64,000 bases of DNA from Crocinitomicaceae bacterium (GTDB lineage Bacteria > Bacteroidota > Bacteroidia > Flavobacteriales_D > Crocinitomicaceae), in assembly GCA_030727405.1 (NCBI GenBank), contig JANRBR010000035.1:62001-126000 (forward strand). Reading direction: 5' to 3'. The notes under the pieces are model-generated. The model saw only the letters and a program-made list of their open reading frames with translations, was not told the DNA's origin and ran no database searches. Made by a program: the position numbers and the translations under genes. Every line of letters starts with the position of its first letter. Positions within the stretch are counted from its first letter, which is position 1. Of the stretch, positions 1 through 64,000 are shown in pieces.

Positions 1-510
1 CCCATTATCCAAGGCCTCTTTGTATTGCAACAAGTTTTCCAATTCACCTTCAACTTTTGCTCTTGCCTCATTAAACATAAAAAACTCCGTAGCATCGAAT
101 AAACTAGCTCGATCAACTCCATCGTATTTATCTTTGTATTTCGCATAAATTCTGGTCATTTCCAGGCGTGCATTTTCTTGATTCTCCCCATTGGCATTCC
201 CTAAAAAGTTCCAGCCATGTACATCATCCACGTAACCATTTTGATCGTCATCAATTTTATTTCCAGGAATTTCTTTCGTGTTTACCCAAATTTTACCTTG
301 TAAATCTTCGTGTTCAATGTCCACACCCGAGTCAATCACAGCAACAACTACCGGTTGAGATTTTTTCTTTTTTAGCATTTTATATGCTTGATCGGTATGC
401 ATCCCTTGTCCATCGCCATTATACCAATTTAAGGTTCCAGGAACCGCTTGAGCAAATACCTGAGGGATATAGAATCCAAGAGTAAGCAAAAATAATTTAG
501 ATGTGTTCAT
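1..510 (-). CDS. Subtilisin-like S8 family serine protease, N-terminal part (cut by window edge)
   Basis: The reading frame runs from an ATG at 508-510 off the left edge, giving the first 170 residues. A signal peptide (residues 1 to about 21, ending VFAQ) directs export. Residues around 53-61 read VVAVIDSGVD, the classic catalytic-Asp motif of subtilases, followed by HEDLQGKIW and a calcium-loop-like DDDQNGYVDD. The His and Ser catalytic blocks must lie outside the window. Such proteases are common in this phylum and many are exported by type IX secretion, but the C-terminus that would show a sorting domain is not visible. A TAnnTTTG promoter box lies 12 bases upstream. Family call is firm; substrate unknown. 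Confidence 0.9.
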   Translation of the reverse strand, partial: MNTSKLFLLTLGFYIPQVFAQAVPGTLNWYNGDGQGMHTDQAYKMLKKKKSQPVVVAVIDSGVDIEHEDLQGKIWVNTKEIPGNKIDDDQNGYVDDVHGWNFLGNANGENQENARLEMTRIYAKYKDKYDGVDRASLFDATEFFMFNEARAKVEGELENLLQYKEALDNG

Positions 511-522
511 GTGCTTTTTTTT

Positions 523-530
523 CAAATATA
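523..530 (-). promoter_or_regulatory. -7 promoter box (TATATTTG) of the S8 protease
   Basis: On the minus strand TATATTTG matches the Bacteroidota -7 consensus TAnnTTTG and ends 12 bases before the protease ATG. No clear -33 TTTG was found. Confidence 0.55.
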
Positions 531-570
531 AAAATTTAACGCCAAGGAAGTGATTTGGTATCATAAAAAC

Positions 571-2205
571 TTACAATTCATCGAGTGCAAAAACAATTTT
601 TCCCTCAATAAACGTTCTCCAAGCGTAGTTTTGCACAAAGGCAACGCTGCTACTCATTGGTTTATCAAAGATGACAAAATTTGCTTTTTTGTTTTTTTCC
701 AAACTACCGAAATCCTTTTCTCGAAACGAGGCAAATGCTGCCCAAATAGTCATTCCTTTCACAACCTCATCAAAAGTCAAGCCTTCTTCAGGTAAAAAAG
801 GTGCTGTTGGCTCACCGGAACTATTTTTTCGCTGAACAGATGCATGAATGGTGAAAAAAGGATTAGTGGACTCAACCGGAAAATCCGTTCCAATAGCCAT
901 CATACCAAATTGACTTAACAAGGTTTTGTAGGCATAAGCTCCTTTTAGCCTTGATTTTCCGAGGCGTTTTTCTGCCCAGCGAAAATCACTCGTTGCATGC
1001 GTGGGTTGAACCGATGGAAACACAGCGTATTCGGCAAATTTCGCAAAATCGATCGGATCAATCACTTGAGCATGTTCGATTCGAAAGCGATGGTCTGGTT
1101 TACGGCTAAAAGCGTATTTGTAGATGGAGAGTACAATTGCATTTGCAGAATCACCTATACCATGCGTGTTCATCTGATAGCCGTGATCCAAGCAAAATCT
1201 TGAAACTTTTTTCATTTCATCAATCGATGTCAATAATAAACCATGTGAATGAGGATCATCCGAATATGGTTTTTTCAACAGAGCACCGCGCGAACCCAAT
1301 GAACCATCTGCAAAAACCTTAAAACTTCGTATGTCTAAGTTTCTATAGCGATATGGTCCATTTTTGCTTGCAAAAGCTAGATTTTCTTTCGAATTCATTA
1401 ACATGGCATACACCTCCAACTTCAATTTCCCCTTGGACACCATGGACTTAAACATTCCGATGTGCTTGTTTTCAATTCCAGCTTCATGCACACCAGTTAT
1501 TCCATATTGAAATAATTCCTCTTGAATGTCAAGAATCGCGGATTCAACTTGTTTCAAGCTGTATTTTGGCACATGCTTCGAAACCAAATTTATGGCATTA
1601 TCAATGAGTAATCCATTTGGAACACCATTTTCTAAGCAAATTTGACCACCGTCCACGGTCATTTTGGATACGGCCGCTTTCTTCCATAAGCATTCATTTA
1701 CTAAGGCAGCATGTCCATCTACTCGGTATAGAATCACCGGTATGTTTGGAAATGTTTTTGAAAGTTTTTTATTATGCGGCATGGAATCGTTGTCCCAAAG
1801 CGATTGATCCCAGCCATTTCCAATAAGGAATTTATTCGTTGATTTGGCCAGGTGTTTTTCACATCGGTAAATGACTTCTTCCATCGATTTTGCACCTGTT
1901 AAATCCACCCCTAATTTCTGATTGGCGTACATCAAAAGGTGTCCATGTGCATCCGTTAATCCCGGATAAACATCTTTACCTAAGGCATCAATTTCCTCAT
2001 CGCTACGGTATTTATTTAGTATTTGTCTTTCTGGTCCAACTTCCACAATTTTACCATCGCGTATGGCCATTGCTTCATGAACGGAATTTGCATCATCCAT
2101 CACATGTATCTTCGCATTGTGAATGACTAAATCTACTTTTTGACCCTTCATGCAAGAGGAGAGAACAATCATTATTCCCAAAAACGGAGCAGTAAACTTC
2201 AACAT
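571..2205 (-). CDS. Amidohydrolase family lipoprotein (YtcJ-like)
   Basis: A 544-residue metal-dependent amidohydrolase of the amidohydrolase-3/YtcJ type. It opens with a lipoprotein signal (VLSSC, Cys18), so it is likely anchored in the cell envelope. The metal motif DAHGHL is at about residues 85-90. Downstream are DGSLGSRGALL, the metal-binding region EHAQVI, and GTDFPVE near residue 450, all characteristic of this family. Members hydrolyse C-N bonds in varied amides; the substrate cannot be read from sequence. It lies 9 bases downstream of the TamL-like gene on the same strand, so the two are probably co-transcribed, though no functional link is evident. Confidence 0.9.
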   Translation of the reverse strand: MLKFTAPFLGIMIVLSSCMKGQKVDLVIHNAKIHVMDDANSVHEAMAIRDGKIVEVGPERQILNKYRSDEEIDALGKDVYPGLTDAHGHLLMYANQKLGVDLTGAKSMEEVIYRCEKHLAKSTNKFLIGNGWDQSLWDNDSMPHNKKLSKTFPNIPVILYRVDGHAALVNECLWKKAAVSKMTVDGGQICLENGVPNGLLIDNAINLVSKHVPKYSLKQVESAILDIQEELFQYGITGVHEAGIENKHIGMFKSMVSKGKLKLEVYAMLMNSKENLAFASKNGPYRYRNLDIRSFKVFADGSLGSRGALLKKPYSDDPHSHGLLLTSIDEMKKVSRFCLDHGYQMNTHGIGDSANAIVLSIYKYAFSRKPDHRFRIEHAQVIDPIDFAKFAEYAVFPSVQPTHATSDFRWAEKRLGKSRLKGAYAYKTLLSQFGMMAIGTDFPVESTNPFFTIHASVQRKNSSGEPTAPFLPEEGLTFDEVVKGMTIWAAFASFREKDFGSLEKNKKANFVIFDKPMSSSVAFVQNYAWRTFIEGKIVFALDEL

Positions 2206-2214
2206 AATGTGTGA

Positions 2215-4962
2215 TTAGAAAGGATAACCAATACCAAAATTCAGGTAGTTTGGAAGAAACGGTTTAGGCATTATTTTTTTGACTTGATCGAGGTCCATGT
2301 TAAAGAAGTTCATTCCTTCTTGGTAATAAAGTTCACGCGAACCCATATCTTGAAAAACCCATTTTGCTCCTTTAGCGTAGGCAGGATTATACATTGGGAA
2401 GCCGACATCCAAACGAATGATGAAATATTCCAAATCTAAACGAAAACCAAGTCCAGAAGAAATGGCAATTTGTGGGATAAAGGTATTCCATTGAAATTGA
2501 CTACCTAACCTGCTTTGATCTTCCCTAAATGTCCAAATATTTCCAAAATCTGTGAAGAGTGCTCCTTTCAACGTAGAACCTAAATTGAATCGGTATTCCA
2601 ATGACCCGGCAAAGCGAATATCAGCGATTTGTGTCGCCAAACGATTCGTATCCAAGTGGAATTTATAGGCTCCAGGACCTAAAGCACGTGCCCTCCACCC
2701 GCGGTTATCATTCGATCCACCACCAAAGAAACTATAGTCATAAGGCATGGAAGTGGCTGAGTTTTTATACGGCAAACCTGCTCCTGCCGATAATTTCATG
2801 TGTAAGGAAGATCCTGACAAAACACGCTTGCTCACAATCAATTGATTATCCAAACGAATAAATTGCGAATAAGGCTGATTTCTTAATAGGTATTGTCCAT
2901 TTAAGGTGTCTTGACGGGCTCGGAATTGATACAATAAATTTCCTGCGGCATCAAAAGTAGAGTTGAAATATACAGAAGTGTTTAAGCGTTTTTTTCGACC
3001 ATCACCTTCTGTGAAATCTTTCTCCTTGTTATTGTATTCATAAGAAAACTTGAAATCCTGCCAAATAAATTGGTTGCTATAAGTTGCGTCCAAGAATACA
3101 TCATTGATTTGATTCAACTGATTCTGAAATGCCGCGCTTTTTTTGATTTCAACATATTTGATAACAGAAGCCCCCGGAAGACCCATTTGAAAAACCTGCG
3201 TTTTTCCAACAAGAAATTTCCACATGTAATTCAATTGAAAAACACTTCGGTCAAAAATATTCCGTTTTTCAATATTGTAAGCCGTTGTTAAAACGGTTCG
3301 AGGTTTTTGACGTTTCCCAAGAAGCGTAACCGGAGTTGGAAATAAACCTGGTAAGTCAAATTTTAAACTTGGACCAAATTCAAAGGTGTTAAACGTTCGG
3401 CCCTGCCCTGCACCAACGGTTTGACCTAATTCGTCTTGAAAGACCAGCGGTTGAGATTCAAAACCACCACCGAAAGCAAGTACCATTTTCCCTGAACCAC
3501 GACGGATGTTTTTGTTTGTATAGTTGAAGGAAGCATTTGCACCAAGCAATCCAGCACTCGATGTGAACCTTGGATCGAATCCATACGTTTGTTTTTTTGC
3601 TGGTTCAAGAAAATAGTGTACTTCTAGTTTGTTGCCTGGTTGTTCGATAATAATGGGTTTCACGGAACTAAAAACACCTAGTTGAACAATGGAACGGTAA
3701 CTTCTATCAAGGTAATATTCCTTAAACTTATTGTTCTGCTCAAGGTAATTTTGTAATTCAAGAATAGACGGTTTGATCCATGGTTCATCACCATTGTAAG
3801 TTACTGTAATCTTACGGAAAGGATGAGGGGTACCAGGCAAGGCATTATTTTCAGCAAGTTGTTTTTTAGAATAGGGTACTTCATCATAGATGATTTCGTT
3901 CGTCGTTCTTAAAAACTGTGGCGCGATTGGATCGTAGACACTAAGTTGTTTTTCCTTCATTTGAGCCACAAAGTTATGGTCCACATTCATGGTATCTGAA
4001 AGGTGAAAATAAACTTTCGATATTTCCATTTCGACATAAGGAATGCGAATTAGGCTATCCTTGTTTTTTTCAGAGGGAACATATCGATCATCGAATTGAA
4101 CCGTTAAAAGAACCCGCATGGTTCGTTTATTTGTATCGGCCGAAAAACTAATGCTACTTGAAGAGAATTTATACACTTGGTCATCTCTAAAGTGTTTTGC
4201 AACCAATTCCCGGTAATTGTTCAAGTAATCGGTGTCAAATGGCTTGTTAATTAAAGGATGTTCACCCGTTTTCTCTATATTTTCCTTCACATAAGCGTTG
4301 TGTTTTTGTTTCAATAAGCTTGCTCCTTTATAAGTAACGGAATCAATGATGTATTGAGGACCAGTTTGAATGTGGTAAGTTGGATAAGCAAAACGTTTTT
4401 TTTCATTGTATGTCAAATCACCTCTTACATTCCCATAATAAAAACCTCGCTTACGAAGATAAAAACCAAGTTGTTCGATGCTCTTTTCGTACAAAAGTGT
4501 ATCAAATACTATCGGCTTCTGACCAAATTTATATTTAACTTTTTCCTTCCAAATGACTTTTGAAAACGTGGACTCATGAAATTCTTTTGGAATGAAAGTG
4601 GTATCCCCACGTTTGTAGGCTTTCGCATTTCTTTTCTCATTAATATGCGCAATGTGGTTTTTTCTTTTCTCTTGCTTGCGTTCAAATGCTTGGTACTTGA
4701 GCTCCCTTTTATGAGCAACTTTAGCGGAATCGATGGAGTTGTAAATGCGTAATTTGACATTCATGTAGAAATTACGTTGATTGGGTTGCTGACGAATGAT
4801 TAACCCAAGGTCGTATTTATCGATGTTCCTGTTATCTGTTACATCAATGTTATTCGATCTCAACAAATATTTTCCATCCGGAACATTGCGCGTCAAATCA
4901 CACGCCGTGAATCCAATCAGGGAGATAAGCACAATAATTAGTAATTTCGCTTGATGTTTCAT
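2215..4962 (-). CDS. tamL: TamL-like BamA/TamA (Omp85) family outer-membrane lipoprotein
   Basis: A 915-residue Omp85-superfamily protein. Starting at the ATG 4960-4962 gives a lipoprotein signal MKHQAKLLIIVLISLIGFTAC (Cys21). A longer frame beginning at 4983 would overlap the promoter box, so the shorter start is preferred. Residues about 22-420 form POTRA-like periplasmic repeats; the rest is a predicted barrel ending in YLNFGIGYPF, with the aromatic C-terminus recognised by the Bam machinery. Lipid-anchored TamA relatives in Bacteroidota are called TamL and work with TamB in outer-membrane biogenesis. No TamB is adjacent here; the next gene is an amidohydrolase. An unnamed Omp85 paralogue is the alternative. 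Confidence 0.82.
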   Translation of the reverse strand: MKHQAKLLIIVLISLIGFTACDLTRNVPDGKYLLRSNNIDVTDNRNIDKYDLGLIIRQQPNQRNFYMNVKLRIYNSIDSAKVAHKRELKYQAFERKQEKRKNHIAHINEKRNAKAYKRGDTTFIPKEFHESTFSKVIWKEKVKYKFGQKPIVFDTLLYEKSIEQLGFYLRKRGFYYGNVRGDLTYNEKKRFAYPTYHIQTGPQYIIDSVTYKGASLLKQKHNAYVKENIEKTGEHPLINKPFDTDYLNNYRELVAKHFRDDQVYKFSSSSISFSADTNKRTMRVLLTVQFDDRYVPSEKNKDSLIRIPYVEMEISKVYFHLSDTMNVDHNFVAQMKEKQLSVYDPIAPQFLRTTNEIIYDEVPYSKKQLAENNALPGTPHPFRKITVTYNGDEPWIKPSILELQNYLEQNNKFKEYYLDRSYRSIVQLGVFSSVKPIIIEQPGNKLEVHYFLEPAKKQTYGFDPRFTSSAGLLGANASFNYTNKNIRRGSGKMVLAFGGGFESQPLVFQDELGQTVGAGQGRTFNTFEFGPSLKFDLPGLFPTPVTLLGKRQKPRTVLTTAYNIEKRNIFDRSVFQLNYMWKFLVGKTQVFQMGLPGASVIKYVEIKKSAAFQNQLNQINDVFLDATYSNQFIWQDFKFSYEYNNKEKDFTEGDGRKKRLNTSVYFNSTFDAAGNLLYQFRARQDTLNGQYLLRNQPYSQFIRLDNQLIVSKRVLSGSSLHMKLSAGAGLPYKNSATSMPYDYSFFGGGSNDNRGWRARALGPGAYKFHLDTNRLATQIADIRFAGSLEYRFNLGSTLKGALFTDFGNIWTFREDQSRLGSQFQWNTFIPQIAISSGLGFRLDLEYFIIRLDVGFPMYNPAYAKGAKWVFQDMGSRELYYQEGMNFFNMDLDQVKKIMPKPFLPNYLNFGIGYPF

Positions 4963-4971
4963 GCCTAAGTG

Positions 4972-4979
4972 CAAAAATA
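4972..4979 (-). promoter_or_regulatory. -7 promoter box (TATTTTTG) of the tamL-amidohydrolase unit
   Basis: TATTTTTG on the minus strand fits TAnnTTTG and sits 9 bases before the ATG at 4962. It overlaps the alternative upstream start and so supports the shorter protein. Confidence 0.6.
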
Positions 4980-4991
4980 ACAATAATCAAG

Positions 4992-5729
4992 TTGGAAAAA
5001 ATTTCACTGCAAAAGATAAAATGGATTAAAAGCCTTCAACTCAAAAAAAACAGGGAAAAGGAAGGTTTAATCATCGTAGAGGGTGCCAAACTTGTGCTTG
5101 AATTAATCGAACAATACCCGGACCTTCTTCATTCCTTTTACACCACAATTCCTCAGTCAGAACCGGCATTATTATCCTTAAACGGATTTTTGTGTTCAAC
5201 AAATGAAATGGAGCGAATTACCCATTTCCATTCTGCACCAAGCATGATTGGCGTTTTTAAAGAGCCTACTTGGAAAGAATTCAATATCGATGAACGCATT
5301 TTAGTATTGGAAAGCATACAAGATCCAGGGAATTTAGGCACCATCATTCGCACGGCCGATTGGTTTGGAATACAACAAATTGTTTGTTCGGAAGATTCCG
5401 TGCATCATTTAAACTCAAAGGTCATTCAAGCATCCATGGGGAGTGCTTTTCGCATCCCTGTATTTTACGAAAACCTGATTGAATTTCTGCCTAAACTGGG
5501 AATTACCATTCACGGAGCGTTGTTGAATGGTAAAAATTTAAAAGATGTTCAAGCAAATGAAATAAAAATCCTGGTCATGGGCAATGAAGGAAAAGGGATT
5601 TCAGAAAGGCTTCAAGCGCATATCAATCAAGCAGTTACCATACCTGGATTTGGTCAAGCCGAGTCCCTAAATGTCTCAATGGCAACCGGTATTTTTCTAT
5701 ATCATTGGAGTCAATCTGAAAGGAAATGA
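4992..5729 (+). CDS. TrmH/SpoU family RNA 2'-O-methyltransferase
   Basis: A 245-residue SPOUT methylase acting on tRNA or rRNA ribose with S-adenosylmethionine. An N-terminal substrate-binding domain (about 1-95, with the conserved EGLIIVEGAKLV stretch) is followed by the knotted SpoU domain. Its motifs are NLGTIIRTADWFG (about 114-126), VMGNEGKGIS (about 195-204) and SLNVSMATGIFLYHW (about 225-239). The only reasonable start is TTG at 4992; no in-frame ATG lies near. It diverges from tamL across 29 bases. Family is firm; the target nucleotide cannot be assigned. Confidence 0.9.
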   Translation: MEKISLQKIKWIKSLQLKKNREKEGLIIVEGAKLVLELIEQYPDLLHSFYTTIPQSEPALLSLNGFLCSTNEMERITHFHSAPSMIGVFKEPTWKEFNIDERILVLESIQDPGNLGTIIRTADWFGIQQIVCSEDSVHHLNSKVIQASMGSAFRIPVFYENLIEFLPKLGITIHGALLNGKNLKDVQANEIKILVMGNEGKGISERLQAHINQAVTIPGFGQAESLNVSMATGIFLYHWSQSERK

Positions 5730-5750
5730 GTTAAATCAAAGAAAAGGCTG

Positions 5751-5758
5751 TATTTTTG
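5751..5758 (+). promoter_or_regulatory. -7 promoter box (TATTTTTG) of the helicase gene
   Basis: TATTTTTGC matches TAnnTTTG and ends 18 bases before the ATG at 5777. It covers an in-frame TTG at 5756, which therefore cannot be the start. Confidence 0.6.
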
Positions 5759-5776
5759 CAAATCCCAACTGCGAAA

Positions 5777-7285
5777 ATGATTGATTTCGACTTATACGAA
5801 GCAAAGAAGCTTTACCCTTTTCAAGAGCAAACCGTTAACCAGGTTCTAGACGAACTTCGGAAAAATGGAACGAATTTTAATTTGCTCTACCAACTTCCAA
5901 CCGGGGGTGGTAAAACTGTCATATTCTCAGAAATTGCAAGACGATTCATCGAACAATGGAATAAAAAGGTCTTGATCCTTACCCATCGAATCGAATTATC
6001 TGTTCAAACTTCCAAACAGCTTTCAGCCATTAACGTTGCGAACAAAGTGATTAATTCGGAAGTGAAACTTTTGGACGACCAAGATGAATACCAATGCTTT
6101 ATTGCCATGGTTGAAACCTTGAACAATCGTTTGAATGAAAACGACAATTTCATCGCTGATGTTGGTCTGGTCATCGTCGATGAAGCGCATTATAACAGTT
6201 TTAGAAAAATATTTCAATTTTATGAGGATGCCAACATCCTTGGCGTAACTGCTACCCCACTTAGTTCAAACCGAAATTTACCGCTCAAGGATAATTACAA
6301 CAAACTTCTTGTCGGTGAATCGATTTCAAACCTCATTGAAGGCGGATACTTGTCCAATGCGGAGACCTATCAATACGATGTGAATTTACATGGACTAAAA
6401 ATTGGCACCAACGGCGATTTTACCGTGAGTAGTTCAGATTTGCTTTATAGCAATTTCTTTATGCAAGAAAAATTGATTTTTGCATACGAAGAAGTCAGCC
6501 TAGGAAAGAAAACCTTAATCTTCAACGCGGGAATCGAAACTTCCAGACGCGTGGAGGAATCGTTTAAAAAATTAAAGTACAACATTCGTCACCTGGACTC
6601 AACCTTCAGTGACAAAGATCGAAAAGACGTCATTCAATGGTTTAAGGTCACTCCTGGAGCAATCTTGACTTCAGTCGGAATTCTTACGACAGGATTCGAT
6701 GAGCCAACAGTGGAATCCATCATCATTAACCGCGCGACACGATCCTTAACGCTGTACCATCAAATGATTGGTAGGGGCTCAAGGAAACTCCCAAACAAAA
6801 GTGAGTTTCAAATCATCGATTTAGGGAACAATGTACGTCGATTTGGCTATTGGCAGGATTACATCAATTGGCAAGATGCATTTAAATTCCCGGACCGCTT
6901 TTTAGAATCGCGTATTTCAGAACTTGAAGACATGGAATTTGAAGTTGAGTTTGAATTTCCAAAAGGATTTGACAAACACATGCCTTCTGCCATTCTGGAG
7001 GAATTCAACATAAAAGATTGTTATTACGAATGTTTAGACCGAGGAGAAAAAGGAAAAAATGCCATCGATTTATCCATTGAGAATCACTTCAAAGCCATTG
7101 AATCTTCGGCACAAAACCTTGATCACGCCCTTGATTTAATGCATGTTATACAAGATCACATCGAGCATCGCTTAAAGCATTACACCAAATGCATTTCAAA
7201 GAGTACGGATAACTATTTCAAATACTTACTCGAAACTTACAACCGTCAATTGGCGCAAAAAATCAGGTTGAATATTGAAGATTGA
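5777..7285 (+). CDS. DEAD/DEAH-box superfamily 2 helicase
   Basis: A 502-residue SF2 helicase with both RecA-like lobes. Motif I is PTGGGKTV (about 41-48), motif II DEAH (about 135-138, in VIVDEAHYNSF), motif III GVTATPLSS (about 156-164), and motif VI QMIGRGSRK (about 327-335). About 110 further residues at the C-terminus have no recognisable domain. Members of this RadD/type-III-restriction-like group unwind nucleic acids in DNA repair or related processes, but no restriction or repair partner is adjacent. The ATG at 5777 is chosen because the upstream TTG overlaps the promoter box. Confidence 0.87.
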   Translation: MIDFDLYEAKKLYPFQEQTVNQVLDELRKNGTNFNLLYQLPTGGGKTVIFSEIARRFIEQWNKKVLILTHRIELSVQTSKQLSAINVANKVINSEVKLLDDQDEYQCFIAMVETLNNRLNENDNFIADVGLVIVDEAHYNSFRKIFQFYEDANILGVTATPLSSNRNLPLKDNYNKLLVGESISNLIEGGYLSNAETYQYDVNLHGLKIGTNGDFTVSSSDLLYSNFFMQEKLIFAYEEVSLGKKTLIFNAGIETSRRVEESFKKLKYNIRHLDSTFSDKDRKDVIQWFKVTPGAILTSVGILTTGFDEPTVESIIINRATRSLTLYHQMIGRGSRKLPNKSEFQIIDLGNNVRRFGYWQDYINWQDAFKFPDRFLESRISELEDMEFEVEFEFPKGFDKHMPSAILEEFNIKDCYYECLDRGEKGKNAIDLSIENHFKAIESSAQNLDHALDLMHVIQDHIEHRLKHYTKCISKSTDNYFKYLLETYNRQLAQKIRLNIED

Positions 7286-7311
7286 TGCTTTTTCTGTAAT
7301 TTTAAAAGCAC

Positions 7312-8754
7312 ATGAAAAATACCATACTTATCCTCTTTTGTTTTCTGCAAAGCTTTTCCTATTCGCAAGGATCCAAATTGAAAACATACATTGATACCAA
7401 GCAATTTTATGCACCTGGCATTGGCAATTACCTTGAGGTCTATATGCAGTTCGTTTCTTACTCTGTTCTTTATAAAAATGAAGGGAATGGACTACGATCA
7501 AAAGTTCTGATTTCAGTAGAAATTGCCGATACCACTCAAACAGTTTTCTCTGATCGGTATGTTTTAGAGTCACCAGAGGCAATCGATAGCATTCAGGATG
7601 ATTTTTACGAAGTATTGCGCATTCAATTGAATCCAGGGAAATACACCATGAAATTGAATCTGCTCGATGTCAACAAAGAAGGATCAGAGATTTCAGGAAA
7701 TTTACCCATTACGATTGAGGACTTTTCGAAAAACACGAAAATATCAGACATCATTGTTGCAGAATTTGCCTATCCAAGTGATGAACAAACCAATTTCGAC
7801 AAATCAGGATACCACATCATTCCAATGTTGTCCAGTTTTTATGCCACAGATTCAAAAAACCTGCCCATTTATTTGGAATTGTATGGAACCGAAGAAATCA
7901 TGGACAGCACTTTCCTTCTCTCCTACCGGATGATCAACACAAAGGACGCAACTGAAATGCAAGGTTTCTCTAAAACTTTCTCGTACAAAAAAGGACCTGT
8001 TATTCCCGTTTTCGAATCCATTAACATTGAAGACTTAAGCACGGGAAATTACCAGCTGGAAGTAAGGGTGAGTCGTTCAAGCAACGAGATCTTAGCGGTT
8101 CAAACCTATGATTTCGAACGAAGCAATGAAAACAACTCCATGTTTACGATGGAGAATCTCCAACTAGACCCAGCTTTTCAAACGTCTATTCCGACAGATT
8201 CAGTTTTGTATTTTTTGGAAAGTTTAATTCCCATTTCAAAACCAGCTGAAATAAAAAACATCATCGAAACATTGAAATCTAAAAATGTCGAGAATGCCCG
8301 CAAACACCTTCAGGGATATTGGGTCATCACTTCACCCACAAATTCATACGAGTCCTGGTTAAAATACAAAGCTCAAGTGGTTTTTGTTCAAGACATTTAT
8401 GGGAATAATTTTCAAGAAGGATTTGAGACGGATCGCGGAAGAGTCTATTTGAAATACGGCGCTCCAAACCAAGTAAATGCTCGTGAATCTTCCCCGTCGG
8501 AATATCCTTATGAAATTTGGACTTACAATAAAATCGGAATTTACAGCAACAAACGATTCATTTTTTACAATCCAGATTTGGTCAACAATGCTTATCGATT
8601 GCTGCATTCTGACATGTTGGGTGAATTAAAAAATCCAGCTTGGCCTCAAATTTTAGCAAAACGAAATACATACAATGGCAATGTTGATGATCCAAACCAA
8701 AACAACGTAAACCATTGGGGCGGGGAAAGCAACGATTTATTTCGTCAATACTAG
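7312..8754 (+). CDS. GWxTD-domain-like secreted protein
   Basis: A 480-residue exported protein with signal peptide MKNTILILFCFLQSFSYSQ. Near residues 369-385 it carries EGFETDRGRVYLKYGAP followed by PYEIWTY, the hallmark of the GWxTD family found in Bacteroidota, although the Trp of the name motif is Phe here. The N-terminal 340 residues are beta-rich and resemble the family's lead domains. The molecular function of the family is not established. It starts 26 bases after the helicase and is followed after 3 bases by a glycosyltransferase, suggesting transcription into the GT2-GH92 run. Confidence 0.8.
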   Translation: MKNTILILFCFLQSFSYSQGSKLKTYIDTKQFYAPGIGNYLEVYMQFVSYSVLYKNEGNGLRSKVLISVEIADTTQTVFSDRYVLESPEAIDSIQDDFYEVLRIQLNPGKYTMKLNLLDVNKEGSEISGNLPITIEDFSKNTKISDIIVAEFAYPSDEQTNFDKSGYHIIPMLSSFYATDSKNLPIYLELYGTEEIMDSTFLLSYRMINTKDATEMQGFSKTFSYKKGPVIPVFESINIEDLSTGNYQLEVRVSRSSNEILAVQTYDFERSNENNSMFTMENLQLDPAFQTSIPTDSVLYFLESLIPISKPAEIKNIIETLKSKNVENARKHLQGYWVITSPTNSYESWLKYKAQVVFVQDIYGNNFQEGFETDRGRVYLKYGAPNQVNARESSPSEYPYEIWTYNKIGIYSNKRFIFYNPDLVNNAYRLLHSDMLGELKNPAWPQILAKRNTYNGNVDDPNQNNVNHWGGESNDLFRQY

Positions 8755-8757
8755 TCG

Positions 8758-9783
8758 ATGAAAAAATCAATTGCAATTGTCATTCTAAATTTTAATGGTC
8801 GCAAACACCTAGAAACGTACCTACCAAGCGTTTGTGCTCACTCAGAAAATCACACGATTATCGTTGCGGACAATGCCAGTACGGACGATTCCGTCTCTTA
8901 CCTCATGCAACACTTCCCAGAAGTGAAACTCATTCAACAAAATCGAAATTTTGGTTTTGCTGGTGGATACAACCTTGCGCTGGAAGAAATAAAAGGTCAA
9001 TTTGACTATTACCTTCTTTTAAATAGTGACGTTGAAGTCACCGAAAATTGGATCGAACCACTTCATGCGTTTATGGAACAGAATGCACAAGTAGCTGCGG
9101 TTCAACCAAAGATAAAATCTTGGCTTAACAAGGACTCCTTTGAACATGCTGGCGCTTCTGGTGGATACGTCGATTTGCATTACTTTCCCTTTTGCCGAGG
9201 GAGGATTTTTGACTCTCTGGAAATGGATGCGACGCAATACGATTACGATGCACCTGTCACATGGACTTCTGGAGCTGCCATGCTGATACGCGCTTCGCTT
9301 TACCATGAAGTGAAAGGATTTGATTCTGATTTTTTTGCACACATGGAAGAAATTGATCTTTGCTTGCGCTTGGGAAACAAGGGACATCAATTTTATTGCG
9401 TACCGTCGAGTACTGTTTACCATTTTGGCGGAGGGACACTTGGTTATGAATCACCGAAGAAAGTGTACTTAAATTTCAGAAACAGCCTTTTTATGTTGAT
9501 GAAAAATCATGCTGGCTGGCTGCTTCCAAGTTTATTCATTCGCATGTGTTTGGATGGAATTGCAGGAGTTAAGTTTTTATTAACGGGTAAATTCTCCTTA
9601 ACCTGGATGGTCTTCTTGGCACACATGAACGTCTACGCACAATTTGGACGATTTTACAAAAAAAGACGTCAAATCAATACCAAATCAAGAAAATTCTTCC
9701 GCTATAATGGACGAATTATTTGGGATTATTACTTCTTGAAAAACAAGGTGTACACGTCGCTAAATAAACGAAAATTCAACTAA
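8758..9783 (+). CDS. Glycosyltransferase family 2
   Basis: A 341-residue GT-A fold glycosyltransferase. The N-terminus (AIVILNFNGRKHL, then VADNASTDDSV at about 36-46) binds the nucleotide sugar. NRNFGFAGGYN (about 62-72) and LLLNSDVEV (about 87-95, the DxD-like metal site) are typical of the rhamnosyl/dTDP-sugar branch of GT2. HMEEIDLCLRLGNKG supplies the acceptor-side acid. A hydrophobic region around 255-300 may touch the membrane. Its stop overlaps the GH92 start by one base (TAATG), implying translational coupling. Sugar and acceptor are unknown. Confidence 0.9.
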   Translation: MKKSIAIVILNFNGRKHLETYLPSVCAHSENHTIIVADNASTDDSVSYLMQHFPEVKLIQQNRNFGFAGGYNLALEEIKGQFDYYLLLNSDVEVTENWIEPLHAFMEQNAQVAAVQPKIKSWLNKDSFEHAGASGGYVDLHYFPFCRGRIFDSLEMDATQYDYDAPVTWTSGAAMLIRASLYHEVKGFDSDFFAHMEEIDLCLRLGNKGHQFYCVPSSTVYHFGGGTLGYESPKKVYLNFRNSLFMLMKNHAGWLLPSLFIRMCLDGIAGVKFLLTGKFSLTWMVFLAHMNVYAQFGRFYKKRRQINTKSRKFFRYNGRIIWDYYFLKNKVYTSLNKRKFN

Positions 9784-12700
9784 TGAAACGATTCATCTTC
9801 GTACTTTCAATCCTTTTGAGCTCGAATTCTTTCTCACAATTGAATAACTTAATGCAAGCAAGTGATAAGGCTCAAAACGTGGTGGGGAAAATCGAAACTC
9901 CATTTAATCCATACGTTTACGTGATGCCAACTATTGGCACGGGTGGACACGGACATACTTTTCCTGGCGTTTGTGCTCCATTCGGAATGATGCAATTAAG
10001 TCCAGATACTCGGCATGATGGCTGGGATGGTTGCGGTGGTTACCATTACTCCGACTCCGTCATTTATGGCTTCAGTCATACACACTTAAGCGGAACTGGA
10101 GTTCCAGACTATGCGGATTTATTAATCGTGCCTCAATCCGGAAAGAAAGCAAAACTTCTACCAAAATACCAAGATGCAAAAAATGGTTATGGCTCAACAT
10201 TCTCTCACAACAAAGAAAAAGCGCGCGCTGGATACTATGAGGTTTACTTGGAGGATGAACAAATCAATGTACGCTTAACAACAAGTGAACGTTCTGGTAT
10301 ACATGAATATACGTTTGCGAATGTGAAAGGCAAAAAATACATTTTGTTGGATTTAGATTACCGAGACAAAGTTCTAGACGCAGGATTCGAGGTCATCGAT
10401 AATACAACTATCTCCGGGAAACGCGTTTCAGAAGCATGGGCAAATGAACAGCATTTTTATTTTCACCTAGAAACTTCCATCCCTTTCAGTTCGTCGAAAA
10501 CAGTCAAAATTGCCGGGACACATAAGTTATTACTCGAATTTCCTAAAGATACGAAGGTGCTATATGTGAAGGTTGGTATGTCACATGTGGATCAAAAAGG
10601 AGCAGCTCATAATTTACAGATGGAAATTCCAGGCTTCGATTTCATGCAAGTTTATTCAAAAAACATTGAAAAATGGAACAACGAGCTGAGTAAAATCAAG
10701 ATAGAATCATTGAATTTCGAAGATGCAATAATCTTCTATACGAGTTTATACCACTGCATGGTTGCACCAAATTTGATGAGTGACCTAGATGGACGTTACC
10801 GTGGACGCGATCAGAAAATTCATCAATTAGTGAAGGACAATCAATACACGGTGTTTTCACTTTGGGATACCTATCGAGGAAATCACCCCTTATTTACGTT
10901 AATTCAACAAGAACGCACGACTCAATTCATTCGTACCTTCTTACGTCAATTTGATGAAGGTGGCGATCTTCCCGTTTGGGAATTAGCAGCCTGCGAAACA
11001 GAATGTATGATCGGATACCACAGTGTTAGTGTCATTTCTGATGCTTACATGAAAGGATTGGATGGTAAAACAAAAGTTGCGGGAATGTCCTACGATGCTA
11101 AAAAAGCACTAAACGATATGCACGTTACGGCTAACATCAATGAACTTGGAAAACAAACCTATGCGAACAATGGTTATTTAAGTTCGAGCGATGAACCAGA
11201 ATCTGTTTCGAAAACCTTAGAATATGCCTATGACGATTTTTGCATCGCAGAAATGGCAGCAGCATTGGGAAATGACGAAATGGCGAAAACGTACCGCAAA
11301 CGTAGTTTTTCCTTCGTTAATTTATTCGATCCTAACACGAAATTCATGCGTGCGCGGCGCGGCGCTCAATGGTATGGACCCTTTGATCCTTCTGAAGTGA
11401 ATTTCAACTACACCGAAGCGAATAGTTGGCAGTATTCTTTGTATGCTCCGCATGAAATTGAAGTGTTAACAAATTTATTGGGTGGAAGAGATTCCTTGGA
11501 AGCTTGGTTGGATCGTTTATTTACGACGGAAATGAAATTGTCGGGACGCGAACAGGCGGATATAACCGGATTAATCGGTCAATATGCACATGGAAACGAA
11601 CCTTCGCATCACATGGCATATTTGTACAACTTCACCAATGCTCCTTATAAAACGCAATATTACATCGATCGCATATTGAAAGAAATGTATCACGCGAAAC
11701 CAGATGGACTTTCCGGAAACGAAGACTGTGGACAAATGAGCGCTTGGTATGTATTAAGTTCACTCGGACTTTATCCCATTGCTCCAGGAAATACCATGTA
11801 CCAAATTGGAAGGCCTTTGTTCAGCAAAGCAACGATAAATGTAGACAATCAAAGCAACACAAAAATTGACATCATTTGCAACAATCAGGGTGCAGCGAAT
11901 TGTTATGTCGCTTCCGTTAAATGGAATGGGAAATTGATTCCCGATTTTCAAATTGACCATAAAACGTTGATGCTTGGTGGGAAATTAGAATTTGAAATGA
12001 CCGATAAAAAACCAGCGAAATCGAACTACCCACAAATGAACACTGTGGATCTTCCTTCCGAGGTTGTTCCCGCTCCTTTCATCAAAACGGAACAACGCAT
12101 TTTTGACCAAGAACTGTACTTGGAAATGGGACATGTGGTCTTGAGTCCAACGGACAACTATGAATTGAAATACCGTTTGAACAATGGTCCTTGGAATAGT
12201 TATACGCAACCCATCAAAATCAAAGAAACAACGACTGTCGACTTGCAATTGCTCCGAAAAAATGCCGCTGGAATAAGTACTGAAAGTGCGATTGTTTCTA
12301 GTCAATTTATTCGAAAGAATCCAAATGTAAGCTTGACACTCGACACGAAGTATTCAAATCAATACGCAGCATCAGGCGAAAATGCCCTTATCGACGGACT
12401 TTTTGGAGGGAATGAATTCAGAACCGGCGATTGGCAAGGTTATTACGGTCAGGATATTGTTGCAACTGTGACCTTTAAAGAACCTGAAGTGGTTCATGAA
12501 TTTGGTGCTTCATGCATCCGCGATCAGAAATCATGGATTTTCTTCCCGAAAGAAATTCGTTATGAAATTTCATTTGATGGCATCACCTACCAAGCGCCGC
12601 GAGTAATTTCCATCCCATCCGCCACGAACATGGATAAAAATCCATACAACAAGAAATTCACAGTGTATGAGCAACCTTATGTAAGCTTAAAAATTAAAAG

Positions 12701-12800
12701 CATCCGATACACGATTGTCAATCCAGGTAATTGTCCAGATTGGCATCTTGGAGCAGGAAATCCAACTTGGTTATTTATTGATGAGCTAATCTTCAATTAA
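9783..12800 (+). CDS. GH92 family alpha-mannosidase, secreted
   Basis: A 1005-residue exo-alpha-mannosidase of glycoside hydrolase family 92, calcium-dependent enzymes that trim mannose from N-glycans or mannans. A signal peptide (MKRFIFVLSILLSSNSFSQ) is followed by the N-terminal domain with GTGGHGHTFPG (about 52-62) and GFSHTHLSGTG. The catalytic domain contains WELAACETECMIGYHS (about 400), GNEPSHHMAYLYN (about 604) and GNEDCGQMSAWYV (about 645). The C-terminal 240 residues look like a chitobiase/hexosaminidase C-terminal domain followed by an F5/8-type carbohydrate-binding fold. No type IX sorting domain is seen. It converges on, and overlaps by 4 bases, the next gene. Confidence 0.93.
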   Translation: MKRFIFVLSILLSSNSFSQLNNLMQASDKAQNVVGKIETPFNPYVYVMPTIGTGGHGHTFPGVCAPFGMMQLSPDTRHDGWDGCGGYHYSDSVIYGFSHTHLSGTGVPDYADLLIVPQSGKKAKLLPKYQDAKNGYGSTFSHNKEKARAGYYEVYLEDEQINVRLTTSERSGIHEYTFANVKGKKYILLDLDYRDKVLDAGFEVIDNTTISGKRVSEAWANEQHFYFHLETSIPFSSSKTVKIAGTHKLLLEFPKDTKVLYVKVGMSHVDQKGAAHNLQMEIPGFDFMQVYSKNIEKWNNELSKIKIESLNFEDAIIFYTSLYHCMVAPNLMSDLDGRYRGRDQKIHQLVKDNQYTVFSLWDTYRGNHPLFTLIQQERTTQFIRTFLRQFDEGGDLPVWELAACETECMIGYHSVSVISDAYMKGLDGKTKVAGMSYDAKKALNDMHVTANINELGKQTYANNGYLSSSDEPESVSKTLEYAYDDFCIAEMAAALGNDEMAKTYRKRSFSFVNLFDPNTKFMRARRGAQWYGPFDPSEVNFNYTEANSWQYSLYAPHEIEVLTNLLGGRDSLEAWLDRLFTTEMKLSGREQADITGLIGQYAHGNEPSHHMAYLYNFTNAPYKTQYYIDRILKEMYHAKPDGLSGNEDCGQMSAWYVLSSLGLYPIAPGNTMYQIGRPLFSKATINVDNQSNTKIDIICNNQGAANCYVASVKWNGKLIPDFQIDHKTLMLGGKLEFEMTDKKPAKSNYPQMNTVDLPSEVVPAPFIKTEQRIFDQELYLEMGHVVLSPTDNYELKYRLNNGPWNSYTQPIKIKETTTVDLQLLRKNAAGISTESAIVSSQFIRKNPNVSLTLDTKYSNQYAASGENALIDGLFGGNEFRTGDWQGYYGQDIVATVTFKEPEVVHEFGASCIRDQKSWIFFPKEIRYEISFDGITYQAPRVISIPSATNMDKNPYNKKFTVYEQPYVSLKIKSIRYTIVNPGNCPDWHLGAGNPTWLFIDELIFN

Positions 12801-13681
12801 GCCTTGAACAGACGCAGTATAGCTGGAAGGTTATTCTGCTTTACTATCCCATAGGATTTGTCGACAGCACCAAACTTTCGGTAAAATTGGGCAATCGCTT
12901 CGTTGTTTGAACCAACAAAATCCAAGGTGTGGTGTGTTTCTTGAATGGAAGAAATTTCGTGATCGATCATTGCGTACATCGCTCCCAACTTTTTCCCTTC
13001 TGGCGTTGCCGTTCCTTTTAAAAAGTAAGATGTGCCTTTGTATGAAATGAATGCTCCAGAGGCAATGAGAAGGCCATTCAGGTGAATGGTTCGTATCCTT
13101 AACATTCCGCGACGCTGTGTTTCTTCCAACACGGTTGTTAATCGTTGCCAAACCGCTGGAGTGAAACCAAGTAACTCCTCCCCTTTTTGTTTTCTGAAAA
13201 AGGAAATGAATTCAGATACATCTGTTGACTCACCAAGAATAAATTCAGCAGGAATTTTCTTTAAAATCCGTTTCGCATTGGTTGTGTATTTCGCTTTGAT
13301 TCCTTCAAGATCTTTCGATAAATCGAGCAGTTGAAATTTGCCAAAGGAATGAAAGACATGATGATTTTCGGAATCTATATTCAATTGAATATAACTCGCT
13401 GATGCTTTTAAAAATTCGATAATTTCTTTTAAATCTCCTTGATGTTTCGATGACACCTGGAGGTATCGAATGAAGAAAGGTTGTAAGCGATATAAAAAGC
13501 CGAATTTTGATCCTTTGGGAATATTCAAGATGTAATCCCCATCATCATCACACAGCATTTCCCATTCATTATGCAAAATATCTTGAACCCAAGACAAAGA
13601 AAAAAAATCTAATTGCTCATCCGAAGCAACCATTTGATCCCATTTTCGTTTGTCTATATGTTGCGAGGCAAGAAGTTTCAA
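12797..13681 (-). CDS. GNAT/FemAB-like acyltransferase, hypothetical
   Basis: A 294-residue cytoplasmic protein without signal or membrane segments. Its overall pattern is that of FemAB-like/GNAT acyltransferases seen in Bacteroidota. It has an N-terminal half with SLSWVQDI, a middle TNAKRILKK stretch, and a C-terminal acetyltransferase-like half (LNGLLIASGAFISYKG, then DFVGSNNEAIAQFYRKFGA, the aminoacyl/acyl-CoA binding turn). The acceptor is unknown. Its last 4 bases overlap the end of the GH92 gene, which it faces. Confidence 0.65.
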   Translation of the reverse strand: MKLLASQHIDKRKWDQMVASDEQLDFFSLSWVQDILHNEWEMLCDDDGDYILNIPKGSKFGFLYRLQPFFIRYLQVSSKHQGDLKEIIEFLKASASYIQLNIDSENHHVFHSFGKFQLLDLSKDLEGIKAKYTTNAKRILKKIPAEFILGESTDVSEFISFFRKQKGEELLGFTPAVWQRLTTVLEETQRRGMLRIRTIHLNGLLIASGAFISYKGTSYFLKGTATPEGKKLGAMYAMIDHEISSIQETHHTLDFVGSNNEAIAQFYRKFGAVDKSYGIVKQNNLPAILRLFKA

Positions 13682-13779
13682 TTGTGAATTTTAAACGAAA
13701 TTAACGGAATAAATTCAGTTTTAGTCTCTTCGAAGAATAAAGAATGGGGAACTTTCTCTTTTTTCTTAACTTCGTTTCG

Positions 13780-13787
13780 TAAATTTG
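13780..13787 (+). promoter_or_regulatory. -7 promoter box (TAAATTTG)
   Basis: TAAATTTG is an exact TAnnTTTG match, 24 bases upstream of the ATG at 13812. Confidence 0.6.
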
Positions 13788-13811
13788 AACTAATTACAAA
13801 AAACAATACCC

Positions 13812-14147
13812 ATGAAGGCAATTAAAATTTTATGTTTTTCATTTTTCTTAGGATTAACTGCTGTTGCGCAACAAGCACAATCTCCTGAACAAAATGCGCA
13901 AGCATTAACACAAAGTCAAACGACCATGTTGAAATTGACTGCAGCTCAACAAGAACAAGTGTACACCATACATTTAGGTATTGCTCAAAAAAATCAAGGT
14001 ATTTTGGCTTCGAATTATTCGGAAGAGCAAAAAAATGCCATTATCCAATCAAACGAAACGGCAAGATTAATGATGTTGAAAAACATCTTGACTCCGGAAC
14101 AATATGCTAAATTAGAAAAAGTGCTTTCCGAACAAAAAGAACATTAA
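13812..14147 (+). CDS. Small secreted helical protein, Spy/CpxP-like
   Basis: A 111-residue exported protein with signal peptide MKAIKILCFSFFLGLTAVAQ. The mature part is Gln-rich and helical, with LTAAQQEQVYTIH and a C-terminal ILTPEQYAKLEKVL. The TPEQ..KL arrangement is seen in periplasmic Spy/CpxP-type proteins, although the signature LTxxQ repeat is only partly kept. It is monocistronic: an exact -7 box precedes it and a strong terminator follows. A periplasmic stress or chaperone role is inference only. Confidence 0.7.
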   Translation: MKAIKILCFSFFLGLTAVAQQAQSPEQNAQALTQSQTTMLKLTAAQQEQVYTIHLGIAQKNQGILASNYSEEQKNAIIQSNETARLMMLKNILTPEQYAKLEKVLSEQKEH

Positions 14148-14163
14148 TCGAATTCAAAACCAT

Positions 14164-14201
14164 AAAAAAAGTCCCTGACAGTATCGTCAGGGACTTTTTT
14201 T
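14164..14201. terminator. Bidirectional intrinsic terminator
   Basis: A perfect 9-bp stem (GTCCCTGAC / GTCAGGGAC) with loop AGTATC is flanked by seven A on one side and seven T on the other. It can stop transcription from the Spy-like gene (plus) and from the converging CotH gene (minus). Confidence 0.92.
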
Positions 14202-14215
14202 ATACATCCTTTTTT

Positions 14216-16477
14216 TTATTTGATCAATTTTAAGGATTTCAATCCGCGTTCATTCTGAATGGTCATAATGTACATGCCATTCGCCCAGTTTGAAGTCGAC
14301 AATTGTATTTCAGGTTTCGTTACTTCTTCGTTGCACAAGGTCTTTCCATTGACATCTGTTATGGAAATGAAGGAAGTAAGTTGCTCATCCAATTGAATGG
14401 TGATGAAATCATTAAAGGGATTCGGGAATACCTTCACATCGAAGCTAGCAGATGTCACCGTTGCAAAGCAATTGTTTGATGCCAAATAGGTTGGTGCAAC
14501 AAAAGCAAAAGTGACTCCCCCATCCGGACAACGCGCATAGGAAATATCCGTTGTTTGTACACCATAGTTCACCTGATCATAAATGGATGCTCCCGTGGAG
14601 AAAATCACGCTTTCGCCCGAAGCATTTAGTTTAAAGGAAGCATGAAGTCCACTTTGAAAGACATCGTTATCTGCCCAAACTACCAAGTATCCATTCGCTG
14701 GAATGGTTGTTGGAACAGGAAATGACCATTTCATTAAAACCAATGCATCGTCCGTAAGGTACATCCCTGATAAATCAATTGGATTTGGTGTTGTATTATA
14801 TAACTCTATCCAATCATCATCTTCGCCATTTTGATCAAGAACACTAGTCCCGTTTGAAGCCATCACCTCGTTGATTAACACCGCACCTGGCAATGGAAAA
14901 GGAACACTAATGATCAAGGAGTGGTATTCATGTTCTGCTCGTTGCGGACTAAACAAACCAGCACTTGCATTCTCTGTATAAATATAATATTCAAAAACAA
15001 TGCCATCCACCAAAGCATCAACACCATATACATGGTCTCCAGCAGCTCCATCATTGTGTAAGCCATCATCAAACATGGCAACACGATTGAATTTTAATTG
15101 ATGATTGGTACGGTAGCCCAAAAAGACCGAAGTTTCATTCGCACATGTGGCATTAATGGTTATTGTTTGATTGTAAACAGGACTCGCAACCGATGAAGAA
15201 AAACTTGAGATCGTAGGAGGAACCAAAACATAATTGGTATTCGTGTTAAAATAAGAAACTCGAGCAGCCATTAACGCTTGAATTCCCGGTATACTTGCCC
15301 CTCCACCCGGTCCACCTCCACCAGTAACAGCGGTAGTTAAACTGTTTTGAAACTGTGTATAGGTGTAAAATTTATATGGATCTGAATTAACGGATGCATC
15401 AATGGTTGTGCGTAATTGGTTGGCAATTGTCAAGTAATAATCATTCGCAAAGGTCTCTTGAACAATGGTCCGAACGTGGGCCATATACATTCTTTTATAC
15501 ATTGGATCACCCAGGATTTTTACAATCAGAGGATGTATGTTTGATGTACTATTGGACATTGGATCCAACGTGGTTGAGGTGGTCGTGCCAGAACCGGTTC
15601 CACCAGGAAATCCGCCAAAACTCATGTTTAAATCCCAAACGGTTGGAACGAATCGTGAATTATTGTCCCAAGTCAGGTAGTAATTTTGACGAAATGCTCC
15701 GCTATACGAATCCAAATTCACGAGAACATTATTAAATGCTAACATCCAGATTGCGCGATCGATGTCCAATTTCGACTCGATGTTTGTAAAGTCGTTGTTC
15801 AAAGTATTGATTAAATCCACCAAGCGATTCCAACCATACGTTGTGCGTAATTCATAGCCATTTGCGTAGGCGGAACTATCCATGCTAATGTATTTTAAAT
15901 CCGGACTAACAGAGGAACCAGGTCCAGCACCACCGATGGGATTGCATTTAAAATAGGTGTCACCACTTTGGTAGTAATTGTTCGCGTTAAAGGTTTTGCT
16001 GATGCTTTCTGCACTGGAATAAATCCCTCTATAGGTTCCATTGATGTATACATTGGCAAAATTTGCTTTTGGACAATCCATGTATTGCTCTAAAACGGCG
16101 TAGGATAAAACTTCACGAATCATTGACGGATCTTTGTAGCCGTTTTGTAATTTAATGTCCTTGTAACCTTGATAATCTTGGTTTCCTTTTATGTGATCCA
16201 ATTCGATGTGCAATGGATTCTTCTGGTTGGTAGGATTATACGAACTGTTGCCCTTGTATTTCACCCCACAACTATCATATGTAATGCCATTGATGCGGAC
16301 TGAGTCGGCGATGATATAGGACTCTGTTGCAAATGCCGCATCCAATTGCACATCCCAATTAGAAAAACCAAAAAACACCTCAATGGTTTGAATGGTTGAA
16401 CGGTCATAAAAATTTTGAACTTGTGAGAATCCGAAAAAGGAAAGATGTAAAAAAAGTAGGGTGATTCGTTTATTCAT
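14216..16477 (-). CDS. CotH kinase-like protein with lamin-tail domain and T9SS type A sorting domain
   Basis: A 753-residue secreted protein. After a signal peptide (to about residue 18, GFSQ) comes a CotH domain (about 25-400): VKYKGNSSYN, KDIKLQNGYKDPSMIRE, VYINGTYRGIYSSAE and VWDLNMSFGGFPG, the last holding the metal-binding Asp/Asn of these atypical protein kinases. Residues about 530-650 form a lamin-tail domain (LINEVMASNGTSV, DDDWIELYN). The last 75 residues (KVFPNPFNDFITI onward, ending KSLKLIK) are a type A type IX sorting domain, so the protein is exported across the outer membrane. CotH enzymes phosphorylate proteins in spore coats; the substrate here is unknown. It ends against the bidirectional terminator. 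Confidence 0.92.
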   Translation of the reverse strand: MNKRITLLFLHLSFFGFSQVQNFYDRSTIQTIEVFFGFSNWDVQLDAAFATESYIIADSVRINGITYDSCGVKYKGNSSYNPTNQKNPLHIELDHIKGNQDYQGYKDIKLQNGYKDPSMIREVLSYAVLEQYMDCPKANFANVYINGTYRGIYSSAESISKTFNANNYYQSGDTYFKCNPIGGAGPGSSVSPDLKYISMDSSAYANGYELRTTYGWNRLVDLINTLNNDFTNIESKLDIDRAIWMLAFNNVLVNLDSYSGAFRQNYYLTWDNNSRFVPTVWDLNMSFGGFPGGTGSGTTTSTTLDPMSNSTSNIHPLIVKILGDPMYKRMYMAHVRTIVQETFANDYYLTIANQLRTTIDASVNSDPYKFYTYTQFQNSLTTAVTGGGGPGGGASIPGIQALMAARVSYFNTNTNYVLVPPTISSFSSSVASPVYNQTITINATCANETSVFLGYRTNHQLKFNRVAMFDDGLHNDGAAGDHVYGVDALVDGIVFEYYIYTENASAGLFSPQRAEHEYHSLIISVPFPLPGAVLINEVMASNGTSVLDQNGEDDDWIELYNTTPNPIDLSGMYLTDDALVLMKWSFPVPTTIPANGYLVVWADNDVFQSGLHASFKLNASGESVIFSTGASIYDQVNYGVQTTDISYARCPDGGVTFAFVAPTYLASNNCFATVTSASFDVKVFPNPFNDFITIQLDEQLTSFISITDVNGKTLCNEEVTKPEIQLSTSNWANGMYIMTIQNERGLKSLKLIK

Positions 16478-16670
16478 TTCGAATGATTTTATGTTGTATT
16501 TTCTTTTGATGCTTAATCAAAGGGAAAATTGCGCAATGTGAATACAAGATGAATTCAAAGTTAATTTTTTTCATCGATGTACTTCTCGATTTTCTGGATT
16601 CGGCACAGTTATTGACAAGTCCTTGCTTATTTCTTGCGCCGAAAGGAAATTTTCCATTGTAGGAGATGCG

Positions 16671-16678
16671 TATATTTG
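16671..16678 (+). promoter_or_regulatory. -7 promoter box (TATATTTG) of the GH3 lipoprotein
   Basis: TATATTTG matches TAnnTTTG and ends 15 bases before the ATG at 16694. An upstream in-frame ATG at 16634 precedes the box and would not be transcribed. Confidence 0.6.
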
Positions 16679-16693
16679 AGAAATTATTTTTTT

Positions 16694-17848
16694 ATGAAAA
16701 AATTCATCACACCATTATTTTTAGCGGGACTTTTGTTTCAAGGATGCGCGCAATCTTCAGAGGCTAAAATTTCCATTGCTCCTGAATCCACTATTCAACT
16801 TTCGACTAACATTGCATTTGAACTTGCTGATTATTTAAAATCGAATGCTAAATTGGATAATGAAGTTGAACGCATTTTCAAATTAATGGATGACACAGCA
16901 GTTGTTGCGCAATTGATCATGCCTGCGGTAGGTCGCTTGGGTCAAAGCAAAGAAACGATTGATGAACACATCAAAGCACGGATTATTGGTGGTGTTTTAA
17001 TGCTGAACGGTACCAAAGAAGAATTCTCAGGATGGATTAAAGATTTTGAATCCAAAAACAAGAAATATGGCAACCTACCCTTCCTGTACAGTGCAGATGC
17101 GGAGCCAAGTTTGGTGAACCGAAAGATTATCGGTTCGACAGTGGTCAAAAAAGCGAATGAATTGACGAATGTAGCAGAGGTGATTTCATGTGCAACCACC
17201 ATCTCCAATGATTTAACGAAAATTGGCATCAATTATAATTTCTCACCTGTAGTGGACATGGCTCCAAATAAAACCGTTGGATTTAGAAGTTTCGGAGCTG
17301 TTCCTGCAAACATCATTCCATGGTCAGATGCCTTCATTCAAGAAACACAAAAGAACAACATCATCGCAACTGCCAAACATTTTCCTGGACATGGATTGGT
17401 AAGTGGAGATACACACAAAGCCCTGCAAGTCATCGATGGAGAAATGAAAGAAGTATGCAACTATCCAACATTGATTGCAAATGGCGTGTTATCAATCATG
17501 GTTGGTCACTTGGCCGTTCAAAATAATGCGAAGTACAACACGGACGGACTTCCATCAACCTGTTCCGAGAAAATTGTGACCAATTTATTAAAAGATAGCC
17601 TAGGATTCAAAGGATTAATCGTCACAGACGCGATGAATATGGGAGGTGTGACAAACGTTCCAAACGCAGTTTTCATGGCTGTAAACGCAGGATGTGACAT
17701 TATTTTAATGCCGCTGGATGCGAAGAAAGCACATGAAGAACTACTTAGCGCTTACCGAACCAATGCTGCATTCAAAAAGAAACTGGATGAATCAGCTAAG
17801 AAAGTGATTCGAATGAAATTAGCGATGGATTTACTCTACGCGAATTAA
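16694..17848 (+). CDS. GH3 beta-N-acetylhexosaminidase-like lipoprotein (NagZ-type)
   Basis: A 384-residue protein resembling the N-terminal domain of glycoside hydrolase family 3. The ATG at 16694 gives a lipoprotein signal (MKKFITPLFLAGLLFQGC, Cys18), so it is envelope-anchored. AKHFPGHGLVSGDTHKAL (about 228-245) carries the Lys-His substrate site and the flexible Asp-His loop typical of NagZ. VTDAMNMGGV (about 309) contains the nucleophile Asp. NagZ-type enzymes release GlcNAc in peptidoglycan turnover; many relatives in this phylum are fused to a beta-lactamase domain, absent here. The lipid anchor suggests periplasmic rather than cytosolic action. It converges on rimM with a 4-base overlap. 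Confidence 0.88.
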   Translation: MKKFITPLFLAGLLFQGCAQSSEAKISIAPESTIQLSTNIAFELADYLKSNAKLDNEVERIFKLMDDTAVVAQLIMPAVGRLGQSKETIDEHIKARIIGGVLMLNGTKEEFSGWIKDFESKNKKYGNLPFLYSADAEPSLVNRKIIGSTVVKKANELTNVAEVISCATTISNDLTKIGINYNFSPVVDMAPNKTVGFRSFGAVPANIIPWSDAFIQETQKNNIIATAKHFPGHGLVSGDTHKALQVIDGEMKEVCNYPTLIANGVLSIMVGHLAVQNNAKYNTDGLPSTCSEKIVTNLLKDSLGFKGLIVTDAMNMGGVTNVPNAVFMAVNAGCDIILMPLDAKKAHEELLSAYRTNAAFKKKLDESAKKVIRMKLAMDLLYAN

Positions 17849-18372
17849 TTCAAATATAAATCGATCAATCCTTCAGGAGCTTTTACATAGAGCTCCTTTT
17901 TTTTGCGCTGAACTTTCTGCACAAGTCCCTCAAAAATTGGAATGAGTACCTCTATCCCATCCTTGTTTAATTGCAATAGTGGGTTTGCTGCCATATCAAT
18001 GACATTCTCAACAATTCCAACATCGCCGTGAACTTCATCGATTACGGTGTAGCCAATAATCTCATGATCATAGAATGTAGTCTGATCCAATTCTTGTAGA
18101 AATGTCTCTGGAAGGTAAACAGGCTTTTTTAAAATGCGTTGAGCATCTTTTTCGGTTTCAATTCCTTGGAATTTTACCGCGACGAATCCTTTCGTCTTGA
18201 TTTTAATATGCTGAACAAAAAAGGGGATTAATCCACCATCTATTTCGATAAAAACAGCATCGAGCGTTGTGTAATCAGACGGATTAGAAACGTCTAAAAA
18301 CAACGAAACTTCACCTTTAAATCCGTGAAGTTTCGCTATTATTCCTAAATAAAAACAATCTTTTTTTTGCAT
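17845..18372 (-). CDS. rimM: Ribosome maturation factor RimM
   Basis: A 175-residue RimM, which binds protein S19 in the 30S head and assists 16S rRNA processing. The N-terminal beta-barrel has FYLGIIAKLHGFKGEVSL (about 7-24). The C-terminal PRC-barrel includes IIGYTVIDEVHGDVGIV and NPLLQL, then EVLIPIFEGLVQKV. It begins 5 bases after rpsP stops, the usual rpsP-rimM order, but trmD, which normally follows, lies about 37 kb away in this window. The 3' end overlaps the convergent GH3 gene. Confidence 0.96.
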   Translation of the reverse strand: MQKKDCFYLGIIAKLHGFKGEVSLFLDVSNPSDYTTLDAVFIEIDGGLIPFFVQHIKIKTKGFVAVKFQGIETEKDAQRILKKPVYLPETFLQELDQTTFYDHEIIGYTVIDEVHGDVGIVENVIDMAANPLLQLNKDGIEVLIPIFEGLVQKVQRKKKELYVKAPEGLIDLYLN

Positions 18373-18377
18373 ATAGC

Positions 18378-19109
18378 TTATTCAGCTGCAGGCTCTTCTG
18401 TTGCTTCCGTTGCTGCTTCTGCTGCTGGAGCTTCTTCTGCTGCAACTTCTTCTGCTACTGGAGCTTCTTCAACTGCAACTTCTTCTGCCACTGGAGCTTC
18501 TTCAACTGCAACTTCTTCCACTGCTGGAGCCTCTTCTACTGCAACTTCTTCAGCTACTGGAGCCTCTTCTACTGCAACTGGAGCTTCTTCAGATGCTACC
18601 TCAGCAACCGCTTCTTCAGATGCTACTTCTTCAGCAACTTCTTCTACAACTGGCGCATTTTTCGCTGCAACTACTGCTGCCTTCGCTGCCTTCGCTGCTT
18701 CTTCTGCTTGATGACGAGCTACTTTTTCTTGTTCAGCATTTTTAACTAAACCAGCTACTTTGTTTTGAACTTTCGCATCTTTATCCGCTAACCATTTTGC
18801 AAATTTCTCTTCCACTTGCTCTGCTGTTAACGCACCTTTTTTAACTCCGTTCAATAAGTGATTTTTGTACAAAACACCTTTGTAAGACAAAATCGCACGT
18901 GCCGTATCCGACATCTCCGCTCCTGTTTGAACCCAATTCAAAGTTGCTTCGAAGTTGATGTCAATCACTGCTGGATTTGCTGTTGGATTGTACGTTCCTA
19001 ATTTCTCGATGAATTTACCATCTCTTTTTGCACGACTGTCTGCTGCTACCAAATGAAAAAATGGTTTACCTTTTTTTCCGTGTCTTTGTAATCTAATTCT
19101 TGTTGCCAT
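18378..19109 (-). CDS. rpsP: 30S ribosomal protein S16 with long acidic C-terminal tail
   Basis: A 243-residue S16. Residues 1-80 are the canonical protein ([20 protein letters not shown], then [20 protein letters not shown]). Most bacterial S16 proteins are about 80-110 residues; some in this phylum reach about 180. Here residues 81-145 are helical and charged. Residues about 146-243 are an Ala/Glu/Val repeat built on [11 protein letters not shown], strongly acidic. The start is ATG 19107-19109; an in-frame upstream ATG at 19172 precedes the promoter box. It is transcribed with rimM. Confidence 0.95.
18381..18660 (-). repeat. Low-complexity tandem repeat encoding the S16 acidic tail
   Basis: About 33-base units encoding [11 protein letters not shown] and variants recur five or more times inside rpsP. 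On the plus strand they read as CTTCTTC/GCAACT-rich DNA and generate long false open frames. Confidence 0.85.
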
Positions 19110-19161
19110 AATTTTTACAATTTGAGGTACGAAACCTACGTTTATAAATGATTTTAGGGTG

Positions 19162-19169
19162 CAAAGATA
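19162..19169 (-). promoter_or_regulatory. -7 promoter box (TATCTTTG) of rpsP-rimM
   Basis: TATCTTTGC on the minus strand is an exact TAnnTTTG match about 52 bases upstream of the rpsP ATG, leaving a leader of roughly 50 bases. Confidence 0.65.
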
Positions 19170-19208
19170 CAAAGGTTTTTTGAATTACTAAACTTCCAAG
19201 TGAAGTTT

Positions 19209-20600
19209 CTATTTACCCTTTGCTTTTATGACAATGATCACCGTATAAAACATGATCTTTATGTCCAACGCCAAACTTCGGTTTTTCAAATAGATGAGGT
19301 CAAACTTCATCCGTTGCAACATTTGATCAACGTTTTCTGCATATCCGTATTTCACTTGTCCCCAAGATGTGATTCCTGGCCTAACTTTCGTCAAGTGATT
19401 GTATTGCGGTTCTACTTTTACGATTTGATCAATGTAAAACTGACGTTCCGGTCGAGGTCCAACAAGGGACATTTGTCCGAGTAAGACATTAATGAATTGA
19501 GGAAATTCATCCAACCTGGTTTTGCGCATGAACCTACCTACCCTCGTGATGCGAGGATCTCCTTCCGAAGATAATTGGGGACCTTGAAGCTCTGCATTCA
19601 CATACATCGTTCGAAATTTAATGATGCGGAAAATTTTTCCATTCATACCTACCCTATCTTGAAGGTAAAAGATCGGTCCAGGGGAAGAAAGTTTGACGGC
19701 TAATGCGGAAAAAACATAGAAAGGAATCAAACAAACAACTGCAATCAATGAAATCAAAACGTCCATAAAACGTTTCACGGTTTGTTGCCAAAAAGGCATA
19801 ACATCTGGTATGATTTCAATTAAGAGCGCTCCATAAATATTCATCATCTCTACAGAGCCCGATAGGATCGCATACATATCCGGAAGAATTTTAATGCGAA
19901 TGTTTCCATTGTCAATCCGCGAAATAATGTCCTTTAAGCGGTTATGATCTGAATTTTCCACCGCAATAATGACTTCCTCCACTTCGTACTTATTCAAGGT
20001 TTCTTCGAGATCCGTTGCGTGTCCTAAATAAGGCAAGGTTCCATCCAACAATTTATCTTTCCCATTCACATTGACGTAGCCAATAAACGAATTCGTATTT
20101 TGTTTTTGCTGCATCAATTCCATGTAAATTTCAACAGCCTTTTCATTCCCTCCTATTATTAAGGTTGTAAAACCATGTCCATTTTTTCGAATGTTTTGAA
20201 TCAACACCGTATTGAACACCAATCGTGGAATGACCGTGAAAATAAAGTGAATTCCAAATAAGAAAAAGATGGAGCGGTAGTAATTTTGATAAGACTTTAC
20301 GTCATCGTCAATCAACAATGCAAAGAAAAGTGTAATGGTACCTAGCAGTGATGCGATCAAACTCAGGTTAATTAATTTCAAGCGAAACATGCGTCGAATG
20401 TCATGGTATGTACCTTGAATGAAATAGAAAAAGACCCAAAACAAGGGAATCAATAACAATCCCAAATAAAATTTGGAATCGGCAATAAAGGCCTGGTTTT
20501 CAATTTGTGTTTTCCTGACATAAAAGAATAAGCCCCATGCGCTTGCCGCAAAGCAGAAATCAATGACAAGCAAACACGAAGCCCAAAAACGATCTTTCAT
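19209..20600 (-). CDS. Polyprenyl-phosphate sugar phosphotransferase (initiating glycosyltransferase)
   Basis: A 463-residue membrane enzyme of the WbaP/WcaJ type, which loads the first sugar phosphate onto undecaprenyl phosphate for surface polysaccharide synthesis. Four N-terminal transmembrane helices (about 7-30, 43-65, 78-100, 108-130) precede a Rossmann-like domain (TTLIIGGNEKAVEIY, about 145-159). A re-entrant helix near 270-295 leads the catalytic Bac_transf domain: SSPGPIFYLQDRVGMNGK, FRIIKFRTM, and TRVGRFMRKTRLDEFPQ with MSLVGPRPE. It directly abuts the upstream lipoprotein gene and probably shares a transcript with it and the Gfo/Idh/MocA oxidoreductase. Confidence 0.93.
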   Translation of the reverse strand: MKDRFWASCLLVIDFCFAASAWGLFFYVRKTQIENQAFIADSKFYLGLLLIPLFWVFFYFIQGTYHDIRRMFRLKLINLSLIASLLGTITLFFALLIDDDVKSYQNYYRSIFFLFGIHFIFTVIPRLVFNTVLIQNIRKNGHGFTTLIIGGNEKAVEIYMELMQQKQNTNSFIGYVNVNGKDKLLDGTLPYLGHATDLEETLNKYEVEEVIIAVENSDHNRLKDIISRIDNGNIRIKILPDMYAILSGSVEMMNIYGALLIEIIPDVMPFWQQTVKRFMDVLISLIAVVCLIPFYVFSALAVKLSSPGPIFYLQDRVGMNGKIFRIIKFRTMYVNAELQGPQLSSEGDPRITRVGRFMRKTRLDEFPQFINVLLGQMSLVGPRPERQFYIDQIVKVEPQYNHLTKVRPGITSWGQVKYGYAENVDQMLQRMKFDLIYLKNRSLALDIKIMFYTVIIVIKAKGK

Positions 20601-21464
20601 CTACTTATAAATAATTTTAATGTTATCTATACAGATGAACGTCGAAGTCTGACTCGAATCAAGATTGGCTTTAAAGGCCTGAACAAAATTGGATCCATTG
20701 GTCGAATTGCCAATTAGCTCCGTTAATTCAATGTACATCTTCTTCCATTTTACATTGGAAGGAGCCTGATCATTAAATCCAGCATTATCTTGATAGACAC
20801 TTCCAAGTGGACTTACGGCTAAAAATCCTTGTACAAAGGAATTTGTGTTGTAGTAATCGATCTCCATGAAACATGGTCGATTTTTCGCGATAAACAGTTG
20901 CTCTGTGGTATTTGCCACCCATACAGAATCTGTTTTATTTAGAAGGACCTTACCATAATTGAAGCCATTAAATGGAAGGGCATTTTCACTTGTTGTAAAC
21001 AAGGAAGCCAAGCTCGTATTCGGATCATCCTGAATCTTTATGGAGGCATCCTCAAAATCCTCAATCCAAAAGTTTGCGTTGAACACGTAACTTGTCACCG
21101 GATTGATGGTGGTGGTTTCGTTCCGCGTTAATTGTGTGTTTACCTCGTAATAATTAACTAAAGGATAAATCATTTTACTTCCTGCAATGCCATTGTTTCG
21201 AACAGCAGGATAAACTTTTACATTCACCGCGCCCTCTTTGAGTATGGGAATTTTAAATGGGGTTTGAAAACAACCAATTAATTGGTCGTCAATGTAAAGC
21301 CAAACATCCCGAAAATCTTGGGTAAGTTGTCCTTCAGCACCTGAAAGACTAGGGTTGGATAAAAGAGATACGGAATTTACCTGAATCCAAGAAGGACTCG
21401 GATTATTCTTAATGCAAGCAGAAAGCGTAATCACCAATGCAAAATACCATAAAACTCTCATCAT
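20601..21464 (-). CDS. Hypothetical lipoprotein in polysaccharide cluster
   Basis: A 287-residue lipoprotein (start ATG 21462-21464, signal ending ITLSAC). I recognise no named domain. The first 100 residues resemble a PEGA/carboxypeptidase-like beta domain (DVWLYIDDQLIGCFQTPFKI, then VKVYPAVRNNG). The C-terminal 140 residues look like a beta-sandwich carbohydrate-binding-type fold. Position between an initiating sugar transferase and a sugar-modifying oxidoreductase suggests a link to surface polysaccharide, but this is context only. A start 7 codons upstream (21485) is possible but would spoil the signal peptide. Confidence 0.7.
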   Translation of the reverse strand: MMRVLWYFALVITLSACIKNNPSPSWIQVNSVSLLSNPSLSGAEGQLTQDFRDVWLYIDDQLIGCFQTPFKIPILKEGAVNVKVYPAVRNNGIAGSKMIYPLVNYYEVNTQLTRNETTTINPVTSYVFNANFWIEDFEDASIKIQDDPNTSLASLFTTSENALPFNGFNYGKVLLNKTDSVWVANTTEQLFIAKNRPCFMEIDYYNTNSFVQGFLAVSPLGSVYQDNAGFNDQAPSNVKWKKMYIELTELIGNSTNGSNFVQAFKANLDSSQTSTFICIDNIKIIYK

Positions 21465-21488
21465 ATCGCTAACGTATAAAAACACTTT

Positions 21489-22436
21489 TTATTTTACAAA
21501 TTGATTAGAAGCGTGAATTTGCTCCGAAATCAATTCTGCAATTTGCAAAGCACGATGCGCATCTGTTAAACCAACCAAGGGAGGTTTGTTTTCCGAAATT
21601 GCCCAAGCGAAGGATTTTAATTCCAATTGAATCGCATTTGCGTCCTCTACTTCAATGGGGTTGTGCTGAAGTGAGCGTGAATCATCCATCAATGAATGAT
21701 TTACTTTACTCCTATGTGCTTGCCTGCTTAAAAAATCGACCACCACATTTGAATCCTTCATAAAAAACCGTGATTTACGAACTTTATGCTGTGCGATGCG
21801 CGATGCTGTTAAATTTGCGACGCAACCATTTTCAAATTCTAGTCGAACAGATGCGATGTCAATGGTTCGACTCAACACTTCCATTCCAGTCGCAGAAATA
21901 CGTTTCACATTTGAACGCGCAACTTTCAATGCGATATCGATGTCATGGATCATTAAATCCAATACCACGGACACATCGGAACCTCTGGATTGAAAAGGTG
22001 CTAAGCGGTGGGTTTCAATAAAAACAGGAAATTCAATGTAAGGAAGCGCATGTGTAAATGCAGGATTAAATTGTTCAACATGTCCAACCTGAACCAGTAC
22101 CCCAGCTTCTTGACTGTATGTCAATAATTTTTTTGATTCTTCAACCGAAAAGCAAACTGGTTTTTCGATAAACACGTGTTTGCCTTCTTTCATTGCACGA
22201 ACGGCTATGGTATAATGTGTTTCTGTTGGACTAGATACGACGAGCGCATCCACTTTATTGAGAAGATCCGTAAGATCGGAATAGGCGGTGACATTTAATT
22301 GTTCTTCTATCGCCGCAGATGTTGACGCATTGGTATCATAAAAACCCATGACTTCAAACTCTGTTGTTAAGTTTAACAAATTTTGAAGGTGAATTTTACC
22401 TAAGTGACCGGTTCCTACAACGCCTATTTTCAACAT
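21489..22436 (-). CDS. Gfo/Idh/MocA family NAD(P)-dependent oxidoreductase
   Basis: A 315-residue oxidoreductase. The N-terminal Rossmann motif is GVVGTGHLGKIH (about 5-16), and EKP in VFIEKPVCF (about 93-101) is the family's catalytic Lys signature. The C-terminal half is the alpha/beta dimerisation domain, with VVLDLMIHDIDIAL supplying conserved Asp/His. Members oxidise or epimerise nucleotide sugars or free sugars. Placed 24 bases ahead of the lipoprotein and sugar transferase on the same strand, it probably acts on a sugar precursor of the envelope polysaccharide. Confidence 0.9.
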   Translation of the reverse strand: MLKIGVVGTGHLGKIHLQNLLNLTTEFEVMGFYDTNASTSAAIEEQLNVTAYSDLTDLLNKVDALVVSSPTETHYTIAVRAMKEGKHVFIEKPVCFSVEESKKLLTYSQEAGVLVQVGHVEQFNPAFTHALPYIEFPVFIETHRLAPFQSRGSDVSVVLDLMIHDIDIALKVARSNVKRISATGMEVLSRTIDIASVRLEFENGCVANLTASRIAQHKVRKSRFFMKDSNVVVDFLSRQAHRSKVNHSLMDDSRSLQHNPIEVEDANAIQLELKSFAWAISENKPPLVGLTDAHRALQIAELISEQIHASNQFVK

Positions 22437-22454
22437 AATTGCAACAAAAAGATT

Positions 22455-22489
22455 AAAAAAAAGCCATTAATCAAAAGACTAATGGCTTT
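22455..22489 (-). terminator. Intrinsic terminator of the thrS-infC-rpmI-rplT operon
   Basis: A 10-bp stem (TAAAGCCATT-type arms; plus-strand arms AAAGCCATTA 22460-22469 and TAATGGCTTT 22480-22489) is followed on the minus strand by eight T. It lies 20 bases after the rplT stop. Confidence 0.9.
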
Positions 22490-22508
22490 AAGCTGACATA
22501 GATTAATC

Positions 22509-22856
22509 TTATTTTTTTACAGAATCCACAACGGCTTTGAAAGCCTCTGGGTGGTTCATTGCTAAATCAGCAAGTACTTTGCGATTCAACTCGATTCCAC
22601 TTTTGTGTACTAATCCCATGAACTGAGAATAACTCATACCATGAAGGCGTGCACCTGCATTGATACGTGTGATCCACAACGAACGGAAATTTCTTTTCTT
22701 TTGTTTACGACCAGAGTATGCATAAAGCATCCCTTTTTCTATAGCATTTTTTGCTACGGTCCAAACATTTTTTCTTCTTCCAAAGTAACCTTTGGCTAGT
22801 TTCATCAAGTTTTTTCTTCTTGCTCTTGATGCAACGTGATTTACTGATCTTGGCAT
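22509..22856 (-). CDS. rplT: 50S ribosomal protein L20
   Basis: A 115-residue L20, an early 23S rRNA-binding assembly protein. [37 protein letters not shown] and [12 protein letters not shown]-type sequence (here [13 protein letters not shown]) are diagnostic, and length is standard. It is last in the thrS-infC-rpmI-rplT unit and is followed by a strong terminator. The 89-base gap from rpmI contains a hairpin that could be a control element. Confidence 0.98.
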
Positions 22857-22878
22857 AATTTTACGTTTTTTGATAAGG

Positions 22879-22899
22879 AGTGCTTCACCATGGAAGACT
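22879..22899 (-). promoter_or_regulatory. Hairpin in the rpmI-rplT gap, possible L20 control element
   Basis: On the minus strand AGTCTTC and GAAGCACT pair around a CATGGT loop with one bulged base, 23 bases before the rplT ATG. L20 autoregulates its operon in other phyla through leader RNA; whether this hairpin does so is untested inference. Confidence 0.3.
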
Positions 22900-22945
22900 T
22901 AGTTACTCGTTACCGGGTTAAACAATTTTCAAACCAACAAAGGGA

Positions 22946-23143
22946 CTATTTCATGCACAATTGCAACTTCACATTTGATAAATCGGCACTATGTACCAAT
23001 CCAGCATGTGTCAAGTTACGCTTACGTTTCGTAGCCTTCTTTGTTAAAATGTGGCTTTTAAAAGCGTGTTTACGCTTGATTTTTCCACTTCCAGTGATGG
23101 TGAATCTCTTCTTTGCACTGGATTTTGTTTTCATTTTAGGCAT
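22946..23143 (-). CDS. rpmI: 50S ribosomal protein L35
   Basis: A 65-residue L35 with [20 protein letters not shown] at the N-terminus and the usual Lys-rich body. It sits between infC and rplT, the conserved order. Length matches the family. Confidence 0.97.
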
Positions 23144-23182
23144 TTCTACTTTTTTAAAAGTTAAACATCTATATCAGCTTCC

Positions 23183-23728
23183 TTATTTCTTTTTCGAGTT
23201 GATCATCAAGATCATCTTTTTTCCTTCCAATTTCGGCAGTTGTTCAATCACACCGCAATCAGCTAATTCTTGCGCAAATTTCAAGAGTAAAATTTCACCC
23301 CTATCCTTAAACACAATAGTACGTCCTCTAAAGAACACATACGCTTTCACCTTGCTTCCCTCTTCCAAAAACTTTTTGGCATGGGCCAATTTGAAATTGA
23401 AATCGTGGTCATCGGTATTTGGTCCAAAGCGAATCTCTTTTACGACGATTTTACTTTGTTTTGCTTTCAATTCTTTTTGCTTACGCTTTTGGTTGTAAAG
23501 GAACTTTTTATAGTCCATAATTTTACACACCGGTGGCTTCGCATTTGGAGAAATCTCAACCAAATCTAATTCTTGTTCTTCCGCTAAGGCAATACCTTTA
23601 GAAACGGACATAACTTGAGGCTCTTCACCTTCAATCACTAATCGAATTTCAGCAGCAACAATTTTGTCATTAATTCTGTGTTGCGCTTCTTCTTCTCTTT
23701 TTACAAATGGTCTCGAATTTCTTCTCAT
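23183..23728 (-). CDS. infC: Translation initiation factor IF-3
   Basis: A 181-residue IF-3, which binds the 30S subunit and checks start-codon pairing. The N-domain has RINDKI and [19 protein letters not shown] (about 56-74), and the C-domain has [19 protein letters not shown]. The start is an ordinary ATG (23726-23728) rather than the rare AUU used in Escherichia coli, so that form of IF-3 autocontrol is not expected. It lies 16 bases after thrS. Confidence 0.97.
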
Positions 23729-23744
23729 TCAATAATTTAAATAC

Positions 23745-25679
23745 TTATGACAATTCCGCTGCGATTGCTTCTTGCACCATTGCAACAAACGCCTCTTGAG
23801 TAATTGATCCGTGATCTCCAGCGCCTCTTTGCCTTACTGATACTTGGTTTGATTCAAACTCTTTCTCTCCGACAATCAGCATAAATGGCACTTTTGCCAA
23901 CTCTGCATCACGAATTTTCTTACCAATTTTTTCATTTCGGTCGTCAACAAGTCCGCGAATATCGTAATTATTTAGGAATTCTAAAACTTTTTCTGCGTAC
24001 TCGTTGTATTTATCTGAAATTGGGAGGACAATAAATTGCTCTGTTGACAACCAAAGAGGGAAGTCTCCGGCACAATGTTCCAATAAAACGGCTACAAATC
24101 GCTCCATCGAGCCAAATGGTGCTCGGTGAATCATGACCGGTCGGTGTTTTTGGTTATCTGCACCAACATATTCCAATTCAAATCGTTCAGGTAAGTTATA
24201 GTCAACCTGAATGGTTCCCAATTGCCACTCACGACCTAAAGCATCTTGCACCATGAAATCCAATTTTGGACCATAAAATGCCGCCTCACCATACGCCACA
24301 ACAGTTGGCAATTCTTTTTCCGCCGCAGCCTCAATAATCGCCTGTTCCGCTTTTACCCAATTCGCTTCTGAACCAATGTATTTTTCGCGATTAACTTGAT
24401 CTCTTAATGAAATTTGAGCCTTGAAATTTTGAAAATTTAATGTCTTCAGTACATACAAAACAATGTCAATCACATTTTTAAATTCATCCTTTACTTGGTC
24501 TTGAGTACAGAAAATATGTGCATCATCTTGCGTAAATCCTCTCACTCTTGTTAAACCGTGCAGTTCTCCAGATTGCTCATAACGATAAACCGTACCAAAT
24601 TCCGCGAAACGCGCTGGTAAATCCTTGTAAGACCTTGGTTTCGCTCTAAATATCTCGCAGTGATGCGGGCAATTCATTGGTTTTAAATAAAATTCCTCAT
24701 TTGGATCTGGAGTGCGAATAGGTTGAAATGAATCCGCTCCATATTTCTCATAGTGACCTGATGTCACATACAATTCTTTGTTTCCAATATGCGGTGTAAT
24801 CACTTGCTGATATCCAGCCTTGCGCTGTGCTGTTTTTAAGAAATTCTCTAGACGCTCGCGCAATGCAGCTCCTTTGGGCAACCACATCGGTAATCCTTGT
24901 CCAACTTTTTGTGAAAAAGTAAACAATTCTAATTCTTTTCCAAGTTTTCGATGGTCTCTTCGTTTCGCTTCTTCCAAGCGCTCTAAATGCTCTGTTAATT
25001 CTGCTTGTTTTGGAAACGTGACACCGTAGATGCGCGTTAATTGTTTGTTTTTCTCATTACCTCTCCAGTACGCGCCAGCAATAGCTGTCAACTTCACCGC
25101 TTTGATAAATCCAGTATCTGGAATGTGCGGTCCACGACATAAATCCGTAAAGTTTCCTTGCGTATAGAAAGTAATGGTGCCGTCCTCTAATTCAGATAAC
25201 AACTCCAATTTATAGGGGTCTTGTTTTTCGGTAAAATAGGCAATTGCCTCTGCTTTTGATATTTCTTGGCGAACGAAAGGATTCTTTGCCTTCGCAAGCT
25301 CCTTCATTTTTTGCTCAATTTTTTCCAAATCTTTTTCAGAAATGGAATGATCCATCAAATCGACATCGTAGTAGAAACCACTATTTACGGGTGGACCAAT
25401 CGCTAATTTGATTCCAGGATAATAGAATTCAAGTGCTTCAGCCATCAAATGGGCGGATGAGTGCCACATCGTTGATTTCCCATCTGCATCGTTCCAGGTT
25501 AACAATTGCAGTTCGCAATGTTCATCAATCGGAAGGACCGCATCCCTCACTTGACCGTTCACACGTGCTGCCAAAACATTTCGTGCTAATCCTTCTGAAA
25601 TGGACGTTGCAATCTGTAATGCGGAAGTTCCCTTTGCATATTCTCGAATTGTTCCATCTGGAAAAGTAACCTGAATCAT
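23745..25679 (-). CDS. thrS: Threonine--tRNA ligase
   Basis: A 644-residue class II synthetase of standard length. Domains in order: TGS (1-60), editing domain with the HxxxH-type zinc motif in [11 protein letters not shown] (about 73-83), catalytic core with zinc ligands in [12 protein letters not shown] (Cys, His), motif 2 [16 protein letters not shown], and motif 3 in [20 protein letters not shown], followed by the anticodon-binding domain (about 540-640). It heads the thrS-infC-rpmI-rplT operon and has its own -7 box about 24 bases upstream. I see no T-box leader. Confidence 0.98.
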
Positions 25680-25703
25680 CTGTATATATCGATTTTAGAA
25701 GTG

Positions 25704-25711
25704 CAAAGATA
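25704..25711 (-). promoter_or_regulatory. -7 promoter box (TATCTTTG) of the thrS operon
   Basis: TATCTTTGC on the minus strand is an exact TAnnTTTG match, 24 bases before the thrS ATG. Confidence 0.65.
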
Positions 25712-25738
25712 ATAATATCCACTGAAATCCGAAGGGAT

Positions 25739-26554
25739 TTAGGCCTTACTATTTTGATCGGTTAAATGAACCAGTATTTGCTGAATGTCCTTTTGAAGGT
25801 TTCTAAACGAGGCCCCCATTCCATCGGAATCCAACTGTACATCAGGAATCTCCTTCGAGATATAAGAAACAAAGCGCCAAACCTCCAAAACCTCCGTCAC
25901 AGAAACAGCATAAGGTTCATAACTCGGATTGGAAGAAACCAACAGCAATTGTTGCGCTTCCTTTAATTGATTGAAGACATATTTAAACACGATGCCGTCG
26001 TTATTTGTCACAACAACACATGGAGTATTCGAAGGCAAACTCAACCAATCCTGCACGAATTCACCCACGACATAAGAACCATGAGAAACGGGTGGCATCG
26101 AATCACCGGCAATTGGAAATGCTCGGTATTTTCGATTCTTCGTTAAGAACGGTAACTTCAAGGTGGGCAATTCCTTCATGTATTCTGGATCTGCATAACC
26201 AGCGACATATCCAGCCCTTACTTTTTCAGGAATCAACTCAACTTCCTCTTCATTATTGGAATTTACCACTGTTGTTAAAATACGAAGATTGGATCCTTTC
26301 GCACCGCTTTGCCAACCATTTTCCATGGTCGACCAATCCGCTTCTGCAAACTTCGAAAAATCCTTTGCGATTAATTCGTCCAAACTGACCTTATGAAATT
26401 GCGAAATGGTAATCAACATTTCTAAACTTGGCTGAGCCACTTCGTTCTCATACCCGCTGTAGGTTGATCGATTCAATCCAAGGGTTTGCGCAAGGTCTTC
26501 TTGCGACTTACCGGATCGTTTTCTTAATAATTTGAGGTTGGATGCGATGAACAT
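25739..26554 (-). CDS. XRE-family repressor with S24 (LexA/CI-like) peptidase domain
   Basis: A 271-residue regulator. Residues about 6-60 are a helix-turn-helix (LRKRSGKSQEDLAQTLGLNR, then STYSGYENEVAQPSLEML). The C-terminal half is an S24 domain with the catalytic Ser in AGDSMPPVSHGSYVVGE and the Lys in GIVFKYVFNQL, the same dyad used by LexA and phage CI for self-cleavage. RAGYVAGYADPEYM just before the domain is a possible cleavage region. The ATG at 26552-26554 is chosen because the -7 box lies immediately upstream and inside a longer frame. An inverted repeat covers that promoter, suggesting autorepression. It stands alone; no prophage genes surround it. Confidence 0.88.
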   Translation of the reverse strand: MFIASNLKLLRKRSGKSQEDLAQTLGLNRSTYSGYENEVAQPSLEMLITISQFHKVSLDELIAKDFSKFAEADWSTMENGWQSGAKGSNLRILTTVVNSNNEEEVELIPEKVRAGYVAGYADPEYMKELPTLKLPFLTKNRKYRAFPIAGDSMPPVSHGSYVVGEFVQDWLSLPSNTPCVVVTNNDGIVFKYVFNQLKEAQQLLLVSSNPSYEPYAVSVTEVLEVWRFVSYISKEIPDVQLDSDGMGASFRNLQKDIQQILVHLTDQNSKA

Positions 26555-26563
26555 AATACGTTG

Positions 26564-26586
26564 ATTTGTTTTCAAAGATAACAAAT
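26564..26586. promoter_or_regulatory. Inverted repeat ATTTGT-N11-ACAAAT over the repressor promoter, candidate operator
   Basis: Six-base arms at 26564-26569 and 26581-26586 flank the -7 box of the XRE/S24 repressor. The placement and half-site spacing fit a dimeric repressor blocking its own promoter. Confidence 0.45.
26573..26580 (-). promoter_or_regulatory. -7 promoter box (TATCTTTG) of the XRE/S24 repressor
   Basis: TATCTTTG on the minus strand is an exact TAnnTTTG match, 18 bases before the ATG at 26554. A TTG about 20 bases upstream could serve as the -33 element. Confidence 0.6.
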
Positions 26587-26598
26587 TACGAATAACTC

Positions 26599-26612
26599 AT
26601 CAATATTTTGAT
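26599..26612. promoter_or_regulatory. Palindrome ATCAA-N4-TTGAT upstream of the repressor promoter
   Basis: A 5-base-arm palindrome about 20 bases upstream of the -7 box, overlapping the expected -33 position. It could be a second operator or simply AT-rich chance. Confidence 0.25.
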
Positions 26613-26622
26613 TAATATTTCA

Positions 26623-27396
26623 TCATTGAGAAACGAAACGGTAACTAATGTATCCGCTTACATTTCCAGATCCAGCATTGAAACGAGAAATTCCAGCATA
26701 TTTTAATGCCTGTTCAATCATGCAAGGTGTTGCTGCCGTACTCCGGCCTGAATCAAACGATTTTGAGACCACTTTTCCTGAATTGTTGACCGTGATATTC
26801 ACCACTACGGTACCAGCTGAGTTGTACCCACAAGTATAACCTGGATTTCGAACGTACCATTTTTTGTTTTCAAAGGCGGTTCTTCCAGGCAAAGAGAAGT
26901 CCACCATGACGCTTCCAGCATATTGATTTTGACTTCCATTTTGGTTGCTGGATTGAATGTTTTTATTAGGAGATCCATTGTTCAAGGTTTTCAATCTTTC
27001 TGCTGATTCTTTTTGAATGCGTTCTCTCTCACCCGCCCCTCCAAACTCATCGTATAAACTGCGTTCAAAATCATGCGCACTTTGTTCCGGATTTCCCGTT
27101 CTTGTGGCACTTGGAGCATCTTGAGACCAGTCGTTCATAGATCGATCACGCGTGTCTGATGCGTCCCGAACTAAGTTTCGCACCTCACCATTCGCCTGAA
27201 TGATTTGTTCGCGCTCAAGCGTTAATTCAACTTCCTTAGGTACCTCATCCAGCGTAACGGAGAATTCATCCGATTCAATGGCCGTTTCTTTTCGAACAGT
27301 TGTCAACTCAAGGTAAACAAATACGCCAACATATATGGTAAATATCGCCACCAATATTTTAAAGAATTGTTCCGGATTTTGAATCAACCGTCTCAT
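26623..27396 (-). CDS. TonB-like energy transducer/protein with C-terminal TonB domain
   Basis: A 257-residue protein with one N-terminal transmembrane helix (about 11-30, FKILVAIFTIYVGVFVYLEL), a long hydrophilic periplasmic linker, and a C-terminal TonB-like domain (about 175-257: GTVVVNITVNNSGKVVSKSF, then CMIEQALKYAGISRF). TonB passes proton-motive energy to outer-membrane receptors. The linker here is charged and Asn/Gln/Ser-rich rather than Pro-rich as in classical TonB, so the protein may be a variant transducer or a structural relative. Its start overlaps the WG-repeat gene by 4 bases, implying co-translation. Confidence 0.75.
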   Translation of the reverse strand: MRRLIQNPEQFFKILVAIFTIYVGVFVYLELTTVRKETAIESDEFSVTLDEVPKEVELTLEREQIIQANGEVRNLVRDASDTRDRSMNDWSQDAPSATRTGNPEQSAHDFERSLYDEFGGAGERERIQKESAERLKTLNNGSPNKNIQSSNQNGSQNQYAGSVMVDFSLPGRTAFENKKWYVRNPGYTCGYNSAGTVVVNITVNNSGKVVSKSFDSGRSTAATPCMIEQALKYAGISRFNAGSGNVSGYISYRFVSQ

Positions 27397-29387
27397 TCGA
27401 TTAAGCTTAAGAATGAATGTGCTTTTTGAAAATAATAGGTCACTTTACCCCCTTCAAATAAAACCAAGGTTTCAGAATCATAGCGTTGAATGCGATCGTA
27501 CTGTAAAGGTAGAACTTCTTTTCCTTCTTTCGAGTACAAGCCATATTTTTCATTGATGGACACTAAAAAATACTGGTTGTTAAAATTTTTAATGGTTGAA
27601 AACGACACAGGCAACAGCATTTCCGCAGAACTATTTAACAAGCCGAAGAAGCCCCCTTTTTCAATTAAATAACCTAAATCATCAAAGTAACGAATGAAAC
27701 TGTATTCAAATGGCAAAATCACCTTACCTTTTACATCCAGAAGCGCCCAATTCCCTTTGTCACGCACTGGCCAATACCCGGTGAATGGTCCACTCGCTTC
27801 ATAAACGTTTTTCTGAACCATTTTTCCCGTAATGTCCATCAAACCATATTTTTCTTTTTTACGAAATACGGCATAAGCACCTTGGTAGCTTGCTAAATTA
27901 GCTGCGTCAGAAAACCATTCCATAGCAATACCCAACAAGAGTTTACCAGTCGAATCAATGTAATTAAGTTGACTTGCAACTTTCACTACTGCCCTATTTG
28001 AAGCGCGATCAAGTTCTCCTATGACTTCAAATTCGGGATGTACCGATGCCATTTTTTCTGAAAAAGTCAAAGGAAGTTCTTCTTCTGTGTAAACAACAGG
28101 GGAATAATCGCCCCGGAAATAATGCGTTTCTCCTTCTATTAAAGTTTCATACACATCATTTTTAGCAATGCTAATGTCTTCATAAATGAGTGGAAAAATT
28201 AATTTTCCAGCTCGGTTAATGACGCCGTACTTCTCCTCTTTTTTTACAATGGCGAGGTTGTTTACGAATTCTAAAATTTCATTGTACTGAAAATCAACGA
28301 TTAGTTGATTTTTCTTATCGATTATACCAAAAAGATCTTCTTTTGAAACAACTGCTAATCCATCCTGGAATGGACCTGCATCATCGTATTCCGCAGGCAC
28401 CATCAAGCCCCCCTTAAGATTCATGTAACCCCATTTCCCATTTTTCAACACCGGATAAAGCTCCATTTGAAACAAATCAATATCCACCGCTAATTCTTGC
28501 ATAAAAGGATAATCAGGAAACTCTGTTTGAAATGTGGTATATTTTTCAGCAGAATTCTCCTTAAAATACAATTGATACACATACCTCCAGGCATCATTCA
28601 CGAATGGATTCGCTGGGAATCCACGAGCAAACTGAACATATTCCTGAAGGGAATGGTTCAAGGTCGACAAGCGATAAATTTCCTTCGCTGCATCCGATAG
28701 ATGAGGATTCTTCGGGCATTTTTCATAGAACTGAACAAAGGACGATAACTGTCCATCTGCCGTTATTTCTGCATATTCCAAATCATAATAAAGAAACTGG
28801 GCTTCTTGAACAAATGCTGATTCTGGGAGTGTATCCATAAAAAACACCAATGCCTGAGACGTTTTTTTGTCCTTAGCGGTTTGAAAAGCCAATTGATCAC
28901 GCAAATACACGGCCGTATTCAAGGACTTATACCATGGATGGTTTGCAATAAAGTGATTCCAAGAAGCTATTGTTGGATTGCTTTTTATCTGATCAAAAAC
29001 CAATTGACTCAAAACCTGTTGCTGTAACTCAATGGTACTATCATTAAAGGAAAAGTCACTTTTCCAAGCCAACTTCACTTTCTCCGGTACATTAGCCCAC
29101 AATGCTTTAGACTTTAATGCGTAAAAATAAGCACTGTCGAAATTCCTAAAATCGTTCGTAATGAACAATTTTGAAAGTCCAAAAGAGGCAATGCTCCCAC
29201 TCTTTTTGAGTCCAGAGCGAAAATACTCATTGGCTAAACCAAAATTTTTGTTTTGTAATTCCTCAAAGCCTTTTTCAATGGATCTTTGTCCAAAAACAGA
29301 AAATGAAAGTTGAACGCACAAAACAATTGAGTGCAGAACCGCGTTTCTTTTCCAGACATTCACTTTTTCACCACTTTTATTTCGCAT
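27393..29387 (-). CDS. WG-repeat protein, exported
   Basis: A 664-residue protein with an N-terminal signal (hydrophobic run about 17-33, ending SVFGQ). Residues 35-310 form helical TPR-like repeats. Residues about 320-650 contain at least six WG repeats, a beta-rich unit recognised as GKWGYMNLKGGLMVPAEYDD, EKYGVINRAGKLIFPLIYED, EKYGLMDITGKMV, GNWALLDVKGKVILPFEYS and similar. WG-repeat proteins are common in Bacteroidota and their function is not established. It overlaps nadE by 11 bases upstream and the TonB-like gene by 4 bases downstream, an unusually tight arrangement. Confidence 0.85.
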   Translation of the reverse strand: MRNKSGEKVNVWKRNAVLHSIVLCVQLSFSVFGQRSIEKGFEELQNKNFGLANEYFRSGLKKSGSIASFGLSKLFITNDFRNFDSAYFYALKSKALWANVPEKVKLAWKSDFSFNDSTIELQQQVLSQLVFDQIKSNPTIASWNHFIANHPWYKSLNTAVYLRDQLAFQTAKDKKTSQALVFFMDTLPESAFVQEAQFLYYDLEYAEITADGQLSSFVQFYEKCPKNPHLSDAAKEIYRLSTLNHSLQEYVQFARGFPANPFVNDAWRYVYQLYFKENSAEKYTTFQTEFPDYPFMQELAVDIDLFQMELYPVLKNGKWGYMNLKGGLMVPAEYDDAGPFQDGLAVVSKEDLFGIIDKKNQLIVDFQYNEILEFVNNLAIVKKEEKYGVINRAGKLIFPLIYEDISIAKNDVYETLIEGETHYFRGDYSPVVYTEEELPLTFSEKMASVHPEFEVIGELDRASNRAVVKVASQLNYIDSTGKLLLGIAMEWFSDAANLASYQGAYAVFRKKEKYGLMDITGKMVQKNVYEASGPFTGYWPVRDKGNWALLDVKGKVILPFEYSFIRYFDDLGYLIEKGGFFGLLNSSAEMLLPVSFSTIKNFNNQYFLVSINEKYGLYSKEGKEVLPLQYDRIQRYDSETLVLFEGGKVTYYFQKAHSFLSLIE

Positions 29388-30153
29388 GTTTCAATTCTGA
29401 AGGAATGAGGCAAACGGGAATTGGCTCCATTTTATGCTTATTGGCAGCATGGAATCCATGGTAAATACGCAAAACTTCTTTTTGTCTAACAGACAATTCG
29501 GAGGAATCACCCTGGTAATCCATTGCCCATTCAAGTTCTGGGTAACTCGCGCCAATTTGATCCTCATCACTTCTTCCATCTTCCCAAAGTCCATCTGTAG
29601 GAGCAGCGGTTAATATCGAATTCACTACCTGTACCGATTCGGCTAAGTTGAACACTTCTGTTTTGGTTAAATCAGCGATTGGACTTATATCTACACCGCC
29701 ATCACCGTATTTCGTAAAGAATCCAACGCCAAAATCTTCCACACGATTTCCTGTACCTGCAACCAAGCAACGATTGGCCTGACCGATCGCGTACAAGGTC
29801 ATCATGCGTAAACGTGCACGTGAATTTGCCATCGCTAAGGATTGTTCTTTTACCTCAAAAGGCATGAGTGATTCGAATTCAGAGAAAACCTTTGTCAAAG
29901 GAAGCTCATAGGATCGAACGTTTGCAAAACGACTTTTCAAATCTTGAATGTGTTCTTGCGCGCGTTGATATTCTGCGGTGGTTTGACGAATGGGCATGTT
30001 CAATAAAATGACATCTGCACCTGTTAACGCACACAGCGTTGATGTCAAAGCAGAATCGATTCCACCTGAAACTCCGACAATAAATCCTTCAACCTTTGCC
30101 TGTTGTTGGTAAGCTTTTAACCAAGCTACAATATGAGAAACGATTGGATTCAA
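29377..30153 (-). CDS. nadE: NH3-dependent NAD(+) synthase
   Basis: A 258-residue N-type ATP pyrophosphatase that amidates nicotinic acid adenine dinucleotide. The P-loop is VGVSGGIDSALTS (about 27-39). AGTGNRVEDFGVGFFTKYGD and PIADLTKTEV are further NadE signatures. There is no nitrilase-type glutaminase domain, so ammonia is the likely nitrogen donor. The start is TTG at 30153, immediately after the stop of the upstream barrel gene; no ATG would preserve the N-terminal helix. nadE next to gldB/gldC is a recurrent arrangement in flavobacteria, here divergent from gldB with one gene between. Confidence 0.94.
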   Translation of the reverse strand: MNPIVSHIVAWLKAYQQQAKVEGFIVGVSGGIDSALTSTLCALTGADVILLNMPIRQTTAEYQRAQEHIQDLKSRFANVRSYELPLTKVFSEFESLMPFEVKEQSLAMANSRARLRMMTLYAIGQANRCLVAGTGNRVEDFGVGFFTKYGDGGVDISPIADLTKTEVFNLAESVQVVNSILTAAPTDGLWEDGRSDEDQIGASYPELEWAMDYQGDSSELSVRQKEVLRIYHGFHAANKHKMEPIPVCLIPSELKHAK

Positions 30154-30981
30154 TTAGAACAGGATTGAAAATTTCAAGGCCACTTGATTTTGAGTTGACT
30201 TATTAGAGAAGTAAACTTTATTCAAATCATTATCTAAAATGAATAAAGACTTTTTGTCGTCGGATCGATCCAAAAACAAAGGCACAAATCCATAATAATA
30301 CCCTATTTCCGCTTTTAAAACGGTCGTTCCTGCAAAATTCCATTCTGCTCCTGCGGAAAAACCAATGTTCGAATTAAAAATGAATAATTCTCCTTTGGAG
30401 GACATATCAATGTTATCTTGATTTTTCCACAATGCAAGTGGATCATTCAGATTATCAAGCGAAAAACCCGTATCGTTGATTTTATTGGATACTAAAAAGC
30501 GATTTCGCAAGCCGAAATTGGCAAAGTATCGAAAATCACCTATGAATTCTGTTCTGAAATTCAAGTAGATTGGCAGGCTGATGTATACAGGATTATAAGT
30601 GCGCTCACTCATTAAAAAATATTTATCGGTTGTCGCAACAGTTTCTTTCTGACTTTTAATTACCTTATCCGTGTAACGGTAAAATACATTTGCATCTTCT
30701 TTTTTGAACTTTAAGTTTTCAATGTCAAATTCCAATCCGAAGGTATAAGCCAGGTTCTTACTTTCTTTAAAAGCCTTCGTAAAATTTGTCCCCACGGTAA
30801 ATGTTGCTCCTACCCCATTCGCCGAAAGATAATTGGTACCCATTTTCAACATGCTTACACCTACTCCACCAACCATTCCTGCTTGCAGGGATTTATCACC
30901 GACCGTTTGAGCTTGGATTCCATAAGTCAAAAAAATCGAAAAAATGGCGCTTGCTAATCGTTTGATTGAAATTGATCTCAT
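30154..30981 (-). CDS. Outer-membrane beta-barrel protein
   Basis: A 275-residue protein with a signal peptide (to about residue 24, YGIQAQ) and alternating hydrophobic beta strands ending in VALKFSILF, a typical outer-membrane C-terminus. It belongs to the broad porin/OMP_b-brl-like group; no finer assignment is supported. It abuts nadE (stop followed directly by the TTG start), so the two are probably co-transcribed, and it diverges from gldB across 46 bases. Confidence 0.75.
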   Translation of the reverse strand: MRSISIKRLASAIFSIFLTYGIQAQTVGDKSLQAGMVGGVGVSMLKMGTNYLSANGVGATFTVGTNFTKAFKESKNLAYTFGLEFDIENLKFKKEDANVFYRYTDKVIKSQKETVATTDKYFLMSERTYNPVYISLPIYLNFRTEFIGDFRYFANFGLRNRFLVSNKINDTGFSLDNLNDPLALWKNQDNIDMSSKGELFIFNSNIGFSAGAEWNFAGTTVLKAEIGYYYGFVPLFLDRSDDKKSLFILDNDLNKVYFSNKSTQNQVALKFSILF

Positions 30982-31000
30982 GTGATTCTGTTTTAAGTGT

Positions 31001-31008
31001 TAATTTTG
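31001..31008 (+). promoter_or_regulatory. -7 promoter box (TAATTTTG) of gldB operon
   Basis: TAATTTTG is an exact TAnnTTTG match, 19 bases upstream of the GTG at 31028. Confidence 0.6.
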
Positions 31009-31027
31009 AGCAAAAATAAGAATTATC

Positions 31028-32041
31028 GTGAAACACTTTCGATTCCTAACTAGCCTTTTTGGATTAGTCATTTTCATCTTTGCCTCCTGTTCCTCGAACA
31101 CTTACGAAGTAAACGTGGATGAAGTTCCATTATCCATCGATTTTATTCACCTGGATTCCATGGCTTACCACGCAAGTTGGAACCAACGAGATGTCCTTTT
31201 CATGGATTTAAAAAAGAAGGACCCCGAACTCTTTCAATACGCATTCTCTTATGCCATCGAAGTTTCCTTGGCCTCTGACACTGCATTTAGAAATGGAATT
31301 GACCGATTTTATAGCAATCCATACATCGTTTCGTTGGAGAATAAAATTCAACAAAAAGGTAAATGGAGAAAGGAAACGAGTCAACAATTACTGAACGGAT
31401 TCAAACGTTTGTCCTACTTTTTACCAAAATGGAAAAAACCAAAATCCATCTATTTCATCAATAGCCGTTTTGCCGCAAGTGCCTATTGCTCAAATAAATC
31501 CATTGCGATTGGTGAAGATCGCTACCTTGGTCCAAAAGACAAACTGGTGCAAGCTTTACCTCCATCCCAATTTTATGGATGGATAAAAGAAGCCATGCAA
31601 CCATCTTTCGTTAGTTCAGATGTCCTACTAGTTTGGATTAGTTCACACGGAATAGAAGAAACAACAGAAAACTATGCAAGCGAAATGATTCGTTGGGGGA
31701 AAATGCTGTTTCTAACGCATATTTGCCTCCCTGAATTATCAGAGGCGCAAATCGTTCGTTATTCTAAAAAAGATTTCGATTGGGCCGTTGCCAGTGAAAA
31801 GGCATTTTGGACTTATTTGGTGGACGAGGAATTGTTATTTAAAACCGATGAAGAAACCCGCATGAATTTGCTCCACGAGGGACCTTTCACTACAGGACTC
31901 CCAAAAGAAAGTCCAGACAGGATGGGGCGATTTCTAGGTTATCAAATTGTCAAACAATACATGGAAAACAACGATGTAAGCCCGAAGGAATTGGTCAACA
32001 TCCCGTATAATAAAATCCTTCAAAAATATCAAGTCAACTAA
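31028..32041 (+). CDS. gldB: Gliding motility lipoprotein GldB
   Basis: A 337-residue lipoprotein (signal ending FIFASC, Cys21) matching GldB in length and pattern (SIDFIHLDSMAY, then NGFKRLSYFLPKWKKP, and the C-terminal DRMGRFLGYQIVKQYMENN). GldB is required for gliding in Flavobacterium and belongs to the gliding/type IX secretion set. It starts at GTG 31028; there is no nearby in-frame ATG that keeps the signal peptide. It is followed after 2 bases by gldC, which supports the call. Confidence 0.9.
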   Translation: MKHFRFLTSLFGLVIFIFASCSSNTYEVNVDEVPLSIDFIHLDSMAYHASWNQRDVLFMDLKKKDPELFQYAFSYAIEVSLASDTAFRNGIDRFYSNPYIVSLENKIQQKGKWRKETSQQLLNGFKRLSYFLPKWKKPKSIYFINSRFAASAYCSNKSIAIGEDRYLGPKDKLVQALPPSQFYGWIKEAMQPSFVSSDVLLVWISSHGIEETTENYASEMIRWGKMLFLTHICLPELSEAQIVRYSKKDFDWAVASEKAFWTYLVDEELLFKTDEETRMNLLHEGPFTTGLPKESPDRMGRFLGYQIVKQYMENNDVSPKELVNIPYNKILQKYQVN

Positions 32042-32043
32042 TT

Positions 32044-32391
32044 ATGAGCGATCAAATCACAAAAAAATCAGACATCATTCTCAGCGTTGGATTAGATGCC
32101 AATCAAATTCCAGCAGCCATTAAATGGAGTGCCATTGACACCAATGTTTCCAATGCAGAAGCTTCCGCTTTTTTACTGTCTATTTGGGATCCAAAGGAGA
32201 AAAACACGATGAAAATTGACTTATGGACAAAAGACATGAGCATAGAAGAGATGAAACAGTTCTTTCATCAGACCTTACTCACGATGGCAGATACGTTTGA
32301 AAAAGCAACGGGAGAACATTTGATTAGCGAGGATTTAAGGGATTATTGCTACCATTTTGCGACAAAAATGGAAATCCTACCGGAGGAATGA
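32044..32391 (+). CDS. gldC: Gliding motility protein GldC
   Basis: A 115-residue soluble cytoplasmic protein with KSDIILSVGLDANQIP and IKWSAIDTNV near the N-terminus and FATKMEILPEE at the C-terminus, typical of GldC. It follows gldB directly, the known gldBC order, and overlaps the next gene by 4 bases (ATGA). Its biochemical role in gliding is not defined. Confidence 0.93.
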   Translation: MSDQITKKSDIILSVGLDANQIPAAIKWSAIDTNVSNAEASAFLLSIWDPKEKNTMKIDLWTKDMSIEEMKQFFHQTLLTMADTFEKATGEHLISEDLRDYCYHFATKMEILPEE

Positions 32392-33179
32392 AATTCACAT
32401 TAGAAAAAATGCGCACCAAGCATTTAGACACGGTTCAATATTTCTTAACTACAGAAACAGAAAACACTTGTTTAAATGACTTCATCGGTCAAGAAATTCA
32501 GCTCAATTGGACAGGAGTCATCACATGTCGAACTTGCCAAAAGCGCACAAAAAAGTCTTTTGGTGAAGGATTTTGTTTTTCTTGCTTCAGTACGGCAGCC
32601 GAAGCGAGTCCATGCATTTTACATCCCGAATTGTGTGAAGCACATTTAGGGAAAGGACGTGACATTGAATACGAATTAAAGAACCACAATCAACCGCACT
32701 ATGTTTACCTTGCCGCAACCGACATTGTGAAAGTTGGAGTAACGAGGTCCACTCAAATTCCCACACGGTGGATTGACCAAGGAGCTGGAAAGGCGATTTT
32801 ATTGGCTGAGGTTCCAAATCGTTATTTAGCCGGAGTCATTGAGGTAGCATTAAAAGATTTCTTTGCCGACAAAACGAATTGGCAGAATATGTTGCGCAAC
32901 ATGCAAGACGAAACCATTGATTTAATCGAAGAAAAATGGCAAGTTTGCGACGAATTACCGTCGGACTTAGCTCAATATTGGCTTGAAAACGATGAAATTC
33001 TTACTTTTAACTATCCGGTAATGAATTATCCAAGTAAAGTTCAATCCATGACCTTCGACAAAGAAGCATGTATCTCAGGGAAACTAAGTGGAATTCGTGG
33101 CCAATACTTGTATTTCGACGACCATAAAGTCATCAATATCAGAAGGCATACGGGATATGAAATTGAATTTAACGCATAA
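32388..33179 (+). CDS. DUF2797 domain protein with zinc-ribbon
   Basis: A 263-residue cytoplasmic protein of the DUF2797 family. A Cys4 zinc ribbon (CRTCQKRTKKSFGEGFCFSC, about 46-65) is followed by the conserved core YVYLAATDIVKVGVTRSTQIP TRWIDQGA, which resembles a GIY-YIG-like nuclease fold, and EVALKDFFADKTNWQ. Function is unproven. The ATG at 32388 overlaps the gldC stop and is preceded by GGAGG, a clear ribosome site unusual for this window. The longer frame from 32346 begins at a TTG inside gldC. Confidence 0.85.
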   Translation: MKFTLEKMRTKHLDTVQYFLTTETENTCLNDFIGQEIQLNWTGVITCRTCQKRTKKSFGEGFCFSCFSTAAEASPCILHPELCEAHLGKGRDIEYELKNHNQPHYVYLAATDIVKVGVTRSTQIPTRWIDQGAGKAILLAEVPNRYLAGVIEVALKDFFADKTNWQNMLRNMQDETIDLIEEKWQVCDELPSDLAQYWLENDEILTFNYPVMNYPSKVQSMTFDKEACISGKLSGIRGQYLYFDDHKVINIRRHTGYEIEFNA

Positions 33180-33664
33180 TGGTACTTTTCATTCATAAAG
33201 TTTTGGATTTTTTCTATCCGCTTGTCAGGCGATTTCTTGACAAGACTACCTACTATTACGCTGCTTGCGGGACAGGAAATTTGGTGCTTAGTTGGGTCTT
33301 ATTCTTTGTCTTCTTTCAATTTATTTTCCAGAAACAAGATTTCACCTTGTCAAATTTACCGTTTGGCATGGAGACAAAAACCCTTTCCGCCTTAACGCTT
33401 AGCTCGCTGATATGCGCATGCATTTCCTTTGTCATTGGCTTTCTCTTGATGCGCTATGTTGTGTTTACGGAAAGTCAATTGCGTGGCAGATCTCAATTCT
33501 TACGTTATGGATTAAGTGCGATCATCACTTCTACCACGAACTGGGGACTTTTAAAAATTTTGGTATTAGGATTGGGTGTTTTCCCATCGATAGCGAATGT
33601 TTTCGCATCCTGCGTTGTCGTAACCATCAGTTATTTAATGCAGCGTAAATTCAGCTTTAAGTGA
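33179..33664 (+). CDS. GtrA-like membrane protein
   Basis: A 161-residue protein with four predicted transmembrane helices (about 25-50, 64-84, 95-115, 125-150) and the GtrA pattern (YYYAACGTGNLVLSWVLFF, RYGLSAIITSTTNWGLLKI, and the C-terminal SYLMQRKFSF). GtrA proteins are thought to help move polyprenyl-linked sugars across the inner membrane. Its start overlaps the DUF2797 stop (TAATG). It faces a polysaccharide-type gene group just downstream. Confidence 0.85.
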   Translation: MVLFIHKVLDFFYPLVRRFLDKTTYYYAACGTGNLVLSWVLFFVFFQFIFQKQDFTLSNLPFGMETKTLSALTLSSLICACISFVIGFLLMRYVVFTESQLRGRSQFLRYGLSAIITSTTNWGLLKILVLGLGVFPSIANVFASCVVVTISYLMQRKFSFK

Positions 33665-33666
33665 GC

Positions 33667-34473
33667 TTAGTTCACCGATTTGTATTTCAAAGCTAGTTCA
33701 AAAGAACCGCGAGGCAAACGGTTCAACTCAATGGACTCCGATGCCACATCAAAAGGCAAATAAACTGCACACAAGCTGTTTTCAACCAAGTAAACATGTG
33801 CATGCATTTCTTTTGGTAAGGCACGGTAAATTCCCGTTAAAACATCAAATCTTGGATACTCCGTATCCTTTTTAGCATCGTGCCATACAAGAATAGACTT
33901 GTCGCTTTTGAGGTAAGAAAGCATTTTTTTTGTGTCGCGGTAAACAGCATCCGTTGAATGGTCACCATCGATGAAAATTAAGTCAAATGTTTTATTTAAT
34001 TGAGCGAAGTTATACGTTTGAGAATCACCAAAAACATGGTGAATGTTTTCGACTTTTTTGGAGAAAAACCGGTGTGAATCGACATAGTTTTTTTCAAGTC
34101 CAAGTTCCAACAACTGGTCATCACCCAAGTTAAACGTGTAAACAGAATCGACATAAGGAGCAACATTTGCCGCACTTTCCCCTCTCCACGTTCCAATCTC
34201 TAAGTAATCTTTCACCTGGTATTGTCGACACAGCAATTGCAATAACGCGAAATCCGTTGCTAAGGATGATCCAGAAAGAAAGGCATAGGGTGAAACGATT
34301 ACTTCTTCGCTTTTCATTAAGTCCAACAAACGAATTTGTTTTAATGCTAGTCCAGGAAATGCACCTTGAAAATCTTCTTTTAAAACGGATTCATCGTTTA
34401 ACACATTATTCAACAAATACGGTTTTCGGATGATTAATTTGAGGGCCTTAAAAAACTTACGGAACTTACTCAT
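33667..34473 (-). CDS. Class I SAM-dependent methyltransferase (Methyltransf_24 type)
   Basis: A 268-residue enzyme. VKDYLEIGTWRGESAANVAPYV (about 91-112) is the S-adenosylmethionine-binding motif I, and FDLIFIDGDHSTDAVYRD (about 164-181) is the metal/substrate motif common to this group. Members methylate small molecules or sugars. It is downstream of a flippase and GT4 on the same strand with 3 bases between, so sugar or lipid-linked oligosaccharide modification is plausible. Confidence 0.82.
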   Translation of the reverse strand: MSKFRKFFKALKLIIRKPYLLNNVLNDESVLKEDFQGAFPGLALKQIRLLDLMKSEEVIVSPYAFLSGSSLATDFALLQLLCRQYQVKDYLEIGTWRGESAANVAPYVDSVYTFNLGDDQLLELGLEKNYVDSHRFFSKKVENIHHVFGDSQTYNFAQLNKTFDLIFIDGDHSTDAVYRDTKKMLSYLKSDKSILVWHDAKKDTEYPRFDVLTGIYRALPKEMHAHVYLVENSLCAVYLPFDVASESIELNRLPRGSFELALKYKSVN

Positions 34474-34476
34474 GTG

Positions 34477-35751
34477 CTAGCTGCGCTTTGATAAATGATG
34501 CTTCAATTGACCGAGGTTTGATTTTAACTCGGAAATGCTTGGGAATACCACAAAGGTAGCGCCTTCTTTTCGAAAATATAGAATCACCACCAAAGAAGTA
34601 ACGAAATAAGAAATACTAGCCGTAACTGCAGCTCCTTGAATTTTCAAGAGAGGAATGAAATAATAGGCCGCAATGCAGGTTACAATCAATCCAATCCCAG
34701 ATGCAACCGCATTCACATAGTACTTTCCATGCCCAGAAAAATAATGCCCAATGATCAAAGCATAATTAAACACCCAGATACCCGGTGCTAAATACCAAAA
34801 CAATTGGTTCAATTCGTTGAATTCTTTGCCGAATAACCAAGAAAAAAACGCACTTGGAATCATGACCAGAATGAACAAGCCTACAAAGGCAATTAACAAG
34901 CCATACTTCGTCAATTGCTCCGTGATTTTCTTTGTGTAATTGACATCCTTGGAATTGGAAATGGTTGCATATTGCCACAAGGAAATACTCGTGGAAATCA
35001 TCCAAATGGACTCAATCACGGAGACGGCATTGGAATAAATACCTACTTGAGCGGTTCCACAATCCTTTTCTAAAAAGAAATAGCTGATTCGAAAACTTAG
35101 CAATTGAAAAACATGCGCCAATTGATTTTGAAAACCATAATAAATCAATGATTTGAAAGTCGGCCAGGTTTGACTCCAATCATGAGCAACTTCGCTTTTT
35201 ACCGTTGGACGAATGAACAATATACTTTGAAGTAAAGTGAACCCATAAGCAAAAAATAGGGCATTAACATAAGCATCTACTGTGCGATCCCAATTCAACA
35301 GGAACTGAACACACAAACTCCCAAAAGTCAGGACGGGAATTAAAAAGCTCAACAAGTTAAAATGCCGTAAATTTTCTTTGCCCAGAAGTACGGAACTATG
35401 AATGGAAATAACGGATGACATGGTGCTCAAAAGCACAACGGAAAGAATAAATTTGGTCGGAATTAAATCGACGAATACAAGCAGGAAAAACGTTAAGACT
35501 CCTACAAAAATCGTCCATAAATAAGAGGCAATAAAAAGCTCCTTTATTTGGAGTTTATTGGCTAAATAAACGATGGATGCACCACCAACCATGTTGTCAA
35601 AGATGGTGATTAAGGCAATCATGGTTAGGACAAGGCTCTGCTCCCCTTTTCCTGATGCTCCAATGTACTGCGAAACGATCACAGCAATCAAAAGATTGAG
35701 GACCGCAGTCAATAGCCTTACACCAAAATTACCGAGTATTTTACGAAGCAT
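34477..35751 (-). CDS. Oligosaccharide flippase (Wzx-like, MOP superfamily)
   Basis: A 424-residue integral membrane protein with about 12 hydrophobic helices, starting GNFGVRLLTAVLNLLIAVIV and QYIGASGKGEQSLVLTM, the typical start of polysaccharide flippases. It would move undecaprenyl-linked glycans to the periplasmic face. It overlaps the GT4 gene upstream by 11 bases and is followed by the methyltransferase, forming a compact surface-glycan unit. Confidence 0.87.
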   Translation of the reverse strand: MLRKILGNFGVRLLTAVLNLLIAVIVSQYIGASGKGEQSLVLTMIALITIFDNMVGGASIVYLANKLQIKELFIASYLWTIFVGVLTFFLLVFVDLIPTKFILSVVLLSTMSSVISIHSSVLLGKENLRHFNLLSFLIPVLTFGSLCVQFLLNWDRTVDAYVNALFFAYGFTLLQSILFIRPTVKSEVAHDWSQTWPTFKSLIYYGFQNQLAHVFQLLSFRISYFFLEKDCGTAQVGIYSNAVSVIESIWMISTSISLWQYATISNSKDVNYTKKITEQLTKYGLLIAFVGLFILVMIPSAFFSWLFGKEFNELNQLFWYLAPGIWVFNYALIIGHYFSGHGKYYVNAVASGIGLIVTCIAAYYFIPLLKIQGAAVTASISYFVTSLVVILYFRKEGATFVVFPSISELKSNLGQLKHHLSKRS

Positions 35752-36904
35752 GTTCCGTCAAAATGGATTCGTAAATCTGTGTAAACTCTTTTCCAATGGC
35801 GTTGTAACTAAATAATTCTGAGGCTCTTTTGTGCATATCGTCCGACTGATAGCTGGACAAACGTTCAATTTGCTGATTTATTGCAGTAACAAGTGCTCCG
35901 AGGTCCTCCGAGGGAACCAAAACACCATCGTTTGCTTGGATGATTTCATCGATGCCGCCAACGTTTGTGGAAACGACAGGAACGCCACAGGAACGCGCTT
36001 CTATCAATACACAGGGCAAATTCTCGAAACGACTTGTCAGAACAAACAAGTTTGCTTGTTGAAGAAGTTGAGCAATGCCTTTCGCATCCTTGATGCCATG
36101 AAAGATCACATTACCGCTTATACCGAGACGCTGAATTTCTGGTTGAAAAAAATGGTAATCACCATCACTTATGATGTTTAGTTTTGCCTTCGGGTGCGTG
36201 AGTAGCATTTGTTGAAATGCCTCTAGCAACAAAAGTGGGTTTTTCTGAATTGGATCTAGTGATGAAACATGAACCAACTGAATGCCTTCGTTTATTATTT
36301 TCTCTTTTGGTACAAAAACATCGGTGTCAATGGCATTATAAACCACTTTCATTTCGCTATTGATGCCAAACGATCTCATGGCCTTAGCAAGATTTTCACT
36401 TACCGGCAAAATGCTTGCTGCTCGATTCGCTGAAAAAATGGTCATCTTGCGTTGCCAAAAACCCAACTTTGCTTGTGCAGAATGATGGTAAACCGTCCAA
36501 TGCTCTGTAATGACGTAAGGAATGCGGTGGATTTTCTTCACCAACCATGCGACAAATCCAATTGGATAAACCACATTCGCATGAACGATGTCCGGATGGA
36601 ATCCATCTTTTTTCAACTTTTTAAGGTAACGAAGGTAGCATAATAGGATGCGTAGGTAATTCCAGATTGAACCTAAAATCGGGATACGAGATTTGGATAG
36701 ATAAATGATGCTTGTCGGAAAAGGTTCGCTAGAATAAACAAGTTCTTGACCGTGTTTAAGGCTTTCATCCAAACAAACATAAATCAAATGAACATGGTTG
36801 AATTTTGCAGAAGCAAATGCATGTTGAAACACAAAATTCCCATGGGTAGGTTTTATCCGATTCGGATACCAACTTGATAGGAATAAGACGTTCCTTTTCT
36901 GCAT
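35741..36904 (-). CDS. Glycosyltransferase family 4
   Basis: A 387-residue GT-B enzyme. The N-terminal lobe starts FLSSWYPNRIKPTHGNFVFQ and includes DIVHANVVYPIGFVAW. The nucleotide-sugar lobe has VHVSSLDPIQKNPLLLLEAF (about 226-245) and the EX7E motif region TSRFENLPCVLIEARSCGVP (about 302-321), followed by GGIDEII. Activated sugar and acceptor are unknown. It begins the GT4-flippase-methyltransferase run, 16 bases after the cysteine desulfurase gene. Confidence 0.92.
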   Translation of the reverse strand: MQKRNVLFLSSWYPNRIKPTHGNFVFQHAFASAKFNHVHLIYVCLDESLKHGQELVYSSEPFPTSIIYLSKSRIPILGSIWNYLRILLCYLRYLKKLKKDGFHPDIVHANVVYPIGFVAWLVKKIHRIPYVITEHWTVYHHSAQAKLGFWQRKMTIFSANRAASILPVSENLAKAMRSFGINSEMKVVYNAIDTDVFVPKEKIINEGIQLVHVSSLDPIQKNPLLLLEAFQQMLLTHPKAKLNIISDGDYHFFQPEIQRLGISGNVIFHGIKDAKGIAQLLQQANLFVLTSRFENLPCVLIEARSCGVPVVSTNVGGIDEIIQANDGVLVPSEDLGALVTAINQQIERLSSYQSDDMHKRASELFSYNAIGKEFTQIYESILTEHAS

Positions 36905-36920
36905 GCCTTATGGCTGTTTT

Positions 36921-38060
36921 CTAACTCAGGTTTTGTTCGTATGCTCTCTGCAATTGCAACAACGCATATTCGATTTCTTCTTTTGTGGTGTAACGTGAAA
37001 AAGAGAAGCGAACATTTGGACGAGACATATCCGCACCAATTCCCTCCAAGACGTGAGAACCTTTTGTTGCGCCAGAAGTACAAGCACTTCCTCCACTCAC
37101 TGCGACACCTTTTAAATCCAAGGTAAATAGTAACATGCTTGTTTTATCCGTTGCAGGCAAGCAAACATTGAGCACTGTGTATAGCGCTTTATCGGAATCC
37201 GTTTCCCCATGGAAGGCTACTGTCGTAAACATTGTTTTCAATTCTTGGATCATGAACGACTTCAATTCATATACATGTTTTTGATGTCCTTCCACATCTT
37301 CGTACGCTAAGTCCATTGCTTTTGCTAAACCGACAATACCAGCGATGTTCTCTGTTCCCCCACGTAAGCCTCTTTCTTGAGCGCCACCATGGATAAACGA
37401 AGAAACTCTGGTTTTCTTGTTCACATATAAAAATCCAATTCCTTTTGGACCATGGAATTTATGCGCAGCACATGTGATGAAGTCTATGTCTAGTTCCTTT
37501 AAGTCAAAAGCGTAGTGAGCCATCGTTTGAACGGTATCTGAATGAAAATAAGCGTTGTATTGACGACATAAATCAGCAACCTTTTTCAAGGGAATCATGG
37601 TCGCAATCTCATTATTGGCGTGCATTAATGAGACCAAGGTTGGTTTATTCTCCTTTAGCAAGGTTTCCAAATGTGCTAAATCAACATTTCCTTTTGAGTC
37701 CAAGTTGACCAGAACCAATTCAATTTTTTCATGCAGGGAAATGGCATCTGCCGTATGTCCGACAGCATGGTGTTCGATTGCGCTTGTAATGATGCGTTTG
37801 ACTCCTAGTTGTGTAACCGCCGAATGAATGGCCATGTTGTCCGCTTCTGTTCCGCCTGAAGTAAAAATAATCTCTGAAGGTGAACAATTAAGATGCTTGG
37901 CGACCGTTCGACGAGACGTTTCCAACAATGCTTTTGCATTTCGTCCAAACGAATGAGTAGAAGAAGGATTACCAAAAGTTTCTCTTAAAACAGGAATCAT
38001 GGCTTCTACCACTTCAGGAGCGACAGGTGTTGTCGCTGCATTATCTAAATACACACGCAT
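36921..38060 (-). CDS. Cysteine desulfurase (IscS/NifS family)
   Basis: A 379-residue PLP enzyme that removes sulfur from cysteine for Fe-S cluster or thiolation pathways. VYLDNAATTPVAPEV opens the protein. TCAAHKFHGPKGIGFLYV (about 198-215) holds the PLP Lys, and SGGSACTSGATKGSHVL (about 324-340) holds the catalytic Cys loop. Full length. Candidate users of its sulfur in this window include MnmA at 61.4 kb. A near-consensus box TATCTTCG lies 13 bases upstream. IscS versus other family members cannot be separated here. Confidence 0.93.
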   Translation of the reverse strand: MRVYLDNAATTPVAPEVVEAMIPVLRETFGNPSSTHSFGRNAKALLETSRRTVAKHLNCSPSEIIFTSGGTEADNMAIHSAVTQLGVKRIITSAIEHHAVGHTADAISLHEKIELVLVNLDSKGNVDLAHLETLLKENKPTLVSLMHANNEIATMIPLKKVADLCRQYNAYFHSDTVQTMAHYAFDLKELDIDFITCAAHKFHGPKGIGFLYVNKKTRVSSFIHGGAQERGLRGGTENIAGIVGLAKAMDLAYEDVEGHQKHVYELKSFMIQELKTMFTTVAFHGETDSDKALYTVLNVCLPATDKTSMLLFTLDLKGVAVSGGSACTSGATKGSHVLEGIGADMSRPNVRFSFSRYTTKEEIEYALLQLQRAYEQNLS

Positions 38061-38144
38061 ATCGAAGTTTTGGCGAAGATAAGAATTTTATGGCACTTCA
38101 ATAATTCTGTCAAAGCTGACAAGAATTTATGGTAATTTTAAATC

Positions 38145-38468
38145 ATGAACGAAGACTTGCTTTATTTCTGGGGAATGGGAATCCTTTTTGGCCTCGTTAT
38201 GCTCTATTCAAAACCACCGATTGGATGGAAATATTTTCATGGGATTATTTTTTTAAGCTATTTTGTTAATGCTTATTGGCAAATGAACGATGGAAACCAT
38301 TCAAACGGAGGGATGTATAGCATCCTCGTTACAATTGCAACTGGATTACACATCATTATTTACTTAATTGGAAAAGTAATATTTGGTTTTTTCAGGCGAC
38401 AAAATCTTAAAACAGAACAGCGTTCTAACCTGAATCAACAACAAAACAAAACTCAAGAGGAAGATTAA
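38145..38468 (+). CDS. Small hypothetical membrane protein
   Basis: A 107-residue protein with three hydrophobic segments (about 8-22, 30-45, 58-83) and a polar Gln/Asn-rich tail (RQNLKTEQRSNLNQQQNK). No family is recognised. TAATTTTA, one mismatch from the -7 consensus, ends four bases before the ATG, the same spacing seen at trmD and mnmA. Convergent with the lipoprotein gene downstream. Confidence 0.6.
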   Translation: MNEDLLYFWGMGILFGLVMLYSKPPIGWKYFHGIIFLSYFVNAYWQMNDGNHSNGGMYSILVTIATGLHIIIYLIGKVIFGFFRRQNLKTEQRSNLNQQQNKTQEED

Positions 38469-38477
38469 TTCCTGTAA

Positions 38478-39125
38478 CTACTTAAGCGAAATTAAGGACT
38501 TTACTTTTACTGTATTTTTACCAAAATTGAAAGGCATCAGGGTGTCGCAAAGTGGGTAATCGTAAGGAACATGAACGAAAAAGGATCCTTTTCGTAATAG
38601 GATATCGATGCGATTCAAATCTGGTTTTGTACAACGACGCTGAATTCGGTTCTCTAAGCGAGATGTGATGTTTCGTTTGAAATCCGCATGCGGCTCGAAA
38701 ATAACGGTAAAAAGGGAATCATTTTTTAAGAAATAAGTCTGTACTTCCTTGAATTGAAAATCTTTGTTTCCCATGGGACACGTTACTTTCACGATCTTAG
38801 ACATGCACAGCAAGCTTTTGCTATAATGTTCGACTTTATACGAAATATCTAAGTATTCCTGTTCTGCACAGAAGACCCCAATGGTGTCTTTTTTCACCAA
38901 ATCAAGGATCAAGGAATTAAATGGCTTAGATAGGAATTTCGGGTAATTTAAATGAATGGTATTTAATTGAACATCTTTCTGCTTCGACGAAAGTTGCGGC
39001 TCATGAAAGGATCTTGATACCAAGTTCAAGCGCTCATTCTCGGCAGTCCGATCCGTATTGCATGAAGGAAGAACCATCCAAAGAATGAGGAGAACAAATG
39101 CTGATGTCTTTTTTAATGAATGCAT
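38478..39125 (-). CDS. Hypothetical lipoprotein
   Basis: A 215-residue protein with a lipoprotein signal (LILWMVLPSC, Cys22). No known domain is recognised; the mature part is mixed alpha/beta with a central VEHYSKSLLCMSKIVKVTCP. It starts 2 bases after rimO ends, so it is probably co-transcribed with rimO, though no role in ribosome modification is implied. Confidence 0.65.
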   Translation of the reverse strand: MHSLKKTSAFVLLILWMVLPSCNTDRTAENERLNLVSRSFHEPQLSSKQKDVQLNTIHLNYPKFLSKPFNSLILDLVKKDTIGVFCAEQEYLDISYKVEHYSKSLLCMSKIVKVTCPMGNKDFQFKEVQTYFLKNDSLFTVIFEPHADFKRNITSRLENRIQRRCTKPDLNRIDILLRKGSFFVHVPYDYPLCDTLMPFNFGKNTVKVKSLISLK

Positions 39126-39127
39126 GT

Positions 39128-40441
39128 TTATTTCACTACTTGTCCGTACAAATCATAATGATCCGCACTCGTAATTAAAATACGCTCAAAATCCCCTAAT
39201 CGAACAAAAGACTCTGATTTTTTGATTAACACCTCATTGTCCACTTCAGGAGAATCAAATTCGGTGCGACCAATGAAGTAATCACCTTCCACGCGATCGA
39301 AAAGCACTTTGAACTCCTTACCAACTTTCTGCTGATTCAATTCGTAGCTAATCCCAGACTGTAGTTCCATGATTTCATCGGCACGTTTCTTTTTGAGCTT
39401 TGCTGAAACATCATCTGTGAATTGAAACGCATGTGTATTCTCTTCGTGAGAGTAAGTAAAGATTCCTAAGCGGTCGAAACGACTTTTCTCCACGAATTCA
39501 TACATCTCCTTGAATTCAGCTGCCGTTTCACCGGGATATCCAGCAATCAAGGTTGTTCTTAATGCGATTCCGGGCACTTTTTGACGAATGGTTTGAATCA
39601 GTTCTTCCGTTTTTTCGCGGGTAATCCCACGACGCATGGCTTGTAAAATTTTTGTTGAACCATGTTGCAAAGGCATGTCCAAGTATTTGCAGACATTGTC
39701 TCGTTCGTTCATCACATCCAACACATCCATAGGGAATCCTGAAGGATAAGCGTAATGCAGTCGGATCCATTCGATTCCTTCCACATCGGAAAGGCGTTTA
39801 ATCAAATCGGACAAAGCTCTTTTTTTGTATAGATCTAATCCGTAATACGTTAAATCCTGAGCGATTAACATCAATTCCTTTACTCCTTTTGCGGCAAGAT
39901 TTTTTGCTTGCAGTACCAAGTCCTCCATTGGAGTGGAAAGGTGATTCCCACGCATGATCGGAATCGCACAAAACGAACACGGGCGATCACAACCTTCTGC
40001 AATTTTAAAATAAGCATAATGGTTGGGTGTCGTTAAAAGACGTTCACCTACCAATTCATGCTTGTAATCAGCCTTCAAGGTTTTTAGCAAACGAGGTAAA
40101 TCCCTCGTGCCAAAATAAGCATCTACTTCCGGAATTTCTTTTTCCAAATCGTCTTTGTAGCGTTCGGACAAACAACCCGTCACATATACTTTATCGACCA
40201 AACCTTCTGCTTTTGCTTCCGCATAGCGAATAATCGTATCAATTGATTCTTGTTTGGCGTTATCAATGAATCCACATGTATTGATGATAACGATTTCAGC
40301 ATCATCTTCCATTGACTCGTGTTCGACGTCAAAATGATTCGCTTTTAGCTGCGCCATCATAACTTCGGAATCGTAGGTATTTTTTGAACAACCCAACGTC
40401 ACGACGTTTACTTTGTTCTTTTTAAGTGTTTTTGTTTTCAT
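39128..40441 (-). CDS. rimO: Ribosomal protein S12 methylthiotransferase RimO
   Basis: A 437-residue radical SAM enzyme adding a methylthio group to an Asp of S12. The N-terminal UPF0004 domain has VNVVTLGCSKNTYDSEVMM with its cluster Cys, and IINTCGFIDNAKQES. The radical SAM motif is EGCDRPCSFCAIPIMRGNH (about 148-166, CxxxCxxC). The C-terminus is a TRAM domain ending GQVVK. SKNTYDSE and GFIDNAKQES favour RimO over MiaB. The ATG at 40439-40441 is chosen because an in-frame GTG three codons earlier touches the -7 box. Confidence 0.95.
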   Translation of the reverse strand: MKTKTLKKNKVNVVTLGCSKNTYDSEVMMAQLKANHFDVEHESMEDDAEIVIINTCGFIDNAKQESIDTIIRYAEAKAEGLVDKVYVTGCLSERYKDDLEKEIPEVDAYFGTRDLPRLLKTLKADYKHELVGERLLTTPNHYAYFKIAEGCDRPCSFCAIPIMRGNHLSTPMEDLVLQAKNLAAKGVKELMLIAQDLTYYGLDLYKKRALSDLIKRLSDVEGIEWIRLHYAYPSGFPMDVLDVMNERDNVCKYLDMPLQHGSTKILQAMRRGITREKTEELIQTIRQKVPGIALRTTLIAGYPGETAAEFKEMYEFVEKSRFDRLGIFTYSHEENTHAFQFTDDVSAKLKKKRADEIMELQSGISYELNQQKVGKEFKVLFDRVEGDYFIGRTEFDSPEVDNEVLIKKSESFVRLGDFERILITSADHYDLYGQVVK

Positions 40442-40449
40442 TGCGTGCA

Positions 40450-40457
40450 CAAAAATA
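40450..40457 (-). promoter_or_regulatory. -7 promoter box (TATTTTTG) of rimO
   Basis: TATTTTTG on the minus strand fits TAnnTTTG and ends 8 bases before the rimO ATG. The expected leader is only a few bases. Confidence 0.55.
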
Positions 40458-40479
40458 GGACACTTTAGCGAAATGGTAT

Positions 40480-40487
40480 TATTTTTG
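40480..40487 (+). promoter_or_regulatory. -7 promoter box (TATTTTTG) of the lipoprotein-tlyA unit
   Basis: TATTTTTG is an exact TAnnTTTG match, 29 bases upstream of the ATG at 40517 and back-to-back with the rimO promoter. Confidence 0.55.
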
Positions 40488-40516
40488 ACCCTTCGTAAAT
40501 TAAAAAACCTGAGATT

Positions 40517-40966
40517 ATGCGTTATTTAGCACCCCTTGTTCTATTTTTATTTGCTTGCGGTAGTCAAAAAAACCTCACACATTCTAACATGAAAGAAATT
40601 GACGTGCAAAAAGCCACTATTATAGAAACGAAAAAGGAAAAAGTATATGCGGATCCTTTTGTCATTCAATCGGCTAAAATCACTGGGAATCAAATCCAAA
40701 TTATCGTGACAACGTTTTCTGATTTAAACACCACTGCTTTCACGTTAACGGGCGATAGCACCTTAGCGAAATCCCTTCCTCCAATTCGAAGCATCCAATT
40801 GAGCACTGATTTCATCCCTGTTACTTCTAAATCTGGAAACTTAACACAGAAGGAACTTACGATGTATTTTGACATAAGCGAATTAGCCTACAAAAAAGAG
40901 TCTGGATCACAAATTTACCTACAATTTGAGGGAGCGAATGAACGCCTCTTATATACCTATCAATAA
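40517..40966 (+). CDS. Small hypothetical lipoprotein
   Basis: A 149-residue lipoprotein (MRYLAPLVLFLFAC, Cys14). The mature part is beta-rich with no recognised domain. Its stop overlaps the tlyA start by one base (TAATG), so the two are translated from one message. The association with an RNA methylase has no obvious reason. Confidence 0.7.
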   Translation: MRYLAPLVLFLFACGSQKNLTHSNMKEIDVQKATIIETKKEKVYADPFVIQSAKITGNQIQIIVTTFSDLNTTAFTLTGDSTLAKSLPPIRSIQLSTDFIPVTSKSGNLTQKELTMYFDISELAYKKESGSQIYLQFEGANERLLYTYQ

Positions 40967-41700
40967 TGGAAGAAGAACGAATTGACAAAATCATCATGGA
41001 ACGCGCACTTGTTTCATCACGTGTTCGGGCCGAAGAGCTCATTCGAAAATTTGGTGTACTTGTCAATGGAAAACTGATTTCCAAACCAGGAAAAAAAGTT
41101 CCGGTAGATGCCGAAATCGAGTTGATTTCGGAAGAAATTCCTTGGGTATCTAAGGGCGCATTAAAATTAGTTGCAGCGATTGATGAATGGTCATTTAACT
41201 GCACAGATAAAGTATTCATCGATTTGGGTGCAAGTACTGGTGGATTTACAGAAGTGCTTTTATCAAAAGGAGCGAAAAAAGTATTTGGAGTAGACGTTGG
41301 ATCAAACCAAATGCATGAACGCATCAAAACAGACGAGCGCGTTATCAATTTAGAAAAAACACATGCGCGCGATTTAACAGAGAAACAAATCACCGAGGAA
41401 ATCGATGGATTGGTGGTAGATGTCTCTTTTATAAGTTTGGAAAAGGTCATTCCTTTTGTGATTCGATTTTTGAAACCAAATGCAGAGGTGGTCTTATTAA
41501 TCAAGCCACAGTTCGAATTAGGACGTGCATTTTTATCCAAAGGTGGAATTGTAAAGGATGTTCGACAATACCCCATTTTATTGGAAACAATCAAATCCAT
41601 GTGTGAACGAAATCAACTTCAATGGCAAGCATACATCGACTCCCCTATTCTTGGTGGCGATGGAAATAAAGAATTTTTAGGTTATTTTAAACGAAAATAA
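40966..41700 (+). CDS. tlyA: TlyA-family rRNA 2'-O-methyltransferase
   Basis: A 244-residue protein with an N-terminal S4 RNA-binding domain (RIDKIIMERALVSSRVRAEE, then LVNGKLISKPGKKV) and an FtsJ-like methylase (VFIDLGASTGGFTEVLLSKG, about 86-105; GLVVDVSFISLEKVIPFV with the catalytic Asp region). TlyA methylates ribose in 16S and 23S rRNA in some bacteria and is often mis-annotated as hemolysin. Targets in Bacteroidota are less studied. Confidence 0.92.
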   Translation: MEEERIDKIIMERALVSSRVRAEELIRKFGVLVNGKLISKPGKKVPVDAEIELISEEIPWVSKGALKLVAAIDEWSFNCTDKVFIDLGASTGGFTEVLLSKGAKKVFGVDVGSNQMHERIKTDERVINLEKTHARDLTEKQITEEIDGLVVDVSFISLEKVIPFVIRFLKPNAEVVLLIKPQFELGRAFLSKGGIVKDVRQYPILLETIKSMCERNQLQWQAYIDSPILGGDGNKEFLGYFKRK

Positions 41701-41717
41701 GTTTCTTTGCATTCATT

Positions 41718-42083
41718 ATGACTATTGACGAATTATACAAAGCATTCAACGACATTGATTTCCAAGCAACGCGCATTTTAAAATCAAAGCGTTTGGATTT
41801 AGATCACCTTCATAAATTCAATGAGCGTTCGGAGGAAATACGTCAACATTTGGTTAAAATGCGCTTAAACGACAGCATTCACGAAACGATGTCACAATTG
41901 GAGCGCATTGACGAGGAATTTCTACCAAAACTTTCGTTTGGCCGTAAAGTATGGAACATCTTGCTTTTTGGACAACACAAGAAACGGTTTCAAACGAAAG
42001 GTCAGCTTCAATATTTCATGAAGGAAGTTTCCAAAAGAAAACAATTGTTCATCTATGCAAAAGTCGAGTTAAACGTAGATTGA
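41718..42083 (+). CDS. Small hypothetical cytoplasmic protein
   Basis: A 121-residue helical, charged protein with no signal or known domain (DELYKAFNDIDFQATRILK at the start). TTTCTTTG, one mismatch from the -7 box, ends 8 bases before the ATG. A terminator hairpin overlaps its stop codon, supporting it as a real transcription unit. Confidence 0.65.
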   Translation: MTIDELYKAFNDIDFQATRILKSKRLDLDHLHKFNERSEEIRQHLVKMRLNDSIHETMSQLERIDEEFLPKLSFGRKVWNILLFGQHKKRFQTKGQLQYFMKEVSKRKQLFIYAKVELNVD

Positions 42084-42100
42084 GTGCAAACTCAATTTTT
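42079..42100 (+). terminator. Short intrinsic terminator overlapping the stop codon
   Basis: A 6-bp stem ATTGAG / CTCAAT with loop TGCAAA is followed by a T run. It includes the TGA of the preceding gene and sits between convergent genes. Confidence 0.6.
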
Positions 42101-42110
42101 CGCAGCTCGC

Positions 42111-44390
42111 TTAAATGCTAGCAAGGTACGCTTCTCCAGCACTTATTTGAACTACTTGACCCATAACGGAGCAAGAAACGTCATTTGTGCCGATGTTTTT
42201 CACAGAAACCTGTTGTTTATCAATTGAAATTTCTAATGGCACTGTTTGATATAGGATTCGGAAAGTGTACGATTGCCATGCTTCCGGAATAGTTGGATTG
42301 ATTTCCAAACCTGATTCATGGACACGAACCCCTGCCATGCCTTCTACAACGGCCATCCAAGTTCCAGCCATACTTGTAATGTGTAGGCCTTCATCCGCTT
42401 CGTGATTGTAGTCATCTAAATCCAAACGAGAAGTTCGTAAATACAATTCATATGCTTTCGCCAAATTTCCAATTTTCGCGGCAAGAATCACGTGAACACA
42501 AGGAGACAAAGATGATTCGTGTACCGTTTTTGGTTCATAGAAATCAAAGTTTTCACGAATGGTTTCTATATCAAAATGGTCTTCGAATAAATACAATCCC
42601 TGAAGGACATCTGCTTGTTTGATGAAGATTGATCGAAGAATGCGGTCCCACGACCAATGTTGGTTAATTGGACGTTCCGTTAATGGTAAATCATGCGCCG
42701 ATAATTGTTCTTTATCCATGAATCCATCTTGTTGGAGGAAGATATTCGTTCCTTCCAAAACAGGGAAATACACATTCTCAACAATATGCCTCATCGCTTT
42801 GATCTCCTTTTCGGACATCAGTTTATTGTTTGAACCACCAATTTCTTCGTTTATTTTCAAACAATAATCGATACACCAACGCGCGATGTAATTCGTATAC
42901 CAGTTATTGTTGACGTTGTTTTCGTATTCGTTCGGTCCAGTTACACCCAACATCACATATGCATTTTTACTTTCAGACCAGTTAAAACGTTGCGTCCAGA
43001 ATCGTGCAATTCCTAAAAGAACTGGGAATCCATATTGCTTTAAATATTCGCGGTCACCCGTATGTCGAACGTAGTTATAAATACCAAACGCAATGGCTCC
43101 GTTACGGTGTATTTCTTCAAACGTAATTTCCCATTCGTTGTGACATTCTTCACCGTTCATGGTTACCATTGGATAAAGAGCCGCACCATCTTTGAATCCT
43201 AATTTTTCAGCATTTTCAATGGCCGCATTTAAATGGTTGTAACGATATACCAACAATTGACGAGCGATTTTCGGGTCAGCCGTTTTCAAATAGAAAGGCA
43301 AACAATAGGCTTCCGTATCCCAATAGGTTGCTCCACCGTATTTTTCTCCAGTGAATCCTTTGGGTCCAATGTTTAATTTGGCATTTTTCCCTGTGTATGT
43401 TTGATACAAATGGAAAATATTGAAACGAATTCCTTGTTGAGCTGCTGTATCGCCTTTGATGACAATGTCCGCATTTTCCCATATTTTCAACCAAGCTTGT
43501 TCGTGGTCCTGACGCAATTTGTCAAATCCTCCGGTATAAGCATCGCGTACTCTTGAAATCGCTTTCGCTGCCAATTCAAAATCGGAATGATTCATCGTCG
43601 ACGTAATCGCCACATACTTTTTCAAGGTGTATGAAATTCCTTTCTCTAGGTAATGCTCAAAATTATTTTCCACGTAAAAATCGCGTTCTGCGACATTCGG
43701 ATGAATGGTCAACAATTCAGACTCTTTCCAGAATGAAAAACGCATGGCAGTGGCAACTGAAAAATTCGTCTTTTTGGTACGACCGCATATGATTCCTTTT
43801 TGCGCATCAACCTTGCGGCTATCCTCAATCCAGAAAAACTCATCGTAATTGGCGTCGTGGTTACTTACTTTCCCATCCAAGTATGGAGTAAATTTTACAT
43901 TTCCACTAAAATTAATGGGAGTAACCGAATAGGAGATTGCAGCGACTTCCTCTTTTGCCATCGAGCAAAAACGAATGGATTGCACTTCCAATTCTTTTCC
44001 GTTTGACAATTTCACCTTGAAATGACGCGTTAGCAAACCATGTTGCATGTCCAATTCTCGGTGAAAAGATTTGACTTCACAGGAATTCAAATCCAATGGA
44101 ATGCCATCTACTTCGATGTTAATTCCGATCCAATTGCATGAATTAAGCACTTTTGCGAAATACTCTGGATACCCATTTTTCCACCAACCCACACGTGTTT
44201 TATCGGGATAATAAACACCTCCAACATAGCTTCCCTGTAAGGAATCACCTGAGTACTGCTCTTCAAAATTGGCACGTTGACCAAAGGAACCATTCCCAAT
44301 ACTGAAGATACTTTCCGCTTGTTGTTGTTTACTTGGATCAAATTTATTTTCTACTATTTTCCAAGCATCAATTTCAAACAAATTACGCAT
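42111..44390 (-). CDS. Glycoside hydrolase family 65 (maltose phosphorylase-like)
   Basis: A 759-residue GH65 enzyme. FSIGNGSFGQRANFEEQYSG opens the N-terminal beta-sandwich. YWDTEAYCLPFYL and MNGEECHNEWEITFEEIHRN mark the (alpha/alpha)6 catalytic barrel, the latter containing the general-acid Glu. NEADEGLHITSMAGTW-type sequence (here HEADEGLHITSMAGTW) follows. GH65 enzymes phosphorolyse alpha-glucosides, and the adjacent beta-phosphoglucomutase would convert the released beta-glucose-1-phosphate, so maltose phosphorylase activity is the best inference. Kojibiose or trehalose phosphorylase cannot be excluded. No signal peptide, so it is cytoplasmic. It overlaps pgmB by 8 bases. Confidence 0.92.
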   Translation of the reverse strand: MRNLFEIDAWKIVENKFDPSKQQQAESIFSIGNGSFGQRANFEEQYSGDSLQGSYVGGVYYPDKTRVGWWKNGYPEYFAKVLNSCNWIGINIEVDGIPLDLNSCEVKSFHRELDMQHGLLTRHFKVKLSNGKELEVQSIRFCSMAKEEVAAISYSVTPINFSGNVKFTPYLDGKVSNHDANYDEFFWIEDSRKVDAQKGIICGRTKKTNFSVATAMRFSFWKESELLTIHPNVAERDFYVENNFEHYLEKGISYTLKKYVAITSTMNHSDFELAAKAISRVRDAYTGGFDKLRQDHEQAWLKIWENADIVIKGDTAAQQGIRFNIFHLYQTYTGKNAKLNIGPKGFTGEKYGGATYWDTEAYCLPFYLKTADPKIARQLLVYRYNHLNAAIENAEKLGFKDGAALYPMVTMNGEECHNEWEITFEEIHRNGAIAFGIYNYVRHTGDREYLKQYGFPVLLGIARFWTQRFNWSESKNAYVMLGVTGPNEYENNVNNNWYTNYIARWCIDYCLKINEEIGGSNNKLMSEKEIKAMRHIVENVYFPVLEGTNIFLQQDGFMDKEQLSAHDLPLTERPINQHWSWDRILRSIFIKQADVLQGLYLFEDHFDIETIRENFDFYEPKTVHESSLSPCVHVILAAKIGNLAKAYELYLRTSRLDLDDYNHEADEGLHITSMAGTWMAVVEGMAGVRVHESGLEINPTIPEAWQSYTFRILYQTVPLEISIDKQQVSVKNIGTNDVSCSVMGQVVQISAGEAYLASI

Positions 44391-45027
44391 ACGCTTCTAA
44401 ACTAAATTCCGTTAAATCATTAAAATATTTTTCTGCCATTTCAGCAATATGCGGATTCCCCACGGCAAATGCATGAAATCCACCTGCTTTCGCTGCTGTA
44501 ATTCCACTCGCTGCATCCTCAAATACAATGCATTCAGATGGTTTTAAACCTAAGGCATTCGCTCCGTTTAAAAACACCTCAGGGTGAGGCTTTGGATCGG
44601 TTACACCGTTGCCATCGATGACTACATCAAAAAGGTGATCGATCTTCAATAACGTTAAAATAAACTTTGCATTTTTACTAGAGGATCCTATTCCTAGTTG
44701 AACGCCCTTTGATTTAGCTTTCAACAATAAATCTAAAACTCCGGGAAGTAAATCTGATTGATTCAGTTCCTGAATGGAGTCGACGTAAAAATCATTTTTA
44801 CTTTTTAGTAAAGCTTCAAATTCCTCTGACGAAATAGATTTAGAACCAAGATCAAGTATTTTCTTCAATGAATCTGCACGACTCACGCCTTTGAGTAGTT
44901 CGTTGTGCTCTTCTTGAAAGTCGATCCCCAAAGCGTTTGCCGTTCGTTGCCAAGCGATGAAATGGTTGTGCTCTGTTGTCACAATCACACCGTCGAGGTC
45001 AAATATCAATCCTTTAATTTTATCCAT
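44383..45027 (-). CDS. pgmB: Beta-phosphoglucomutase
   Basis: A 214-residue HAD-family mutase converting beta-glucose-1-phosphate to glucose-6-phosphate. FDLDGVIV (about 9-16) holds the phospho-accepting Asp and general-acid Asp. HNHFIAWQRTANALG is the cap segment characteristic of the group. GIGSSSKNAKFIL and GVTDPKPHPEVF, then ECIVFEDAASGI complete the HAD motifs. The ATG at 45025-45027 is preferred; an ATG at 45036 adds three residues. It overlaps both the transporter upstream and GH65 downstream. Confidence 0.92.
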   Translation of the reverse strand: MDKIKGLIFDLDGVIVTTEHNHFIAWQRTANALGIDFQEEHNELLKGVSRADSLKKILDLGSKSISSEEFEALLKSKNDFYVDSIQELNQSDLLPGVLDLLLKAKSKGVQLGIGSSSKNAKFILTLLKIDHLFDVVIDGNGVTDPKPHPEVFLNGANALGLKPSECIVFEDAASGITAAKAGGFHAFAVGNPHIAEMAEKYFNDLTEFSLEAYA

Positions 45028-46384
45028 GAATGGCATTTTGATCGGTAATGAAAAGGTTACAGAAACCGGCAATAAGGAGCGCTGTACCAGCTAACATCAT
45101 TGGTGCAATGGCATCTGCACCAAAAAATTGAGCGAAGAAATTAATCCCTCCTAGAGCTGCACAAATTTGCGGAATCACAATAAACATGTTAAATAAGCCC
45201 ATCATTAATCCCATTTTTTTCGAATCTACCGAACTCGAAAGCATGGCATATGGCATGGATAAGATACTACCCCAGGAAATTCCAATGAGTGAAAAACAAA
45301 TCCAAAGATAGGATGGGTCTGGAATGAACTTCATAAAAATAAATCCTAATCCACCCAAAATCAATGAAGTCATATGAATCAATTTTCGATTCACGCTTCT
45401 TTTTGCCGAATAAAAAACGATCAGCAAGGCGAAAGCCATGGAACTCAGACCATATACACCCATGTCAGAACCAACCTGATCCGCAGCATGTTGATACACC
45501 ACATTAAGCTTTTCGAAAGCCATTTTCTCAGAAGAAATCGCCATGTTGAATTCCGCTTTATTTGGTGCAGGGGCATGAAAAACATGCTCAGTCAACGCTG
45601 GAGTAGCCATGCTCCACATGGTGAAAAATGCAAACCAGCTAAAGAATTGAATCAAACCTAATTTCAACATGTTCGAGGACATGGATGAAATCGATTGAAA
45701 GAAATCCTTAAAAAAAGAACTGTTTTTCTTCTCTAATTCAAGTAGTTCTTCATTTTCCGGTGGATACTCTTTCGTTTTAACAACCGTGTAGATGATGCTC
45801 GCAAGAAAAACTAGCGCCCCAACGGCAAAAGCGACCTTTACGTTCAATGGTATGCCCTGTTCATTTGGATTTTCTTCTAATCCTACTTTTGTTAAAAACC
45901 AAGGCAGATTCGAAGCAATCCACGTACCAATACCGATAATCAGCGTCTGCATGACAAAACCATAAGACCTTTGTTTTTCTGGTAGTTGATCTGCGACAAG
46001 TGCCCGAAATGGCTCCATGCTTATGTTAATGGAAGCATCAAGTATCCATAGGAAACCAGCAGCCATCCACAAAACAGAAGAATAGGGAACAAAAAACAGC
46101 GCTAAGGAACTTAAAATAGCTCCAATCAAAAAATATGGTTTTCTTCTTCCAAAACGAGGAGACCACGTTCGGTCAGATAAAAAACCAATAATTGGCTGAA
46201 CCAACAATCCTGTTAATGGAGCTGCAATCCAAAGCCCGGGAATCTCATCAGGAGAAGCACCCAATGATTGAAAAATGCGGGACATGTATCCCCCCTGTAA
46301 AGCAAACCCGAATTGAATTCCTAAGAATCCAAAACTCATGTTCCAAATTTGCCAAAAGGATAAGTTTGGTTTCGTACTAGTCAT
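45020..46384 (-). CDS. MFS-type maltose/oligosaccharide transporter (SLC45/GPH-like)
   Basis: A 454-residue integral membrane protein with about 12 helices. IWNMSFGFLGIQFGFALQGG starts the first helix and GFLSDRTWSPRFGRRKPY (about 67-84) is the loop-2 motif of the sucrose/maltose MFS branch. Proton-linked sugar uptake across the inner membrane is inferred. Position between a periplasmic-type amylase and cytoplasmic pgmB/GH65 fits import of maltose. It overlaps pgmB by 8 bases. Confidence 0.9.
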   Translation of the reverse strand: MTSTKPNLSFWQIWNMSFGFLGIQFGFALQGGYMSRIFQSLGASPDEIPGLWIAAPLTGLLVQPIIGFLSDRTWSPRFGRRKPYFLIGAILSSLALFFVPYSSVLWMAAGFLWILDASINISMEPFRALVADQLPEKQRSYGFVMQTLIIGIGTWIASNLPWFLTKVGLEENPNEQGIPLNVKVAFAVGALVFLASIIYTVVKTKEYPPENEELLELEKKNSSFFKDFFQSISSMSSNMLKLGLIQFFSWFAFFTMWSMATPALTEHVFHAPAPNKAEFNMAISSEKMAFEKLNVVYQHAADQVGSDMGVYGLSSMAFALLIVFYSAKRSVNRKLIHMTSLILGGLGFIFMKFIPDPSYLWICFSLIGISWGSILSMPYAMLSSSVDSKKMGLMMGLFNMFIVIPQICAALGGINFFAQFFGADAIAPMMLAGTALLIAGFCNLFITDQNAIHG

Positions 46385-46406
46385 GGTTTAAAATTTAGCA
46401 GAATCC

Positions 46407-47729
46407 TTACTTGTAAAACACTTGGTATCCCCAAGGAGCCAAAGAAACTTTATTCGAACTTTTCAACGTTTTCTTTTTCCCTGTAAATAAATCTGTGTAT
46501 TCACCTTTTATTGAAGCAGAATCGAATACAACTTCCGTTTTCTTTTTGGATAAGTTTAACACGGTAATCACTTGATGGTTTTCGTATTCACGAATATAAA
46601 CAAGTTGATCTTTGGAATTTTTCGTCTCAATAATTTTTGCATTATTGCTTCCATCCTTCACCCACAGAGCTGGATTTGATTGATGCAAGGTCAATAACTT
46701 CGTATAAAAAGGAACCATGTCCATTTTTTTCCAATCGATGCTATCTTTATCGAAGAACTTCAGTCTTCTATCCAATGACGTTTCTTGTCCATTATATACT
46801 AAGGGCATACCTTCAATGGTCGAAGCCAATACCGCCATCGCAAATCGTGCATCACCCATTCGTTCCATTTCCGTTCCGTTCCAAGAATTTTCATCGTGGT
46901 TGGATGTGAAATTCATGCGGAAAGCGTTCGAAGGATACTTATTATTGGCTAGGTATTCACGAATAGCTGTCGCATCGCTTTCACCTTTTGCAATTTTATT
47001 CATGATGTGGTGAAAATTCCAACCGTAGGTCATTTCAAAGGCATCGTGTAAGGGAACCTCCTCTGCTTCTGCTAACATAAAAATTGGTTTTACCAACTGC
47101 AATTCCATGCGTGCATCCATCCAAAAATCCAAGGGAACTGATCCTGCAACATCACAACGGAATCCATCAATGTCTGCTTCCGTTAACCAATATTTCATGG
47201 AGAGAATCATTTCTTTGCGCATGGATTTATTATCATAATTTAAATCCGCAACATCCCACCAATCCGTACCAATCGTTGGTTGCACATTTCCGGTTGAATC
47301 GAGAGTATACCATTCCATGTTCCCTTGTTCGATCCAGACGTTGTCGGGAGATGAATGATTTGCAACCCAATCAATGATTACATACATTCCCAACCGGTGT
47401 GTCTCTTTGACTAAGAATTTAAAATCGTCTAAATTCCCAAACTCTTTATTCACCTTTTGATAATCCTTTACTGCGTAGTAACTACCTAAAGAACCTTTTC
47501 TATTTCGCTCTCCGATTGGGTGAATCGGCATCAACCAAATAATATCTACACCCATTGCTTTCAAACGAGGTAATTCTTTGGTTACTGCTGAAAATTTTCC
47601 TTCAGCTGAAAACTGTCGAACATTTATTTCGTAAATCGTGGCATTTTGCGCCCATTTAGGAGTTTTTATTTGCGCAACACTAGCAAGACTAATGAATACA
47701 GCAAAAACAAGTACAATCGATCTTAACAT
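46407..47729 (-). CDS. Secreted alpha-amylase family GH13 enzyme
   Basis: A 440-residue GH13 hydrolase with a signal peptide (to about residue 19, SLASVAQ). Conserved regions: VIIDWVANHSS (region I), GFRCDVAG with the nucleophile Asp (region II), MLAEAEEV with the acid Glu (region III), and FTSNHDENSWNG with the third Asp (region IV). A C-terminal beta domain ends at WGYQVFYK. It is expected to cut alpha-glucans in the periplasm or outside. No sorting domain or lipobox is seen. Overlaps the sugar-kinase gene by 7 bases. Confidence 0.93.
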   Translation of the reverse strand: MLRSIVLVFAVFISLASVAQIKTPKWAQNATIYEINVRQFSAEGKFSAVTKELPRLKAMGVDIIWLMPIHPIGERNRKGSLGSYYAVKDYQKVNKEFGNLDDFKFLVKETHRLGMYVIIDWVANHSSPDNVWIEQGNMEWYTLDSTGNVQPTIGTDWWDVADLNYDNKSMRKEMILSMKYWLTEADIDGFRCDVAGSVPLDFWMDARMELQLVKPIFMLAEAEEVPLHDAFEMTYGWNFHHIMNKIAKGESDATAIREYLANNKYPSNAFRMNFTSNHDENSWNGTEMERMGDARFAMAVLASTIEGMPLVYNGQETSLDRRLKFFDKDSIDWKKMDMVPFYTKLLTLHQSNPALWVKDGSNNAKIIETKNSKDQLVYIREYENHQVITVLNLSKKKTEVVFDSASIKGEYTDLFTGKKKTLKSSNKVSLAPWGYQVFYK

Positions 47730-48595
47730 GATTTTATTGTTTGTTGGTTTAGAATATAGTTTAGGTGGTAATTTACTAATCCAGAAACTGGTTTTTGAAT
47801 AATCGAAGTAATCGAAATGCCCAATTCACTTGCCGCTTGATTTAATTCTGCTTCGAATATTTTCGAAAGCGATCCCACAAAGTGAACTTCCGTTTCCTCA
47901 AAATTTGGGTAACAACACACATGTACTTCCATGAACTTCTTGAAACCTTGGTAAACCATTTCACTGAAGAATGCCTCTTCTTTATGTTTCGCAATAAACG
48001 GCATAAAAGAAGCGATGTATACGTTGGCATTTGGCTCGCGGTAAACATGATTTACAATTTGGTCCTTATCCAATTTGTACGTTGCAATAAAATCTGCCTC
48101 GACATTCGCTGGCAGTTTGTGGTACAAGAAATTACTCAACAGTTGTTTACCGAAATAACTTCCACTTCCTTCATCGCCAAGAATATACCCCAAGGCCGGT
48201 ACCACCTCCGAAAGTTCTTCACCATCGAACAAGCAAGAGTTAGATCCTGTCCCAATGATGCAGGAAATTCCAGGTTTTCCCGAATAGGTTGCATAAGCAC
48301 AAGCCAGTAAATCATGATTCACTAAAACGGATGCATTTTTAAAAATTCGTTGAAGGCCGATCTCAACAATTTTATTCATTTCATCACTTGAACATCCTGC
48401 ACCATAAAAATATACGCCGAGTATTTCATCTGCGACGGCAAGAATATCAACATGCTTCTTCAATTCATTTTCAATCAATTCGGATGAGTGAAAATATGGA
48501 TTGAAGCCCATTGTCGAATAAAAACTTTGGTTATTTTTGCTATCAACTAAAACCCAATCGCTTTTTGTTGAACCACTTTCTACTATAAAATACAT
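47723..48595 (-). CDS. BadF/BcrA-type sugar kinase (N-acetylglucosamine kinase-like)
   Basis: A 290-residue ASKHA-fold ATPase. YFIVESGSTKSDWVLVD (about 2-18) is the phosphate-1 motif, VLVNHDLLACAYATYSG includes the catalytic Asp, and CIIGTGSNSCLFDG (about 110-123) is phosphate-2. It resembles eukaryote-like N-acetylglucosamine kinase, but leading a maltodextrin operon suggests glucose or another hexose freed by GH65 as the substrate. It is the first gene after a strong -7 box and a palindromic candidate operator. Confidence 0.85.
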   Translation of the reverse strand: MYFIVESGSTKSDWVLVDSKNNQSFYSTMGFNPYFHSSELIENELKKHVDILAVADEILGVYFYGAGCSSDEMNKIVEIGLQRIFKNASVLVNHDLLACAYATYSGKPGISCIIGTGSNSCLFDGEELSEVVPALGYILGDEGSGSYFGKQLLSNFLYHKLPANVEADFIATYKLDKDQIVNHVYREPNANVYIASFMPFIAKHKEEAFFSEMVYQGFKKFMEVHVCCYPNFEETEVHFVGSLSKIFEAELNQAASELGISITSIIQKPVSGLVNYHLNYILNQQTIKSC

Positions 48596-48622
48596 ACTTC
48601 TTAAATGAAAAATTGAGTCTTT

Positions 48623-48637
48623 GTGTCATTTTTACAC
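48623..48637. promoter_or_regulatory. Inverted repeat GTGT-N7-ACAC, candidate operator between sugar operon and Nudix regulator
   Basis: GTGTCATTTTTACAC lies 5 bases downstream of the -7 box of the sugar operon, at the expected transcription start, and inside the gap to the divergent Nudix regulator. Position suits repression of the kinase-led operon. Confidence 0.4.
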
Positions 48638-48641
48638 TATC

Positions 48642-48649
48642 CAAATATA
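48642..48649 (-). promoter_or_regulatory. -7 promoter box (TATATTTG) of the maltodextrin operon
   Basis: TATATTTG on the minus strand is an exact TAnnTTTG match, 46 bases before the kinase ATG. Confidence 0.6.
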
Positions 48650-48666
48650 TACATAATCCTTCATTC

Positions 48667-49422
48667 GTGCATAATAATCAAAAAAAAATAGGTTCTGAAT
48701 TAAATCCAAATGTCTCTGTTGACTGTGTCATTTTTGGATTCGATTTAGAAAAATTAACCGTACTTGTGATTGACCGCGGTGAGATTTCAGCAGCCAATGG
48801 TCCACGATTAGCTTTGCCCGGAAACTTAATATACGACGATGAAAATTTGGATCAAGCTGCCAATCGGGTACTTGAAGAACTCACAGGATTAAAAAATATT
48901 TACCTCGAACAAGTGGGAGCATTTGGTGACCCATTCCGCATTCATAAAGAGTCCGACAGGGAATGGTTAAAATCGATTCGAGCACAACCGGATGCACGCG
49001 TAATCACGGTAGCCTATTTTTCATTAGTTAAGATTGAAGATTACCTTCCTCACGCCTCCTCTTTCGCGAAAAATGCTGGTTGGGCACCCGTAAACGAACT
49101 AAGCGAATTAGCTTTTGATCACTTTGATATCCTGCAAGCAGCGAAGGATAAATTAAAACAAAAAATTAAAATTCAACCGATTGGATTCAATTTATTACCG
49201 GAGAAATTTACACTAAGCCAACTGCATCGCTTGTATGAAAGCATTCTGGATAAACCACTCGACAAACGTAATTTCCGTCGAAAAATTCAAAAGTTAAACA
49301 TCCTATCGAATTTAAAAGAAAAACAACGCGGCGTGCCTCATAAACCCTCTTCACTCTATGAATTCAATGAGGAAAAATACCAAGAACTCACACAAAAGGG
49401 CTTCGATAATTTCGGGTTCTAA
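48667..49422 (+). CDS. Nudix-domain transcriptional regulator (NrtR-like)
   Basis: A 251-residue protein from GTG 48667 (a TTG at 48613 would add 18 poorly conserved residues). Residues about 15-150 are a Nudix domain (VSVDCVIFGFDLEKLTVLVI, then LALPGNLIYDDENLDQAANR). Residues about 165-235 are a winged helix (FTLSQLHRLYESILDKPLDK, RNFRRKIQKLNIL). This is the NrtR/AraR arrangement, in which the Nudix fold senses a ligand and the wing binds DNA. The catalytic box is degraded (RVLEELTGL instead of RExxEExGx), pointing to sensing rather than hydrolysis. It diverges from the maltodextrin operon, its probable target. Confidence 0.85.
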   Translation: MHNNQKKIGSELNPNVSVDCVIFGFDLEKLTVLVIDRGEISAANGPRLALPGNLIYDDENLDQAANRVLEELTGLKNIYLEQVGAFGDPFRIHKESDREWLKSIRAQPDARVITVAYFSLVKIEDYLPHASSFAKNAGWAPVNELSELAFDHFDILQAAKDKLKQKIKIQPIGFNLLPEKFTLSQLHRLYESILDKPLDKRNFRRKIQKLNILSNLKEKQRGVPHKPSSLYEFNEEKYQELTQKGFDNFGF

Positions 49423-49434
49423 AACCCTTTTTTT
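49414..49434 (+). terminator. Intrinsic terminator of the Nudix regulator gene
   Basis: A 5-bp stem GGGTT / AACCC with loop CTAA is followed by seven T. The loop contains the stop codon. Confidence 0.75.
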
Positions 49435-49445
49435 ACTTCTCCCAA

Positions 49446-49453
49446 TAATTTTG
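49446..49453 (+). promoter_or_regulatory. -7 promoter box (TAATTTTG), candidate for the sigma/anti-sigma operon
   Basis: An exact TAnnTTTG match about 93 bases upstream of the sigma gene. A second, weaker match (CAATTTTG) touches the sigma start itself. TGTAAC at 49500-49505 resembles the AAC-type -35 of ECF promoters and could allow self-activation. Confidence 0.4.
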
Positions 49454-49546
49454 TAAGTTTACTCGTTTAGAAGTTGTTGCTTTTTTTTTAAAAAGAGGCT
49501 GTAACTTTTAACAAGTTCAATTTGTTTTAACTGTAATACTGCAATT

Positions 49547-50035
49547 TTGACTAGTGCCGAATACAATCATTCTGTGGAGCATATTAGCGATTCGTTGTTT
49601 CGCTATGCGGTTCATTTTCTGAAGGACTCAGAAGATGCACAGGACGTAGTTCAGGACGCATTTGAAAAATTGTGGTTGAATAGAGAAAAAGTAGAGAAGG
49701 ACAAAGTGAAGTCATGGCTTTTTACCTGTGTGCACAATGCAATGTTGAATCAAGTACACCGAAAAAAAACGCAACAAATTCACTTAGATTCATTGGAGAA
49801 AACAGCGCATCAAAAGCCTGATCAATCATATGAATCGAAACAAGTAATTGACCTCATAGTTGCTTCCTTGCCTCCTTTACAAAAAAGCATTCTCTTATTA
49901 CGCGATTTGGAAGGTTATACCTACGAGGAGATTGGTGATTTACTCGCTATTCCACCAGCTCAGGTGAAAGTGTACCTCTTCAGAGCGCGTTTAAAAATTA
50001 AAAAACAGTTAAAAGGAATTTTTGAACTTGCCTAA
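49547..50035 (+). CDS. ECF RNA polymerase sigma factor (Das-like partner of a dual-membrane anti-sigma)
   Basis: A 162-residue sigma-70-type ECF factor. Region 2 is about 10-75 (LFRYAVHFLKDSEDAQDVVQ, then FEKLWLNREKV and SWLFTCVHNAMLNQ). Region 4 is about 105-158 (LPPLQKSILLLRDLEGYTYE, then IGDLLAIPPAQVKVYLFRAR). The start is TTG 49547, giving MTSAEYN; this MTxxEYN opening recurs in Bacteroidota ECF factors. A GTG nine codons later is possible. Its stop overlaps the start of the next gene by one base (TAATG), so it is coupled to its presumed anti-sigma factor. Target promoters are unknown. Confidence 0.92.
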   Translation: MTSAEYNHSVEHISDSLFRYAVHFLKDSEDAQDVVQDAFEKLWLNREKVEKDKVKSWLFTCVHNAMLNQVHRKKTQQIHLDSLEKTAHQKPDQSYESKQVIDLIVASLPPLQKSILLLRDLEGYTYEEIGDLLAIPPAQVKVYLFRARLKIKKQLKGIFELA

Positions 50036-51708
50036 TGCAACCGACACACGAAAACATTGATCGCTGGTTATTTGATTACACGGAAGGAAACCTATCCGCT
50101 GAGCAAGAACAACTATTAGAGCAATTCTTAATGAATCATCCAGATCTTGAAATGGACTTGGACGCATGGGAGGTATCGAAAGTAGATGTTGCTCCTATTC
50201 CATTTAATAACAAATCCGCTCTGTATAAAAAACGCTCTTACAAACATGCTTTCGCTTTAATAGGTCTTCTTCTTCTTTTTGTATCCGGTCTGGCCTATTA
50301 TCAAACCTCGCGCAACATAAATGAAACTGCTCATGTTACGCGAAAAGGAAAAGATAAAACGACCGCCTCTACAGGAAATGCATCCAAAAAATCGAATGCA
50401 TCTCTTCAAAAGGCAGTTCTAGTAGTTTCTTCAAGGAAATCAGAAGGTGGAAACGCCAAGATATCTGCCAAGTTTGACCAACCACAAGCATCGAACGCTC
50501 CAAGAACGAACATGAACTTGACATCGGCGCCGAAGAACAAATTAGATCAATTCACCTCATCAATCATTTCGGAAAAGAGCACAACAGACGCTAATCTAAG
50601 GGATGACTTAAAAAACTTTGACACAGAAATCGATTTGACACCAATCGCATTGCGTTCACTAAAAGGAATGACCTTACCGAGATTCAATGGTAGCATTTAC
50701 ATCGAAGAATTGAACGAATCAGTCGACTTAGATGCAAAAAAAGTGAGCCTAGGCAACTTTGATTTGGTGCGTAAACTCGATCGTTTACTATCTAAGGATA
50801 TCGGATTGACCAACAACCAGTCTTATGATTACACCTTGCCAGGACAAAGCAATCTCGATGTAAATTTTAGTTCAGTTGGAACAACCTCCCAAACAAGATT
50901 TCAAGCAGTTAGCTCATTGAGAGCGCCAGAAAATCCTGCGCAAATGAAGCTGAACAATCAACTTTCCTTGGACGGATATTCCAGGGGAATGCGAGCAGGA
51001 TTTGGACTTCAAGCAAACTACGATGATTTTGGAGATGGCCTAATTAAAGACGTCAATGTTGCCCTAATATTCTCGCCAAAAATCGCTTTAAGTCGAAAAA
51101 TATCATTGGAGCCCGCCATTCGTTTTAACATGGGAACAATGACCTTAAATGAACAAAAGCTTTCTTCTGCAGGAAAAGTGGAATACAACACTGGACAAGT
51201 CAATGATTTTCAATTCGATCCTAACCTAGCGATTGGACGAACATTGTGGTACCGAGATTTGGATCTAGGAATGACCATTCACACACCACTTTTCTTTTTA
51301 AGTGGACAAGTGTCAAACCTGTTCAAGCATAATGAAAATATATACTCTAATGATGGTTCAACCCTTGCTGCCTCAAGAAACATACATTTAATTGCCGGCA
51401 CCCAGTATATTTCAAGAAATGAAAAGTTGATTTTTTCGCCTTATGCATTGTACCAACAAACGAAATACCTAACGCAACTTTTCGGAGGCTTTACCTTTAA
51501 AGCAGGCAAAGCCCAAATTGGGATGACCTACGGAAGCCTCTCTAGTGCGAATGTTTCCATAGGTTATATTGGAACGCATTTCGCGTTGATTGGTCAATCC
51601 GGATACGGAACCTTAGTAAGTACACAAAATAGAACCTTTACACATCAAATAACCTTACGCATTCATTCATCTGTGAGTAAAAAAGCACGCAGATACATAA
51701 GCCTATAA
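50035..51708 (+). CDS. Dual-membrane-spanning anti-sigma factor: anti-sigma N-terminus, one TM helix, linker, PorP/SprF-like outer-membrane barrel
   Basis: A 557-residue protein with an unusual layout. Residues 1-70 are acidic and helical (NIDRWLFDYTEGNLSAEQEQ, then FLMNHPDLEMDLDAWE), the pattern of short ECF anti-sigma domains. There is no signal peptide; one transmembrane helix spans about 71-89 (HAFALIGLLLLFVSGLAYY), placing the N-terminus in the cytoplasm. Residues 90-300 are polar and low-complexity (Ser/Lys/Asn-rich). Residues about 305-557 are beta-strand-rich and align by pattern with the PorP/SprF barrel of the next gene (MRAGFGLQANYDDFGDGLI; DLGMTIHTPLFFLSGQVSNL). One protein would thus span both membranes, as in the Dma family of Bacteroides thetaiotaomicron. 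Barrel homology and topology are inferred from reading the sequence. Confidence 0.8.
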   Translation: MQPTHENIDRWLFDYTEGNLSAEQEQLLEQFLMNHPDLEMDLDAWEVSKVDVAPIPFNNKSALYKKRSYKHAFALIGLLLLFVSGLAYYQTSRNINETAHVTRKGKDKTTASTGNASKKSNASLQKAVLVVSSRKSEGGNAKISAKFDQPQASNAPRTNMNLTSAPKNKLDQFTSSIISEKSTTDANLRDDLKNFDTEIDLTPIALRSLKGMTLPRFNGSIYIEELNESVDLDAKKVSLGNFDLVRKLDRLLSKDIGLTNNQSYDYTLPGQSNLDVNFSSVGTTSQTRFQAVSSLRAPENPAQMKLNNQLSLDGYSRGMRAGFGLQANYDDFGDGLIKDVNVALIFSPKIALSRKISLEPAIRFNMGTMTLNEQKLSSAGKVEYNTGQVNDFQFDPNLAIGRTLWYRDLDLGMTIHTPLFFLSGQVSNLFKHNENIYSNDGSTLAASRNIHLIAGTQYISRNEKLIFSPYALYQQTKYLTQLFGGFTFKAGKAQIGMTYGSLSSANVSIGYIGTHFALIGQSGYGTLVSTQNRTFTHQITLRIHSSVSKKARRYISL

Positions 51709-51713
51709 CTACT

Positions 51714-52676
51714 ATGAATTTTAAAAACCTCATCCTACTTGGTCTTTTATATGTGAGTTTTCAATCCACTGCTCAAGACCCCACGTTTACACAATTCTAT
51801 TCCAATCCTATTTATTTGAATCCAGCTCTTGCAGGATCCAGTGGCTGTCCAAGAATTGCCTTAAACTATCGAAACCAATGGCCACAATTGTCTGGTAATT
51901 TTGTCACCTACGCTGCTGCCTATGACTCATATGCAAAAAATGTACAAGGTGGAGTCGGACTCATGGCTGTGCACGATCAACAGGGACAAGGAACCATTCA
52001 AACTACAACGATCGCAGGAACTTACTCGTATTACCTCAAAGTAAATCGAAAGTTCCGTGTCATGGTTGGCTTACAAGCGGCCTATTCTCAAAAATTTCTT
52101 GACTGGAGTAAATTAACCTTTGGAGATATGATTGATCCAAGAAGAGGATTTATATATCAAACAGGCGACGTTCCAAGAGGAAATGGCAAACATGGTTTTT
52201 TCGATGTATCGGCTGGTTTGGTCGGATTTTCTAAGAACTTTTATTTTGGCCTGGCTGCACACCACTTAAATACACCAGATGAATCAATGATCTTGGGCCA
52301 ATCAAGCCTTCCAATGAGAATAACTGGACACATGGGTGCAACCATTCGAGTTGGACAACGCGGCCGAATGTCTAGTTCGACTTCCATTATGCCGAATGTG
52401 ATTTACCAATACCAAAATGGATTTCAGCAATTGAATTTAGGCGCCTACCTAAAATACGAAGCCTTTACGATTGGTGCATGGTACCGAAACCGGGATGCAT
52501 TCATTCTGAGCCTTGGTTTAACAACCGAAAAATTCAGAATTGGATACAGCTATGACTTAACCGTTTCACAACTGGGCGGTGTCACAGGTGGTTCCCACGA
52601 GATTTCATTAGGATTCAATTTAAAATGCAAGAATCAAATTAGGGACTTTAGACGTATTTCTTGTCCGTCTTTCTAA
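51714..52676 (+). CDS. Type IX secretion PorP/SprF family outer-membrane protein
   Basis: A 320-residue PorP/SprF-type barrel. The signal peptide ends at about residue 20 (FQSTAQ), followed by the family opening DPTFTQFYSNPIYLNPALAG. VGLMAVHDQQGQGTIQ, FRVMVGLQAAYSQKFLDWSK and FGDMIDPRRGFIYQ are typical. Such proteins work with surface adhesins or other type IX cargo and often sit beside the cargo gene; none is adjacent here. It begins 5 bases after the anti-sigma/barrel gene and belongs to the same operon. Confidence 0.92.
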   Translation: MNFKNLILLGLLYVSFQSTAQDPTFTQFYSNPIYLNPALAGSSGCPRIALNYRNQWPQLSGNFVTYAAAYDSYAKNVQGGVGLMAVHDQQGQGTIQTTTIAGTYSYYLKVNRKFRVMVGLQAAYSQKFLDWSKLTFGDMIDPRRGFIYQTGDVPRGNGKHGFFDVSAGLVGFSKNFYFGLAAHHLNTPDESMILGQSSLPMRITGHMGATIRVGQRGRMSSSTSIMPNVIYQYQNGFQQLNLGAYLKYEAFTIGAWYRNRDAFILSLGLTTEKFRIGYSYDLTVSQLGGVTGGSHEISLGFNLKCKNQIRDFRRISCPSF

Positions 52677-52684
52677 TGATTTAA

Positions 52685-54406
52685 TTAGAATTTCTGGTAA
52701 ACAGGCAAGCGCATAAACGTTTGCTCAAAGTAAGGACTGCGGCAATAGATAAAATACAGCTGATCCCATTCGGAATTTCTAAACTTTTCATCCGTTGCTT
52801 TTCGAAGTTCATATTCTTCTTTTAACGGTCGATTTTCATCGAGAATATCAGCGATTTGATCCTTAAATACATAATTCGAGAAATACTCCTTTTGCTGTAA
52901 ATACGAATCGAAGAAATTCCAAGACAAATAAGAATCTTCCGCCATTGGTTGCAACGTTGCATGAATAAATAAGGCGGCATCTTGACGACTTGGAATGAGA
53001 ATGTCCCCAGGTTTCAAGGAAATGATTTTAGCACTCTCCCCTACCTCAATTTGACCTAATTTAAAATGTCCCTCGTATGGCTGACTAGGACTTTTATAGG
53101 ATTTCACGGATGATACATGAAGGGTATCAAAGGAATCACTTGTGAGGGTTTCAAAAAGGACATGGTTTGCTTTTAATCGATCTATGACATCCGATTCTTG
53201 TCCACCAACAACGTAATATTTCGGTACAACAACAGAATCCTTCGGGACATACGTTTTAAACCAAGGAATCATGCGTTCGTAGGCTTGGGTACGATTGTAG
53301 GTCAATTCTTTTAATCCGGTAATGGGATGTACGGGAAACGAATGCTCGTAGCCTTTGAAAGAAATGGAATCTGCTTTTTCACTTAACTGGTAATTGTAGG
53401 CAAAATGAGTAAGGTTTTGCGCCCAAGATTTGGAAGCGCTTCGTATTTCTTCAATTTCTAGCGCGTTATTCGCAGTAAATGAAATGATTCCCTCCATGAA
53501 AGCCAAAGTCGCTTGTACACGTTGTGGAAAGGGTTTCAACATGTGCGTTTCTACTGTGAAACTGATGGAATGAAACAAAGACGCAAATCCCATCGCATAA
53601 CGCGGCAAATCATTGAAGGCATGGATTCCTTGTGCAGGAGTTTCTCCTTTCAGTTCAACGTATGGAAACAAGTCCCAACCCTGTTGTTTGACATTCGACG
53701 TTAAGTACGGAATGCATTTCCCGTAGGTCAATTCATTCATTTCGGGAGACATGCGCTCTTTCATCGAAGCGATGTAGGTCAGGGTGTATTGGTAGTCCGC
53801 ACCATTGGATACATGGTTGTCAATGAACACATCCGGATCCAAGGAATGAAAGATTTTCGCAAACGTGAAAGCATTTTTAGAATCCATTTTGATGAAATCG
53901 CGGTTCAGGTCAAAATTGCGTGTGCTTCCACGAAAACCATATTCTTCAGGACCATTTTGATTGGCACGACTCGTCGAAGAACGGTTCATCATTCCACCAA
54001 CGTTATATGCTGGAATAAAAGCAATTAACGGAAGTTTCTTCCCATCTTTCGTCTCTAGTGGTTTCCCTTGTGCAATCCATTGGTCCAACCAAATCAAACA
54101 GGCATTGATGCCATCTGGTTCTCCGGGATGAATCGCATTGTTGATGAGAATCGTTGTTCCAGTTTGTGCCTTCGAGAAAGTTCGAGTAGAATCCTTTCCC
54201 CCATTCATGACAAACAAGTATATCGGTAAGCCGTAATCCGAAGAACCCATGTTGTACATGGAAAGTTCCTTGTGTGCTTTGTCCAGTTTCTGGAGGTGCT
54301 CAATTAATGCTGGATACGTTGGAGAAGTGTTTCCGGTCCAGCTGGACTGAGAAAAACAACTATCTGAAACGATTAGGAACAAGGCACTAGCTAAAATATG
54401 ATTCAT
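52685..54406 (-). CDS. M14 family zinc carboxypeptidase, secreted
   Basis: A 573-residue metallopeptidase. The ATG 54404-54406 gives signal MNHILASALFLIVSDSCFSQ; a frame starting at 54433 would add nine residues and overlap the upstream gene. Zinc ligands are in NNAIHPGEPDG (His, Glu, about 87-97) and FIDNHVSNGADYQYT (His). FDLNRDFIK is the substrate-carboxylate Arg region and VETHMLKPF likely carries the catalytic Glu. About 250 extra C-terminal residues have no clear domain. Located in the periplasm or beyond. Confidence 0.88.
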   Translation of the reverse strand: MNHILASALFLIVSDSCFSQSSWTGNTSPTYPALIEHLQKLDKAHKELSMYNMGSSDYGLPIYLFVMNGGKDSTRTFSKAQTGTTILINNAIHPGEPDGINACLIWLDQWIAQGKPLETKDGKKLPLIAFIPAYNVGGMMNRSSTSRANQNGPEEYGFRGSTRNFDLNRDFIKMDSKNAFTFAKIFHSLDPDVFIDNHVSNGADYQYTLTYIASMKERMSPEMNELTYGKCIPYLTSNVKQQGWDLFPYVELKGETPAQGIHAFNDLPRYAMGFASLFHSISFTVETHMLKPFPQRVQATLAFMEGIISFTANNALEIEEIRSASKSWAQNLTHFAYNYQLSEKADSISFKGYEHSFPVHPITGLKELTYNRTQAYERMIPWFKTYVPKDSVVVPKYYVVGGQESDVIDRLKANHVLFETLTSDSFDTLHVSSVKSYKSPSQPYEGHFKLGQIEVGESAKIISLKPGDILIPSRQDAALFIHATLQPMAEDSYLSWNFFDSYLQQKEYFSNYVFKDQIADILDENRPLKEEYELRKATDEKFRNSEWDQLYFIYCRSPYFEQTFMRLPVYQKF

Positions 54407-54419
54407 TCGAAAGAAAAAA

Positions 54420-55361
54420 CTAAAATATCTCAAAATTTAACGGGATTTGAATTATTGTTCGTGTCGGATATCCAAGTTGATCACTCCCAGGAATCCAATT
54501 CGGCATTTTTCGGTAAAGTTGTATGCTCACATTCACCAAAGCAGACATTAAAAATGCATTCTTGTAGTCCATATAAAAATCGTCAATTGTCCCATCTTTT
54601 TCGATGACAAATATCATATTAACACGATTGGACATTTGACTCAAATTTGAACTCGTATTTTCTAGAAGTGATTCAGGTATTTCCAAATTTGATTGCACGA
54701 ATTTTTTTAACTCTTCCCAGCCACCCTTAAATTCCGCGTCCAACAGAGAAGAAAATTCTTCCTTAAACTCCTTTGTTCCATGGTATTTATATGTTGCGAC
54801 AAAGGATTCCAAAATCATCTTATCGGCATTTGCGATACGGGCATTTAATTGATTTTTCTTCAAATCCGTTAAATTCGGGTACCACATCATCCAGGTGGAT
54901 TGATCGTGCAATTCATAAACGAACAAAAATCCTTTCCCTATTCCCAACATTTTCAAGTTCAGGATTGCTTTTTTATTTGGAACATCCAATTGCACATAAT
55001 CCATCTTCTGCTCGTAATCGGCAGAGGTATATTGTTCTTGTACGTGTTTGAAGTTCAACGCGAGTAATTTCGAAGGAATTTTGGTTTTTCCGGCTTCTAC
55101 AAACGAAAAATCAGCAGCCAACTGAATGATGTTCAATTCTTCCTTCAAACTTGGATTCACGAACTCATTGTACACAAAATGCGGATGATGATAGTACTCC
55201 TTCACAAAATACCAGGAAGAATCCAGTTGAAAATTCAGGTAGGGGTGTTCAAAATGATTGATGACCGAAAAACGATACGTATATGCAGAATCTTTAGTAG
55301 TCGCCTTGGCATTCATGGAAATGAAAAGTACAGTAGAGAAAAGAAACGATTTAAATCTCAT
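54420..55361 (-). CDS. Exported protein with C-terminal TonB-like domain
   Basis: A 313-residue protein with signal peptide (to about residue 20, MNAKA). The first 215 residues have no recognised domain. The last 80 (VNMIFVIEKDGTIDDFYMDY, then LYRKMPNWIPGSDQLGYPTR) resemble the TonB C-terminal fold. Lacking a membrane anchor, it cannot be a classical energy transducer; such domains are often found as stand-alone periplasmic modules in this phylum. Function unknown. It lies between trmD and the M14 peptidase on the same strand. Confidence 0.65.
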   Translation of the reverse strand: MRFKSFLFSTVLFISMNAKATTKDSAYTYRFSVINHFEHPYLNFQLDSSWYFVKEYYHHPHFVYNEFVNPSLKEELNIIQLAADFSFVEAGKTKIPSKLLALNFKHVQEQYTSADYEQKMDYVQLDVPNKKAILNLKMLGIGKGFLFVYELHDQSTWMMWYPNLTDLKKNQLNARIANADKMILESFVATYKYHGTKEFKEEFSSLLDAEFKGGWEELKKFVQSNLEIPESLLENTSSNLSQMSNRVNMIFVIEKDGTIDDFYMDYKNAFLMSALVNVSIQLYRKMPNWIPGSDQLGYPTRTIIQIPLNFEIF

Positions 55362-55372
55362 CTGAACAAAAA

Positions 55373-56053
55373 TTAGTTTTCATCTAACAAATCCGGTCGA
55401 CGATCCTTGGTACGTTGGTATGCCTGTTCTTCTCGCCATTGATCAATTTCCTTTTGATTACCTGAAAGCAACACATCCGGCACTTTCCATCCCTTAAATT
55501 CAGGTGGACGTGTATAAACCGGTGGAGAAAGTAAATTATCTTGAAAACTATCCGTTAAAGCAGAGGTTTCATCGTTCAGTACACCTGGAATGAGTCGAAC
55601 AACAGCATCTACGACAACCGCTGCGGCTAATTCTCCTCCCGAAAGCACATAGGAACCGATGGAAATTTCTTTCGTGATGTAATGCTGACGTATGCGATCG
55701 TCCACTCCTTTGTAATGTCCGCAAAGAATCATGATGTTTTCGCACATGGACATTTGATTGCAGTCGTTTTGATCCAACACTTTTCCATCAGGCGTCATGT
55801 AGATAATGTCGTCATAGCTCCGTTCGGATGACAATTTCTCAATCAAGGCAGCAATCGGTTCAATGCTCATCACCATCCCTGCTCCTCCCCCATATTGGTA
55901 ATCGTCTACATTTTTGTGCTTATCCGTGGAGTAGTCCCGAATGTTGTGGACATGAATTTCCACGTGTCCTTTGTCTTGTGCTCTCTTCATGATGGAAGCA
56001 GCAAATGGACTATCCAATAATTGAGGCAAAACAGTAAGTATATCGATGCGCAT
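55373..56053 (-). CDS. trmD: tRNA (guanine-37-N1)-methyltransferase
   Basis: A 226-residue SPOUT methylase that makes m1G37 next to the anticodon. [20 protein letters not shown] opens the protein. [16 protein letters not shown] and [13 protein letters not shown], then [20 protein letters not shown] form the trefoil-knot SAM site. Length is normal. It is separated from rpsP-rimM, with which it is often clustered. The -7 box ends just four bases before the ATG, suggesting a leaderless message. Confidence 0.96.
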
Positions 56054-56057
56054 AGAA

Positions 56058-56065
56058 CAAAGATA
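56058..56065 (-). promoter_or_regulatory. -7 promoter box (TATCTTTG) of trmD, four bases from the ATG
   Basis: Exact TAnnTTTG match on the minus strand; only TTCT separates it from the start codon, so transcription would begin at or very near the ATG. Confidence 0.55.
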
Positions 56066-56146
56066 GGGCTTTCCGTGAAATGCAAAATCATGAAAAATTC
56101 AGCAAATATTTTCTCCTTTTGAAAATTCACACTTTATTAAAATAAC

Positions 56147-56154
56147 TACCTTTG
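56147..56154 (+). promoter_or_regulatory. -7 promoter box (TACCTTTG) of the aminotransferase operon
   Basis: TACCTTTGC is an exact TAnnTTTG match, 16 bases before the ATG at 56171. Confidence 0.6.
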
Positions 56155-56170
56155 CACACAAATTCAACTC

Positions 56171-57364
56171 ATGATTCAGTTATCCGAACGATTATTAGCG
56201 ATGGAAGAGTCTGCAACCATTGCTATGTCAAGAAAAAGCAGAGAATTAAAAGCACAAGGTCTTGATGTCATTTCATTGTCTCTTGGGGAGCCTGACTTTC
56301 ATACGCCGCAGTTCATTAAAGATGCTGCAGTTGAGGCAATGGAACAAAATTACACGATGTATACACCTGTTCCAGGATACGATGATTTACGTGAGAGCAT
56401 TTCAGAGAAATTCCGTCGCGATAATAATTTGACATATGATAAAAGTCAAATCGTTGTTTCAACCGGAGCGAAGCAATCCATCGCGAATGTCGTGTTGAGT
56501 TTGATTAATCCCGGTGACGAAGTCATCATTCCAGCACCATATTGGGTTTCCTACTTGGAAATCGTGAAAGTTGCAGAAGGAGTTCCTGTCGTAATAAATG
56601 CTGGAATCGAAAAAGACTTTAAAATTTCCGGAGCAGATTTGGAAGCAGCGATTACACCGAAGACGAAGTTGTTCATGTTCTCGACGCCTTGTAATCCAAC
56701 AGGTTCCGTTTACACGAAAGAAGAATTACAGGACATCGCGAATGTTCTAAAAAAATACCCACACATCATTGCGATGAGTGATGAAATCTACGAACACATT
56801 AACTTCATCGGAAAACACGAGTCCTTGGCTCAATTTCCGGAAGTATACAATCAAGTGGTTACCGTAAATGGTGTTTCCAAAGCATGGGCCATGACAGGCT
56901 GGCGTTTGGGATACATTGGAGCCCCGAAAGAAATTGCTGCGGCTTGTGACAAAGTTCAGGGACAGTTTACCTCTGCAACTTGTTCCATTACACAACGTGC
57001 AACGATTGCTGCAATGAAAGCTGATCCTTCTGTGTTAAAAGACATGATTACAGCATTTAAAAGTCGTCGCGAGTTGGTATTGAAAGGACTTGCTGAAATT
57101 CCAGGATTGATTTCGAATCAACCAGGAGGAGCGTTTTACGTCTTTCCAGATTGTTCCTCTTATTTTGGTAAAAAATATGGCGATAAAACCATCCATAACT
57201 CAGATGAACTTTGTCTCTATTTATTAGAAGAAGGATTGGTTGCCTTGGTTGGAGGTGAATCCTTCGGCGCACCGAATTGCTTTAGAATTTCATATGCAGC
57301 TTCTGAAGAAACATTAACAAAAGCCCTTTCACGCATGAAAGATGCTTTAGCAAAATTGAACTAG
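56171..57364 (+). CDS. aspB: Class I/II aminotransferase (aspartate aminotransferase type)
   Basis: A 397-residue PLP enzyme of the aminotransferase I-gamma type. SLSLGEPDFHTPQFI, STGAKQSI (cofactor phosphate), FSTPCNPTGSVY and the PLP-Lys motif NGVSKAWAMTGWRLGYIGAP (Lys near 238) are present, with the carboxylate-binding Arg in CFRISYA. Transfer between aspartate and 2-oxoglutarate is the default assignment; aromatic or prephenate specificity is possible. Its stop overlaps the GTG of the kinase gene, starting an operon through to the FAD oxidoreductase. Confidence 0.93.
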   Translation: MIQLSERLLAMEESATIAMSRKSRELKAQGLDVISLSLGEPDFHTPQFIKDAAVEAMEQNYTMYTPVPGYDDLRESISEKFRRDNNLTYDKSQIVVSTGAKQSIANVVLSLINPGDEVIIPAPYWVSYLEIVKVAEGVPVVINAGIEKDFKISGADLEAAITPKTKLFMFSTPCNPTGSVYTKEELQDIANVLKKYPHIIAMSDEIYEHINFIGKHESLAQFPEVYNQVVTVNGVSKAWAMTGWRLGYIGAPKEIAAACDKVQGQFTSATCSITQRATIAAMKADPSVLKDMITAFKSRRELVLKGLAEIPGLISNQPGGAFYVFPDCSSYFGKKYGDKTIHNSDELCLYLLEEGLVALVGGESFGAPNCFRISYAASEETLTKALSRMKDALAKLN

Positions 57365-58344
57365 TGAATTACCGAGACTTATTTGATCAGTTTTCATCCA
57401 AACGCATCCTTGTCATTGGGGACGTGATGATGGACGCCTATTTCTTTGGTGAAGTGAATCGAATGAGTCCAGAAGCACCTGTTCCCATTGTCGATCTTTT
57501 TGAAAAAGACGAACGCATCGGTGGCGCTGGAAACGTTGCCCTAAATCTTGCGGCACTTGGAGCTTCTCCGATTATTTGTAGCGTGATCGGTAAAGACAAT
57601 GAAGGTGATCGCTTAATGCAATTGTTCGAAGAAGCCAACATATCGACCGAGGGACTTTATGCAACGGCTCAACGTAGAACTACGGTAAAAACACGTGTGC
57701 TATCGAGTAAAAAACAATTATTGCGCATTGATTCAGAAGATACCCACCTGATTACTTCTTCAGAAGAAGGACAATTAATTCAAAAAATCAAAGATCTTTT
57801 AGAAAAAGGAATCGATGGAATCATCTTTGAAGATTACAATAAAGGTGTATTGACACCCAACTTGATTTCTTCTGTGCTCGATTTAGCAAAAGCATACCAA
57901 ATTCCAACAACCGTTGACCCGAAGAAAGCACATTTTTTCGAATACAAAGGTTGTACATTGTTCAAACCAAACTTAAAGGAATTAAAAGAAGGACTGCACG
58001 TTGAATTTGAATTTAGCAATGACAAGAAGTCCTTTTTAGATGCCGTACAAGCACTTGAAGCGAGACTAGAAAACCAAATTTCGTTCATCACCCTTTCGGA
58101 ACATGGCGTTTTCATACAAGAAGACGAACCCATTTTCATCCCAGCACATTTACGCAATATTGCAGATGTTTCTGGCGCCGGAGACACGGTTATTGCCGTT
58201 GCTACCTTGTGTTTGATTTGTGGCGCAGACACTAAAAACATCGCCGCTATTTCAAACATTGCTGGCGGACTCGTTTGTGAGCAACCAGGGGTGGTTAGCA
58301 TCGAAAAAGAACAATTATTGAACGAAGTCATCAAACTCTTATAA
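57364..58344 (+). CDS. rfaE1: D-glycero-beta-D-manno-heptose-7-phosphate kinase-like PfkB kinase
   Basis: A 326-residue ribokinase-fold enzyme resembling the kinase half of HldE. ILVIGDVMMDAYFFGEVNRM (about 15-34) and GGAGNVALNLAALG (about 53-66) are typical, and VSGAGDTVIA (about 268-277) is the catalytic-base/anion-hole motif. It would phosphorylate heptose-7-phosphate for LPS-core heptose. The adenylyltransferase half is absent and not adjacent. It starts at GTG 57364, overlapping the aminotransferase stop. Confidence 0.87.
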   Translation: MNYRDLFDQFSSKRILVIGDVMMDAYFFGEVNRMSPEAPVPIVDLFEKDERIGGAGNVALNLAALGASPIICSVIGKDNEGDRLMQLFEEANISTEGLYATAQRRTTVKTRVLSSKKQLLRIDSEDTHLITSSEEGQLIQKIKDLLEKGIDGIIFEDYNKGVLTPNLISSVLDLAKAYQIPTTVDPKKAHFFEYKGCTLFKPNLKELKEGLHVEFEFSNDKKSFLDAVQALEARLENQISFITLSEHGVFIQEDEPIFIPAHLRNIADVSGAGDTVIAVATLCLICGADTKNIAAISNIAGGLVCEQPGVVSIEKEQLLNEVIKLL

Positions 58345-58346
58345 GC

Positions 58347-59078
58347 ATGGAACCAAAAGTGGTTAAACCCTATAATTCGGACAAATCCAAAAAGGAGGAA
58401 GTTGCGCAAATGTTCAACAATATTTCCGCGAATTATGATTTCTTGAATCACTTTTTGTCTTTGGGCATCGATCACATTTGGAGAAGAAAAGCGGTCAAAG
58501 AATTAAAATCCATTCAACCGAAAAAGCTATTGGACATCGCCACGGGAACCGGTGATTTCGCTATCGCTTGTTTGAAGTTGCAGCCAGAAAAAATCATTGG
58601 ATTAGATATTTCATCCGGAATGTTGGAAGTTGGAAAGCAAAAAATGATCAAGCGTAAACACGACCACATCATTTCCATGCAATTGGGAGATTCAGAAAAC
58701 CTTCCATATGCCGATGGAGAATTTGATGGGCTAACGGTCGGATTTGGGGTGCGGAACTTCGAGAATTTGGAAAAAGGACTTGGTGAAATGCTCCGTGTTT
58801 TGCGTCCAGGTGGAAAAGCGGTGATTTTAGAATTTTCCAAACCGAAGGCATTCCCAATCAAACAATTGTTCAATTTCTATTCGAAATATTTTATTCCCTT
58901 TTTTGGAAAACGCATTTCAAAAGATGAACGAGCATATGCTTATTTACCAGAAAGCGTTGCGGCTTTTCCAGAAGGAAAAGAAATGCAAGGAGTTATGGAA
59001 AAAGTCGGCTATACAAACGTGAAAATCATTCCGTTAACAGGAGGTATATCAAGTATTTACGTTGGTTCAAAAAATTAA
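58347..59078 (+). CDS. ubiE: Demethylmenaquinone methyltransferase
   Basis: A 243-residue class I methylase making menaquinone. MFNNISANYDFLNHFLSLGI (about 24-43) and LLDIATGTGDFAIA (motif I, about 65-78), GLTVGFGVRNFENLEKGL and LRPGGKAVILEFSKP are diagnostic of UbiE/MenG. Bacteroidota use menaquinone, so the menaquinone step is the likely role. It is immediately upstream of porT, a recurrent pairing in the phylum. Confidence 0.95.
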   Translation: MEPKVVKPYNSDKSKKEEVAQMFNNISANYDFLNHFLSLGIDHIWRRKAVKELKSIQPKKLLDIATGTGDFAIACLKLQPEKIIGLDISSGMLEVGKQKMIKRKHDHIISMQLGDSENLPYADGEFDGLTVGFGVRNFENLEKGLGEMLRVLRPGGKAVILEFSKPKAFPIKQLFNFYSKYFIPFFGKRISKDERAYAYLPESVAAFPEGKEMQGVMEKVGYTNVKIIPLTGGISSIYVGSKN

Positions 59079-59113
59079 AGCAACAAACATCTTAAGTTGA
59101 CGTTATACTGAGC

Positions 59114-59821
59114 ATGAAACGCATCATCCTTTTCTTTTTACTTTTTAGTTTTGTCGGTTTCTCACAAAAGGCGAAGCAGCAACTGTATAAGAACTTTGAC
59201 AAACGTTTCATTCATTTTGGCTTTATGCTAGGAATTAATTCATCGGATTTCAGTGTATATCAGAAAGTAGATGCCTATCAAGACTATGGATTATTATCCC
59301 TTTCAAATGATGCGCAACCGGGTGGACAACTTGGAATATTAACGACCGTAAAACTCGGAACTCCCACCATTCGTTTTCGATTCATTCCAACGATTTCCTT
59401 TCAAGAACGAGTTCTGAAATACAGCAGCTTGGATACCTTTCATTTTCCTAAAGGAATTGGAGAACAACGTGTCAACTCGACGAATTTAGATTTTCCAATG
59501 ATGTTTCAGTTTCGAACGCGTCGCTACAACAATTTCACGGCCTATTCATTGATTGGCGTGCAATATTCCATGGACTTACAATCCCAAGAAAAGGCTTCGC
59601 AGGACTTTAACAATCCCTTCATTAAGATCAAAAAGAATGATTGGCAAGGACAAATAGGTGCAGGCATCGAGTTTTTTGCTCCTTATTTTAAATTCGGAAT
59701 GGAATTGAAATACACACATGGCTTCAAGAATACGTTCATCCAAGATTTCACATCCGTTGCGAATCCAATTGACCGACTGTACAACCGTGGATGGGTCTTT
59801 TCCATCATATTTGAAGGCTAA
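59114..59821 (+). CDS. porT: Type IX secretion/gliding protein PorT
   Basis: A 235-residue outer-membrane barrel with signal peptide ending VGFSQ. FDKRFIHFGFMLGINSSDFS opens the mature protein, then FRFIPTISFQERVLKYSS and IGAGIEFFAPYFKFGMELKY, ending GWVFSIIFEG, which fits PorT. PorT is needed for type IX secretion. Adjacency to ubiE supports the name. It overlaps the next gene by one base (TAATG). Confidence 0.85.
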   Translation: MKRIILFFLLFSFVGFSQKAKQQLYKNFDKRFIHFGFMLGINSSDFSVYQKVDAYQDYGLLSLSNDAQPGGQLGILTTVKLGTPTIRFRFIPTISFQERVLKYSSLDTFHFPKGIGEQRVNSTNLDFPMMFQFRTRRYNNFTAYSLIGVQYSMDLQSQEKASQDFNNPFIKIKKNDWQGQIGAGIEFFAPYFKFGMELKYTHGFKNTFIQDFTSVANPIDRLYNRGWVFSIIFEG

Positions 59822-61365
59822 TGCAAGAACATCACTTTTCCTGTACACCAGAAGAAGCGAAAGATCACGCTTATTTGGAAAAGCGCCTTCGAAATGAACT
59901 AGGACTTTCTTCCGATCAACAGTTGACATTCCGCTGGCGAAAGCGCAGCATTGATGCACGAAATAGACACATTAAAGTAAACGCGTCATTTGACGTTTGG
60001 GTGGATGAGGAACAAGAAGAACGATTTCCATCATACCTTTTTCCATCCGTCCATAACGCACCTGAAATCCACATTATTGGCGCTGGTCCAGCCGGACTTT
60101 TTGCTGCATTAGAAGCCATTTTACAAGGAAAAAAACCGATTGTATTTGAACGAGGAAAGGACGTTCGAAACCGACGACGCGATTTAGCACAATTAACGAA
60201 GTCATCCGTATTAAATCCGGAATCCAACTATTGTTTTGGAGAAGGAGGCGCAGGAACATATTCCGATGGCAAACTATATACGCGTTCGAAGAAACGAGGA
60301 GATGTTCAAAAAGTCATGCAATTGCTTGTTCAGTATGGCGCCACAGAAGACATCTTGGTGGAAGCACATCCACATATTGGAACAAATAAATTGCCCCAAT
60401 TGATTGTCGCTATACGAGAACAAATTTTGCTTAGTGGAGGTGAAATCCATTTCGAGCATAAGCTCACGGATCTTCTTGTTGAAAATGGACGCATCGTTGA
60501 AATTGAATTAAATCAAAAACAAAAGGTACCCGTATCAGAATTAATTTTAGCTACTGGACATTCTGCACGTGGTATTTTTCACTTGTTACACGATCGAAAT
60601 ATTGAAGTAAAAGCAAAGCCTTTTGCCTTAGGCGTTCGCGTGGAGCACACGCAAGAATTCATAGATAAATTGCAATACCACGGACGATTAAACGACGAAT
60701 ACCTCCCTCCTGCTGCCTATTCTTTGGTTACACAGGTAGATGGAAGAGGTGTTTATTCTTTCTGCATGTGTCCAGGTGGCATTATTGCGCCATGTGCAAC
60801 CGAAACGAACGAAGTGGTAACGAATGGTTGGTCCCCCTCCAAACGTAACAACCCTTATTCAAATTCCGGAATTGTGGTGAGCATTGAACCAAGTGATTTC
60901 CCTCATTCTGAGCATCCATTTGTTTGCCTTGAATTTCAACAAGCAATTGAAAAAGCTTGCTGGGAAGCAGCCGGTAAAACACAAAAGGTCCCAGCGCAAT
61001 GCTTGAAAGATTTCGTTCAAAAGAAAAAATCAACGGATTTCCCGAGAAGTTCGTATCAACCTGGAATCGTCAGCGTTGAAATGGATGAAGTATTTCCCGC
61101 ATTTGTCATTGATCGATTGAGGCAAGCATTCAATGATTTTGATCGAAAGATGCCAGGATTCATTACGAATGATGCCGTTATACATGCACCTGAATCACGC
61201 ACATCTTCACCGGTTTTGATACCAAGAGATCCCGAAACGTGGCAGCACCCACAAGTTTCAAATTTATACCCTTGTGCTGAAGGAGCTGGCTACGCTGGAG
61301 GAATTGTATCCGCTGCGATTGATGGCATGAATTGCGTGACCAAGATTTGTCAGAAAGAAACATAA
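59821..61365 (+). CDS. NAD(P)/FAD-dependent oxidoreductase (FAD-dependent dehydrogenase family)
   Basis: A 514-residue flavoprotein. After about 80 N-terminal residues (RLRNELGLSSDQQLTFRWRK) comes the FAD-binding motif IHIIGAGPAGLFAALEAILQ. NYCFGEGGAGTYSDGKLYTR and LILATGHSARGIFHLL follow, and GVYSFCMCPGGIIAPC and EGAGYAGGIVSAAIDG lie near the C-terminus. This matches the conserved but poorly characterised COG2509-type dehydrogenases. Substrate unknown. Last gene of the operon beginning with the aminotransferase. Confidence 0.88.
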   Translation: MQEHHFSCTPEEAKDHAYLEKRLRNELGLSSDQQLTFRWRKRSIDARNRHIKVNASFDVWVDEEQEERFPSYLFPSVHNAPEIHIIGAGPAGLFAALEAILQGKKPIVFERGKDVRNRRRDLAQLTKSSVLNPESNYCFGEGGAGTYSDGKLYTRSKKRGDVQKVMQLLVQYGATEDILVEAHPHIGTNKLPQLIVAIREQILLSGGEIHFEHKLTDLLVENGRIVEIELNQKQKVPVSELILATGHSARGIFHLLHDRNIEVKAKPFALGVRVEHTQEFIDKLQYHGRLNDEYLPPAAYSLVTQVDGRGVYSFCMCPGGIIAPCATETNEVVTNGWSPSKRNNPYSNSGIVVSIEPSDFPHSEHPFVCLEFQQAIEKACWEAAGKTQKVPAQCLKDFVQKKKSTDFPRSSYQPGIVSVEMDEVFPAFVIDRLRQAFNDFDRKMPGFITNDAVIHAPESRTSSPVLIPRDPETWQHPQVSNLYPCAEGAGYAGGIVSAAIDGMNCVTKICQKET

Positions 61366-61422
61366 AAAGCGATTCTTTTCGAATAATTCCCCTTTTTGCC
61401 TTTTTCGGAACGTCCCTTTGTG

Positions 61423-61430
61423 TAACTTTG
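61423..61430 (+). promoter_or_regulatory. -7 promoter box (TAACTTTG) of mnmA, four bases from the ATG
   Basis: Exact TAnnTTTG match; only TTGA separates it from the ATG at 61435. Confidence 0.55.
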
Positions 61431-61434
61431 TTGA

Positions 61435-62613
61435 ATGAAACGAGTGGTTGTTGGACTTTCTGGTGGCGTTGATTCCAGTGTAAGTGCTTTGTTATTGCAA
61501 GAACAAGGATATGAAGTCATTGGGATGTTTATGCGCAATTGGCACGATGAATCGGTCACACTTTCTGACGAATGTCCCTGGATTGATGATTCCAACGACG
61601 CACTTTTAATTGCACAACAACTCGGAATCCCCTTTCAAGTCATTGACTTAAGCGAAGCATACAAAAGTCGCATTGTCGATTACATGTTCATGGAATATGA
61701 GCGTGGACGTACACCAAATCCCGATGTTCTTTGCAACCGCGAAATTAAGTTCGATGTTTTCCTGAAAGCAGCAATGGAGTTAGGCGCGGATTACGTGGCT
61801 ACTGGACACTATTGTCAGAAACAAGAAAATACGGACGGAACCTTCAGTTTGTTGGCTGGAGCGGATAAAAACAAAGATCAATCGTATTTTTTGTGTCAAA
61901 TTAGTCAAGAGCAACTTTCCAAAGCACTCTTCCCTATTGGCGCATTGGAGAAATCAGAAGTACGTGAAATTGCGTTAAAACACGATTTAGTCACAGCGAC
62001 CAAAAAGGATTCTCAGGGCTTGTGTTTTGTTGGCAAGATTGCCCTTCCAACATTTTTGCAACAGCAACTTACACCGAAACTAGGCAACGTGATTGAGATT
62101 CCGATGGACATGCCTCAATTTCAAGCTTACGCTCAAATTCCAAGGGATGAAGATCATGTCGAACAATTAGCGACTCCCTTTACTTACCAAGAATCAGACG
62201 GACAAAAAGTAACAACACATCAAGGAGCGCATTACTACACGGTTGGACAACGAAAAGGTTTGCATATTGGTGGTCGACCTGAACCCAGTTTTGTGATTGG
62301 CATCAATACGGAAACAAATTCTGTCTATTCTGGTCAGACAGACGCACATCCAGGCCTAAACCGAATTGCCTTAAAATTGGAGTCAGAATCGTTGAATTGG
62401 ATCAATCGTTGCGAGGTATTTGAAACGGAAAATCGCTTAAAGTGTCAAATTAGAATAAGATACAGACAATCCTTACAATCAGGTACTTTGATCAAGAAAA
62501 ATGAATCCTATTTCATATTATTCGAGGAAAATCAAAAAGGCATTACACCAGGACAATTTGCCGCATGGTACCAAGATGGAATTTTGATTGGATCTGGCGT
62601 TATTGCGCATTAA
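61435..62613 (+). CDS. mnmA: tRNA 2-thiouridine(34) synthase MnmA
   Basis: A 392-residue thiouridylase adding sulfur at U34 of tRNA Lys, Glu and Gln. [19 protein letters not shown] holds the PP-loop (about 8-17). The first catalytic Cys is in [14 protein letters not shown] (about 102), the second in [11 protein letters not shown] (about 200). [13 protein letters not shown] and the C-terminal barrel [20 protein letters not shown] complete it. The segment at about 220-260 is somewhat longer than in E. coli MnmA. Its promoter box ends four bases before the ATG. Confidence 0.96.
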
Positions 62614-62638
62614 AAAAGCCCTCCGTTTCGGGAAGGCT
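62612..62638 (-). terminator. Intrinsic terminator on the minus strand
   Basis: Arms AGCC.TCC / GGGA.GGCT around a short loop, with a six-T run on the minus strand. It follows the small minus-strand gene at 62664 and, less well, could stop mnmA from the other side. Confidence 0.7.
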
Positions 62639-62663
62639 CTTCACTTATAAATTAACTACCTAA

Positions 62664-62855
62664 TTAATTAAGAATCAAGTCAAACGATTTTTGATCGTTT
62701 TGTATTTTGTGTTCAGCGAAAAGAATACTGTCTAGCAATTCAGCTACTTCAAAAACATTCATGGAACTTTTTGTTCCTAGCTCTCGGTGTTGGGACAATT
62801 TCAATTTAGCTTGGCTAATTGATTTTGTTCTTAAGGATTGTAAAGAAGTTGTCAT
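62664..62855 (-). CDS. Small hypothetical protein (63 residues)
   Basis: A 63-residue, helical, soluble protein (TTSLQSLRTKSISQAKLKLS, then FEVAELLDSILFAEHKIQND). No family is recognised. Support comes from context: it fills an otherwise gene-free gap, starts with ATG, and is followed by a minus-strand terminator. No exact -7 box was found upstream. A chance frame is still possible. Confidence 0.5.
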   Translation of the reverse strand: MTTSLQSLRTKSISQAKLKLSQHRELGTKSSMNVFEVAELLDSILFAEHKIQNDQKSFDLILN

Positions 62856-63015
62856 CGTTTTGTTGTTTGTTGAGACTCTTTACGCCAAGAATCATTCCAA
62901 GGTTGCAAAAGCCGAAAATTATTTGAAGTTATCATTAAACAAATACACCTATTACCCTGTATATCAATTATTTAAAAATTTAATAAAAAACCCTAATTTT
63001 GACTTACTAGAATTG

Positions 63016-63023
63016 TATCTTTG
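63016..63023 (+). promoter_or_regulatory. -7 promoter box (TATCTTTG), four bases from the lipoprotein ATG
   Basis: Exact TAnnTTTG match; only TGAA separates it from the ATG at 63028. It lies inside a longer open frame and so argues for the short start. Confidence 0.55.
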
Positions 63024-63027
63024 TGAA

Positions 63028-63798
63028 ATGAAAGCCATTTTAATCCTTTTTACCATCGCATTATTCCTTCCATCTTGTCAAGATGAGTCCAACGATGTTG
63101 AAGTTTTTGATGAAAAACCCCAAGAAGATTTCTCTAAATTACCCCTGAACGAATATGCAAAAAGACATGTGGAATCAAGTTTATCCATTCTAGCCACAGA
63201 GCAATACCAACTAGAAATCATCAAAGGAAATTTGGATGGTGATGGAAAAGAGGATGCTATTATTACGGTTAACCGCAAGCAATTCGCTATGAACGAGGCA
63301 ACAAGCTCGGAGAATCCAGCAAAAGCAGCTGAAATGGCGTTCATGGGAAATTACAATTACATTTTCTATTACGACGGTGGACTCAAACTGATCTCCCCTC
63401 CTATTGCCATTCCTTCTTCTGCATTGGTGCCCTTGAAAATTAACTTAAGTTCCGTTAGTTCGGATGCATACCAGGACATTTTAATCGACTACCGCATTCG
63501 CAATGCAAACTTCAAAGATGTTTTTACGGTTACAAACCATACTCCTCGAAAAATATTTGAATGGAAAACCTTTGATGGATTGGGAACCGATAAAACGGAG
63601 GCGTATACCTTTGAATACACGACAGGTAAATATGGACCAGAAAAGGACATCATTTTGTACGAATCTACTTTAGAAAAGCTTCCTGACAACGCAGACAAAA
63701 ACACCTACGAACCAAAAGTTACGAAAACATCCAAAGTGGCTTTTCACTTTTTCTACATTCCACAGGAGCAGAAATACGGGATGTTAAAAAACAACTAA
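63028..63798 (+). CDS. Hypothetical lipoprotein
   Basis: A 256-residue lipoprotein (MKAILILFTIALFLPSC, Cys17). An open frame continues 107 codons upstream, but that part is AT-rich noncoding sequence plus antisense of the small gene, and the promoter lies just before this ATG. NLDGDGKEDAIITVNR (about 74-89) resembles an FG-GAP/VCBS-type calcium loop. No other domain is recognised. Expected in the outer or inner membrane facing the periplasm. Confidence 0.75.
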   Translation: MKAILILFTIALFLPSCQDESNDVEVFDEKPQEDFSKLPLNEYAKRHVESSLSILATEQYQLEIIKGNLDGDGKEDAIITVNRKQFAMNEATSSENPAKAAEMAFMGNYNYIFYYDGGLKLISPPIAIPSSALVPLKINLSSVSSDAYQDILIDYRIRNANFKDVFTVTNHTPRKIFEWKTFDGLGTDKTEAYTFEYTTGKYGPEKDIILYESTLEKLPDNADKNTYEPKVTKTSKVAFHFFYIPQEQKYGMLKNN

Positions 63799-63820
63799 AG
63801 GCCGAGTTTCCCCGACCTTT
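63786..63820 (-). terminator. Intrinsic terminator for the TonB-dependent receptor gene
   Basis: Arms AAAGG.CG / CG.CCTTT (63797-63820) with a T run on the minus strand, placed between the converging lipoprotein and receptor genes. Confidence 0.65.
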
Positions 63821-63843
63821 AGCAATTTAATTTTCGCTGTTAG

Positions 63844-64000
63844 TTAAAACTGTCCGCGAAGGGTAATAATGAAATTTCTACCTGGTGCAGAGATGTTTGA
63901 AGCATAACTGCGGTAGTTTTGATTCAAGATATTCTCGCACGCGACTTGTAGTGAAACATGTTGAGAGAATGCATAATTCAATCGTGCATTCAAGGTATAC
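63844..64000 (-). CDS. TonB-dependent receptor, C-terminal fragment (cut by window edge)
   Basis: The last 52 codons of a gene entering from the right edge. The translation includes LNARLNYAFSQHVSLQV, ENILNQNYRSYASNISAPGR and ends NFIITLRGQF. This is the C-terminal strand pattern of TonB-dependent receptors, including ENILNxxYR and PGRNF with a terminal Phe. The ligand cannot be told from this part. Confidence 0.85.
   Translation of the reverse strand, partial: YTLNARLNYAFSQHVSLQVACENILNQNYRSYASNISAPGRNFIITLRGQF

Follow-up and report, generated by a model that had tools for sequence, protein, structure and literature searches.

A Dma-like protein, which appears from its sequence and structural model to span the cell envelope as one chain with its ends in the cytoplasm and the outer membrane, is encoded between an ECF sigma factor gene and a gene for a PorP/SprF carrier (Table 1). 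The sigma gene, the Dma-like gene and this second copy of the gldJ-linked PorP probably constitute one self-regulated operon, and the linked PorP gene is probably controlled by the sigma/Dma pair. The preferred reading, with a probability of roughly 0.6, is a self-regulated sensor that would match the supply of carriers for gliding and type IX secretion (T9SS) to need; for this reading, we infer both the sensing and the release of the sigma factor.

Table 1. Features of the sigma-Dma-PorP locus; positions refer to the window, i.e., the whole stretch of 64,000 nucleotides that was analyzed.
Feature	Position	Strand	Details and basis
Promoter-like motif TGTAACTTT-N13-TTGTT before sigma gene	49500..49526	+	TGTAAC-N16-TTGT conservation; exact-site search
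ECF sigma factor gene	49547..50035	+	162 aa, TTG start; NF058625, Sigma70_r2, Sigma70_r4_2
Acidic three-helix N-terminal domain, residues 1-47, presumed sigma-binding	50035..50175	+	AlphaFold2 helices, charge, relatives behind sigma genes
Single TM helix, residues 70-92	50242..50310	+	Hydropathy peak 71-89; AlphaFold2 helix 70-99
Disordered tether, residues 93-260, presumably periplasmic	50311..50814	+	Low pLDDT
Barrel of 14 strands derived from PorP/SprF, hatch segment at its N-terminus, residues 262-557, cysteine-free tail	50818..51705	+	PF11751, hhalign, AlphaFold2 model
Paralogous PorP/SprF carrier of 320 aa with cysteines 305 and 317 in its tail	51714..52676	+	TIGR03519 248.3 bits

The sigma factor scored 139.7 bits against NF058625 (cut-off 130), and both of its sigma70 domains were found with Pfam. 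As described in the preliminary description, its ORF shares one base with that of the 557-residue Dma-like protein (50035-51708). Conservation was analyzed in the best 80 of 94 confirmed relatives, obtained by a scan with one N-terminal peptide pattern; several of these loci share genomes with another relative set, i.e., the sets overlap. The sigma gene adjoined the Dma gene in all of these best 80 of 94 loci, with an overlap of 1 or 4 bases in 78 of them, and a PorP gene followed directly in 66. Among the 14 loci without a following PorP, 13 were limited by contig ends and one was a clear absence (genome G058). Since the sigma-Dma pair occurred in all 80 loci, the pairing is not due to chance. 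The isolate Crocinitomix catalasitica ATCC 23190 possesses the complete triplet (L131).

In the AlphaFold2 model of the Dma-like protein, calculated from an alignment of 73 rows, the N-terminus formed three helices (residues 8-17, 22-34 and 36-47; block pLDDT of 88-96), and residues 1-47 carried a net charge of -11. The hydropathy peak coincided with the long predicted helix given in Table 1, and disorder (pLDDT below 50) was predicted for residues 102-165, 167-241 and 251-260. Thus, the acidic helical N-terminus and the TM helix at about 71-89 were confirmed, and no signal peptide was evident, as judged by the acidic N-terminus and hydropathy. The linker, described as roughly 200 residues long, comprised about 168. 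One TM stretch starting between residues 45 and 110 with a mean hydropathy above 1.6 was observed for 63 of 73 Dma members, while the remaining ten showed weaker peaks (1.25-1.57) at residues 68-79. The expected match of residues 1-70 to anti-sigma families was not obtained: in the Pfam search, the N-terminus matched no anti-sigma family above the cut-off and no clear Pfam family. Matches to zf-HC2 (PF13490) were weak (E of 0.04 at best) and occurred in four of the 26 members searched; the related partners L058 and L062 gave E values of 0.00063 and 0.0082, both below the cut-off. Nothing was found for the N-terminus alone among solved structures (best E 0.42). The same domain was located behind a sigma gene in eight of eight proteins with other C-termini. 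These proteins of other families, which lack the PorP barrel, have 332-441 aa with the strongest hydrophobic stretch at 129-212 and look like ordinary single-span sigma partners. The N-terminus of the Dma-like protein is presumed to hold the sigma factor.

Judged from sequence comparison, the C-terminal barrel is PorP/SprF-derived. Its model contained 14 long strands between residues 288 and 544 (block mean pLDDT of 84-98; VIA Z of 22.8), and the strand pattern paralleled that of the PorP model. PF11751 matched residues 294-557 with an E value of 4.4e-12; the fragment scored 46.3-46.6 bits (curated cut-off 22.3), and 45.7 bits were reached in the genome search, likewise above the cut-off. Among 73 barrel-only Dma members, 49 matched PF11751 at E <= 0.001 and 24 fell short. 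The alignment with PorP by hhalign (E 9.3e-25, probability 99.6) spanned residues 20-316, i.e., mature PorP. Hence, the PorP/SprF-like barrel anticipated for the C-terminus was predicted, and so was the Dma-like architecture, in which one chain combines the N-terminal domain, the TM helix, the disordered tether and the barrel. From the two profiles proposed for residues 300-557, only PF11751 responded; TIGR03519 matched neither the barrel fragment nor the full protein at E values up to 10. Since its cut-off was missed, the barrel was classified as a PorP-derived domain and not as a PorP protein. The full-length protein did not match PorP in Pfam, nor any NCBIfam family; because the barrel fragment finds PF11751, the long linker is taken to mask the match. 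Solved structures yielded no meaningful relative of the full-length protein. A PorP/SprF chain was likewise absent from the solved-structure match lists for the barrel, which tells little, since the sequence search of solved structures also lacked a PorP relative.

The barrel starts at about residue 262, behind the TM helix and the tether, and is not a signal-peptide-led free mature barrel. A cysteine within the last 25 residues was present in none of the 72 complete Dma proteins of the best 80 of 94 loci. Mean column identity was 46% for the Dma barrels (alignment A5, in which, as in A2, near-copies were retained) versus 71% for the linked PorPs (A3). Due to this lower conservation, cargo binding may have been lost. 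An origin of the barrel as a recent copy of the neighboring PorP was rejected, as a branch supported at 100/99 set 24 Dma barrels apart. Long branches in the Dma barrel tree were observed for L054 and L052.

The linked PorP is, on sequence grounds, a paralog of the PorP encoded beside gldJ, with 79.7% identity of the mature proteins. Both tail cysteines were present in all 61 complete PorPs of the linked kind (best 80 of 94 loci). At the gldJ side, gldJ followed PorP in 28 of 28 loci and the motif preceded PorP in none; 20 of these loci had been picked by PorP identity alone and eight after gldJ was already known, and L178 and the second copy L185, which are not beside gldJ, were excluded. When both copies were compared in 24 genomes, the linked PorP was nearest to the gldJ-side copy of its own genome in nine, with identities of up to 100%, and the two tail cysteines were retained by both copies in all 24. 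In these pairs, the 'linked' copy of G058 is an unlinked PorP under the motif, and G026 (L289) was left out since the contig with its linked copy is broken. A PorP of the linked kind without adjacent gldJ was found in G041 (L178), two PorP copies without a detected Dma in G049, and Dma without a PorP copy at E 1e-50 in G019 and G027. The linked PorP was not equated with SprF, because the spacing of the tail cysteines differs.

The motif before the sigma gene is promoter-like and, judged by its look, of the ECF type. TGTAAC-N16-TTGT was found in 76 of 77 regions upstream of the sigma gene (shuffled mean of 0.055) and its strict form in 63 of 77; the 77 regions derive from the best 80 of 94 loci, three upstream regions being too short. 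Self-regulation is probable. In a distant family, the motif was missing in two of four loci (L274 and L275). The own genome contained three exact sites including that of the sigma gene (reversed-pattern control: 0), and the other two lie before genes for lipoproteins and for a distantly PorP-like barrel, which had no Pfam match and an hhalign E value of 9.6e-7. A search allowing two mismatches gave no enrichment (66 sites versus 135 in the control); being swamped by chance, it was discarded in favor of exact sites. Across the genomes, 59 of 60 exact sites were surveyed (one G022 site is missing from the count), including two without an ORF within 300 bases. Some unlinked sites lie before genes for PorP, type-B CTD proteins, lipoproteins and outer-membrane proteins; one outer-membrane-like protein matched PF13505 (OMP_b-brl) with 20.8 bits, below the cut-off. 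PorP genes were found at three of the 59 sites. In G058, which lacks a linked PorP, a second PorP gene at another place has the motif 33 bases upstream, and the ORF after this gene encodes 1164 aa with a sub-cut-off type-B CTD. G055 has exact sites before a PorP and before a type-B CTD lipoprotein, and G046 has one before a PorP. For seven of 20 other surveyed sites, nothing clear was found downstream.

The closest known system comprises the anti-sigma factors Dma1 and Dma2 of Bacteroides thetaiotaomicron, which pair with the ECF21 sigma factors Das1 and Das2; dma2 lies in a three-gene operon and its loss raises das2 and bt_1557 (PMC13088901). In both systems, a sigma gene accompanies an anti-sigma protein, putative in the present case, whose N-terminal domain is followed by a TM helix, a long disordered tether and a C-terminal barrel. 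Here, the barrel is PorP/SprF-derived, the third gene encodes a PorP/SprF carrier and the sigma factor scores as NF058625. In the literature searched, no report of a PorP/SprF barrel in a Dma anti-sigma factor was found. Other reports describe PorP/SprF proteins as carriers of type-B T9SS substrates (PMC12618676, PMC9143113) and the tail cysteines of SprF as acting in track attachment (PMC12635249). The Dma barrel belongs to the same family, but shares its chain with cytoplasmic and TM portions and has no tail cysteine. In the tail of the linked PorP, a conserved pair of cysteines is spaced 11 residues apart as compared to Cys-Xaa-Cys in SprF, and the putative anti-sigma gene occupies the position before porP that is common for a cargo gene. 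As in PorXY-SigP of Porphyromonas gingivalis, an ECF sigma factor would control T9SS-related genes; there, a two-component system acts upstream, while in the present locus the putative anti-sigma protein would itself do the sensing. In FecA-FecR-FecI, a system of TonB-dependent receptor signaling, an outer-membrane barrel informs an ECF sigma factor, and the barrel contacts a separate anti-sigma protein in the periplasm. Here, by contrast, both are parts of one chain.

In the proposed carrier-supply circuit, the sigma factor would be retained by the N-terminus at the inner membrane, and the tethered barrel would monitor the state of the outer-membrane carriers. Candidate states are a lack of carriers, a stalled translocon or type-B cargo that no carrier has served. 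A change might pull or cut the tether and free the sigma factor, which would then increase expression of its own operon, yielding more carrier, and also of further carriers, cargo, lipoproteins and barrels. The whole circuit would operate as a supply-and-demand loop for carriers of surface adhesins. A more specific version, speculative and rather unlikely, is that the barrel acts as a mock carrier, which docks as genuine PorP/SprF proteins do at the T9SS translocon and is trapped, as the tie to the inner membrane and the lack of tail cysteines would prevent it from leaving. Surplus cargo would load it, strain or exposure of the tether would free the sigma factor, and a replacement carrier of the gldJ-linked type would be made. 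If true, a single chain linking the cell surface with RNA polymerase would report the secretion load, sensed as force or occupancy.

Alternatively, the PorP-type barrel may be a test piece for barrel insertion in a general outer-membrane assembly sensor. Upon failed assembly, the unfolded barrel would be cut and the sigma factor freed for an envelope-stress response with carriers as incidental targets. Exact sites before lipoproteins and other outer-membrane-like proteins fit this possible but less probable explanation, as does the faster divergence of the Dma barrel than of the linked PorP. However, a general sensor needs neither a recurrent partner from one PorP subfamily, closest to the same-genome gldJ-side copy in 9/24, nor PorP genes at unlinked sites. 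The poor barrel conservation would also fit changing external ligands of an environmental receptor, with the linked PorP as a routine effector; glycan sensing has been proposed for Dma2 (PMC13088901). Sugar genes upstream of the locus within the window, and the second gene after the own-genome C3 site, which resembles mutarotases including N-acetylneuraminate epimerase below the cut-off, point in this direction. This reading is nonetheless improbable, because PorP genes recur behind the motif and no sugar-uptake gene was recognized directly behind the sites, most genes being judged by eye.

The lack of a clear family match for the N-terminus would be explained if the protein were no anti-sigma factor, but a carrier that became fused and tied to the membrane and has a sigma gene beside it by accident. 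This is made highly improbable by the short gene overlap, of 1 or 4 bases, that was seen for 78 of the best 80 of 94 loci, and by the eight relatives with quite different C-termini behind sigma genes.

Which signal is read by Dma barrels is considered an open question in the Dma report (PMC13088901). Here, the barrel stems from a family with a known job, and the operon, the motif sites and the relation of the twin carriers offer a concrete candidate signal, namely the status of the carriers used for gliding and type IX secretion. As C. catalasitica ATCC 23190 carries the triplet, the question is testable in an isolate. The one-chain link of sigma control to an adhesin-carrier-like barrel could give a direct reading of the surface machinery.

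The preliminary description had placed a sigma gene, with an overlap of one base, before the gene of a 557-residue protein and next to a PorP/SprF gene, and the coordinates obtained agree with this arrangement. The 557-residue protein resembles a dual-membrane-spanning anti-sigma factor (Dma), an architecture described in PMC13088901.

Features of the sigma-Dma-PorP locus in the window
Feature	Position	Strand	Remark
ECF sigma factor, 162 aa	49547-50035	+	ORF and profile match
Dma-like protein, 557 aa	50035-51708	+	1-base overlap with the sigma gene
PorP/SprF protein, 320 aa	51714-52676	+	third gene in the row
Motif copy before the sigma gene	49500-49526		strict form

The proposed acidic helical N-terminus and transmembrane helix were recovered: residues 1-47 carry a net charge of -11, and the top hydrophobic stretch by hydropathy spans residues 71-89. 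An AlphaFold2 model built from 73 rows predicted three confident N-terminal helices, a transmembrane helix at 70-99, disorder over most of residues 102-260 and 14 long strands within 288-544, i.e., the anticipated barrel. With a mean pLDDT of 74.3 and a pTM of 0.57, this model is uninformative on the mutual placement of the parts. The model of the PorP encoded directly behind the Dma gene (linked PorP; mean pLDDT 73.6, pTM 0.72) also showed 14 strands, with lengths matching the Dma barrel.

By structure comparison, the Dma barrel has a FadL-like fold. In the type IX secretion entries 8gl6 and 6h3i, it matched chain F, which we take to be PorV, with Z of 22.8 and 22.3, respectively, and FadL itself tied with the type IX secretion chains (Z about 20-22). 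Thus, the fold alone cannot single out PorP, and the sequence does so. The expected match of the C-terminus to PorP/SprF profiles held for PF11751 (46.6 bits on residues 294-557; cut-off 22.3) but not for TIGR03519, which did not match the Dma protein. In a search of the window's genome (assembly of 2,233,639 bases), the Dma barrel was among nine PF11751 places; at E 0.001, PF11751 missed 24 of 73 Dma barrels. In a profile comparison, Dma residues 261-557 aligned to PorP 20-316 (E 9.3e-25), and thus the fusion covers the whole mature PorP including the hatch segment. Judged by sequence, which sets PorP apart where the fold does not, the Dma barrel is PorP/SprF-derived.

The expectation that the N-terminus would match anti-sigma families was not borne out, with none reached directly among solved structures and curated anti-sigma families. 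The relatives search gave eight proteins from other families that share only the N-terminal domain and have different, shorter C-termini; these are all such matches outside the family. Weak zf-HC2 matches were obtained for two of them. A sigma gene precedes the protein in 8/8 cases, which supports the N-terminal domain as a candidate sigma-holding part, short of proof. At loci L055-L058, L060 and L062, the acidic N-terminal domain occurs in two or three repeats ahead of the transmembrane stretch, and the sigma partners close with a short basic C-terminal end. A second sigma gene of the window's genome (C2; NF058625, 119.6 bits, under its cut-off) is paired with the gene of a single-span partner of 349 aa (both within L156:2732-4362). 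Some 5 kb downstream of this pair comes porP, and behind it gldL and a gldM-like ORF clipped by the contig end (L156:9477-14839).

The peptide W[LFM]FDxxEGNL, scanned once over 84,980 species genomes, gave 100 stretches, of which 94 were confirmed and the best 80 kept; the best named relatives were Crocinitomicaceae and Flavobacteriales MAGs. A sigma gene lies directly before the Dma gene in all 80 loci, with a 4-base overlap in 66, a 1-base overlap in 12 and a gap of 6 or 18 bases in two. A PorP ORF lies directly behind it in 66/80, some clipped by contig ends. Among the other 14, the Dma gene is itself clipped in eight and at most 170 bases are left in five; L146, on the same contig as G058:C35, is the one locus truly without a linked PorP. 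A Dma profile search (E 1e-40) of 395 genomes of the class was positive for 15, including the window's own, from 4 of 196 genera, and eight of the 15 belong to the distant family f24. Three of the four f24 loci inspected hold the full triplet, and the fourth holds the sigma-Dma pair with a PorP fragment only; the f24 PorP tails have cysteines and an ending other than CPSF. A chain with both Dma ends was found in five of 23 genomes from other families of the order (G038, G045, G046, G055, G058).

A promoter-like motif, TGTAAC-N16-TTGT, precedes the sigma gene in 76 of 77 testable loci (mean in shuffled regions, 0.055), and its strict form, TGTAACTTT-N13-TTGTT, in 63 of the 77. The motif was present at two of the four f24 loci (L272, L273) and not found at the other two. 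In the window, a second copy with one mismatch lies upstream (49452-49478), in a stretch kept among close relatives. The window's genome has three exact sites (strict form without mismatch) and no control sites. Over this genome and 60 relatives, 60 exact sites were listed, and the reversed pattern gave 10, so that part of the exact sites are due to chance. The following gene, inspected for 59 of the 60, encodes a sigma factor at 25 sites, PorP by HMM at three (G058, G055, G046), an ortholog of a 297-aa barrel-like protein at four and, by eye, an ortholog of a 132-aa lipoprotein at seven (five clear, two likely). The remaining 20 comprise 13 with an exported-looking product by eye, including a 131-aa lipoprotein of G055 with a type-B CTD (TIGR04131, 42.2 bits), and seven with nothing clear. 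The 297-aa protein has no Pfam match and aligned to PorP by profile comparison (E 9.6e-7). In G058, where Dma has no linked PorP, a PorP gene elsewhere in the genome (TIGR03519, 250.2 bits) has an exact site 33 bases upstream of it; the linkage is broken, yet the motif stands with PorP. The 1164-aa ORF behind this PorP has a type-B CTD just under the cut-off (32.7 vs. 35 bits). At L246:5695-6891, three small lipoprotein genes follow an exact site, with orthologs in the close relatives L247, L249 and L251.

The linked PorP shares 79.7% identity in the mature part with its nearest paralog in the window's genome. This paralog immediately precedes gldJ (TIGR03524, 465 bits) and is divergent from porU and porV. 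In the 28 loci taken as gldJ-side copies, 20 of them picked by PorP identity alone, gldJ comes next in 28/28 and the motif precedes 0/28; the PorP of the linked kind at locus L178 of G041 has no gldJ as a neighbour. Cysteines at the 16th and 4th positions from the end are kept in both copies in 24/24 genomes and in 61/61 complete PorP ORFs of the linked kind across the 80 loci (a few being extra copies), and this pattern is absent from the six other PorPs of the window's genome (0/6). The linked copy is closest to the gldJ-side copy of the same genome, above any other row, in 9/24 genomes, with identities of 100% in G012 and 99.7% in G005 and G055; the comparison for G058 used an unlinked copy. 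The gldJ-side copy of G009, for its part, is closer to the G005 one. Within the window's own clade, the linked and gldJ-side copies are older paralogs. These relations point to repeated copying or conversion between the motif-free copy and the copy under the motif. Dma was not detected in five genomes of the same genus. A single PorP copy was found in four of them (G001, G018, G020, G032; two less than 82% complete), and G010, also without detected Dma, has a partial second copy. Counter to this pattern, G049 has two copies without detected Dma, and G019 and G027 have Dma and no PorP copy at E 1e-50.

The divergent porV-porU/PorP-gldJ layout is kept across families of the order (L150:4011-12988; L176, L177, L179-L181, L183), with the PorP beside gldJ ending in CPSF. 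Two genomes from the genus of the window encode a GldJ of 884 aa (L150:10334-12988) and 908 aa (L180:9696-12422), compared with 578-674 aa at six loci of other families. Loci L170-L174 and L184 share a trio made up of a 1683-1858-aa ORF, whose end resembles a type-B CTD by eye, a protein of 517-528 aa and a PorP whose tail reads CAKF.

According to PMC12618676, PorP/SprF proteins serve as carriers of type-B substrates, and their genes commonly come immediately after those of the substrates; at the present locus, the candidate anti-sigma gene occupies the position of the cargo gene. Type-B CTDs were found at 27 places in the window's genome, 23 of them over the cut-off. PMC12635249 describes twin tail cysteines of SprF that form a disulfide with GldK, a bond needed for gliding but dispensable for export. 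Compared with SprF, the tail of the linked PorP has two conserved cysteines with a different spacing, and the Dma barrel has no tail cysteines. Since the spacing differs, attachment of the linked PorP to the track through these cysteines would be a guess.

A search by title and abstract, in mostly non-subscription literature, gave no prior report of an anti-sigma factor with a PorP/SprF barrel. Loss of dma2 left das2 among the most raised genes, according to PMC13088901. The main rival explanation takes the Dma barrel as a general assembly sensor. In the most likely reading, this protein couples a carrier-like barrel to the sigma factor: the barrel, in the same chain as the presumed sigma-holding part, would sense the status of the carrier, and the sigma factor would be released upon a sensed change.
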